This document shows positions 1 through 31,070 of a stretch of 31,070 bases of DNA, in pieces. The notes below the pieces were generated by a model. That model searched no databases, was not told where the DNA came from, and saw nothing but the letters and a program-made list of their open reading frames with translations. The translations under genes and the position numbers were made by a program. Numbering within the stretch: position 1 is the stretch's first letter; each line of letters begins with the position of its first letter. The DNA is from a virus. Where the stretch lies: IMG/VR virus record IMGVR_UViG_3300007072_000033, positions 1 through 31,070 of that record; one strand, 5' to 3'.

Positions 1-1
1 C

Positions 2-907
2 GTACAATCATGGCAAGGTTTCGCTGAACAATATGGTGCAGTTCATAGTCACGAAATTACCTATGACCACGCCGATATTGCATATACTAAGAATTATGCA
101 TCTGGTATTGAAACCATGCGTAGGGCTATGACCACTGGATCAACTGCTACAGGCTTGCCACGTGGATATATTGACGGATTAATCACCAGTAATAATGGAA
201 CAGATGCAGACCATAATATTGATATTGCCGCTGGTGCCTGTAGGGATTCTACAAATGCTGCTGATTTAGTTTTGTCAGCAGCAATAACAAAGAGAATTGA
301 TGCGTCATGGGCTGTAGGTTCGGGCAATGGTGGTCTTGATACAGGCTCAGTTGGCAATGCTACATGGTACCATGTGTGGCTAATTAAGCGTAGTGATACG
401 GGTGTAGTTGATGCGTTATTCAGTACATCTGCAACAGCACCAACAATGCCAGCAAACTATGATTTCAAACGAAGAATTGGTGCAGTATTGACGAATGGAA
501 GTGCAAATATTATCGCCTATACACAGTATGGTGATTTGTTCCTGTGGAAGACGCCTGTATACGACGTAAATGCATCGGCAACATTAGGCACCAGTGCAAC
601 GTTGTACACAATAAGTGTCCCCACAGGTGTTGAAGTTCTAGCGCAAGTAACAACATACGGATATAAAGCATTAAACACAATATCAACGTATACGTCATCA
701 CCACTTGTTACCGATGTCGCGCCTGCTAACGGAAATCAAAATTCGCTGCAAGTGACGGAGGGAGGAACTGGCGTAACGCAGGGACCAGCAGGAAATATTT
801 TTAGAACAAATACATCTGCACAATTGAGAATGCGAGCAAATACGAAACAATCGGTTGCTTGCATGTGGACGTATGGATGGTTTGACCCAAGAGGAAAGGA
901 CGCATAA
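2..907 (+). CDS. Tail-fibre-like protein, C-terminal part (5' end outside window)
   Basis: The frame is open from the first complete codon at base 2 to the TAA at 905-907, so the gene begins upstream and the ATG at 116 is internal. About 301 residues are visible. The part after residue 40 resembles a domain common in phage tail and head fibres: a stretch starting YIDGLITSNNGTDADHNIDI, a central WYHVWLIKRSDTGVVDALFS segment, then TMPANYDFKRRIGAVLTNGS. The end (RMRANTKQSVACMWTYGWFD, then PRGKDA) matches the W-x-D-x-RG endings of such proteins. This is family resemblance recalled from phage virion proteins, not a search result. The likely role is a trimeric fibre contacting the host surface. The next gene starts two bases after the stop. 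A YASGIE motif near the window start recurs in the spike-like gene at 1441. Confidence 0.72.
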   Translation, partial: VQSWQGFAEQYGAVHSHEITYDHADIAYTKNYASGIETMRRAMTTGSTATGLPRGYIDGLITSNNGTDADHNIDIAAGACRDSTNAADLVLSAAITKRIDASWAVGSGNGGLDTGSVGNATWYHVWLIKRSDTGVVDALFSTSATAPTMPANYDFKRRIGAVLTNGSANIIAYTQYGDLFLWKTPVYDVNASATLGTSATLYTISVPTGVEVLAQVTTYGYKALNTISTYTSSPLVTDVAPANGNQNSLQVTEGGTGVTQGPAGNIFRTNTSAQLRMRANTKQSVACMWTYGWFDPRGKDA

Positions 908-909
908 TC

Positions 910-1434
910 ATGGCAGAAATCAGATGGATTGACAGGGATAAAGACGGTTACATTTGTGGCACCTATGCCAGAAAACAGAGGGAGAATCAAGAATTTCTTC
1001 CTGAAGATAGTGAGGAAATGTTAGAATTTGCAGAATTTCTAAAAAATCCTGAAATTCGTGACACGCTTGAAGAATTCACAAAAAAACAAGTACAAATATT
1101 AGATGATAGAACTAAAGAATATGTCTATTCTAAATATCCAATTCATAGACAAATATCATTACAAAAGCTTCAAACAGACTCACGATTAGCAGGATTAAAG
1201 GAAGCAGCAGATTATACAGATTTAGTATGGAATTGGATGCAAACAGTATTTATTTATTATTATACCAAAGAAGACGAAATTGTTACAATTGCAAATGATG
1301 AAAAATTGTCTGATGATGAAAAGAAAAAAGCAATTTTAGAAGTAATTAATAATATTAATTTAACTGTATTCGATGCTACTGATCCAAAAGTTACTATTCG
1401 TGAAACCATGGCCAAGATGCAAAAAACAGGATAA
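910..1434 (+). CDS. Unknown 174-residue protein in tail-fibre operon
   Basis: I do not recognise this protein. It starts at ATG 910, behind a GAGGAAAGG-type ribosome site lying in the end of the fibre gene. It is hydrophilic and helix-rich, with many E, K and D residues, an aromatic patch near residues 105-120 (LVWNWMQTVFIYYY) and a charged C-terminal third. No signal peptide or membrane segment is visible. Its place between a fibre gene and a spike-like gene suggests a tail-fibre-associated or assembly protein, but this is inference from position only. Confidence 0.75.
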   Translation: MAEIRWIDRDKDGYICGTYARKQRENQEFLPEDSEEMLEFAEFLKNPEIRDTLEEFTKKQVQILDDRTKEYVYSKYPIHRQISLQKLQTDSRLAGLKEAADYTDLVWNWMQTVFIYYYTKEDEIVTIANDEKLSDDEKKKAILEVINNINLTVFDATDPKVTIRETMAKMQKTG

Positions 1435-1440
1435 CATAAA

Positions 1441-2643
1441 ATGGCTGGAAGTGTCATAACAAGACTGCAAGTAGCACAACCCAACTATGTTGACTTGACC
1501 AGCAATCAGGTGGTGTCTGGAACAAAGGTACTACAACTAATACAAACCCCACAGGTACCGACAAATGATAATGATGTAATTAATAAAAATTATTATGATA
1601 TTTTACTTAATTATACGTCTGGTATTGGTACATTAAGTGAGTGGACTCAACTACATTTAGCTGAAGTAGAATCTTACGCATCTGGTACGGCTGGAACAGG
1701 ATCGGGATCAAACCCCGCATTAGAAACATATGCATCTGGTATAAATATTTTATCTCTTGATAATCAACAAAGAATTACAACATTAGAGGCGGCTACGGGA
1801 TTAACTAGATTAACCAATGATTTAACTATATATGTTAATTCCGATACTGGCAGTGATATAACGAATACAGGCGAATCAGGATCACCATTTCAAACCATTC
1901 AGTATAGTATAGATCATATTTGTAATAATTATGATTTGGTTGATAAACGAGCTTTTATAAAATTATATGATGGTACATATGTTCATGATGGAAGAATTAT
2001 TTGTAAATCTTTTTACGGTAAACAAGGAGCGATTAGAGTTAACGTCTTATCAGGAGCGTCTATTACAGTAGCCGGAAATGCTGATTATCCTGAACGAACA
2101 AATGTAGTTTTCTCTGGTATAACATCAGGATTTTATTCTGAAACACCATGTCCATATATTGTACAGGATATGAAAATTACCTTGGTATCTCGTGTATCAG
2201 GTTATGAACCATCAATAAATTGTCAAATACAGGGTTGTATGGCATACAATAATCTTATTTTTGCAGGAAATCAAGGTATACCATTAATAGCACAATATGG
2301 TGGAAAAATTTTCGTCGCAGCAAATGATACCCCGAAACAAATAAATATAGCAGCAAAAAATATCTACTCTTTGGCTAGGTCTATTGTAGGTTCTTTTATT
2401 GCTATTGATTCCACTAATGTAATTTTTAGTGAACGTGTTACAACTACTCGTGGATTTGTTTGGGCGGAACAATTAGGTGAAATTAGTGCACAAAATACAA
2501 CATTTAGTGGGCAAAATGCGGCTACAGTTGGTCCCAAATATGAAGTTTCATTAAATTCATTAATATATACAAATACCAATAATGCATCATTTTTCCCCGG
2601 AAATACTAATGGTTCAAATACAAATCACGTACAATACTACTAA
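1441..2643 (+). CDS. Tail-spike/fibre-like protein with pectate-lyase-type beta-helix start
   Basis: A 400-residue protein. Residues 22-52 (NQVVSGTKVLQLIQTPQVP, then a DNDVINKNYYD segment) follow the layout of phage fibre repeats that end in NK-x-Y. Residues 57-105 carry three Y-x-SG units. From about residue 130 the pattern YVNSDTGSD, GSPFQTIQYSID, then IKLYDGTYVHDGRI is typical of the start of pectate-lyase-like right-handed beta-helices in phage spikes. The remainder is short beta-like strands, many N, G, S and T, as expected of a beta-solenoid. No catalytic residues can be named, so binding versus depolymerase activity is open. It starts at ATG 1441, seven bases after the preceding stop. 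The terminase gene follows after 20 bases. Confidence 0.72.
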   Translation: MAGSVITRLQVAQPNYVDLTSNQVVSGTKVLQLIQTPQVPTNDNDVINKNYYDILLNYTSGIGTLSEWTQLHLAEVESYASGTAGTGSGSNPALETYASGINILSLDNQQRITTLEAATGLTRLTNDLTIYVNSDTGSDITNTGESGSPFQTIQYSIDHICNNYDLVDKRAFIKLYDGTYVHDGRIICKSFYGKQGAIRVNVLSGASITVAGNADYPERTNVVFSGITSGFYSETPCPYIVQDMKITLVSRVSGYEPSINCQIQGCMAYNNLIFAGNQGIPLIAQYGGKIFVAANDTPKQINIAAKNIYSLARSIVGSFIAIDSTNVIFSERVTTTRGFVWAEQLGEISAQNTTFSGQNAATVGPKYEVSLNSLIYTNTNNASFFPGNTNGSNTNHVQYY

Positions 2644-2663
2644 TAGAAAAGGAAAATATATCA

Positions 2664-4529
2664 ATGAGTGATAACATAAAACCAGATGTACAAAAATCAT
2701 TAAGTCAATTAAAAGAACGAATTAAAAATCGTGCTAATAAATATAATTTATCTCCTGAAATGTGTACATCTCCAACACATGTTGATGGTGATGATTTATT
2801 TTTATATGGTCCACCGATTAGTCCAAGAGAATTTATAGAATCACCAGAATTTGGTAATAATAGCCAAAGACGGGTTGTTTATCCTTGGGTAGCAGATGTA
2901 TTAACAGAAATCTTTAGCGGTAAATACTATGCACCAAAATATCAAACTGCCGCTATTGTTGCCGCAAAGGGTTCTGGTAAATCCTATTTATCTGGTTGGG
3001 CATTGGCATATCTTTGGTACTGGTATCTAAATTTTAAAGATTTCGGTGCTTACCTACGAAACTCTCAAGGATTAAATTATGATAGTGCACAAACAACCGC
3101 ATTTATCATGATGGCACAAACTACAACACAGGCAAGACGAGTTGTATTTGATTATACTACTAAAGCTATGAAAGAAGTTAAATTCATTCGTGATCATGAA
3201 TTAATGCCTGATCCTAAAGCAGTAAAAGAACTACGATTTAATATTTGGGACGAAGCATTTAGACGAGATTTTACAAAATTACTGATTTTACCGGGAAATT
3301 CTAGTCAATCATTCACTTTAGGCTATAATATTTTTGCTGGCGTTATTGACGAGGCTACAAACTGGAAAGAAAAATCGTCTGATCCAGCAGAAGACCTATT
3401 TAATGAAATGCGACAGCGACAATTTTCACGATTTGGTAATAATGGATTAATTCTATTAATTTCATCCGCTAACATTGACGATGATTACGTAGAACGATTA
3501 GAAGAAGAATCATTAGAAAATCCAAGCACATATTTTAAACGATTGTCTCTATATGATTGTAAACCTGAATATAAAAATTGTGAACGATTTGATATTAATA
3601 TAAAACGCGAAAGAGCAGACGGTACAATTGAAGAAATTACATTACACCCACCAATTCAACTTAAACCATTATATGACAATCACTTAACTCAGACTTTACG
3701 TGACGTGGAATCTATTCCTTCAGTGGCCGGTCAACCATTCTACCCAGATTATATGTTATTACTTTCTCGTATTAATCATTCTCGTCAAGACCCCGCACCC
3801 GATGCTGGTAAAGACAAACCGGAAGGTCCAATGGATGTTTATACAAAACTACCACCGTGGTTCAGGGCTATTGGTGATGCTGAATATCATATTCATATAG
3901 ACTTGGCAAAAGGTACAACGGCTAATCACTGTGGTTGTGGTCTTGCTATGTGTCATAAACAAGCACATCCAACTTTTGGATATGTTATTGTGATGGATTT
4001 AGCAGTTAGATTTAAAACACCAAAGGGCAAAGAATTAAACATAGGTGAATTATTGGAATTTGTAAAATTACTTAAAACTAGTAAAGGATTTAATATTAAA
4101 AAAGTTACATTTGATAAATGGAATAGTTTACAGCCAATTCAAACAGTAAATGGTTGGAATATGGGTATAATTGCTGAAGAATTGTCTGTTGGCTACAAAG
4201 AACATACATATCTTAAAACACTTATTAATGTGGGTCAATTTGACTTTTATGAAGATCAAAATTTAATCTATGAGTTAAAACGTTTAGAGGATTACCAAAC
4301 ATTCGTAGATCATGCTCCCGGTGCATTTAAGGATGAAGCAGATTCCGTAGCAGGGGCAGCATATAATGCAGCAGAACTTACCGAGTCAAAAGAAATTATA
4401 AAACCCCGTGCCATATGTGGTGCGTTAGTCAGTCGAAGTGGAAAAACTTTCCTGAATGGTGGTATGAGTGGGCCTAATTACAGAAGTCCATTACCAAATT
4501 TAGGCAAGTATAGACAAAATGCATTTTAA
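2664..4529 (+). CDS. terL: Terminase large subunit (DNA-packaging ATPase/nuclease)
   Basis: A 621-residue packaging motor protein that would drive DNA into the prohead and cut the concatemer. The N-terminal ATPase has a P-loop at residues 100-107 (AAKGSGKS), a Walker B with catalytic acid at 224-230 (FAGVIDE), and a coupling-type motif LLISSAN at 264-270. The C-terminal RNase H-like nuclease shows the expected spaced acids: D413 in HIHIDLAKG, D445 in VIVMDLAV, D484 in VTFDKWNS, and D557/D560 in FKDEADSVAG. Length is normal for the family. The start ATG 2664 has an AAAGGAAAA site upstream. No small terminase is evident next to it, and the portal gene is about 21 kb downstream, an unusual separation. 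The stop is followed at once by a promoter. Confidence 0.93.
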   Translation: MSDNIKPDVQKSLSQLKERIKNRANKYNLSPEMCTSPTHVDGDDLFLYGPPISPREFIESPEFGNNSQRRVVYPWVADVLTEIFSGKYYAPKYQTAAIVAAKGSGKSYLSGWALAYLWYWYLNFKDFGAYLRNSQGLNYDSAQTTAFIMMAQTTTQARRVVFDYTTKAMKEVKFIRDHELMPDPKAVKELRFNIWDEAFRRDFTKLLILPGNSSQSFTLGYNIFAGVIDEATNWKEKSSDPAEDLFNEMRQRQFSRFGNNGLILLISSANIDDDYVERLEEESLENPSTYFKRLSLYDCKPEYKNCERFDINIKRERADGTIEEITLHPPIQLKPLYDNHLTQTLRDVESIPSVAGQPFYPDYMLLLSRINHSRQDPAPDAGKDKPEGPMDVYTKLPPWFRAIGDAEYHIHIDLAKGTTANHCGCGLAMCHKQAHPTFGYVIVMDLAVRFKTPKGKELNIGELLEFVKLLKTSKGFNIKKVTFDKWNSLQPIQTVNGWNMGIIAEELSVGYKEHTYLKTLINVGQFDFYEDQNLIYELKRLEDYQTFVDHAPGAFKDEADSVAGAAYNAAELTESKEIIKPRAICGALVSRSGKTFLNGGMSGPNYRSPLPNLGKYRQNAF

Positions 4530-4531
4530 CC

Positions 4532-4559
4532 TTGACAAATGCTTCGATTGCAGTATAAT
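4532..4559 (+). promoter_or_regulatory. Sigma-70-type promoter P1
   Basis: TTGACA at 4532-4537 and TATAAT at 4554-4559, separated by 16 bases. Both hexamers are perfect consensus. It lies in the gap after the terminase stop, with a predicted start near 4566 and a GGAG site and ATG 4587 just downstream. It shares the exact spacer length, and the flank TATAATACC, with the promoter at 8778. Confidence 0.85.
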
Positions 4560-4586
4560 ACCATATAGGACTATGGAGAAACTATC

Positions 4587-4766
4587 ATGGCTGCAAAGAA
4601 ATTTTCTTTACGAGTAGAGATGGAAGTGGAAGCAATGACTGATAATGAGGCAATTAATAAAACGGAAGTTTTAGTTAAAGAACTTCCAAAAATGGATGGT
4701 GTAAGATTCGTTAAGTATTCTGTTTATAATAAACAAACCAAGAAAATAATTAAAGAGGAAAACTAA
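4587..4766 (+). CDS. Small unknown protein, 59 residues
   Basis: ATG 4587 follows promoter P1 and a GGAG site at 4575-4578. The product begins MAAKKFSLRVEMEVEAM and ends KKIIKEEN. It is charged and looks like a small alpha/beta fold, with a strand-like SLRVEMEVEA, a helix over residues 20-35 and a strand RFVKYSVY. I do not recognise it. Its TAA stop is directly followed, in the same frame, by the long open frame that begins at 4767. An AGAGG site inside its last codons could serve the next gene. The promoter and ribosome site make it a likely real gene. Confidence 0.75.
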   Translation: MAAKKFSLRVEMEVEAMTDNEAINKTEVLVKELPKMDGVRFVKYSVYNKQTKKIIKEEN

Positions 4767-7700
4767 ATCGCTACAAAAATTTGTGGTTACAGCGAATTAG
4801 ATGCAATTAGAAATGTAGATAGTTTATTACATACTAAAATACCTTTTTATATTTCTGCACCATATGTCTTTTATGGTGGTGATATTCCATTTTTTGATAT
4901 TTATGTGGAAGAAATTTATAATTGGTTTATTAATGAATATAATAAAGATATAAGTTTATACCACAATAAAGATCAAAATTATTATTCAACAATCACAGAC
5001 TATTATAAAAATCCTATTCTTTATGGCTATCTTTTATATTCTCCAACGTCAAAATACATAGGCAAAAGAAACTATACTCTTCAAAAAGCAGTAGATTTTA
5101 CCAAGGTAAATGCTGCTTGGAGAATTCCATACAAAAATATAATTCATGATCATTCTAAAACAAAAATTGATAACATTATTGAGCGTGGGTATTTTTGTAG
5201 ATTAGTTGAAACGGATGCTGTTTTTATAAAAAATATAATGGATGACATTTTAAAAAATAGAAAACGAGAAGCTGAATCTGCTAATAATGGTAATGATTAT
5301 TTTACTAGATATTTTAGAGAAACAGACTACAACGGATATCTAAGTGAGCCAGTTTTTCGTAGTCAAATGAGATTTAAAGCATGGAGTGTAAACCATTTAG
5401 CAGATGAATTAAAACAGCAATGGCTTACAAGACCTTATGTGTTCATGAGAACACACACAAAAAATCCTTATGTAAAACAAAATTTAATTAGTTTAAATTC
5501 TGATAGTCTTTATGACTCTGCTATAAATTCCATACGTCCAACTCTTCCAGCATTATTTATTACAGGAACAGGCGAACTTTGCTATGTTGATATGTTTACA
5601 GCAAAGGCAAGGAAGAAACTCCCAACACCTGATAATATGATGGGATATTATCAATTATTAAACTTGAATGGTGAAGTTATTACTCCGCAAGAAATTATTT
5701 GTAATTACTCTTTTAGAAAACAAACAGCATCTTCAATTTTTGACACTAATTATTTATTTATTTATAATGAAACAGCTACAACTAGAAGATGCTTGGTAAC
5801 AAATAGTAACTTAGTTCCACTATATGACATAGATTTTTTTGAAAAAGAAATAATAGAGGGTGCCTCAACTTTAACAATAAACCCAAAAATTACAGGCTGT
5901 GGACAACTAACATTACCTGATTATTGGTATGATCCATGTTTATTAAATGAGGAACATTCTTTTAATAACTATAGTTATTATGGTGATTTTAAATACATTG
6001 GAAAATTATTACCAGAATTTAATGAAGACGCAACAGCATACAACTATGATTTGTTAGAATTCTTAAAAGAAAGAAGAGTACACAACCTAAATAAAGATGC
6101 AACAGATGTAGCTGAATTTATAAAGAGTATTATTGATACAGATGCAATGGAAAATACTGAACAAACTGTCTGCCAAGAAACAACTGATGGAACACCACAA
6201 AGTAATATTACTGAATATAAATACCCGAAACTTAATAAAATATATTATTATGATAGTGTTACAAAGCAACGAGCGTTTCGTTATGATCCTGCTAGTCAAG
6301 AAAATGAACCTTATGTACAAATAGCTTCTATCTGTGGGTTGACTCCTGTAGAGTCTTTAGTAGATTTATCATCTTATGTTTTATATAGTACAAATGATTC
6401 ATTTTTAACAAGTTATGAAACCTATGCTAATTTTAATGACTCCATAGATGTTGGTCCTATTTGGTTTTTCTGGGGTGTAACGGCTGCAACAGATGCCGGT
6501 CCATGGTCTACAAGTTATCCATCTAGTGAGACATTAATACTAACAAATTTACAAGTTCTGTCCACAAGTTCTGCTGGTGATGTAATATCACAATCAAAAG
6601 AAAATGATCCTGATACTGGCAATGCCGTATTAACTGATGCTATAATGACATTAAGAGTTACGGTAGAAACACAAAAACTTCAGTATATGCTAAAAAAAGG
6701 TATTGTTGTAGAAGAAAATGCAGATGGAGAAAAATATTTTGTAAAATATGATGTAAATATAATAACTGCACCAAGATGTGGATTGTATTCAGGAAACAAT
6801 GAAGTAGTTGCCAGATTTAAAGTTCAGCGATATACGGGTGTTAATTTTGATACATTAACAGAATCTAGTGTCATTACCCTTTACAATGGTTATGGAGCAA
6901 AAACAACGGTATCAAAATATGAAAACACAAAAGACTACTTTAGATTTTTATATTATTTAGATTCATATACAGAAGTTAAAGATGGTAAGTATACTAATAA
7001 TTATAGAATTTATTCAGAGAATGTGAAAATTTATAGCAGAATTAAAGAAGATATCACAATTAGAAAAACAATTGCACCGGGAACTATCTATGATCGTGGA
7101 GATTGGGAATATCCCGGCTATACATGGAAATATGATCCTGATACAAAAACATTTGAAACAAAATCTATCAAAAAAGATTTTGACTACATTAAACCATTGT
7201 ACTATTATACCAACACACTAACTGAATTAACAAGTACATATAATCAACCAAACATTATTTCAAAGGTTTCCTTTGACCGTTTAGGAATAGCAAGAAAATC
7301 TTTTGTGAGTTCCTGCACGAATGTTGGTGAAATGGCATCTAGACAATATGGATTTAATGAATCAGTTAAGGCCGGATTAAATAGTACTGAATTTAAAAAA
7401 ATTGATAGACTATTCTCTCATGGAATATTACTTAATAATAATGATTTTTATACGTTTAAACAACAACCCTGCCATGCTAGTAGAATTCCTTCAGATAATC
7501 CATATGTACCATCAGAGTATGATTTGTATGCTGATCCACAAACCAGCGAGACAAAAGCCTACCCAAGATTAAATAGTTCAATACATAGTGCCACAAAACT
7601 CTTTGCTATAGAACAAGAAAAAGCAGACATTACTGATGAAGAAAACAATGAAATATCAAGTAAAAAACTGATAGCTACTGGTTGGGACTTTAGTTTGGAA

Positions 7701-8774
7701 CCACCAAAAAGTTTAATTCATCCAATTCCAACACAATTTACATTAATTGGTCCTTGTTATCATAGTCCTGTACAAGCGGCAGCATTTAAACAATTCACCA
7801 CAGATATTGGAAGTTCTGGTGGTGGTTATCCTTACTATGGTGGTTCAGTAAGTTTATATACTGATGATCATATGATGATCTATTACATACCAAGTGATCC
7901 AATTTTGGATGAAGACATAGTATCCACAATTGGTTCTTCACGAACTCTTGATTTTCATTTCAAAGGAATAGACAGAGGATTACAATTAAGCAACAAAGAA
8001 CGCTTCATGGTATTAACAGAATCCTCAAATTTTAGTGGTTTTATTGATTTAGTTAACGAAGAAGACCCAAGTAAAGAAATAACATTCCCCGATTCAAGAC
8101 TATTACGATTTTCAACAAATGCACGATTTGGTTTGTACAGATTGAAAATAAAAGATGATCTTGAAATAACAAAAAATCCGAAAACAGGTGAGGCAGTTTT
8201 ACGTGTTGATCAATCTCCACTAATTAAAATTTGGCCTAGAACATTACCTATAAAATATCAACAAGATACTGATGGCGTATTTCAAAAAGTATCAGATTGG
8301 AAATTAGGATTTTTACCTGCACCAAAGAGCAACTATCATTTACGCTTTTTCCGAAAACAAGAACCAGATGAGTTAATTAATCTGGAAGAGCCATTTGATC
8401 CACAATATGGCATAATGACGATTAAAAAAATTGAAAGCACAAAAACAGGTGACAATGATCTATCAGAAGTTTCAATGGAAGTCAGCTTTTGGAACATAGC
8501 ATATGGCGGAGCACCTTATATACCAAAGAGTCTTAGTAAAAATAAACAAATCGTTGTAGAGTTCAATGGTGTTGGTTCTTATCCTTATTACTGGTATGTT
8601 GTAAACACGAATAAAACTGAAACCATTGCTCTATTGTTACCTTATGTAGAAGATGGCAAAGTTAACAAGAAAAAGAAAAAACTGGTCACACTTGGAACTG
8701 CTGGAAAATTTAAACTTTGTGTAACTGACGGTGCGGGAATATTTTATGCTTCTTCGGAAATAGAAATAAAATAA
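4767..8774 (+). CDS. Giant unknown protein, about 1335 residues, apparent ATC start
   Basis: The frame is open from 4767 to the TAA at 8772-8774. The first usual start codon in frame is GTG 4905, which has no ribosome site. However, the 46 codons before it look coding (IATKICGYSELDAIRNVDSL). An AGAGG site at 4754-4758 sits 8 bases before the ATC at 4767. One base change (ATC to ATG) would give a standard MATKI start, so I place the gene at 4767. No family is recognised. It is rich in Y, N, D and T, mostly beta-like, with no signal peptide or obvious membrane helix. Glycine/tyrosine patches occur around the codons at 7810-7850 and 8570-8600, and a KKKKK run lies near the end. Size, composition and place after the terminase suggest a virion or adhesin-type protein, but this is inference. 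Confidence 0.8.
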   Translation: MATKICGYSELDAIRNVDSLLHTKIPFYISAPYVFYGGDIPFFDIYVEEIYNWFINEYNKDISLYHNKDQNYYSTITDYYKNPILYGYLLYSPTSKYIGKRNYTLQKAVDFTKVNAAWRIPYKNIIHDHSKTKIDNIIERGYFCRLVETDAVFIKNIMDDILKNRKREAESANNGNDYFTRYFRETDYNGYLSEPVFRSQMRFKAWSVNHLADELKQQWLTRPYVFMRTHTKNPYVKQNLISLNSDSLYDSAINSIRPTLPALFITGTGELCYVDMFTAKARKKLPTPDNMMGYYQLLNLNGEVITPQEIICNYSFRKQTASSIFDTNYLFIYNETATTRRCLVTNSNLVPLYDIDFFEKEIIEGASTLTINPKITGCGQLTLPDYWYDPCLLNEEHSFNNYSYYGDFKYIGKLLPEFNEDATAYNYDLLEFLKERRVHNLNKDATDVAEFIKSIIDTDAMENTEQTVCQETTDGTPQSNITEYKYPKLNKIYYYDSVTKQRAFRYDPASQENEPYVQIASICGLTPVESLVDLSSYVLYSTNDSFLTSYETYANFNDSIDVGPIWFFWGVTAATDAGPWSTSYPSSETLILTNLQVLSTSSAGDVISQSKENDPDTGNAVLTDAIMTLRVTVETQKLQYMLKKGIVVEENADGEKYFVKYDVNIITAPRCGLYSGNNEVVARFKVQRYTGVNFDTLTESSVITLYNGYGAKTTVSKYENTKDYFRFLYYLDSYTEVKDGKYTNNYRIYSENVKIYSRIKEDITIRKTIAPGTIYDRGDWEYPGYTWKYDPDTKTFETKSIKKDFDYIKPLYYYTNTLTELTSTYNQPNIISKVSFDRLGIARKSFVSSCTNVGEMASRQYGFNESVKAGLNSTEFKKIDRLFSHGILLNNNDFYTFKQQPCHASRIPSDNPYVPSEYDLYADPQTSETKAYPRLNSSIHSATKLFAIEQEKADITDEENNEISSKKLIATGWDFSLEPPKSLIHPIPTQFTLIGPCYHSPVQAAAFKQFTTDIGSSGGGYPYYGGSVSLYTDDHMMIYYIPSDPILDEDIVSTIGSSRTLDFHFKGIDRGLQLSNKERFMVLTESSNFSGFIDLVNEEDPSKEITFPDSRLLRFSTNARFGLYRLKIKDDLEITKNPKTGEAVLRVDQSPLIKIWPRTLPIKYQQDTDGVFQKVSDWKLGFLPAPKSNYHLRFFRKQEPDELINLEEPFDPQYGIMTIKKIESTKTGDNDLSEVSMEVSFWNIAYGGAPYIPKSLSKNKQIVVEFNGVGSYPYYWYVVNTNKTETIALLLPYVEDGKVNKKKKKLVTLGTAGKFKLCVTDGAGIFYASSEIEIK

Positions 8775-8777
8775 TCC

Positions 8778-8805
8778 TTGACATAACCCTTTGAGGCTTT
8801 ATAAT
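8778..8805 (+). promoter_or_regulatory. Sigma-70-type promoter P2
   Basis: TTGACA at 8778-8783 and TATAAT at 8800-8805 with a 16-base spacer. It starts three bases after the giant gene ends, with a GGGAG ribosome site at 8813-8817 and ATG 8829. It likely drives the deaminase, HNH, exonuclease and flap nuclease genes. Confidence 0.85.
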
Positions 8806-8828
8806 ACCCATAGGGAGAAAGTGTATAG

Positions 8829-9221
8829 ATGATATACCAGTATAAAAAATTTCTACGCTTTGTAGATATTTCTCGTGCGCTATTTCATAAGCCAGAGGGT
8901 CGTTTCAAACATTTTACTTTTATTATAAAAGGCACCAAAATCGTATCAATTGGGTTTAATAATGTTTACAAAGAAGCTGTAAAAATTGGTGGTAGATATT
9001 ACACATATCCTTATGGTGGTGCACATTCTGAAGCTGATGCCGTGGCAAATTTGGCTGATTTAAACATGATGCGTCGATATACGGTTGTTAACGTGCGATT
9101 AGACCACTCTAAAATGTTACAAAATTCAAAACCATGCTCTGTTTGCCAAGGATACCTGCGCCTTTTTGGTTTTCGTGCCATTTATTATTCAATGCCTGAT
9201 GGGTTTCATCAACTATATTGA
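8829..9221 (+). CDS. Cytidine deaminase-fold protein (zinc deaminase)
   Basis: A 130-residue protein with the two zinc signatures of the CDA/dCMP deaminase superfamily: H66-S-E68 (in GAHSEADAV), giving a zinc ligand and the catalytic glutamate, and P102-C103-x-x-C106 (KPCSVCQGYL), giving two cysteine ligands. The small size and the strand-helix pattern (FTFIIKGTKIVSIGFNN before the motif, IYYSMPDGFHQLY after it) fit a minimal deaminase. Phages use such enzymes to make dUMP for dTTP. Nucleic-acid-directed deamination is also possible, and the sequence does not settle the substrate. It is the first gene after promoter P2. Confidence 0.8.
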   Translation: MIYQYKKFLRFVDISRALFHKPEGRFKHFTFIIKGTKIVSIGFNNVYKEAVKIGGRYYTYPYGGAHSEADAVANLADLNMMRRYTVVNVRLDHSKMLQNSKPCSVCQGYLRLFGFRAIYYSMPDGFHQLY

Positions 9222-9260
9222 GATTATATCATAGTAGAAGGACTCATAGGAGATAAGAAT

Positions 9261-9563
9261 TTGGACGGTGAAATTAATATAGCCCAAAAAGTAGAAAAAA
9301 CACAAGTTTGCCGTGTTTGTGGTGAAATAAAATCTTGTGATGAAATGTATCATTGGCCTTGTAAACATGGTGGAAAATTAAATAGAAATATTGGTACATG
9401 TAAAATTTGTCAAAAGAAAAAAAGAAGAAATTATTATAATAATAACAAAGAACAGATAATTAGCTATAATCATCAAAGATATAAAGATCAAAAAGAAGAA
9501 ATACTAGAAAAACAAAAAGAATATAATAATAAACACAAAGAACAAATAAATAAAAAAAAATAA
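9261..9563 (+). CDS. N-terminal part of a split HNH endonuclease (zinc finger plus basic linker)
   Basis: Starts at TTG 9261 with AGGAG at 9248-9252, a good 8-base spacing. The 100 residues open with a CxxC...CxxC finger (C19, C22 in CRVCGEIKSCDEMY, then CKICQKKKRR), followed by a lysine-rich helix with repeated Y-x-N/K-x-K units. This arrangement is common at the N-terminus of phage HNH endonucleases. The frame ends at TAA 9561-9563, directly after a run of nine A bases (9552-9560). If one A is skipped the frame continues into the HNH part (INKKNKIYRDNNKDKKALMN). The two pieces therefore look like one gene, disrupted, mis-sequenced or joined by slippage. Confidence 0.7.
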   Translation: MDGEINIAQKVEKTQVCRVCGEIKSCDEMYHWPCKHGGKLNRNIGTCKICQKKKRRNYYNNNKEQIISYNHQRYKDQKEEILEKQKEYNNKHKEQINKKK

Positions 9564-9600
9564 AATTTATCGTGATAACAACAAAGATAAAAAAGCTTTA

Positions 9601-10215
9601 ATGAATAAAAAATATCGTGAAGCCAATAAAGAAAAAATTAAAGTAATAAAAAGAAAAGAATATCAAAGAAATAAAGCAAAATACATACAAAAATCAAGAT
9701 TACACCACTATAATCTTAAAAAAGAAGTTCTAAATCATTATGGACATAAATGTGTTTTTTGTGGAAACACTTACTATGAGCACTTAACAATAGATCACAT
9801 ATTAAATGATGGTGCAAAGCATCGAAAACAAATGACTAAAAATTTATATTCAGTAGTAAAAGAACAAGGTTTTCCTTCAAAGTATCAACTATTATGTTGG
9901 AATTGTAATTGTACAAAAAATAGAAATTTTAATAGCAATAATTCCAAAATAAGATTTAAATTGATTGAATTATTAGGTAATAAGTGTACTTGCTGTGGTG
10001 AAACAAAAAAAGAATTTTTATGTATTGATCATATTAATGGTGGTGGAACAAAAATTTATAGAAAATTAGGTTCGTATCAAGTTTATAAAGATTTATTATC
10101 TCGTGGTGCTCCGAAAAATGAGGTACGTGTTCTTTGTTATAATTGTAATAGTGCTAAAGGTCTTCATGGTTATTGTCCACACAAGACCCTTCAAGAAGAT
10201 AAAGAAAAAGGATAA
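9601..10215 (+). CDS. C-terminal part of split HNH endonuclease, two HNH modules
   Basis: 204 residues from ATG 9601, although the frame is open back to 9550 and no ribosome site precedes the ATG, so it is probably not an independent start. After a basic helix there are two similar modules. Module 1 (about 41-107) has C51/C54, D65-H66 and C99/C102. Module 2 (about 119-187) has C129/C132, D143-H144 and C179/C182 in LCYNCNSAKG. Each follows the CxxC...DHI...G...LCxNCN..K layout of small phage HNH nucleases, which bind zinc and nick or cut DNA. The HRK after module 1 is replaced by IYRK in module 2. These are often free-standing homing enzymes. It overlaps no other gene, and the exonuclease gene follows after three bases. 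Confidence 0.78.
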   Translation: MNKKYREANKEKIKVIKRKEYQRNKAKYIQKSRLHHYNLKKEVLNHYGHKCVFCGNTYYEHLTIDHILNDGAKHRKQMTKNLYSVVKEQGFPSKYQLLCWNCNCTKNRNFNSNNSKIRFKLIELLGNKCTCCGETKKEFLCIDHINGGGTKIYRKLGSYQVYKDLLSRGAPKNEVRVLCYNCNSAKGLHGYCPHKTLQEDKEKG

Positions 10216-10218
10216 AAA

Positions 10219-10944
10219 ATGAAAAATGCTGAATTAGTTGTTAAAAAACCATCAATATTATTTTTTGATATTGAGACATCAAATCTCCGCGCAAATGTGG
10301 GGAGGGTATTATGTATCAGTTATGCAATTAACGATGGAAAAATACAAACTTTATCTTTAACTGATAATATGAAGAAATTTAAAACTGATCCAACAAATGA
10401 TAAACAATTAATTGAGCGTTTTTATGAAATTGTATGTAATGTAGATATAATTGTGGGTTGGTATTCTAGGCGTTACGATTATAAATTCTTAAATACCAGA
10501 TGTTTAGCCTATGGATTGCCTCCTATGCCAACAACCATATCTCACATAGATTTGTGGGAACATTGTAGAGCAAATTTTGCTTTAACAAGTAATCGTCTTC
10601 AAACTTTCCAAGAATTTACACACCTAAATGATAGTAAAACACGCTTAGATTTTGATGTTTGGGTTCGTGCTGCTGCTGGACATATTCCAAGTTTACGTTA
10701 CATTGAAAAACATTGTTATCAAGATATTGCAGTTTTACGCCAAGCATATAAGAAAATGTTGCCTTTTATTAAAAATCATCCAACAATGAAAACCATTATT
10801 AATGGACCAAAACCAATTTGTGCTAATTGTGGCTCTGAAAATGTACACCGTAGGGGCAATTACATAACTATAGCAAACCATTTTTATCGTTTTCAATGTC
10901 AAAATTGTGGATCGTGGTTTAAGGGCTCAAAAGTTAAAGAATAA
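10219..10944 (+). CDS. DnaQ/RNase H-like 3'-5' exonuclease with C-terminal zinc ribbon
   Basis: A 241-residue protein. The N-terminal domain shows exonuclease motif I, D17-x-E19 in ILFFDIETSNL. Motif II has D87 in IVGWYSRRYDYKFL, and motif III has D169 in HCYQDIAVLRQAY. At the position where this family usually has tyrosine (four residues before D169) there is H165, with Y167 nearby. After a short linker, a four-cysteine zinc ribbon (C201/C204 and C227/C230) ends the protein, a fusion seen in phage exonucleases of this kind. The likely role is proofreading or DNA/RNA trimming during phage replication. It lies directly before the flap nuclease gene (five-base gap). No DNA polymerase domain is attached and none is seen in the window. 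Confidence 0.82.
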   Translation: MKNAELVVKKPSILFFDIETSNLRANVGRVLCISYAINDGKIQTLSLTDNMKKFKTDPTNDKQLIERFYEIVCNVDIIVGWYSRRYDYKFLNTRCLAYGLPPMPTTISHIDLWEHCRANFALTSNRLQTFQEFTHLNDSKTRLDFDVWVRAAAGHIPSLRYIEKHCYQDIAVLRQAYKKMLPFIKNHPTMKTIINGPKPICANCGSENVHRRGNYITIANHFYRFQCQNCGSWFKGSKVKE

Positions 10945-10949
10945 TTATA

Positions 10950-11903
10950 ATGACACTTATTGTAGTAGATGGTAATAATCTTCTACATAGAATGATGAAC
11001 GTTCCTGAGTTTGGCCTGATGCACTATAATAATGTGCCTACTGGTGGCATGTTTGGCACGTTAAATGCCCTAAAAAACATAGTTCAAAGTGTTCCCCAAC
11101 AACAAGTTAAAGTCATCGTTGTTTGGGATGGTAAACGTAGTCAAAGACGTTTATCTGTATTTCCTGAATACAAGCAAAATCGTAACAAACTTCACGATGA
11201 AGATTTTGCTGAATACATGGTTCGTTTCAATGTTCAACAGAAAATTCTACGAGAACAGTTATTACCTGCACTCGGTATTTGTTCCATAACAAATATTGAT
11301 CGTGAAGGTGATGATATGGTTTTTCTAATTTGTAGCCTCTACAGACAAGACAATAATATCTTTGTAATATCTGAGGACAAAGATTTATTGCAATTAATAG
11401 CACATTTTCCAACTGTTACAGTCTACCGTCCAATTGCCAAACAAACTGTAAATGCCAGAAATTTTGAAGATCAATTTTTTGTAAAACCTAATCAATATCT
11501 AATTTACAAGGCTTTAAAGGGAGATAAATCTGATAACATTCCCGGTATCCCCTTGATTGGTCCCAAAACAGCCGAACGAGTATTAAAAGAATCGCAACCA
11601 CGCGACTTTAATGAGTTTTTCGTATGGGTTAAGGCCCAATATGAAAAAGAGGTCTTAAAACACAAGGAAACGCGAATTGCGGGGATTTATAAAAATTGGG
11701 GTATCTTCAGCCGTAACTTAGAGCTAGTTGATTTGTCACGTGAAGAATTCACTAACCATGAACAAGTTGAAATTTCTAAGGCAATAGATGCACACAAAGT
11801 GCAATATTATGAAGATTATTTTATGCAACTTTGCCAAACATACGGATTTGAGCAATTTATTCGTGAAAAAGAAATTTGGAAGATTGTTTTTAATGTTCAA
11901 TAA
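10950..11903 (+). CDS. 5'-3' exonuclease / flap endonuclease (FEN family)
   Basis: 317 residues with the full acidic set of bacterial and T5-like 5' nucleases: D7 (IVVDGNNLLHR), D60 (VVWDGKRS), D117/E119/D121/D122 (IDREGDD), D143/D145 (SEDKDLLQL) and D192/D195 (GDKSDNIPGI). The last motif leads into a helix-hairpin-helix (GIPLIGPKTAERVL) that holds the duplex. The family removes RNA primers and cuts flaps, using two metal ions. Length fits a free-standing phage enzyme. The start ATG 10950 has only a weak ribosome site, so translation may be coupled to the exonuclease gene just upstream. It is the last gene before the 244-base repeat-rich gap. Confidence 0.93.
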   Translation: MTLIVVDGNNLLHRMMNVPEFGLMHYNNVPTGGMFGTLNALKNIVQSVPQQQVKVIVVWDGKRSQRRLSVFPEYKQNRNKLHDEDFAEYMVRFNVQQKILREQLLPALGICSITNIDREGDDMVFLICSLYRQDNNIFVISEDKDLLQLIAHFPTVTVYRPIAKQTVNARNFEDQFFVKPNQYLIYKALKGDKSDNIPGIPLIGPKTAERVLKESQPRDFNEFFVWVKAQYEKEVLKHKETRIAGIYKNWGIFSRNLELVDLSREEFTNHEQVEISKAIDAHKVQYYEDYFMQLCQTYGFEQFIREKEIWKIVFNVQ

Positions 11904-11929
11904 TATTATTATGTTTTATTTTGCAACAC

Positions 11930-12046
11930 AGGTAAACGTTCTAAGGGGTAAAGTTAATATATAAATCCTTTTGTTACAGAATTAACAGGTAACAGGTAAC
12001 AAATGTATAGGTCTAGACAGTCTAATATCTAATTGAACGTTTACCT
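11930..12046. repeat. Long-range inverted repeat with nested inverted repeat
   Basis: AGGTAAACGTTC at 11930-11941 is the exact reverse complement of GAACGTTTACCT at 12035-12046 (12 of 12 bases). Inside it, TTTGTTAC at 11970-11977 pairs with GTAACAAA at 11996-12003 (8 of 8). The centre carries overlapping ACAGGTAA direct repeats. It could be a pair of protein-binding sites or a large cruciform/RNA structure. Confidence 0.7.
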
Positions 12047-12101
12047 CACATGGTGCATGTGACACTACATATGGTATGGGAAAATTGAACACAGAAATTT
12101 C

Positions 12102-12129
12102 TTGACAAACTGACTTTCAACAGTACAAT
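12102..12129 (+). promoter_or_regulatory. Sigma-70-type promoter P3
   Basis: TTGACA at 12102-12107 and TACAAT at 12124-12129, spacer 16. The sequence CTTGACAAACTGA is shared with promoter P4. The AAGGAG site at 12135-12140 and ATG 12148 follow, giving a very short leader. Confidence 0.8.
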
Positions 12130-12147
12130 GACAGAAGGAGATTTGTA

Positions 12148-12330
12148 ATGAATTTTACGTTGACACGAATTTCGCCTATGGGATATAAGGTGACTAAGGG
12201 ATCAATTGAAGCATTTGTCAGTTATGATTCAGCTACGGATACAGTTAAAGTGTTATCTGGTAAGTTATTTGAGAGTGAGTTAGCTACGGTCAAGGACGAA
12301 ATTAAGCGAAGAATCAGATTGGGATTTTAA
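12148..12330 (+). CDS. Small unknown protein, 60 residues
   Basis: Starts at ATG 12148 behind a strong AAGGAG site and promoter P3. The product MNFTLTRISPMGYKVTKGSI and onward looks like a small beta-rich domain with a C-terminal basic helix (DEIKRRIRLGF). I do not recognise it. The frame stays open after its TAA for 24 more codons to 12403-12405, giving protein-like sequence (NEWAKERDVAPNGTCDYFEK), possibly a relic of a longer gene. First gene of the primase cluster. Confidence 0.72.
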   Translation: MNFTLTRISPMGYKVTKGSIEAFVSYDSATDTVKVLSGKLFESELATVKDEIKRRIRLGF

Positions 12331-12401
12331 AATGAATGGGCAAAAGAACGTGATGTAGCTCCAAATGGAACTTGTGATTATTTTGAAAAAGGAGAACAAG
12401 A

Positions 12402-12593
12402 ATGAGTTATGAAACTACAGACTTTTCGTTTCGACTTAGGACTCTTTTTGAACAGCTACGCCTTGATGGAAAAAGCCGTGGTGGTGATATTCGATTAAGT
12501 TTAGAACAGCAAGAAGCAATTATTAAAGAGATTCAAAAAATTGAAGAGTCTCGTGATTATTATTGGGAAGAGAGTATGGGAGAGGATATTTAA
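12402..12593 (+). CDS. Small unknown helical protein, 63 residues
   Basis: ATG 12402 follows a good AAAGGAG site. The sequence is acidic and helical, with RLRTLFEQLRLDGKSRGGD, then a long helix LSLEQQEAIIKEIQKIEES and an aromatic/acidic tail (RDYYWEESMGEDI). No family is recognised. It ends seven bases before the primase-like gene, whose ribosome site (GGGAGAGGA) lies in its last codons, so the two are probably translated together. Confidence 0.7.
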   Translation: MSYETTDFSFRLRTLFEQLRLDGKSRGGDIRLSLEQQEAIIKEIQKIEESRDYYWEESMGEDI

Positions 12594-12600
12594 ATTTATT

Positions 12601-13809
12601 ATGCTTGAAGAGCAAAGTAAGAATCCATTCTTTACTGATTTGGATTATCAAGATTATTGTTTAAATGTTTTCAAGGATGAATACTCTTCTTGGAGCAATC
12701 TATCTATTTTGAGCAGAGAAGGTAATTGGTATACTTTTAAGAAGTTTAAGTATAGTATTCAGTCTGCACTTAGTAATTACATGAGTCGGTGTGAAGTTTT
12801 TGCCGCTTCTCCCGCTAGTTGTGGAACTACGCACATGGCGTGGTTCGATCTTGATTCACATTGTGATGATGTTGATAAACAAAAAGAAGCACTGCATATT
12901 ACAAAGATGATTTATCAGTACCTTACTCTTAATAACGTTTACCCAGAATTTGTCCAGTCTTCAACTGTTGGCAATTATCATTTGAGAATTCGTTTTGCAG
13001 AAGCACAGAGTAATGATTTTCTAACAGTCATTCAGAAAGGTATTTTGAGAGTATTGGAATTACCACGAAGCATTGAGTTTGGTCCTAAGAATCGTAGGCA
13101 GATACGACCTTGGTTTGTGGGCAATCATTTTAAGCCAGCAGGTAGAATTTTGCATAAAGGTGAACTTTGTAAGAATATTAAGTGTCTGTCTCATTTATTT
13201 AAAGTTGGTGATGAAATTAAAAATGAACATTTTTGTGAAAATGAGAGTGATTTTAAGATTGACAAGTACATACCCGATGGTTTATATTTGAAACGCAATT
13301 GTGCATTAATGCACCTTGTAGAAGATTGTGTTCGGTTTGGTTATTCCAAAGAACGAATTTTGGATCATGCCAAAGAGATTTATGCACGTGGTGTGGTGAA
13401 AGATTCTTTGGACAAGCATCTGTTAAGTTTTGAAGCAATGTATAATTATTATCATAGTCGATTTGGTTTTTGGGACACGTTTTGGAAAGTATATCCCAAA
13501 GGCAAGACTGTTGTAGAATTGTTAAATGACATGAGAAAGTATGCAAAGCAACACAACCTGACAGATTTTCCTTTGTCTGCTCGTGTTGTGGCTAAATATC
13601 AAGGAGTTTCAGTTAGAACTGCTTGGAAGCGATTAAAGGCATTAGAAACATATAATACTAATTGGACACAATTAGGTTCTTTGCCTTGTACTTCTGCTAC
13701 TATTACCGCTTCATTGCCAACTGCTGTATCTAACATTACTTTAAGTTTTGAACCACTTGTGGCAAAACGTGGAAATCGTTTTAGATCAACGAGATATAAT
13801 GTTTTTTGA
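12601..13809 (+). CDS. Primase-like protein of the archaeo-eukaryotic primase (AEP) superfamily
   Basis: I start it at ATG 12601. An upstream in-frame TTG at 12541 would overlap the preceding gene and lacks a ribosome site. The 402-residue protein shows AEP-type motifs in order: a D-x-D metal pair, D83/D85 in AWFDLDSH, then a helix. The second motif is S120-S-x-x-G-N-Y-H127-L-R (the sxH motif), and a third basic segment is EFGPKNRRQIRPW at about 159-171. A helix-turn-helix-like stretch at about 318-347 (LSARVVAKYQGVSVRTAWKR) follows a long helical linker. AEP enzymes make RNA or DNA primers and some are primase-polymerases. The assignment is from motif order only. A plasmid-type Rep protein of the same superfamily is an alternative. 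It lies in the replication region next to a possible origin. Confidence 0.62.
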   Translation: MLEEQSKNPFFTDLDYQDYCLNVFKDEYSSWSNLSILSREGNWYTFKKFKYSIQSALSNYMSRCEVFAASPASCGTTHMAWFDLDSHCDDVDKQKEALHITKMIYQYLTLNNVYPEFVQSSTVGNYHLRIRFAEAQSNDFLTVIQKGILRVLELPRSIEFGPKNRRQIRPWFVGNHFKPAGRILHKGELCKNIKCLSHLFKVGDEIKNEHFCENESDFKIDKYIPDGLYLKRNCALMHLVEDCVRFGYSKERILDHAKEIYARGVVKDSLDKHLLSFEAMYNYYHSRFGFWDTFWKVYPKGKTVVELLNDMRKYAKQHNLTDFPLSARVVAKYQGVSVRTAWKRLKALETYNTNWTQLGSLPCTSATITASLPTAVSNITLSFEPLVAKRGNRFRSTRYNVF

Positions 13810-13818
13810 TTTTTTCAC

Positions 13819-13846
13819 TTGACAAACTGAGTTGAATCATTACAAT
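13819..13846 (+). promoter_or_regulatory. Sigma-70-type promoter P4
   Basis: TTGACA at 13819-13824, TACAAT at 13841-13846, spacer 16. It sits in the 72-base gap before the DUF932-like gene, and its predicted start near 13853 rules out the ATG at 13852 as the working start codon. Confidence 0.82.
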
Positions 13847-13881
13847 ATACTATGGGTAAGTATAGACCAAAGGAGAGTCAA

Positions 13882-14979
13882 ATGTCAGATCAGGTAGAAG
13901 AAAAGAAGGAAGAGGCTGTTGTAAATACTGTTGACTTCATTACTAATGAAGCAGATACAACGTTTAAGACTTTGGAAGAGTGTTCCGAATTCTTAGCTTC
14001 ACAGCAACGTCAGACGCATCTTGTTGATAGGTCACAGTTTACAGACATTAAGTTAGGTAAGTCAAAGGAAAATAAAGTAACTATTGATTTTGGTCAAGGT
14101 GAAATTCCTTTGAATCGTACAGGGTTCAGCCGTATTTGTAAAATTACTAAGAGTCCTGAAAATTACTTAGCATCGTTACCACTTGAAAACATTCGTAAGG
14201 ATGTTGTGGCACGATTGCTGAATGACTCTAAAGTTAAACAGTTGAACTTTATTATCAAGAATGGACAGGTTACAGGTGTTGCTACAAAAGAGAATACTTT
14301 AAGTTCTCAAGAGTTTTTAAATCATGCATTTCAGACCAACCACAAGATTTTCAGAGGCATCGGTGTAGCTAATGAACGTCTTGTAGTTGACTTTACTACA
14401 AATGATGAACATTCACCACTTCCGAATGACGTGTTTGGATTTGGTGTTTCATGCATCCATGATGATTCCTCTGGTAATTTCCCAACTCTTTCACCTTATT
14501 CCTATCGTCTTGTTTGTGCCAATGGTGCTGTCCACATGAAGACATTGGGCAGTATTCGATTTGGTGCACGAATGAGTGCTGATAAGGTTTTTGAGGTTAT
14601 GCAGCAACGATTCGTGGAATTACCAAATCAACTTTCAACCAAATACCATGATGTTCTCCAAACGATGAATACAACTGTTATTTCTCCTGAAGAAAAGCAG
14701 TTTATTCGATCGTTCCTTGAAGATGAATTTTCATGGTCCGATAGTATTGATGGTTCAACTCAATTTGATGAGGCAATTACAAATAAGGAGAGTGCTAATT
14801 ATTATGATTTATTGAATGTTATTACCAGTTATGCAAACCAGTTAGACATTCGTACTCGTCGTGAAATTCAAATGTTGGCAGGACGTATGTTTGATTATTT
14901 TGACCATAGTTCCAGTGAGTTATTTAAAGGCTATTCAGAATTTAAGCGAATGAAGACGTTAGAGTTGGCATCGAAGTAA
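13882..14979 (+). CDS. DUF932-like phage/plasmid protein
   Basis: Start placed at ATG 13882 (MSDQVEEKKEEAVV), which has AAGGAG at 13869-13874. The in-frame ATG at 13852 lies at the predicted transcription start. The 365-residue product has an acidic N-terminus, then a segment RTGFSRICKITKSPENYLAS and, near residues 205-225, YSYRLVCANGAVHMKTLGSI. This resembles the C-x-NG core of DUF932 proteins, which are widespread in phages and plasmids and have no settled function. It ends with a helical region (YDVLLNVITSYANQLD-like). It follows its own promoter and may be made in quantity. No catalytic motif is evident. Confidence 0.58.
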   Translation: MSDQVEEKKEEAVVNTVDFITNEADTTFKTLEECSEFLASQQRQTHLVDRSQFTDIKLGKSKENKVTIDFGQGEIPLNRTGFSRICKITKSPENYLASLPLENIRKDVVARLLNDSKVKQLNFIIKNGQVTGVATKENTLSSQEFLNHAFQTNHKIFRGIGVANERLVVDFTTNDEHSPLPNDVFGFGVSCIHDDSSGNFPTLSPYSYRLVCANGAVHMKTLGSIRFGARMSADKVFEVMQQRFVELPNQLSTKYHDVLQTMNTTVISPEEKQFIRSFLEDEFSWSDSIDGSTQFDEAITNKESANYYDLLNVITSYANQLDIRTRREIQMLAGRMFDYFDHSSSELFKGYSEFKRMKTLELASK

Positions 14980-15003
14980 TTTAATAGAAAGAGGAATCAG
15001 GTT

Positions 15004-15555
15004 ATGGCAGAGAATGAGTTGGTTGTGGTTGTGGCAGATGTTCAGAATCTTTATCATGCAGCAAAGACATTCGGGGGAGGGAAAAAAGTAAATTATAAGC
15101 TGTTGATGCAAAAGATTTTGAATGGTCGTAAAGGTGGTATTTGTAAGGCGTATGCAGCACACAAGGATTATAAAGATTCCAAACGTTTTTATAATTCTTT
15201 ACGTGCAGCAGGCTTTGAAGTCGTTAGTAAGCGGATTATTACAAAGGTAGAGAATGGACGAAAACGACTCGTGCCACGCTATTTTGAAGTTGAACTTGCT
15301 ACTGATGTTATGGATGCTGCTATTAGTGATGAAAATGTAAAGACTGTTGTTCTTTGTACGGGTAACGGTTCTTACTCTTATCTCCTTGAACGTCTTAAGG
15401 AGTTAGGAGTTAACGTAGAGGTTTGGTGTTTTGATAAAGCAACAGCAGAAAGTCTGAAAGAACGAAGTACGTTCCATGAAATTCCTGCTGAATGTTTAAT
15501 GTCTGCACAAGAAGCAGAAAAGGTTGAAGAAAATGCCAGTTCCACAGGCACCTAG
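15004..15555 (+). CDS. NYN-domain (LabA/PIN-like) protein with degenerate active site
   Basis: 183 residues from ATG 15004, behind a GAGGAA site. The Rossmann-like NYN pattern is visible: VVVVADVQNLYHA with D12 and N15, FEVELATDVMDAAI with E95 and D101, and a later strand TVVLCTGNGSYSYLLERLKE followed by LGVNVEVWCF. NYN proteins are metal-dependent ribonucleases related to PIN domains. Here the usual SGDGDF-type motif reads TGNGSY, so both aspartates are replaced (N121, S123), and the usual D of the middle motif is E95. It may bind RNA without cutting, or cut by a modified site. It ends with an acidic tail overlapping the next gene by 23 bases. Confidence 0.72.
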   Translation: MAENELVVVVADVQNLYHAAKTFGGGKKVNYKLLMQKILNGRKGGICKAYAAHKDYKDSKRFYNSLRAAGFEVVSKRIITKVENGRKRLVPRYFEVELATDVMDAAISDENVKTVVLCTGNGSYSYLLERLKELGVNVEVWCFDKATAESLKERSTFHEIPAECLMSAQEAEKVEENASSTGT

Positions 15556-15919
15556 TGAAAAAGGTAATAATATCAATAATCAGGTAGACCGGCTTAAAAA
15601 GTCCGTTCTACCTGATGGTATTTCTACTGATTTTAAGAAGGGTTTTATTTCTATTGCTGTTGATTTTCCAAGTCAAGAGCAGTTACAGAAGACTTTACAA
15701 GTGACCAAATATGATCAGTTAATGCAGATTATCGTCCAGTTCCTATCAGAAATGATCTTTTCAATGGCACCACAGGATATTGATGTTACTGGTCAAACGG
15801 GGTTTGATCCTAAAAAACCTATTCTTTTGAAAAAGGTATCATTTCCAGTTATTCCGTATGATGGGGTTGAAAGTGGCAAAGCACTGAAAATCAATGCTTG
15901 GTTTGCACAAGGAGTTTAA
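15533..15919 (+). CDS. Unknown 128-residue protein
   Basis: ATG 15533 is preferred over TTG 15524. It overlaps the end of the NYN gene by 23 bases, suggesting translational coupling. The product starts MPVPQAPSEKGNNINNQVDR and has a likely alpha/beta domain (GFISIAVDFPSQEQLQKTLQ, then a helix LMQIIVQFLSEMIFSM) and a C-terminal strand-rich part ending INAWFAQGV. I do not recognise it. The AAGGAG site for the next gene lies within its last codons. Confidence 0.7.
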   Translation: MPVPQAPSEKGNNINNQVDRLKKSVLPDGISTDFKKGFISIAVDFPSQEQLQKTLQVTKYDQLMQIIVQFLSEMIFSMAPQDIDVTGQTGFDPKKPILLKKVSFPVIPYDGVESGKALKINAWFAQGV

Positions 15920-15920
15920 C

Positions 15921-16082
15921 ATGGAAAAATTTTGGATGTGGTTAGCATGGAAATTACCAAAACCTTTAGTATATTGGTGCGTTGCTCGTGCTGGTGCTTA
16001 TGCTACTCAAGGTAAGTGGGGAAATACTGAAGTACCAAAACTTACTGTCATAGACACATTAGAACGTTGGAGTCAAAAATAA
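15921..16082 (+). CDS. Small conserved-type phage protein, 53 residues
   Basis: ATG 15921 follows AAGGAG at 15909-15914, one base after the previous stop. An ATG at 15894 in the same frame would overlap the upstream gene without a better site. The product MEKFWMWLAWKLPKPLVYWC and onward resembles small phage proteins of the pattern W-L-A-x-x-LP-x-x-LVYW...A..ATQG...VP.LT. These are often annotated only as hypothetical. The N-terminal half is aromatic and amphipathic and may touch a membrane. It ends in TAATG with the next gene. Confidence 0.7.
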   Translation: MEKFWMWLAWKLPKPLVYWCVARAGAYATQGKWGNTEVPKLTVIDTLERWSQK

Positions 16083-16498
16083 TGGACGCATTAACAGTTT
16101 TGAGTTTCTGTTGCACTAATGGTTTGGTTTGTTCGTTGGATTATTCTGGTGGAACGTTGGGTAGACGATATGTTTATCCATATTCATTAAAAGCTGCAAA
16201 GAATGGTAATCTTATTTTAACTGCACATTGTTTTCCTGATGGTAAGGAAGAACGATTTAAATATGATCTAGTAACAGAAGTTACACCTGAACCAATTCTT
16301 TCTACTGAGCAGGGTCATACACCAAATGAGACGTGGTTGTTTAATTACCCTGTTCCATCACTGTATAATTCAGCATTGTTGCGTCAGGTAAGGATTTATG
16401 GTCCTGACAATCAAACAGTATTGTCATTGAAGCCTTGGGATCAATCATCAACAGATGAACGTGCTGCTGAGATTCGTAGATTCTTAGTTGGAGGTTAA
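16082..16498 (+). CDS. Unknown 138-residue protein, WYL-like segment possible
   Basis: ATG 16082 overlaps the previous stop (TAATG). The central stretch RRYVYPYSLKAAKNGNLILT followed by AHCFPDGKEERFKYDL resembles the barrel strands of WYL-type ligand-binding domains (Py-x-L, NG-x-L, F-x-L), but the similarity is short. It carries two cysteines near the N-terminus (FCCTNGLVC). Wing-like HTH segments that usually accompany WYL domains are absent. The C-terminal 50 residues are helical and charged. Function is unknown. Confidence 0.68.
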   Translation: MDALTVLSFCCTNGLVCSLDYSGGTLGRRYVYPYSLKAAKNGNLILTAHCFPDGKEERFKYDLVTEVTPEPILSTEQGHTPNETWLFNYPVPSLYNSALLRQVRIYGPDNQTVLSLKPWDQSSTDERAAEIRRFLVGG

Positions 16499-16499
16499 T

Positions 16500-16727
16500 A
16501 TGTTATTAAAATTAGGAAAATATTTAATTGATCCACAGAAAGTTATTTTTGTAAGAAAAGTTGTAGAAAATGATAGTAGTATTTTTTTACGTGTTTATTT
16601 AACTAATCAGGATGTGGTTGATATTTATGCAAAAGATGAAAAAGAATTAGATGAATTTTTTGATGCAATTTGGAATGCCTCTTTATTTGTGGTTACTACT
16701 TGTAAATGCAAGTCAGAAGGAGAGTAA
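16500..16727 (+). CDS. Small unknown protein, 75 residues
   Basis: ATG 16500 with GGAGG just upstream, one base after the previous stop. The product MLLKLGKYLIDPQKVIFVRK and onward is a small beta-rich protein (FLRVYLTNQDVVDIY) with a helix DEKELDEFFDAIWNA and an end containing CKCKSEGE. The layout, beginning with a strand and I-D-P-x-x-V, is typical of short conserved phage proteins of unknown role. Confidence 0.72.
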   Translation: MLLKLGKYLIDPQKVIFVRKVVENDSSIFLRVYLTNQDVVDIYAKDEKELDEFFDAIWNASLFVVTTCKCKSEGE

Positions 16728-16729
16728 AA

Positions 16730-17236
16730 ATGGCTAGAGTTTACCAAACACGTAATGGTGAGTTTTTTGATTTGTCAATAGATCAACTGAAAGAAGAGTT
16801 GGCTGTTGTTTCCAAGGAGTTGTCTGCTATTAAGAAAGAACAGAAGACAAATAAGACAGAGGAAAATGAAGCAAAGCGTAAAGAGTTGAATAACAAGCGT
16901 ATTCGCATTTATGCTCGTATGCGAAAGCTGGATTACAAGGCTTCTGAATTCCGTGGTGGCAAGAATCCTGCCAAGGTTGAACCCATTGTGTCTCCTGAGA
17001 CTCAGGCTAAGTTGGATGAAATTGCCAAGCAGAAAGAAGCAGAAGATGCAAAAACCAAGCAGGAAATTACTGCTGACCATGCATTAGAACCTGAGAAGCG
17101 TACTTCTCAGCTTGAAGAGAAAAAAGATGAACAGCCAGTAGTTCAGTCAGTTGGTACTACAGGTACTTTAATTGTTTCAAATAAAAATTCGGATCAAAAT
17201 GCAAACAAGAGAATTATACTAAGTTTAAAACAGTAA
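16730..17236 (+). CDS. Coiled-coil protein, 168 residues
   Basis: Start placed at ATG 16730, with AGAAGGAG upstream. An earlier ATG at 16706 lies in the previous gene. After MARVYQTRNGEFFDLSIDQL, residues 20-80 form a long charged coiled coil (EELAVVSKELSAIKKEQK and on). A K/E-rich middle and a low-complexity tail follow, with a short strand at the end (NKRIILSLKQ). I do not recognise a family. It ends in TAATG with the glycosyltransferase gene, so the two are tightly linked. Confidence 0.72.
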   Translation: MARVYQTRNGEFFDLSIDQLKEELAVVSKELSAIKKEQKTNKTEENEAKRKELNNKRIRIYARMRKLDYKASEFRGGKNPAKVEPIVSPETQAKLDEIAKQKEAEDAKTKQEITADHALEPEKRTSQLEEKKDEQPVVQSVGTTGTLIVSNKNSDQNANKRIILSLKQ

Positions 17237-18174
17237 TGAAAATAGCAATTGTTAGCACATGGAATGAGTGTTGTGGCATTGCAGAATACACTAAGGATTT
17301 AGTGTATGGTCTGCGAGAGAAAGGCCACAGTGTTCATGTATTTGCTAATTTTCCAAAATTAAAAGCTGAACCAGATGAAGAATTTGTAACAAGGTGCTTT
17401 CATGTACCTTATTTAGATAATATACATGAAACAGATATTTCATTTGTTGAACAGTTATTACAATATGATATTGTACATTTCCAGTTTGAAACCAGTTTAT
17501 ATCATCCAGCTTGGTTTCCAAATTTGGTGAAGGAACTTTTTGGCAAAGTTCCAATTGTATTCACAATGCATTCATCTGGAATCTGGCCTAATTTTGATCA
17601 GGGATTTGTTTCACGATATATAACTCATGAGCCTATGCCTTGGTATTCAAATTCTGCTGTAATTCCAATGGGTATAAAGTTTTATGATAATACTACTGTT
17701 GGAAATCCTAAGTATATAGTTAGCTTTGGCTTAGGACGTAATAATGATGATTTTGTTAGAAAAGCTATAACTGGCACAGAAATAGAGTTTTATACCACGT
17801 ATGGTCACCACAAATGGCTGAGTAAACAAGACCTTGTGAAGGAAATACAAAGAGCATTTTCCGTTAGTTTGATTTACCCACCTGTTGGAGCATCTGTTAG
17901 TTCTTCTGCTGCAAATCTTGCATTAGGTTGTCATCGCGTTCTTTTCTGTTCTCCTACCAATTGGTTTAAACATGTAAACCATTATCCGGCTGTGTATTCT
18001 GTTGATACAACAGAACGAATGAAAGAAATTATTACAGATATTGCAGAATCAAATGATTATCAATCAGATTTATTACACGAAATTGCTTCTCGTAAGGATT
18101 ATATCTGTAATGAGGGACGGGATTACGATACTTTCGTTAACCGTCATATTACAGTTTATAAAAATTTGTTGTAA
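17236..18174 (+). CDS. GT-B fold glycosyltransferase (GT4-like)
   Basis: 312 residues beginning MKIAIVSTWNECCGIAEYTK, matching the CGIaeYt acceptor-side start of GT4-like enzymes, followed by G-H-x-V-x-V-F (GHSVHVFANFP). YDIVHFQFETSLYH and VPIVFTMHSSGIWPN are typical of the N-terminal Rossmann domain. In the C-terminal domain, residues ANLALGCHRVLFCSPTNWFK stand where donor-binding residues lie, although the classical E-x7-E pair is not clear. It should transfer a nucleotide-activated sugar. Target could be phage DNA, a virion protein or a host surface molecule. No sugar-nucleotide synthesis genes are in the window. It overlaps the coiled-coil gene by one base. Confidence 0.8.
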   Translation: MKIAIVSTWNECCGIAEYTKDLVYGLREKGHSVHVFANFPKLKAEPDEEFVTRCFHVPYLDNIHETDISFVEQLLQYDIVHFQFETSLYHPAWFPNLVKELFGKVPIVFTMHSSGIWPNFDQGFVSRYITHEPMPWYSNSAVIPMGIKFYDNTTVGNPKYIVSFGLGRNNDDFVRKAITGTEIEFYTTYGHHKWLSKQDLVKEIQRAFSVSLIYPPVGASVSSSAANLALGCHRVLFCSPTNWFKHVNHYPAVYSVDTTERMKEIITDIAESNDYQSDLLHEIASRKDYICNEGRDYDTFVNRHITVYKNLL

Positions 18175-18226
18175 TTTCTCTCAGAGTTAATGATTATAGA
18201 TATTAGAGGATGGTTGTAATTTCTCT
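18168..18226 (+). repeat. 14-base direct repeat flanking the end of the glycosyltransferase gene
   Basis: GTTGTAATTTCTCT occurs at 18168-18181 and again at 18213-18226. The first copy includes the last codons and stop of the glycosyltransferase gene, the second is in the leader of the next gene. The 45-base unit between copy starts suggests a small duplication or recombination event. Confidence 0.7.
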
Positions 18227-18240
18227 TGGAGTCCAATTCA

Positions 18241-18549
18241 ATGAGAGCATATTGTGGTGATGGTTACAAGCAGAATCCAGAAGGAAAGCTTTTGGGCCGA
18301 TATGCTGCTGCTATGAAACGTGATGCTGAAAATGATGTTTTAGATCGTGCAGAGTTTAATCGTCAGTATAAAGAAGGCAAAGTTTTCATGCGGTTAGCTT
18401 CTAAATATATGAATTTGCAAAAATGTGGTCAAGATTTGTATTTAGAAGCTGATAAAAAGGTGGTATGGAGTTTTGCAGATGGTGCTATTATGAGAAAACC
18501 AGAAGATTTAGATTGGGTAGATGAATACCTAGCGAAACAAGAGGAATAA
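18241..18549 (+). CDS. Unknown 102-residue protein
   Basis: ATG 18241 has GGAG at 18228-18231. An in-frame TTG at 18226 overlaps that site and is not chosen. The product (MRAYCGDGYKQNPEGKLLGR) is charged and mostly helical, with a central KEGKVFMRLASKYMNLQKCG and an acidic end. No family recognised. It ends five bases before the next gene. Confidence 0.7.
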   Translation: MRAYCGDGYKQNPEGKLLGRYAAAMKRDAENDVLDRAEFNRQYKEGKVFMRLASKYMNLQKCGQDLYLEADKKVVWSFADGAIMRKPEDLDWVDEYLAKQEE

Positions 18550-18553
18550 TAAG

Positions 18554-19645
18554 ATGCGTTTGGTTACTTCCAAATCTCGTGTTGATGCATTTAGTCTCAT
18601 TACTGGACAAGAGCCTGAAGCTGCACCAGCAGAAAAGAGCTATGCAGAGAAGCTAGAAGAAGAGACTGAGCATTATACCTCTCTTCGCAAAGCTTCACAG
18701 GAACAGTATCAGAACATTCCTACAGGTGAACGTGAAGTTCACAAAGAGGAATATTCTGACCAAGATCATGTTATTAAAGAAGCCTCCAAAGTTCTGAAAG
18801 ACAATCTTGATAAGATGATTGGCAAGGGTGGATATACGATTGCTCTTGATGAATTCCATCGAACAGCAGCACATAATTCTCCTGCCGATGATCAGGCAAT
18901 TACTGATAAATCATTGCTGGTTTTTGCCGTTAATTTCATGGTCGCAGGGACCAATGAACGGAAAACAGCAAAATTTGTAGTAGAGCATGATGAAGATTCA
19001 GCATTGTCTTCAGAACGATTAAAACTTGGTTCAGTGTTCTATGATAAGTACGATAATGAATACAAACTTTCAGCTAAAGCGGTTGAGAATTTCTTAGCAG
19101 GAGATAATGAACAGATGAAGAATAGCGTTGAACAACCCATTGCATACTTTAATGCCGAAGTCGATGGTTACGAAGCCGTAGATGCACCAGCAGGTTCCCA
19201 TGTGGTTGCTGCTCGTCTTCGGGAAGCCGGTTTTGATGTGACAGAAGAGTATGTAGATGCGACGAATGACCCTAAACGGTTTGGCCGTCTTTGTTACATG
19301 GTAGACGTACCTCTTGATAAGATGGATGCATTTAAGAAGGTTTGTGCCATGAGTAATGATGAGTGGTTCAATCGTGGTAAAGATGCAAATTCTGCTTCAC
19401 CCGCTTCTCCTGATTTGTCAGGTGATAAATGGTTTGATCGTAGTAAAGATCAGGGAAACAGTGATGGGCGTGATTTGAACGATAACAAGACATGGTTTGA
19501 TCGTTCTTTGAACGTCAATGAAGCTAAGAATCCTTATGGAAGTGAGAAGGCACAGTTAGCTTCAGATGCCATGAAGAAAGATGCATCTAAAGCTAAGAAC
19601 GACGTTGCAAAGGCTATTGCAGACTTAAAAGACCTTTGCAAGTAG
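18554..19645 (+). CDS. Unknown 363-residue protein with three C-terminal WFxR repeats
   Basis: Starts at ATG 18554 behind an AGAGGA site. Residues 20-90 are acidic and helical. A central alpha/beta domain (about 90-265) includes LLVFAVNFMVAGTNERKTAK and SHVVAARLREAGFDVTEEYV. The tail carries three copies of a W-F-(D/N)-R-x-(K/L) motif at W271, W293 and W314, spaced 22 and 21 residues and joined by S/D/N-rich linkers, before a lysine-rich helix. I do not recognise the family. The repeats look like short linear binding motifs in a disordered tail, which is inference. The gene ends at TAG 19643-19645 and is followed by an intrinsic terminator. Confidence 0.75.
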   Translation: MRLVTSKSRVDAFSLITGQEPEAAPAEKSYAEKLEEETEHYTSLRKASQEQYQNIPTGEREVHKEEYSDQDHVIKEASKVLKDNLDKMIGKGGYTIALDEFHRTAAHNSPADDQAITDKSLLVFAVNFMVAGTNERKTAKFVVEHDEDSALSSERLKLGSVFYDKYDNEYKLSAKAVENFLAGDNEQMKNSVEQPIAYFNAEVDGYEAVDAPAGSHVVAARLREAGFDVTEEYVDATNDPKRFGRLCYMVDVPLDKMDAFKKVCAMSNDEWFNRGKDANSASPASPDLSGDKWFDRSKDQGNSDGRDLNDNKTWFDRSLNVNEAKNPYGSEKAQLASDAMKKDASKAKNDVAKAIADLKDLCK

Positions 19646-19672
19646 TTCTTATAAACTGCATTAGTTGAATTT

Positions 19673-19707
19673 AATACAGGGTGTCAAGAGCACCCTGTAT
19701 TTCTATT
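19673..19707 (+). terminator. Intrinsic (Rho-independent) terminator
   Basis: AATACAGGGTG (19673-19683) and CACCCTGTATT (19691-19701) form a perfect 11-base stem with a 7-base loop, followed by a T-rich stretch TCTATT. It lies in the 78-base gap after the WFxR-repeat gene and before the next ribosome site. The T tract is interrupted, so efficiency is uncertain. Confidence 0.85.
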
Positions 19708-19723
19708 CCAAGGAGAGTTTTTC

Positions 19724-20308
19724 ATGTCATGGTTGCAGAAATTAGCAGTTTTATTAAAAATTTCAGATCGAAGTGGTCAAGACCCTAACAGGATTTATAA
19801 TAGCAAAGAACCTAAACAAGACTATTCTCTAACTGAAAAAGATCCAAAAATTCTTAAAGATACTGTTGAGGATACTATTGTCTCTTCTGAACCAAGAAGT
19901 GACAAAATGTTAAATAGTGAGTCTCACGATGACACTAATGATGAAATTCTCAAGATGTTTTGGAATGAAGACCAGCAAGAGCATTTGTTCAATGAGCCTC
20001 TTGACAAGGTAAACGTTATTACAGATACGAATACGGTTAATCCTATAAATAAGCCACCTACCTATGACTTAGTGGGGTCTTCACAAGAAAACGAAGAAGA
20101 TAGAAAATTTAACTTGATTTCCAAGAAGGTTGATTGTATAATAACATTAGAAGAACTAGAGAAGGAAAATCCTACTCTGGCTGAATACTTGTCTAGTTTT
20201 GGAGTTAAGACATTAGACAAGACAGTAGTAGCTTCTACATACCATAAACTTTGTGTGGAAGCGGCTAGACAAGAAAAACCACTTTCAGAGGTTTTGAAAC
20301 GTGTTTAA
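19724..20308 (+). CDS. Unknown 194-residue protein upstream of sigma factor
   Basis: ATG 19724 has AAGGAGAG upstream, right after the terminator. The product opens with an amphipathic helix (MSWLQKLAVLLKISDRSG), then a long acidic, probably disordered middle, and a C-terminal helical part (ITLEELEKENPTLAEYLSSF to the end). No family is recognised. It overlaps the sigma-like gene by eight bases, so they are likely co-translated. An anti-sigma or partner role could be imagined from that coupling, but nothing in the sequence shows it. Confidence 0.7.
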   Translation: MSWLQKLAVLLKISDRSGQDPNRIYNSKEPKQDYSLTEKDPKILKDTVEDTIVSSEPRSDKMLNSESHDDTNDEILKMFWNEDQQEHLFNEPLDKVNVITDTNTVNPINKPPTYDLVGSSQENEEDRKFNLISKKVDCIITLEELEKENPTLAEYLSSFGVKTLDKTVVASTYHKLCVEAARQEKPLSEVLKRV

Positions 20309-21668
20309 AGTTATTGCCAATGAAGTGTTAGGAGAAGGGACTGTAATATTTTATCAAAATCCTGTTACAAACGATATCGTTTACAATATTGATGGTGTAG
20401 ACAATCAGAAATTGGTTAGTTGGCACGGAATTCGTGAGGGTGTGGTAGGGTTTCCAACTTGTATTAATCACATGGATTTATGGCTGAACAGTGTTTACCA
20501 TCGAAATGAGTTGGAAGGATTAGCTAAATTTAAAGACGAAAGTGACGATGCTTGGGATTATAAAGAGAGGGAGATTCTAGCAAAATTTGCTACGTGGCAA
20601 CGTGTAGCAATTTTTGGTAGAATTTCTGCTGACGGTGGTGTGTTACAATTTATTAATACTACTGGTAATATGGATAAGTCTAAAGAGATTATTGAACATA
20701 TGTTAAATAAGGGGTTGGTGGAAGAAGCAACTCATTTGTTTATTAATAATACTGATTTTGATACTGTGGGTAAATTTTTGTTGGTTAGTGCGCAATGTGC
20801 GCTTTTTGCGAGAGAACAAGAAAAGTTAGAAGGAGAAAGACCAGTGTTGACATCAAAACTGTTGATTGAAGCTCAAATGGAAGACGAGAAACAAGGTAAG
20901 CAGCAGCATACAGATGAACTTTTAAGTGTTCTTGAGCCATGGAGAGCATTAAAAGCTAAATTGAATGATCCCAATCTATCTGATGAACAGAAGGATGAAA
21001 TTAAGCAGCAGATGAAGGAAGTTTCTGCTCCTGTAATGAATTGGCTTTACGATGACTATTATCCATTAATTGTTCGTGAGGTTGCAAAATATACTAAAAA
21101 TTACAAAACACGTGAAGATGAATCTCCAATTGATTATTTTGCTCCTGCTGTTCTCACTGGCCTTACTAAGAGTTTTTTAAATAACTTTGATCCTTCCAGA
21201 GCAACAATTTCTACTTTCGTTGGTTCACAGGCTGGTGGTTTGGCTAAAAATATGTTAAATAAACAGCGCAGTCAAGATAAACAATATATGACCGTTGGGC
21301 CAGCTTTTGCTGACGATGACGGTGGTGCTGAAGCTGGTTCTGCTGGCGATGTGGCTGGTAGCAATGACCCTGTTGCGAATGTTACTGAGCCAATGTTTGG
21401 CGAAGGTCCACGTGAATCTTCCCCTTTGGAAAATGTGTTAGGTCCAGTAATTAAGCAAATTGAACCTGTTCTTGCACCAGATGAATTAGATATTGTTAAG
21501 AAATATTTTTACGATAATATGACTTTAGACCAGATTGGTAAAGAGCGTAATGTAACGCGAGAACGAATTCGTCAGATTATTCAGGGTATTATTCAAAAGT
21601 TACAAATTCCTGAAATAAAGCAACGTCTTGGTTTGGCTAAGAAGAAATTATTCTTGAGTATTAAGTAA
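20301..21668 (+). CDS. Sigma-70-like transcription factor with extra N-terminal domain
   Basis: 455 residues from GTG 20301, with AGAGG at 20287-20291. Sigma region 2 is visible at about 248-325: helix YPLIVREVAKYTKNYKT, a D-YF-x-x-A core helix, FDPSRATISTFVGSQAGGLA and NMLNKQR, matching the F-D-x-S-x-G-x-x-FSTY signature. Region 4 at about 385-437 is clear: TLDQIGKERNVTRERIRQII, the -35-binding helix-turn-helix. A G/A/D-rich linker (335-375) replaces region 3. Residues 1-180 form an unknown domain not normal for sigma factors. It would redirect host RNA polymerase to phage promoters, possibly the TTGACA-N16-TAYAAT set here. It is far larger than small phage sigma factors such as T4 gp55. Confidence 0.85.
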   Translation: MFKVIANEVLGEGTVIFYQNPVTNDIVYNIDGVDNQKLVSWHGIREGVVGFPTCINHMDLWLNSVYHRNELEGLAKFKDESDDAWDYKEREILAKFATWQRVAIFGRISADGGVLQFINTTGNMDKSKEIIEHMLNKGLVEEATHLFINNTDFDTVGKFLLVSAQCALFAREQEKLEGERPVLTSKLLIEAQMEDEKQGKQQHTDELLSVLEPWRALKAKLNDPNLSDEQKDEIKQQMKEVSAPVMNWLYDDYYPLIVREVAKYTKNYKTREDESPIDYFAPAVLTGLTKSFLNNFDPSRATISTFVGSQAGGLAKNMLNKQRSQDKQYMTVGPAFADDDGGAEAGSAGDVAGSNDPVANVTEPMFGEGPRESSPLENVLGPVIKQIEPVLAPDELDIVKKYFYDNMTLDQIGKERNVTRERIRQIIQGIIQKLQIPEIKQRLGLAKKKLFLSIK

Positions 21669-21910
21669 TGACAAAATCATTACGAGATTTAAGAGCAAAG
21701 TTGTTAACTATTAATTTGTTGTCACGGCAGATGATGGGCAGAGTTGATGAATTAAGTTATTATACTGATTTTTTTGATAAGGATGACAAGGATACAGAAA
21801 GTATTATTGAATATTTATATAAATATCTTGAGGATGATTATGAGAAATTAAAGATGGTATGTTCGGATACGAAATTGCCGGAAAAGGATGCAGTGAAGAA
21901 TGACACCTAA
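21668..21910 (+). CDS. Small unknown helical protein, 80 residues
   Basis: ATG 21668 overlaps the sigma gene stop (TAATG). The product MTKSLRDLRAKLLTINLLSR and onward is helical with an acidic middle (DFFDKDDKDTESIIEYLYKY). No family recognised. It ends 11 bases inside the next gene, so the group is probably coupled. Confidence 0.7.
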   Translation: MTKSLRDLRAKLLTINLLSRQMMGRVDELSYYTDFFDKDDKDTESIIEYLYKYLEDDYEKLKMVCSDTKLPEKDAVKNDT

Positions 21911-22301
21911 TGTTAGTTTATCTCCCATAGGTGATCTTGCTTGGGTTTTCCTTGATGGGCAGTTTATTTTCACTCGTGAGGTTGGTGCAAATTATAAAAC
22001 AGCGTTGAAGACTCTTTCTGGCAGTGAGTTGTCTCTTGCCGTTCCTTATGGTATTTTCTCAACTGGTAAGAATCTATTAATTGTTGATTTTGAGGATGAA
22101 TATCTTTATAGACCTTATTCCACGGCTCTTAAGGGTTTAAGAGACTTGGAATATATTGATAGTGATACTATGATTAGATTTCATAGGTTTGAGCGAAAGG
22201 CTAGTTTGGTTTTTAAAGAAATTATAAGTTTTGAGAAACGAGAAGTACTTAATGGTCTTGAGAGAGATTTGGAGTTTAATTTTGGGTCTTGGGGTAAGTA
22301 A
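21900..22301 (+). CDS. Unknown 133-residue protein
   Basis: ATG 21900 within the end of the upstream gene; it ends in TAATG with the following gene. The N-terminal half is strand-rich (DLAWVFLDGQFIFTREVG, LSLAVPYGIFSTGKNLLIVD), the C-terminal half is a charged helix-rich region (MIRFHRFERKASLVFKEI). I do not recognise it. Position between sigma and connector genes could mean regulation or head assembly. Confidence 0.68.
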   Translation: MTPNVSLSPIGDLAWVFLDGQFIFTREVGANYKTALKTLSGSELSLAVPYGIFSTGKNLLIVDFEDEYLYRPYSTALKGLRDLEYIDSDTMIRFHRFERKASLVFKEIISFEKREVLNGLERDLEFNFGSWGK

Positions 22302-24055
22302 TGAAATTTTCCAAGGCATACTTAAATGAAAATATTGAAAAGGAAAGTATTTTTAATAGAAACATTTCTGATCTTTACGTGGTTGCTTTTAAACTATTAG
22401 AAGCAATTGATTCTGCCATTGATCCCGTTGAGGCATATCGTTTTATTTCTCAAAATGTAAATTCTGGTAATGTTGATATGAATGCTGTTTTTACTCCACA
22501 GCATTTAAGAGCATTTGAACAGATAAAAGAAAAACATGCTTTTGGATTACCAATTTCTAATATCATTAATACTGATAATACAATTCAGACTCAGATTTTA
22601 TCTGCTTACAATCGTTTGAAACGGTACATGGAAGTACAGTCAGACGAACGAAGTCAACCAACAAATGAGGTTAGTAAGAAATTTGACTATGATGGTATGA
22701 AGGATGTTTTTACATCTTTGCATACTATGTTGAGTCAATATTTAGAAGCACTGGAATTGATGAAACAGCAGTTTGATGTTTTGTTTCCTCATATTCCCGT
22801 TAGTCGATCAGCAGATGAATTAAAAACAGATGTTGAAAAGATTTATAATTATTTAAAGCATGAATTAAGCGTTACAAATGAAAGTTTGAAAAAGGGTACA
22901 GAAGGTATTTTGGATTTTCAGGTTGATGAAAAAGCCAATACATCTGCTGCTGAACCTGCTGTAAATCCTCCTGATTGGCCTAGAAAATTGAAACGTTCTG
23001 CTGATGCCAAGACACTAATGTTCCATTTGTTGCAAAATTGGTATGATAAGACCAATAAATTCCAAGAAGGAATAGATAATCTTTGGAAGCATTATTTCTT
23101 TGAAGCAAAAGATAAGAAGGATTTAAGTCGTCAGATTGTTCAGAATTTATCTAAGTCTAAAGATAGCAAAGATAAACGAAATCTTTGGGAACAGTTCTCT
23201 AATCGTCTTAATGAGATAACTGAAAGCTTTAGTCAGGGCAAGACTCCATATTCAGGTAAGAATAAACCTTTTGACACAGAGTTGCTAGCTGATGTTCATA
23301 GAATTCTTAAATGGAATATGGTAAAGATCATTGGTGATATTAATATTGCAAAATCTGATTTACATCGGTTAACAGATCAAAATACTAATCCATTGACACG
23401 GCAGACACCAAAAGAAAAAGAACAAGCCCCATTAGATGTTTACCGTGTACCTTTCCAATCATTCTATAAGCAATTTACTGATAAAATGCGTAAGGTGGAT
23501 GAATATTTATCTAACTCAATGGAAAAGATTCAGGAACTTATTTCACAAGTTCCTAATACTAATTTTAATAACTTTTTAGATATTATGAAAAAGGTGGATG
23601 AAATTGTTGGTACTGGTTACCAAGATATAATGACTATTAAATTTAAATATTCTCCTAGAACTGCACAGGAAGTAGATCAAAGTCAAGTTGCTATGCAGCA
23701 ACTAGTTCAATATGTACAGAATTTTAAAACTAATTATGCAAAGATTGAGAAGTTCCTACATCAAGCACATAGTGAGTTGGATAGAATTTCATTACGAACT
23801 GATTTATCTCCTGAAGATAGTGAGCAGGCCAAAGAGATTATGGTTGTATTTCAAGATATGTTAAATGCATTACGTGAACAGAGAATGCTTTTAGATAAAT
23901 TTATAAAAGATACTGAAGAGGCTGGAAAAACTACAACTCAGAAGGTTGAAGAGTTTATTACCAAAAATCCTGAAGGAACTCCTAAAGAGCAGGGTAATAA
24001 ATTATATAATTGGTTTATGTCAGGTGGTGGGGTTGGTGGTGGAGGTCCAGTATAA
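22301..24055 (+). CDS. Unknown 584-residue helical protein
   Basis: ATG 22301 (TAATG overlap). The protein is almost wholly helical with several long amphipathic segments (residues about 120-160, 175-215, 395-560) suited to coiled coils, and ends in a glycine-rich tail (FMSGGGVGGGGPV). No motif points to an enzyme. It lies just before the connector and portal genes, so it may be a structural, scaffold or internal virion protein, which is inference from position. Composition and codon use match its neighbours. Confidence 0.72.
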   Translation: MKFSKAYLNENIEKESIFNRNISDLYVVAFKLLEAIDSAIDPVEAYRFISQNVNSGNVDMNAVFTPQHLRAFEQIKEKHAFGLPISNIINTDNTIQTQILSAYNRLKRYMEVQSDERSQPTNEVSKKFDYDGMKDVFTSLHTMLSQYLEALELMKQQFDVLFPHIPVSRSADELKTDVEKIYNYLKHELSVTNESLKKGTEGILDFQVDEKANTSAAEPAVNPPDWPRKLKRSADAKTLMFHLLQNWYDKTNKFQEGIDNLWKHYFFEAKDKKDLSRQIVQNLSKSKDSKDKRNLWEQFSNRLNEITESFSQGKTPYSGKNKPFDTELLADVHRILKWNMVKIIGDINIAKSDLHRLTDQNTNPLTRQTPKEKEQAPLDVYRVPFQSFYKQFTDKMRKVDEYLSNSMEKIQELISQVPNTNFNNFLDIMKKVDEIVGTGYQDIMTIKFKYSPRTAQEVDQSQVAMQQLVQYVQNFKTNYAKIEKFLHQAHSELDRISLRTDLSPEDSEQAKEIMVVFQDMLNALREQRMLLDKFIKDTEEAGKTTTQKVEEFITKNPEGTPKEQGNKLYNWFMSGGGVGGGGPV

Positions 24056-24507
24056 TGCCATATACAACAGTCGCTAAAGTTGCAGAATATGCTCGTAATT
24101 TGGAAGTTAAATATGGGCAAATGTCTGTTATAACTCCTGCTGATGTACAGATTTATGTTGATGATGCTGATACTTATATTGATGCACGATTAAATCATGC
24201 TTATTATACACCACTACAACAGATTGTCAGGAATGGAGTTACGAAATATCCAGACCCAATTCCATTAATTGCTACAAAAGTTGCTGCTGCAATGGCAGTA
24301 AGGTCTATTTACTCTAGAATTGATCCTCAAGTGTCTACGAGTGCTGAACAGCATCTAAACGATGCTCTACGTGAATTAAATAGGTTTACAGAAGGTACGT
24401 ACCAAGGCACTAATAGGCTTGATGGTCAAATTCTAAAGGCTAGAAACTCTTTTATAAATCCTCAAGTTGCCCCACTTGATCCTCCAAATAAGCAAGCTGG
24501 TGTGTAA
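24055..24507 (+). CDS. Head-tail connector/adaptor protein (gp36/DUF1320-like)
   Basis: Start set at ATG 24055 (TAATG overlap), giving 150 residues (MPYTTVAKVAEYARNL). An ATG at 24010 in this frame lies in the glycine-rich end of the upstream gene. The layout fits small head-tail connectors: Y-T-T-V-A-x-V at the start, then ITPADVQIYVDDADTYIDAR, a Y-x-x-P-L turn (HAYYTPLQ), P-D-P-I-P-L-I, and helices IATKVAAAMAVRSIYS and ALRELNRF. Such proteins form a ring under the portal. The portal gene is close downstream. Confidence 0.62.
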   Translation: MPYTTVAKVAEYARNLEVKYGQMSVITPADVQIYVDDADTYIDARLNHAYYTPLQQIVRNGVTKYPDPIPLIATKVAAAMAVRSIYSRIDPQVSTSAEQHLNDALRELNRFTEGTYQGTNRLDGQILKARNSFINPQVAPLDPPNKQAGV

Positions 24508-24576
24508 TAATTCAATATTTATCTTGCCCATTCTCGGATTATATTACTATGAGAGAGTCTTTGTGGAGCAAGATAA

Positions 24577-25314
24577 ATGCCAGCAAATGTTACAATAGCC
24601 CCTGCGCAACAGCAACAGATATTACAACAGCCTCAAACACCAACGCAAGATATTACACCGTCGATTGACATAGATTTGCCTGCCTATGAAGTTGTAGAAT
24701 CTTTTCTTCAGTGGTTAAACACTTATGATGATGGTCAATTTTCAAATGTTACAAGTCTAACAAATGATATTTATAATGAAATTGGTCGTGCCAGTACTTC
24801 TACCGAATTGTCAAATTTAATAGCAAAATATCAATATAATTTGAGGTATATGGGTAAACGTTTAAAGACGGCGTTTCCAAAAGTTTTTATGATGGTTGAT
24901 CGTGCCTTGAATAAGGTATTAGGACAAATTGAAGCTATGCAAGAACAGGCTGGTGGTATAATTCCTATTAAACGTAGTGCTAAACGTAAAACTGCACAAA
25001 CATTAAGTGGTGAATATAAACCACAAAGCCAAGCTCCCGGTACGACTTCTGTAAGTCCCCCTGATACCGTTGTGGAAAATCCTGTTGAAGATGTTAACAA
25101 GAATTTAGAGGTTGGAGATAATGTATTTCCTGAAGTTGCACAGGAAATGAATCAGGATGAGACATATAAGAATCGTGCAAAAACATATCTTACAAAAGGT
25201 CTGGATAATCTACTTAAGGTCCAAGATAAACCCGGTGGGCTACGGCAGTTAACAGAACAGTTAATGTGTATTGTTCGTAAGCTAGACAAACGTTACACTA
25301 GGCCAAAGGAATAA
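24577..25314 (+). CDS. Unknown 245-residue protein before portal
   Basis: ATG 24577 is preceded by GTGGAGCAAG. It begins with a Q/P-rich stretch (MPANVTIAPAQQQQILQQPQ), then a helical domain at about 35-130 (VVESFLQWLNTYDDGQFSNV, LKTAFPKVFMMVDRALNKVL), a K/S/P-rich linker (KRSAKRKTAQTL) and a helical C-terminus. No family is recognised. It sits between connector and portal with a three-base gap to the latter, so a head or packaging role is likely by context only. Confidence 0.7.
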   Translation: MPANVTIAPAQQQQILQQPQTPTQDITPSIDIDLPAYEVVESFLQWLNTYDDGQFSNVTSLTNDIYNEIGRASTSTELSNLIAKYQYNLRYMGKRLKTAFPKVFMMVDRALNKVLGQIEAMQEQAGGIIPIKRSAKRKTAQTLSGEYKPQSQAPGTTSVSPPDTVVENPVEDVNKNLEVGDNVFPEVAQEMNQDETYKNRAKTYLTKGLDNLLKVQDKPGGLRQLTEQLMCIVRKLDKRYTRPKE

Positions 25315-25317
25315 CCA

Positions 25318-27204
25318 GTGGCTAATCAAAATCGTAAGGCAACTCCGCAAGAGGCTGTGAGACAAGCAGTGATTGCATCCAACGGCAACAGAACACCAGA
25401 ACAAATGAATCAGAAAAGTACAAATAATAGTACTCTTATTTTAGGTGATAATATTAGTAAAGAATGGAGTAATATTGTTAAAGCTAAGAAAGTAAATATT
25501 CAAACCAAAGATCCATTACTTGAACGATTGAATCGTCAAGTTGGAACTTCTTCCGTCGTTGTTACTCGTGATCCGATTACAGGTGCGGGTAGATCATCCG
25601 GTAAATCAGGCATGGCACGTTCTGCTGTATCAGTAGACCGTGTTTATGATGTTCCATTTAGCCCATTCCGTAATAGGTTTGCTGTTGAACAGCCGATGAA
25701 TCGTATTGAAATGCTTCAACGCTTTCGATACTATTTCCGATATGAGCCTCTTGTTCGTGCCTCAATGGAATTGCACACTGAATTCCCATTGTCAACATTT
25801 GAATTAAAGCATCAAGACCCCATATTGAAAAGTGAATTTATGGACATGTGTGAGGACATTAATTTATTTGAATTCTTGCTAGATATGGTATTAGAGTATT
25901 GGTTAATTGGCGGTTGTGCAGTGTTTGGTATTTTTGACGACCCTAAACAACCTTGTTTGTGGAAGAAGTTTGTGTTGTTAAATCCTCTTTACGTGGAAAT
26001 TGAAAATTGTCCATTTACGGACGGTCGTTCAGAAGATCAGATGAAGTTACGGTTCGATGAACGTACTCGTGGTATTGTTGCCAATGGTCCACGTGATCCT
26101 AATACTGGTAAATTATATAATAGACTTCCAGCAGATATTATTGAGAGTATTAAGAATGGTGATGGAACTATGCCATTGAATAATATTCAGGCATCCTATT
26201 TCAAACGAAAAGGTAATTATTTTTCTCCATATGGTGAGTCTTTATTATTCTGTGTTTCTCATTTACTTGCATATCGTGATAAATTACGTGATTCATTGTA
26301 TTATACTTGTGATAGACATGCAACTCCTAGAGAAGTATGGAAGTTAGGTACGGATGCTCTTCCAGCGAGTGAAGAAGAAATAACAGCATTCCAATCGTTG
26401 TTAAGTCAAACTTATCTTGATCCAAACCAAGCTATTATCTGGAACCATGCATTGACACATGAGTTGATTGGTGCTGCTGATAAGATGCTTCCAGTGTCTC
26501 AGGAAATTACAAAAGTTGAAGAAGAAATGCTTATTGGTTTGATGTTGAATAAGGGTTTCCTTGATTCAGCATATGGTGCATATGCCAATATGTCAGTTGC
26601 ATTAGATGTTTTAATTTCTAGATATTTAACTTTACGTACACGAATTGAGCGTTGGATGAAGGATAATGTATTTGCTCCTATTTGTCGTATTCATAATATC
26701 TACAAGCCAACTCAGGCAGAATTGTCTCACAGAATTCGTATTAAACATTCTAACAAGCGTCCTTGGGTGCCTGAAATTGCGTGGTCTAAGAATGAACTTC
26801 GTGATACTAATCAGAAGATTCAGTTGCTCATGCAGTTCCGTGAGAAACTTGGCAAACCGGGATTCCCACGTGACAGGCTCTATGAAATGGTTGGTGAGAA
26901 CCCTGAAGTTATTCGTTCTCTTTGCCGCAAGGAACAGGCAGAACTTAAGAACGAGACACCTATGGGTGCCGCCCCTGTTCAAATGGGTGGTCCCGGTCTT
27001 GATCTTGGTGGTGGCATGGGCGGTGGTGGAGCACCACCATTAGGTACTGATCTTGGAATTGATATGAATACTGGTTTAGGTGGTGGTCCAGAGGTTGGTG
27101 CTCCTGCTGGTGGTGGTCCAATGTCAGTTGATGTCAATCAGTCTGTTGCACCACCTGAATCTGCGAATGCTGGTGCAGGGAATACTGGTAATATTGGAGT
27201 ATAG
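25318..27204 (+). CDS. Portal protein
   Basis: 628 residues from GTG 25318 (MANQNRKATPQEAV). Recognisable portal features: YFRYEPLVRASMELHTEFPL near residue 140, LDMVLEYWLIGGCAVFGIFDD (the conserved core strand), helices LLFCVSHLLAYRDKLRDSLY, MLIGLMLNKGFLD and a long RYLTLRTRIERWMKDNVFAP helix as in clip/stem regions of large-phage portals. It forms a dodecameric ring through which the terminase passes DNA. The C-terminal 80 residues are G/P-rich and probably disordered. Length is on the long side. The terminase is far upstream in this genome. No motif is missing that I can detect. Confidence 0.82.
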   Translation: MANQNRKATPQEAVRQAVIASNGNRTPEQMNQKSTNNSTLILGDNISKEWSNIVKAKKVNIQTKDPLLERLNRQVGTSSVVVTRDPITGAGRSSGKSGMARSAVSVDRVYDVPFSPFRNRFAVEQPMNRIEMLQRFRYYFRYEPLVRASMELHTEFPLSTFELKHQDPILKSEFMDMCEDINLFEFLLDMVLEYWLIGGCAVFGIFDDPKQPCLWKKFVLLNPLYVEIENCPFTDGRSEDQMKLRFDERTRGIVANGPRDPNTGKLYNRLPADIIESIKNGDGTMPLNNIQASYFKRKGNYFSPYGESLLFCVSHLLAYRDKLRDSLYYTCDRHATPREVWKLGTDALPASEEEITAFQSLLSQTYLDPNQAIIWNHALTHELIGAADKMLPVSQEITKVEEEMLIGLMLNKGFLDSAYGAYANMSVALDVLISRYLTLRTRIERWMKDNVFAPICRIHNIYKPTQAELSHRIRIKHSNKRPWVPEIAWSKNELRDTNQKIQLLMQFREKLGKPGFPRDRLYEMVGENPEVIRSLCRKEQAELKNETPMGAAPVQMGGPGLDLGGGMGGGGAPPLGTDLGIDMNTGLGGGPEVGAPAGGGPMSVDVNQSVAPPESANAGAGNTGNIGV

Positions 27205-27206
27205 AA

Positions 27207-27800
27207 ATGTTTAGTAGAGTTTATATTGCCGAATTAGAGAAAGAGGAAAACATGAAGGAAATGCTTGATTGGTTTGAGAAACGAACCAAGATGCATATTG
27301 ATCTTGTTAAGAAGTATTGTAACAAGATTGATAAATATGACCATGATAAGTTTAATGGTATTATTGAGCGTGGTGAACAGCATGATGCTAGTAAATATGA
27401 AGAACCAGAGAAGACACCATATATTTATATTTCGTGGCAATATAAATGTAAGGAATCTGGTAAAGAGTTTGAAGTATCAGATGATATGAAGCAAAAAATG
27501 ACTAATGCTACAGAGCATCATGTTCATAGTAATAGACATCATCCTGAATATCATTCGGATCAAAAAGAAACAATTAATAGAGAAGATAGAGACAAACCAG
27601 TAAAGTTAGTAGATGCTACAAAAATGACAGATTTGGATATTGCCGAAAATGTTGCAGATTGGTGTGCGATGTCAGAAGAGAAAAAATCAAATCCTAAAGA
27701 TTGGGCAGATAAGAATATTGGTAAAAGATGGAAATATACGGATGAACAGAAAAAACTCATATATGAGTTAATTGGAGAGATTTTCAATGAAAAAGTTTAG
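27207..27800 (+). CDS. DUF5662-like protein
   Basis: 197 residues from ATG 27207, three bases after the portal stop, with GGAG upstream. A second possible start, ATG 27252, also has an AGAGG site. Residues 29-64 (MHIDLVKKYCNKIDKY then ERGEQHDASKYEEPE) and 104-114 (HHVHSNRHHPE) match the R-x-x-x-HD-x-SK...H-x-x-N-x-HHPE pattern I associate with DUF5662 proteins. These may bind metal through the clustered histidines (H59, D60, H104, H105, H107, H111, H112). Enzyme activity is not known to me. A phosphohydrolase-like role is possible. It overlaps the next gene by 14 bases. Confidence 0.62.
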   Translation: MFSRVYIAELEKEENMKEMLDWFEKRTKMHIDLVKKYCNKIDKYDHDKFNGIIERGEQHDASKYEEPEKTPYIYISWQYKCKESGKEFEVSDDMKQKMTNATEHHVHSNRHHPEYHSDQKETINREDRDKPVKLVDATKMTDLDIAENVADWCAMSEEKKSNPKDWADKNIGKRWKYTDEQKKLIYELIGEIFNEKV

Positions 27801-28212
27801 CGAAAACTACATAGAAGGTTTAGAGAAGCAGGGACAGGCTACCAATAGTCAGGGTAAACCTGTATCACCTAAGCATTTACAAGAAAAAGAAAAAACTATG
27901 ACTTATATTAATGATATGAAACAATTATTAGATAAATATCCAGAAAATAATAGGGGTGAAGAGTTTGCGAAAGCTTATAATGAAGTATGGAATAAGCATT
28001 TTCCAGACAAAACCCATCAGCAACCATCTGCTAAACCTGCTAGTTATGGCAAAGGCAAAGATGTTCCAGATGATCAGTTTGATGCAGAGCAGTTGGCAAA
28101 AGGCACTAAAATTGAAATGGAAGAACATGGCTTAGATATGGAAACTGCCAAGGGAATTTGTAAAGATCATTTGCTTGAGGACGAAAATTATTACAAAGAT
28201 GAACAGTCATAA
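27787..28212 (+). CDS. Unknown 141-residue protein
   Basis: ATG 27787 with GGAGAG upstream is preferred over TTG 27772. The product MKKFSENYIEGLEKQGQATN and onward is hydrophilic. It contains a PKHLQEKEKTMTYINDMKQL helix, a P/K/S-rich linker (QQPSAKPASYGKGKD) and a helical, acidic C-terminus with a MEEHGLDMETAKGICKDHLL segment (reminiscent of DUF5661-type sequences common in phages, low confidence). No catalytic motif visible. Confidence 0.68.
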   Translation: MKKFSENYIEGLEKQGQATNSQGKPVSPKHLQEKEKTMTYINDMKQLLDKYPENNRGEEFAKAYNEVWNKHFPDKTHQQPSAKPASYGKGKDVPDDQFDAEQLAKGTKIEMEEHGLDMETAKGICKDHLLEDENYYKDEQS

Positions 28213-28270
28213 ATTGTATTTTAAATTCTTTAAATAACGGTGATTATACTAATATGAGGGAGTGTGTATC

Positions 28271-28456
28271 ATGGCAATGATGCGATACGTTAAAGCAACT
28301 GTTAAACGTGTTTTAGACACGGAAAAAGCTACAAAGATTGTAGTTTGTAAAGATTCAAGCATGGTCAAGGAAGAACCTGACGAAGATGATGAATCAGAAG
28401 AAGAACGAGGAAGTGACCGAAAAAACGGTCATAAAACCCCTCAAAGACCAGATTAA
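28271..28456 (+). CDS. Small unknown protein, 61 residues, acidic then basic
   Basis: ATG 28271 follows GAGGGAG at 28256-28262; the in-frame GTG at 28262 is within that site. The first 40 residues (MAMMRYVKATVKRVLDTEKA) form a basic then highly acidic chain (EEPDEDDESEEE), and the end is K/R/Q-rich. It overlaps the next gene by 71 bases in another frame. The abrupt change of composition near residue 43 suggests a possible frameshift joining it to the next frame. Confidence 0.6.
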   Translation: MAMMRYVKATVKRVLDTEKATKIVVCKDSSMVKEEPDEDDESEEERGSDRKNGHKTPQRPD

Positions 28457-28580
28457 TGACTTTTTATTATTACACGAAGAACAGATAGAATCATTAAAAT
28501 TTGGTCAACTTACGTTTGAGGTTCGGGAAGGTAAAGTTTACCGGCTGTTAGTAACAAGTTCTGTACTTGTTAGAAATTAG
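28386..28580 (+). CDS. Small unknown protein, 64 residues, start uncertain
   Basis: The frame from ATG 28386 runs to TAG 28578-28580. Neither this ATG nor ATG 28389 has a good ribosome site, and GTG 28413 has GAGG only two bases upstream. The product from residue 10 on (VTEKTVIKPLKDQINDFLLL, then GQLTFEVREGKVYRLLVTSS) looks like a small coiled coil plus two-strand domain, plausible as protein. It may instead be the C-terminal part of the 28271 gene. A TGACCG-A6-CGGTCA hairpin at 28414-28431 lies in the overlap. Confidence 0.5.
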   Translation: MMNQKKNEEVTEKTVIKPLKDQINDFLLLHEEQIESLKFGQLTFEVREGKVYRLLVTSSVLVRN

Positions 28581-28592
28581 GAGTTTAGACAA

Positions 28593-30713
28593 ATGCTTGC
28601 TTCTCGTTATTTGGTTGCACAATTTCGTAATAAGGTTGCCAAGACTCTTGCTTCCTTGAGTGTGAATTATGAAGAATTTGAGAAGAATTCTTCTCAACCA
28701 AATATTCTAGCTGTTCGTATGGCAATGTTGGTTGGAAAGATTATAGATGAAAATTATGATAAATGGAGCGAGGCAGAGGTTAAGATTGCTGCTAAGAAAT
28801 TCACAGAGCTTGTCGATGCTGGTATTAGAACTGCTGCCAAGAAATCAGATGGTGCATATGAACCATTGTATCCAGAGTTTTCTGCTTGGGTACTAAATAC
28901 TGATTTTAGATTCGATGCTACTAAACGAATGTTTGATTATGTTAAGTCTGTAGATTTTCCAACATTGAAAGACGGTCCAGTGTATGAAAATGATTATGTT
29001 AAAGATTGCCCACCACATCCAAAAGTGGTTGCTTCTTCAATTCCTCCTGCCGTAATCGCAGAGCGAATTATTGTTTCATTGCATAAAGAAAATCAGGGCG
29101 ATGTGCAGAAGGCATTTGATGGTTATGTTAATGGTGGAACATGGCCTTACGCTTCAGACGATCAGAAGAAAGAATGTGCTCGTCTAATGCAAGCTTTTGG
29201 TTTTGCTGTGACATACAAGGCAAAGAAAGAAGCTTCCAAAGATGTTGAAGCAGATAAAAAACAGGAATGGATTAGTAAGAAAATTGAATTTTTAATTAAG
29301 AACGAAGGATTAGATCAGAAGCAAGCTGCTGGTAAAGCATATGGTATGTGGGAATCTGAGCATGGTAAGACAGCACAGAAATTTCCCCTGTCAGTAGATG
29401 CTCAAGTTGGTACTGCTGAAGTTGAAATTCGTAATTTGACTTCCCCCAAACCGCCAACACAAACTGTTGCCAATCCTGAAGTTCCAGTAGGTGGTAAAGA
29501 AGATGATCTTCAACTTTTAATTGATAAACTAACTGAAGCTGATAAGACTGAAGCTGTTATGGAAAAAGAGGGAGATAGTGGTATTGTTACAGACGAGGCA
29601 GAGGGTGATCGTAACATGCCTTCTCCACGTAAGACAGATGTTCATGGTAATCCAAATGTTGGTGCTACTGACCAGACTGGCAAGATGGATGAAAAGATTC
29701 GTCCAATGCCTTCCAGCATGGAACCACGTCGAAGTATGATTCTTGCTAGAGCAAAGATGCTCATGGAATTCATGGATGTAGAAAATGAGCAGGAAGCTAA
29801 AGAAACAGTTTCAAAGTATGCAAAGAAACTAGCAACTGCTGCAAAGATTTCAGAGGCAGATGCTACTAAACGAATTTGTTCAAATTTAGAAGTTTTTGCA
29901 AGTGCTGATAATGAAAGTCTTGAAATTTACAATAGATTCTACAGAAGTGCTAGAATTCAAAAACATTATTGTAGTAATGATCGTTGTCGAAAGACTACAG
30001 ATCATGTTGAGTTAGAAGGTCAACCGGGAAAACTTAAATGCAAAGAATGTGGAACTGAGAAGGATAAAGTTACCAAGAAGTCTCAGCACATTCCTGAAGC
30101 TTCTGTAATTCGTGCATTTGAGGCTGCATTACCACAGTATAATGGTGGTGCCTTCCAAAGATTGCAAGATTTACAAATGAAGGTTCAGACTAGCAATGAT
30201 CCTAGAGAAATTAAAGAATATGAAAATTTAGCTGACATTTGGAGTGGTTTACATGCAAGAGGTCCAGTGGCAGCACAGGCTGTAACTCCTGTTCAACAGC
30301 CAATGACTGCCCCTGCTGGTGCTCCACAGAATCCTCAACAGCCACAGCAACCTCAGAATCAAATGTCAGACAATGATAAGAAAAATATGTTGAGTGCTTT
30401 GCAGCAAGCCATTAATCAGGCAAATCAGAATAATGATCAAAATTCTGCAAATCAATTAACAGATGTTCTTAATCAGAAAATGCAGGAATCATCTAATGCT
30501 ACTAATCCTGCTTTTGCACCAACTGCTTCATTGAAACTTGTTGAAGAAGCTGCAAAACGTGGTGAGTATCTGACAGTTGATGAAATCTTTAGAATTAGTC
30601 CAATTGCCGCAAAACAGATGAAGGATGCTGGTCTATTAAAGGTTAAAGCTGAGTATTTGCTAAAACGAGTCCTACCTTACTTACAGGAAGAGGACGATGG
30701 ACTCACCGACTAG
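28593..30713 (+). CDS. Large probable head-associated protein with zinc finger
   Basis: 706 residues from ATG 28593, with AGGAG upstream. The N-terminal 200 residues are helical. Residues 226-254 (WISKKIEFLIKNEGLDQKQA, then AGKAYGMW) resemble a short segment often found in phage head proteins and their neighbours. A four-cysteine finger (C460, C465, C483, C486) lies at 458-490, and residues 555-645 are Q/N/P-rich low complexity. The C-terminus is helical with a short DEIFRISP motif. I cannot assign a family. Protease or scaffold functions are possible near a portal, but no catalytic triad is visible. It overlaps the next gene by 17 bases. Confidence 0.7.
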   Translation: MLASRYLVAQFRNKVAKTLASLSVNYEEFEKNSSQPNILAVRMAMLVGKIIDENYDKWSEAEVKIAAKKFTELVDAGIRTAAKKSDGAYEPLYPEFSAWVLNTDFRFDATKRMFDYVKSVDFPTLKDGPVYENDYVKDCPPHPKVVASSIPPAVIAERIIVSLHKENQGDVQKAFDGYVNGGTWPYASDDQKKECARLMQAFGFAVTYKAKKEASKDVEADKKQEWISKKIEFLIKNEGLDQKQAAGKAYGMWESEHGKTAQKFPLSVDAQVGTAEVEIRNLTSPKPPTQTVANPEVPVGGKEDDLQLLIDKLTEADKTEAVMEKEGDSGIVTDEAEGDRNMPSPRKTDVHGNPNVGATDQTGKMDEKIRPMPSSMEPRRSMILARAKMLMEFMDVENEQEAKETVSKYAKKLATAAKISEADATKRICSNLEVFASADNESLEIYNRFYRSARIQKHYCSNDRCRKTTDHVELEGQPGKLKCKECGTEKDKVTKKSQHIPEASVIRAFEAALPQYNGGAFQRLQDLQMKVQTSNDPREIKEYENLADIWSGLHARGPVAAQAVTPVQQPMTAPAGAPQNPQQPQQPQNQMSDNDKKNMLSALQQAINQANQNNDQNSANQLTDVLNQKMQESSNATNPAFAPTASLKLVEEAAKRGEYLTVDEIFRISPIAAKQMKDAGLLKVKAEYLLKRVLPYLQEEDDGLTD

Positions 30714-31070
30714 TCAAAGCGTAGCAAGTTACTTGAGTAATCATGCTGGCTTTCAATCTTGGTTAGCTCAACACGCGAATCAAGATATTGCTAGTTTGCG
30801 TAATGATCCTCAGTTAAATAGTTTTAGAGAAGAGTATAACAAAAATTTAAATTTAGGTAAATTTAGGACTGATCCTGCGCAAAATACTAATATTGATCAA
30901 AATACATTCATGCAAGGTGTGGAGATGGTTAAAAACATGGGTAATCAGATTACTGCTCAGATGATGAATAAGCAGATGGATCATGCTGCCTATCCTGAGA
31001 GTCTTAAGTCTAAATCTGAAAATCAGTTACGATTTATTATGAAAGACGCATATGAAGCATTGAAGGCCAA
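30697..31070 (+). CDS. Unknown protein, 5' part only
   Basis: ATG 30697 lies in the end of the preceding gene with ACAGGAAGAGG just upstream, and the frame is open for 124 codons to the window end. The visible product begins MDSPTSQSVASYLSNHAGFQ and is helical and Q/N-rich. It includes LNSFREEYNKNLNLGKFRTD and a methionine-rich helix (MVKNMGNQITAQMMNKQMDH). No family recognised. The 17-base overlap and ribosome site make it a likely real gene. Confidence 0.72.
   Translation, partial: MDSPTSQSVASYLSNHAGFQSWLAQHANQDIASLRNDPQLNSFREEYNKNLNLGKFRTDPAQNTNIDQNTFMQGVEMVKNMGNQITAQMMNKQMDHAAYPESLKSKSENQLRFIMKDAYEALKA

Follow-up and report, generated by a model that had tools for sequence, protein, structure and literature searches.

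A probable, very divergent AEP-superfamily protein with a Rep-like layout in a large phage

Does a phage gene whose product matches no known protein family encode a primase, and what would such an enzyme do in its phage? The gene lies at positions 12601–13809 of IMG/VR record IMGVR_UViG_3300007072_000033, of which positions 1–31,070 were analyzed here (the window). A preliminary description of the sequence had proposed an AEP-superfamily primase-like protein beside a possible origin. Our analysis indicates that its most likely product is a DNA-priming enzyme of the archaeal/eukaryotic type, very divergent and fused to a DNA-binding tail like those of plasmid replication initiators.

The reading frame and its phage

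The reading frame proposed earlier is real: positions 12601–13809 of the plus strand form an open frame with an ATG start that encodes 402 amino acids (candidate P0001), and a TTG-started version of the same frame reaches back to 12541. The phage to which the window belongs, as a fragment, is also represented by the 194,473-bp contig IMGVR_UViG_3300022554_000002 (the 194-kb contig), with 99.99% identity over the 17,125 bases compared. In that contig, the gene occupies positions 120953–122158 on the minus strand, and its protein product is identical.

This identical copy was the sole sequence relative of the protein found in Pfam, PHROGs, NCBIfam, PADLOC, the PDB sequences, phages, plasmids, and viral contigs. 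Searches of viral and genome contigs with the whole protein and with a core fragment yielded no further homologue, and a tblastn search of phages and plasmids returned a single, spurious phage match (E 7). Three scans of viral contigs with degenerate DNA motifs gave in-frame matches that, when read, were all unrelated to the protein. The route to relatives via PolA, the terminase, and the neighboring exonuclease led to distant phages only, and the gene was absent from four viral contigs searched in full. A Pfam match to Phage_holin_T (E 0.011) was rejected because it was under the cut-off and did not suit a sequence that is charged and soluble-looking.

Motifs, domain order and predicted fold

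The published motifs of AEPs are hhhDhD/E, sxH, and hD/E (PMC4538821), and motif IV is an Arg followed six residues on by a nucleotide-binding Asn or His, as in R231/N237 of PolpTN2 (PMC5862659). In the 402-aa protein, AWFDLD (residues 80–85; 12838..12855, plus strand) provides the hhhDhD form of motif I, with D83 and D85, and GNYH (residues 124–127; 12970..12981, plus strand) provides motif II as N125-Y-H127. The protein therefore carries motifs I and II as defined for the AEP superfamily, both exactly where the preliminary description had placed them. The third motif had been described as basic, but it is more than that. The hE pair I158-E159 (13072..13077, plus strand) fits the metal-binding motif III, for which it is a candidate by position. 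The basic residues agree instead with motif IV, for which the candidate is R169-PWFVG-N175 (13105..13125, plus strand), an Arg with an Asn at +6. This spacing is that of the RepE family and of PolpTN2, and R169 and N175 agree with the motif IV of the PrimPol-PV1 supergroup, which includes RepE/RepS and PrimHYQ. Other landmarks are FDLD (82–85), RRQIR (165–169), and GNH (174–176). The putative catalytic core would span approximately residues 33–185 (12697..13155, plus strand), where alternating strands and helices are predicted around motifs I–III with low confidence and to which the AEP matches given below also point.

When the 402-aa protein was shuffled, the bare pair DxD ... GxxH appeared in 3.0% of the resulting sequences; among the 31 long frames of the window, no other has it. 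When the hydrophobic context, the acid of motif III, and R-x5-N of motif IV were added, the proportion fell to ∼0.15%, a figure that is optimistic because this fuller pattern was composed after the sequence had been seen.

Behind the putative core, a helical region resembling PriCT-1 (KRNxxLxxL...G) extends over approximately residues 228–297 (13282..13491, plus strand), with predicted helices at 234–245, 250–263, and 274–297 in the order found in RepE. It is followed by an HTH region at approximately residues 304–352 (13510..13656, plus strand). The HTH-like region reported earlier is present, but its match to Pfam HTH_11 is weak (E 0.033 with the whole protein and 0.0098 with the C-terminal part, both under the curated cut-off). 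The predicted helices and this weak match would together give the order PriCT-HTH, with the PriCT_1 model (PF08708) unmatched in the protein. A PriCT-HTH layout without a helicase is that of RepE/RepS, PrimHYQ, and ColE2 Rep (PMC5862659).

We compared the spacing of the landmarks with that in seven RepE-family plasmid initiators. Their order was the same in 7/7, and the spacing was similar. The distance from Arg to Asn was six residues in all seven and in the 402-aa protein, DxD to His/Gln was 33–39 residues vs. 44, and Asn to the RN of PriCT was 66–72 vs. 57, whereas His/Gln to Arg differed more clearly (51–54 vs. 42). RepE/RepS of the Inc18 plasmids (e.g., pAMbeta1) and PrimHYQ have the order AEP, PriCT-1, HTH and no fused helicase (PMC5862659), as the predicted layout of the 402-aa protein would, but motif III of RepE/RepS is Gln (PMC5862659) rather than the candidate Glu, and profile comparisons were not significant. 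The RepE profile gave an hhalign Prob of 0.3 and −1.6 bits in unfiltered HMMER, below the scores of some shuffled sequences, and its only hhalign segment, also not significant, falls on the HTH of RepE. ColE2 Rep has the domain layout predicted here; however, the 402-aa protein matches no Pfam AEP or plasmid Rep family.

No AEP model in Pfam, PHROGs, NCBIfam, or PADLOC matched the protein, and the Prim-Pol, RepB_primase, and PriCT_1 models (PF09250, PF16793, and PF08708) found nothing in the whole contig at E-values up to 10. The comparison with AEP family HMMs that the preliminary description had proposed was thus run, and no family profile matched; because of this, the protein is not assignable to any named AEP family. 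The zinc finger and TOPRIM domain of DnaG-type primases are absent from it.

Because there were no homologues for an alignment, AlphaFold was run on the single sequence and the AF2 models were poor (pLDDT 38 for the full length and 33 for residues 1–215). When the weak full-length model was compared by Foldseek with 350,542 PDB chains, the RepB′ primase (3H20) ranked first, over the whole length of RepB′. CRISPR-associated CAPP Prim-Pol took ranks 3, 5, 6, 13, and 14, human PrimPol rank 9, and the LigD polymerase domain rank 19; many other places were taken by generic RRM/ferredoxin folds. In a viral library, a Prim_Pol protein ranked first, baculovirus LEF-1 primase 12th (probability 0.75, the highest among the matches listed), and a phage DNA primase 34th. 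All E-values were > 0.02. With the model of residues 1–215, mechanosensitive channels and eIF4E stood above the AEPs, CAPP being 6th and yeast primase 50th. Four AEPs without sequence kinship would rarely rise together by chance, and we therefore take these matches as good evidence for an AEP core, though not as conclusive.

RepB′ of plasmid RSF1010, the best full-length match, has an AEP core with a helical domain C-terminal to it, the arrangement predicted here, and acts as a stand-alone site-specific primase. In contrast, the searches showed no sequence similarity between the two. Members of the RepB′ family have Gln where the 402-aa protein keeps the His of motif II (PMC5862659), and RepB′ is described as an AEP with PriCT-1 but no HTH tail (PMC5862659), whereas the 402-aa protein has an HTH-like tail.

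The AEP-like core proposed earlier is supported by motif geometry and by what a weak model retrieved, but not by sequence profiles. The reading rests on the fit of motifs I–IV, the order of AEP, PriCT-like helices, and HTH, and the Foldseek results, and is the most likely one; we consider the AEP fold fairly well supported and quite probable, and the protein probably a very divergent AEP with a Rep-like layout.

Replication genes, neighborhood and intergenic region

The 194-kb contig encodes a DnaG-type primase with zinc finger and TOPRIM (phrog_47, E 1.9e-34), a DnaB helicase (phrog_19, E 3.2e-59), and PolA. These three genes are clustered ∼50–60 kb from the 402-aa gene, dnaB being ∼50 kb away. 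A RecA-like gene, SSB, and SbcCD-like genes (the last recognized by eye) lie further along. The polymerase (L008:654-3329, minus strand of the 194-kb contig) is a UDG-PolA fusion with an N-terminal UDG (E 1.1e-20) and DNA_pol_A (E 3.5e-78), and its best phage relatives have < 30% identity. The DnaG-type primase rules out the 402-aa protein as the phage's only primase; if it is a primase, it is the second one. With these three replication proteins encoded in the same phage, the suggestion that the locus might define a novel replication system loses weight.

A phage with both primase types is already known. Phage 0305phi8-36 (218 kb) carries a single AEP and a single DnaG primase, each in a different arm of its genome (PMC2147016), and the present phage is likewise a large one, with its AEP-like gene and its DnaG gene in separate regions. 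However, the AEP gene of 0305phi8-36 adjoins dnaB and its product matches PF01896, whereas the 402-aa gene is distant from dnaB and its product matches no Pfam AEP family.

Upstream of the 402-aa gene are a 3′-5′ exonuclease of the PolB/DnaQ kind (10219–10944; phrog_403, E 1.3e-44) and a 5′-3′ exonuclease (10950–11903; phrog_107, E 7.9e-37). Before these, positions 9601–10215 encode, among phage genes, an HNH-like protein with repeated CxxC/H motifs and a weak HNH_5 match, probably a homing endonuclease; the 194-kb contig also has ORFs that by eye resemble LAGLIDADG-type homing endonucleases. A 1289-aa protein (4905–8774) had no Pfam or PHROG match. Directly downstream of the 402-aa gene is a 375-aa protein (13852–14979) that matches only phrog_1362, a family of unknown function, and that weakly (E 2e-06); beyond it are a phage-borne NYN-domain nuclease (15004–15555; Pfam E 5.6e-20), a glycosyltransferase family 4-like protein in the middle of a phage gene cluster (17236–18174; E 5.4e-10), and a 455-aa protein with a C-terminal sigma-70 region 4 (20301–21668; E 1.5e-10), a possible phage sigma factor.

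The 244-bp intergenic region at 11904..12147 contains a promoter, an inverted repeat, and tandem copies of CAGGTAAC, and is a hypothetical target of the HTH. The sigma-70-like promoter (TTGACA-16-TACAAT, 11/12; 12102..12129, plus strand) lies upstream of the 402-aa gene and two small plus-strand ORFs, one of 60 aa (12148..12330) with no family match, which is probably in the same transcription unit as the 402-aa gene, and one of 63 aa (12402..12593) directly before that gene, with no credible family match. The perfect 12-bp inverted repeat (11930–11941/12035–12046) had a counterpart in 0.4% of shuffles; CAGGTAAC occurs in two tandem copies, and the motif was not enriched. The possible origin of the preliminary description gained no direct support: GC skew shows no sign change at 11904–12147, and with the repeat motif CAGGTAAM not enriched, an iteron-type origin is unsupported. 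The region may equally be an operator. Identical promoter cores TTGACAAACTGA stand on either side of the 402-aa gene (12102–12116 and 13819–13833), both with a 16-nt spacer to TACAAT, and the second precedes the next gene.

Possible roles of the protein

We put the chance at about even that the 402-aa protein is a Rep-like primase in an accessory role, probably specific for an origin or another site, comparable to ColE2 Rep, RepE/RepS, and PrimHYQ. The reading frame, its motifs with their spacing, and the DnaG, DnaB, and PolA genes of the same genome are observed, whereas we infer the AEP fold, catalysis, and site-specific binding; a role of the protein or of 11904–12147 at an origin is weakly supported. 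As such a primase, the protein would bind a specific site through its HTH, perhaps in the repeat-bearing intergenic region ∼500 bp upstream of the gene. The PriCT-like helical and HTH parts would open the DNA locally, as reported for the corresponding parts of ColE2 Rep (PMC5862659), and the AEP core would lay a short primer, with D83, D85, and E159 holding metal and H127, R169, and N175 holding the nucleotide. The phage's own family-A polymerase would extend this primer, after which priming and unwinding at the fork would pass to its DnaG and DnaB; the neighboring 5′-3′ exonuclease could remove primers. ColE2 Rep is likewise reported to make an origin-specific primer that is followed by a family-A polymerase (PMC4538821), and this phage encodes a PolA of its own. 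In contrast, elements with RepE/RepS and PrimHYQ AEPs lack a replicative helicase of their own (PMC5862659), whereas this phage has one.

The main alternative, which we consider unlikely, is an AEP primase-polymerase that serves repriming, damage tolerance, or repair rather than origin firing, making primers ahead of blocked forks from within a nuclease cluster. The two exonucleases upstream and the repair-type AEPs among the Foldseek matches (CAPP, human PrimPol, and LigD) agree with this, but the tail, with its HTH and PriCT-like parts, suggests that the protein binds specific sequences as Rep proteins do, and RepB′, the best match over the whole length, is a primase of replication. The HTH-like tail, the inverted repeat upstream, and the position of the gene between two copies of a strong promoter core would also suit an AEP-derived or RRM-like DNA-binding protein that does not prime, e.g., an early autoregulator of the operon; this is less probable still, since the putative catalytic and nucleotide-binding residues are all intact and a pure regulator needs none of them. 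Only slightly lower do we place a coincidental resemblance of motifs in an unrelated fold. The frequency of the bare motif pair in shuffles, the absence of any matching family profile, the poor models, and the mixed Foldseek list from residues 1–215 would allow for it, but four distinct AEP proteins stand in the top 20 of the PDB chains, primases reach three of the ranks given above in an independent viral library, and four motifs coincide with the PriCT/HTH order. That the protein is the main replicative primase, as its AEP motifs and DNA-metabolism neighborhood might suggest, is already disfavored and very improbable given the DnaG-type primase clustered with DnaB and PolA.

The Rep-like primase has a bolder form, which we regard as possible but doubtful: a new AEP family in which a phage-borne Rep-type initiator primase fires a dedicated origin and hands over to the DnaG/DnaB/PolA replisome of the phage, a division of labor between two primases. 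If the Rep-like reading is right, a large phage would combine an initiator primase of the plasmid kind with a complete replisome of the bacterial type, and the reason for which some big phages retain two unrelated primases would become testable in one gene. The gene would also mark a lineage of AEPs that escapes current profile libraries.

Follow-up and report, generated by a model that had tools for sequence, protein, structure and literature searches.

The gene at 20301-21668 raises the question of what a phage would do with a sigma factor carrying a long additional N-terminal part, and which promoters such a factor could serve. The window (the whole 31,070-nucleotide stretch analysed here) corresponds, reversed and with 1 mismatch, to positions 103689-134758 of the contig IMGVR_UViG_3300022554_000002 (194,473 bases), and is a fragment of the genome of a large bacterial virus. 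The gene (P0001, + strand) encodes 455 aa from a GTG start with AGAGG upstream; its ORF shares 8 bases with the 3′ end of the ORF before it and directly adjoins the one after it. It sits between the terminase gene (2664-4529, matched by 299 phage records) and the portal gene (25318-27204), whose best named relative is gp14 of phage G (29.9% over 63% of the query).

The assignment of P0001 to the sigma-70 family, with core binding and initiation as predicted functions, is based on profile and structural comparisons. The NCBIfam profile TIGR02937 (sigma70-ECF) covers residues 249-435 with 49.9 bits (cut-off 42.9), and Pfam PF04545 (Sigma70_r4) matches residues 390-435 with 40.8 bits (cut-off 24.1); region 2 alone stays under the Pfam cut-off (PF04542, E 0.049). 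Two PHROG sigma families also match, phrog_1740 at 219-435 and phrog_351 at 378-437. The AF2 single-sequence model of the whole protein (mean pLDDT 45.6, against 37.3 for a separate model of residues 1-200) is confident for residues ∼200-325, with block values of about 52-88 for sigma 1.2/2. Residues 199-328 (20895-21284) were aligned (VIA-align) to regions 1.2/2 of RpoD, SigA, SigE and WhiG, and among the PDB matches listed for the model 50 out of 50 are sigma factors (Z about 8-9 over 111-117 residues; e.g. 7mkd_L with Z 9.0 and rmsd 3.3 Å over 111 residues); Foldseek with the same model returned 13 matches at E≤0.001, to RNAP-sigma chains. The preliminary description of this DNA had proposed a sigma-70-like factor with regions 2 and 4, and had named as the contrary outcome a profile search missing both; this did not happen, as TIGR02937 spans the two regions, and the model matches over residues 199-328 point the same way.

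The order of parts is an N-terminal extension (residues 1-198), sigma 1.2/2 (199-328), an acidic linker (329-375) and sigma 4 (376-455). The linker (21285-21425), located by composition and in the AF2 model at the place of region 3, is rich in D, G and A, as had been described, and carries a net charge of -8 over 47 residues. Region 4 (21426-21665) reads TLDQIGKERNVTRERIRQI versus TLEEVGKQFNVTRERIRQI in RpoD, and in the alignment to RpoD/SigA the recognition helix VTRERIRQI is the same as in RpoD. Region 2.3-2.4 (ISTFVGSQAGGLAKNML), without the RpoD aromatic pair, is by eye presumably ECF-like.

The 194-kb contig (283 genes from a simple codon-score caller, which also set the gene starts) yielded no RNA polymerase large subunit (Rpb1_1, Rpb2_6), nor did any of 5 records, with controls detected in 14 out of 14 cases; the phage would therefore have to use the host core. 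P0001 is the only region-4 match over the cut-off within this contig; a 194-aa protein upstream of the sigma gene with a weak sigma-like match (E 0.035) was treated as chance. The gene run before P0001 includes a NYN-domain protein (15004-15555) and a glycosyltransferase family 4 protein (17236-18174). A 12-bp hairpin (19673-19701, + strand), recognized by folding energy (-24.4 kcal/mol and z of -3.8 for 19640-19725), lies just 5′ of the gene at 19724, which overlaps the sigma gene start. The T-run scan accepted no T run after this hairpin, and Rfam gave no match in the window.

Two promoter-like motif classes are present in the 194-kb contig, the promoter role of their sites being predicted from sequence. 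The first is of host type: enriched intergenic words read CTTGACA and TGTATAAT. There are 110 TTGAC/TATAAT pairs, 59 of them intergenic and no more than 200 nt from a start on the same strand, with a spacer of 16 or 17 in 58/59. None of these 59 falls in the head-gene block at 90-120.5 kb. The nearest such site upstream of the sigma gene on the same strand is TTGACA-16-TACAAT at 13819-13846.

The second class, GATTATA-N7-RRRR, emerged from 29 late-side gaps at 26-135 kb, chosen for the absence of TTGAC[AT]. GATTATA occurs in 9/29 of them versus 1.1 expected, a modest excess by itself given 16,000 7-mers. The purine block at +14 to +17 keeps a fixed spacing to GATTATA while the distance to the gene start varies, and no conserved -35 element was found at these sites. 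Over the 146 upstream segments of the contig the full pattern occurs 15 times in sense and once in antisense orientation, as compared with a mean of 0.25 and a maximum of 4 in 300 dinucleotide shuffles. A scoring matrix built from 11 seeds (13 sense GATTATA sites, with 59906 and 86545 omitted) gave 16 matches of at least 14 bits, 14 of them upstream of a same-strand gene and 2 in coding sequence; coding-sequence matches of at least 12 bits are at shuffle level (block shuffles give 11.3 per genome at this threshold). Two high-scoring sites, 14451 and 181458, come from beyond the region used to find the motif, and both stand before isolated minus-strand genes amid plus-strand genes. Like the purine block and the sense bias, they support the motif independently of the initial excess. 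Seven of 14 second-class sites fall in the head-gene block, a figure that is not independent because the choice of region entered the motif search (the 0/59 for host-type sites is). The sites precede the portal operon, the head-protease operon and the operon with the sigma gene, the head maturation protease and portal genes being found downstream of them. Beyond the window end, the head maturation protease frame (L137:4-3033, - strand) carries an intein-like insert, its mid-part matching an endonuclease and an intein-bearing reductase family.

In the window GATTATA-N7-GRRR occurs four times versus 0.21 expected: at 18192-18209 (GATTATA-N7-GAGG, upstream of the gene run with the sigma gene), 24537-24554 (before the gene at 24577 and portal), 28242-28259 (before 28271/28593), all on the + strand, and at 20556-20573 inside the sigma coding sequence, where 12.0 bits is chance level by score. 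The motif scan placed a further, weaker second-class site (15.0 bits, + strand) at 9222-9239 before the gene at 9261. Judging by titles and opening lines of abstracts, the papers searched describe no GATTATA phage promoter motif of this kind.

It could be argued that GATTATA-N7-RRRR is an operator or an RNA-processing site of some other phage regulator. The motif is known from sequence alone, and its purine block could belong to a protein or RNA site. However, a TATA-type core followed after ∼7 nt by purines has the geometry of a promoter, and the sites stand where host-type sites are absent; we regard this explanation as unlikely, albeit one to be taken seriously.

The probable reading, in our judgment, is that P0001 is a late sigma acting on the host core, which reads the second class, raises its own level by positive feedback and is gated or tuned by its N-terminal extension. 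Early genes would carry host-type promoters. P0001 would bind the host RNA polymerase core, displace the host sigma and direct late transcription at the -35-less GATTATA-N7-RRRR sites before virion operons. Since the sigma gene lies downstream of both 13819 and 18192, read-through priming followed by feedback is allowed: early read-through from the host-type site 6.5 kb upstream could prime the gene, and the second-class site 2.1 kb upstream could then raise P0001. That P0001 reads this class, as well as the timing and the feedback, is what we infer. As the only region-4 match over the cut-off in the contig it is the natural reader, and second-class sites occur in the head block, where host-type sites are absent. 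Several points speak against this role: the RpoD recognition helix suits a TTGACA -35, which the second class does not have; no relative links P0001 with the GATTATA motif; and sites at about 147955 and 181458 of the contig lie in front of a transposase gene and of two HNH genes, so that not only virion genes are served. Mobile genes may thus have come to use late promoters.

The first of these objections leads to a competing assignment, by which P0001, alone or beside the host sigma, reads the CTTGACA-N16/17-TGTATAAT sites, and the GATTATA sites are read otherwise. Besides the RpoD-matching helix VTRERIRQI, it draws on the unusual tightness of the CTTGACA sites in consensus and spacer. These sites, however, suit the primary sigma found in most hosts. 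They stand in non-head regions, and region 2.3-2.4 of P0001 is, by eye, presumably not of the RpoD kind. We consider this assignment quite unlikely. The second promoter class, which the preliminary description had missed, would instead give P0001 its likely job.

The remaining question concerns the N-terminal extension (20301-20894). Its presence and its lack of a recognized domain had both been pointed out and hold, with a length nearer 198 residues than the 'about 180' given. The codon score of frame 0 is positive in every 50-codon block of residues 1-198 and that of the other frames is negative; the exception within P0001 is frame 2, slightly positive in block 201-250. The extension has a net charge of -12 and is probably folded, judging from its acidic sequence with 53/198 I/L/V/M residues; a beta hairpin and then helices are weakly predicted, with pLDDT of 25-37 for the models of the extension. 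Residues 1-198 match no profile in Pfam, PHROGs or NCBIfam, including the region 1.1 profiles of Pfam and NCBIfam, and a sequence search of PDB returned nothing below E 0.28. The halves of the extension found nothing below E 0.6 among the ORFs of all compared loci (phmmer/tblastn searches), and P0001 found nothing at E≤1 by tblastn in 50,697 phage records. Scans of viral and genome contigs with the whole protein, its N-part and its C-part brought up no contig other than the 194-kb one, which belongs to the same virus. Because such scans respond only to 8 residues matched exactly, more distant relatives may exist. The N-part was found in 0/50 whole records, a set that contained no positive control. 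At the sensitivity of the searches used, the extension is an orphan in sequence, and the papers searched, judging by titles and abstract openings, describe no phage sigma with such an N-terminal fusion.

The preliminary description had suggested that the added domain may regulate polymerase binding or couple transcription to another process; among the features observed, only its acidity bears on a particular function. Our best guess is an acidic gating or docking domain, which would most likely tune P0001 by blocking premature DNA binding or by docking a phage partner. A more specific and rather improbable version is a co-activator fused in one chain to a -35-independent late sigma, where it would take over what gp33 and the sliding clamp do as separate proteins in T4: by docking a replication or packaging protein it would restrict late-gene expression to DNA undergoing replication or packaging, and the intact RpoD-like sigma 4 would also permit host-type promoters. 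Still less probable is that the active form is a shorter sigma of about 263 aa, begun at ATG 193 (20877), perhaps from an internal start signal. This is the usual size, and the GATTATA-N7-GRRR match at 20556 lies within the N-terminal coding part. That match, however, reaches a level also reached by block shuffles, ATG 193 is without a clear ribosome site, whereas AGAGG precedes the GTG start, and the extension has an open frame 0 that, unlike the other frames, keeps a coding score over its whole length.

Among other phages, phrog_1740 matches 36/49 related records. The 21 matches spanning both sigma regions (those that begin at profile position ≤100 and reach ≥190; lengths of stop-to-stop frames) comprise 19 frames of 197-346 aa, one of 2002 aa and P0001 with 456, in keeping with the earlier remark on the small size of most phage sigma factors. 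A 454-aa frame in Rctr197k, considered as a same-sized relative, is not sigma-like by eye. The 2002-aa frame (L142:7057-13062, - strand; contig IMGVR_UViG_3300009503_000022), from a portal relative, is a single frame with DNA ligase (41-214), mCpol (784-899), GGDEF (1113-1255) and LigD primase-polymerase (1372-1525) domains, then a sigma part with regions 2 and 4 both under cut-off (E 2.9e-4 and 2.6e-3) and a LigD phosphoesterase (1783-1881). HKEAQIGK occurs at 522 and 768, between domains; these repeats are perhaps processing sites, and a packaged polyprotein is possible. Before another related portal, a 426-aa frame (L035:1528-2805, + strand) resembles by eye sigma 2-4 with a cysteine/histidine C-terminal tail, with no Pfam match.

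By annotation, phage G places its sigma gp3 between terminase gp1 and portal gp14, and Tunturi_5 does likewise. Homologues of gp3 of 181-233 aa occur in seven IMG/VR loci (L023, L024, L026, L028 and L031-L033). Since the gp3 profile misses P0001 (-0.9 bits, no detectable homology), it is position only that suggests common descent. The available part of PMC7824862 describes group 3 jumbo phages, with phage G in group 3.2, as devoid of sigma factors; contrary to it, phage G gp3 (L003:2659-3285) is annotated as sigma with region 4 over the cut-off. Tunturi_5 gp3 (L006:3240-4220) is annotated as a sigma factor, yet has no PF04545 match at E≤1. Eight phage G-type loci revealed no clear shared late motif; TATACTC is enriched in such loci (ATACTC in 10 segments, 2.1 expected), and GATTATA-N7-GRR occurs once each in L031 and L024. 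Sporulation-like sigmas that manipulate the host do occur in phages (PMC9429907, in the part available), but that P0001 is one of them, dispensable for phage late genes, is the least probable reading of all, given its position between terminase and portal, as annotated in phage G and Tunturi_5, and the second promoter-like class that its own phage genome has to match.

Group 4 (ECF) sigmas consist of sigma 2 and sigma 4 without region 3. P0001 resembles them in its TIGR02937 match over the cut-off and in the 47-residue linker at the place of region 3, but its 198-residue extension and region 1.2-like helix go beyond that plan, and its -35 helix is RpoD-like. In primary sigma factors, region 1.1 is an acidic N-terminal part before region 1.2; the extension of P0001 is likewise acidic and so placed, but has about 198 residues and no sequence match to region 1.1. 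The genes of Bacillus phage G gp3 (208 aa) and of its IMG/VR homologues likewise have a terminase on one side and a related portal (27-30% identity) on the other, but these proteins lack the extension. As in the late-sigma type of T4 gp55 and phiEco32 gp36, a second promoter-like class lies near late genes, its role being predicted. T4 gp55, with gp33 and gp45, likewise uses the host core at late promoters without a -35, but sigma 2 and sigma 4 functions are split between gp55 and gp33, while P0001 is one chain with an N-extension (PMC2988020, in the part available). In the available part of PMC8948821, phages 7-11 and phiEco32 resemble the scheme proposed here in having a phage sigma, host core and late promoters unlike the host type. 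The 7-11 sigma gene SaPh711_gp47 is proposed to receive early read-through transcription as well as transcription from a late promoter, as we propose for P0001, and a potential regulatory hairpin precedes it too, as the hairpin at 19673-19701 precedes the gene just upstream of P0001. The phiEco32 promoters, with a single -10-like element and the start 6-8 bp on, resemble the candidate GATTATA sites of P0001, which have no -35, whereas the 7-11 promoters are bipartite; phiEco32 gp36 is without region 4, present in P0001, and both phages are of an unrelated type, with no such N-extension mentioned in that part of the paper. Phage late sigmas that work with the host polymerase are an already known kind; new are the orphan extension, the pairing of an RpoD-like sigma 4 with a -35-less class, and the phage G-like genome. 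Phage G-type jumbo phages have been described as lacking sigma factors (PMC7824862, in the part available), yet a sigma gene adjoins the packaging genes both in phage G, by annotation, and here, and a testable promoter-factor pair with a fused domain offers a route to the late-gene switch on host polymerase in such phages.
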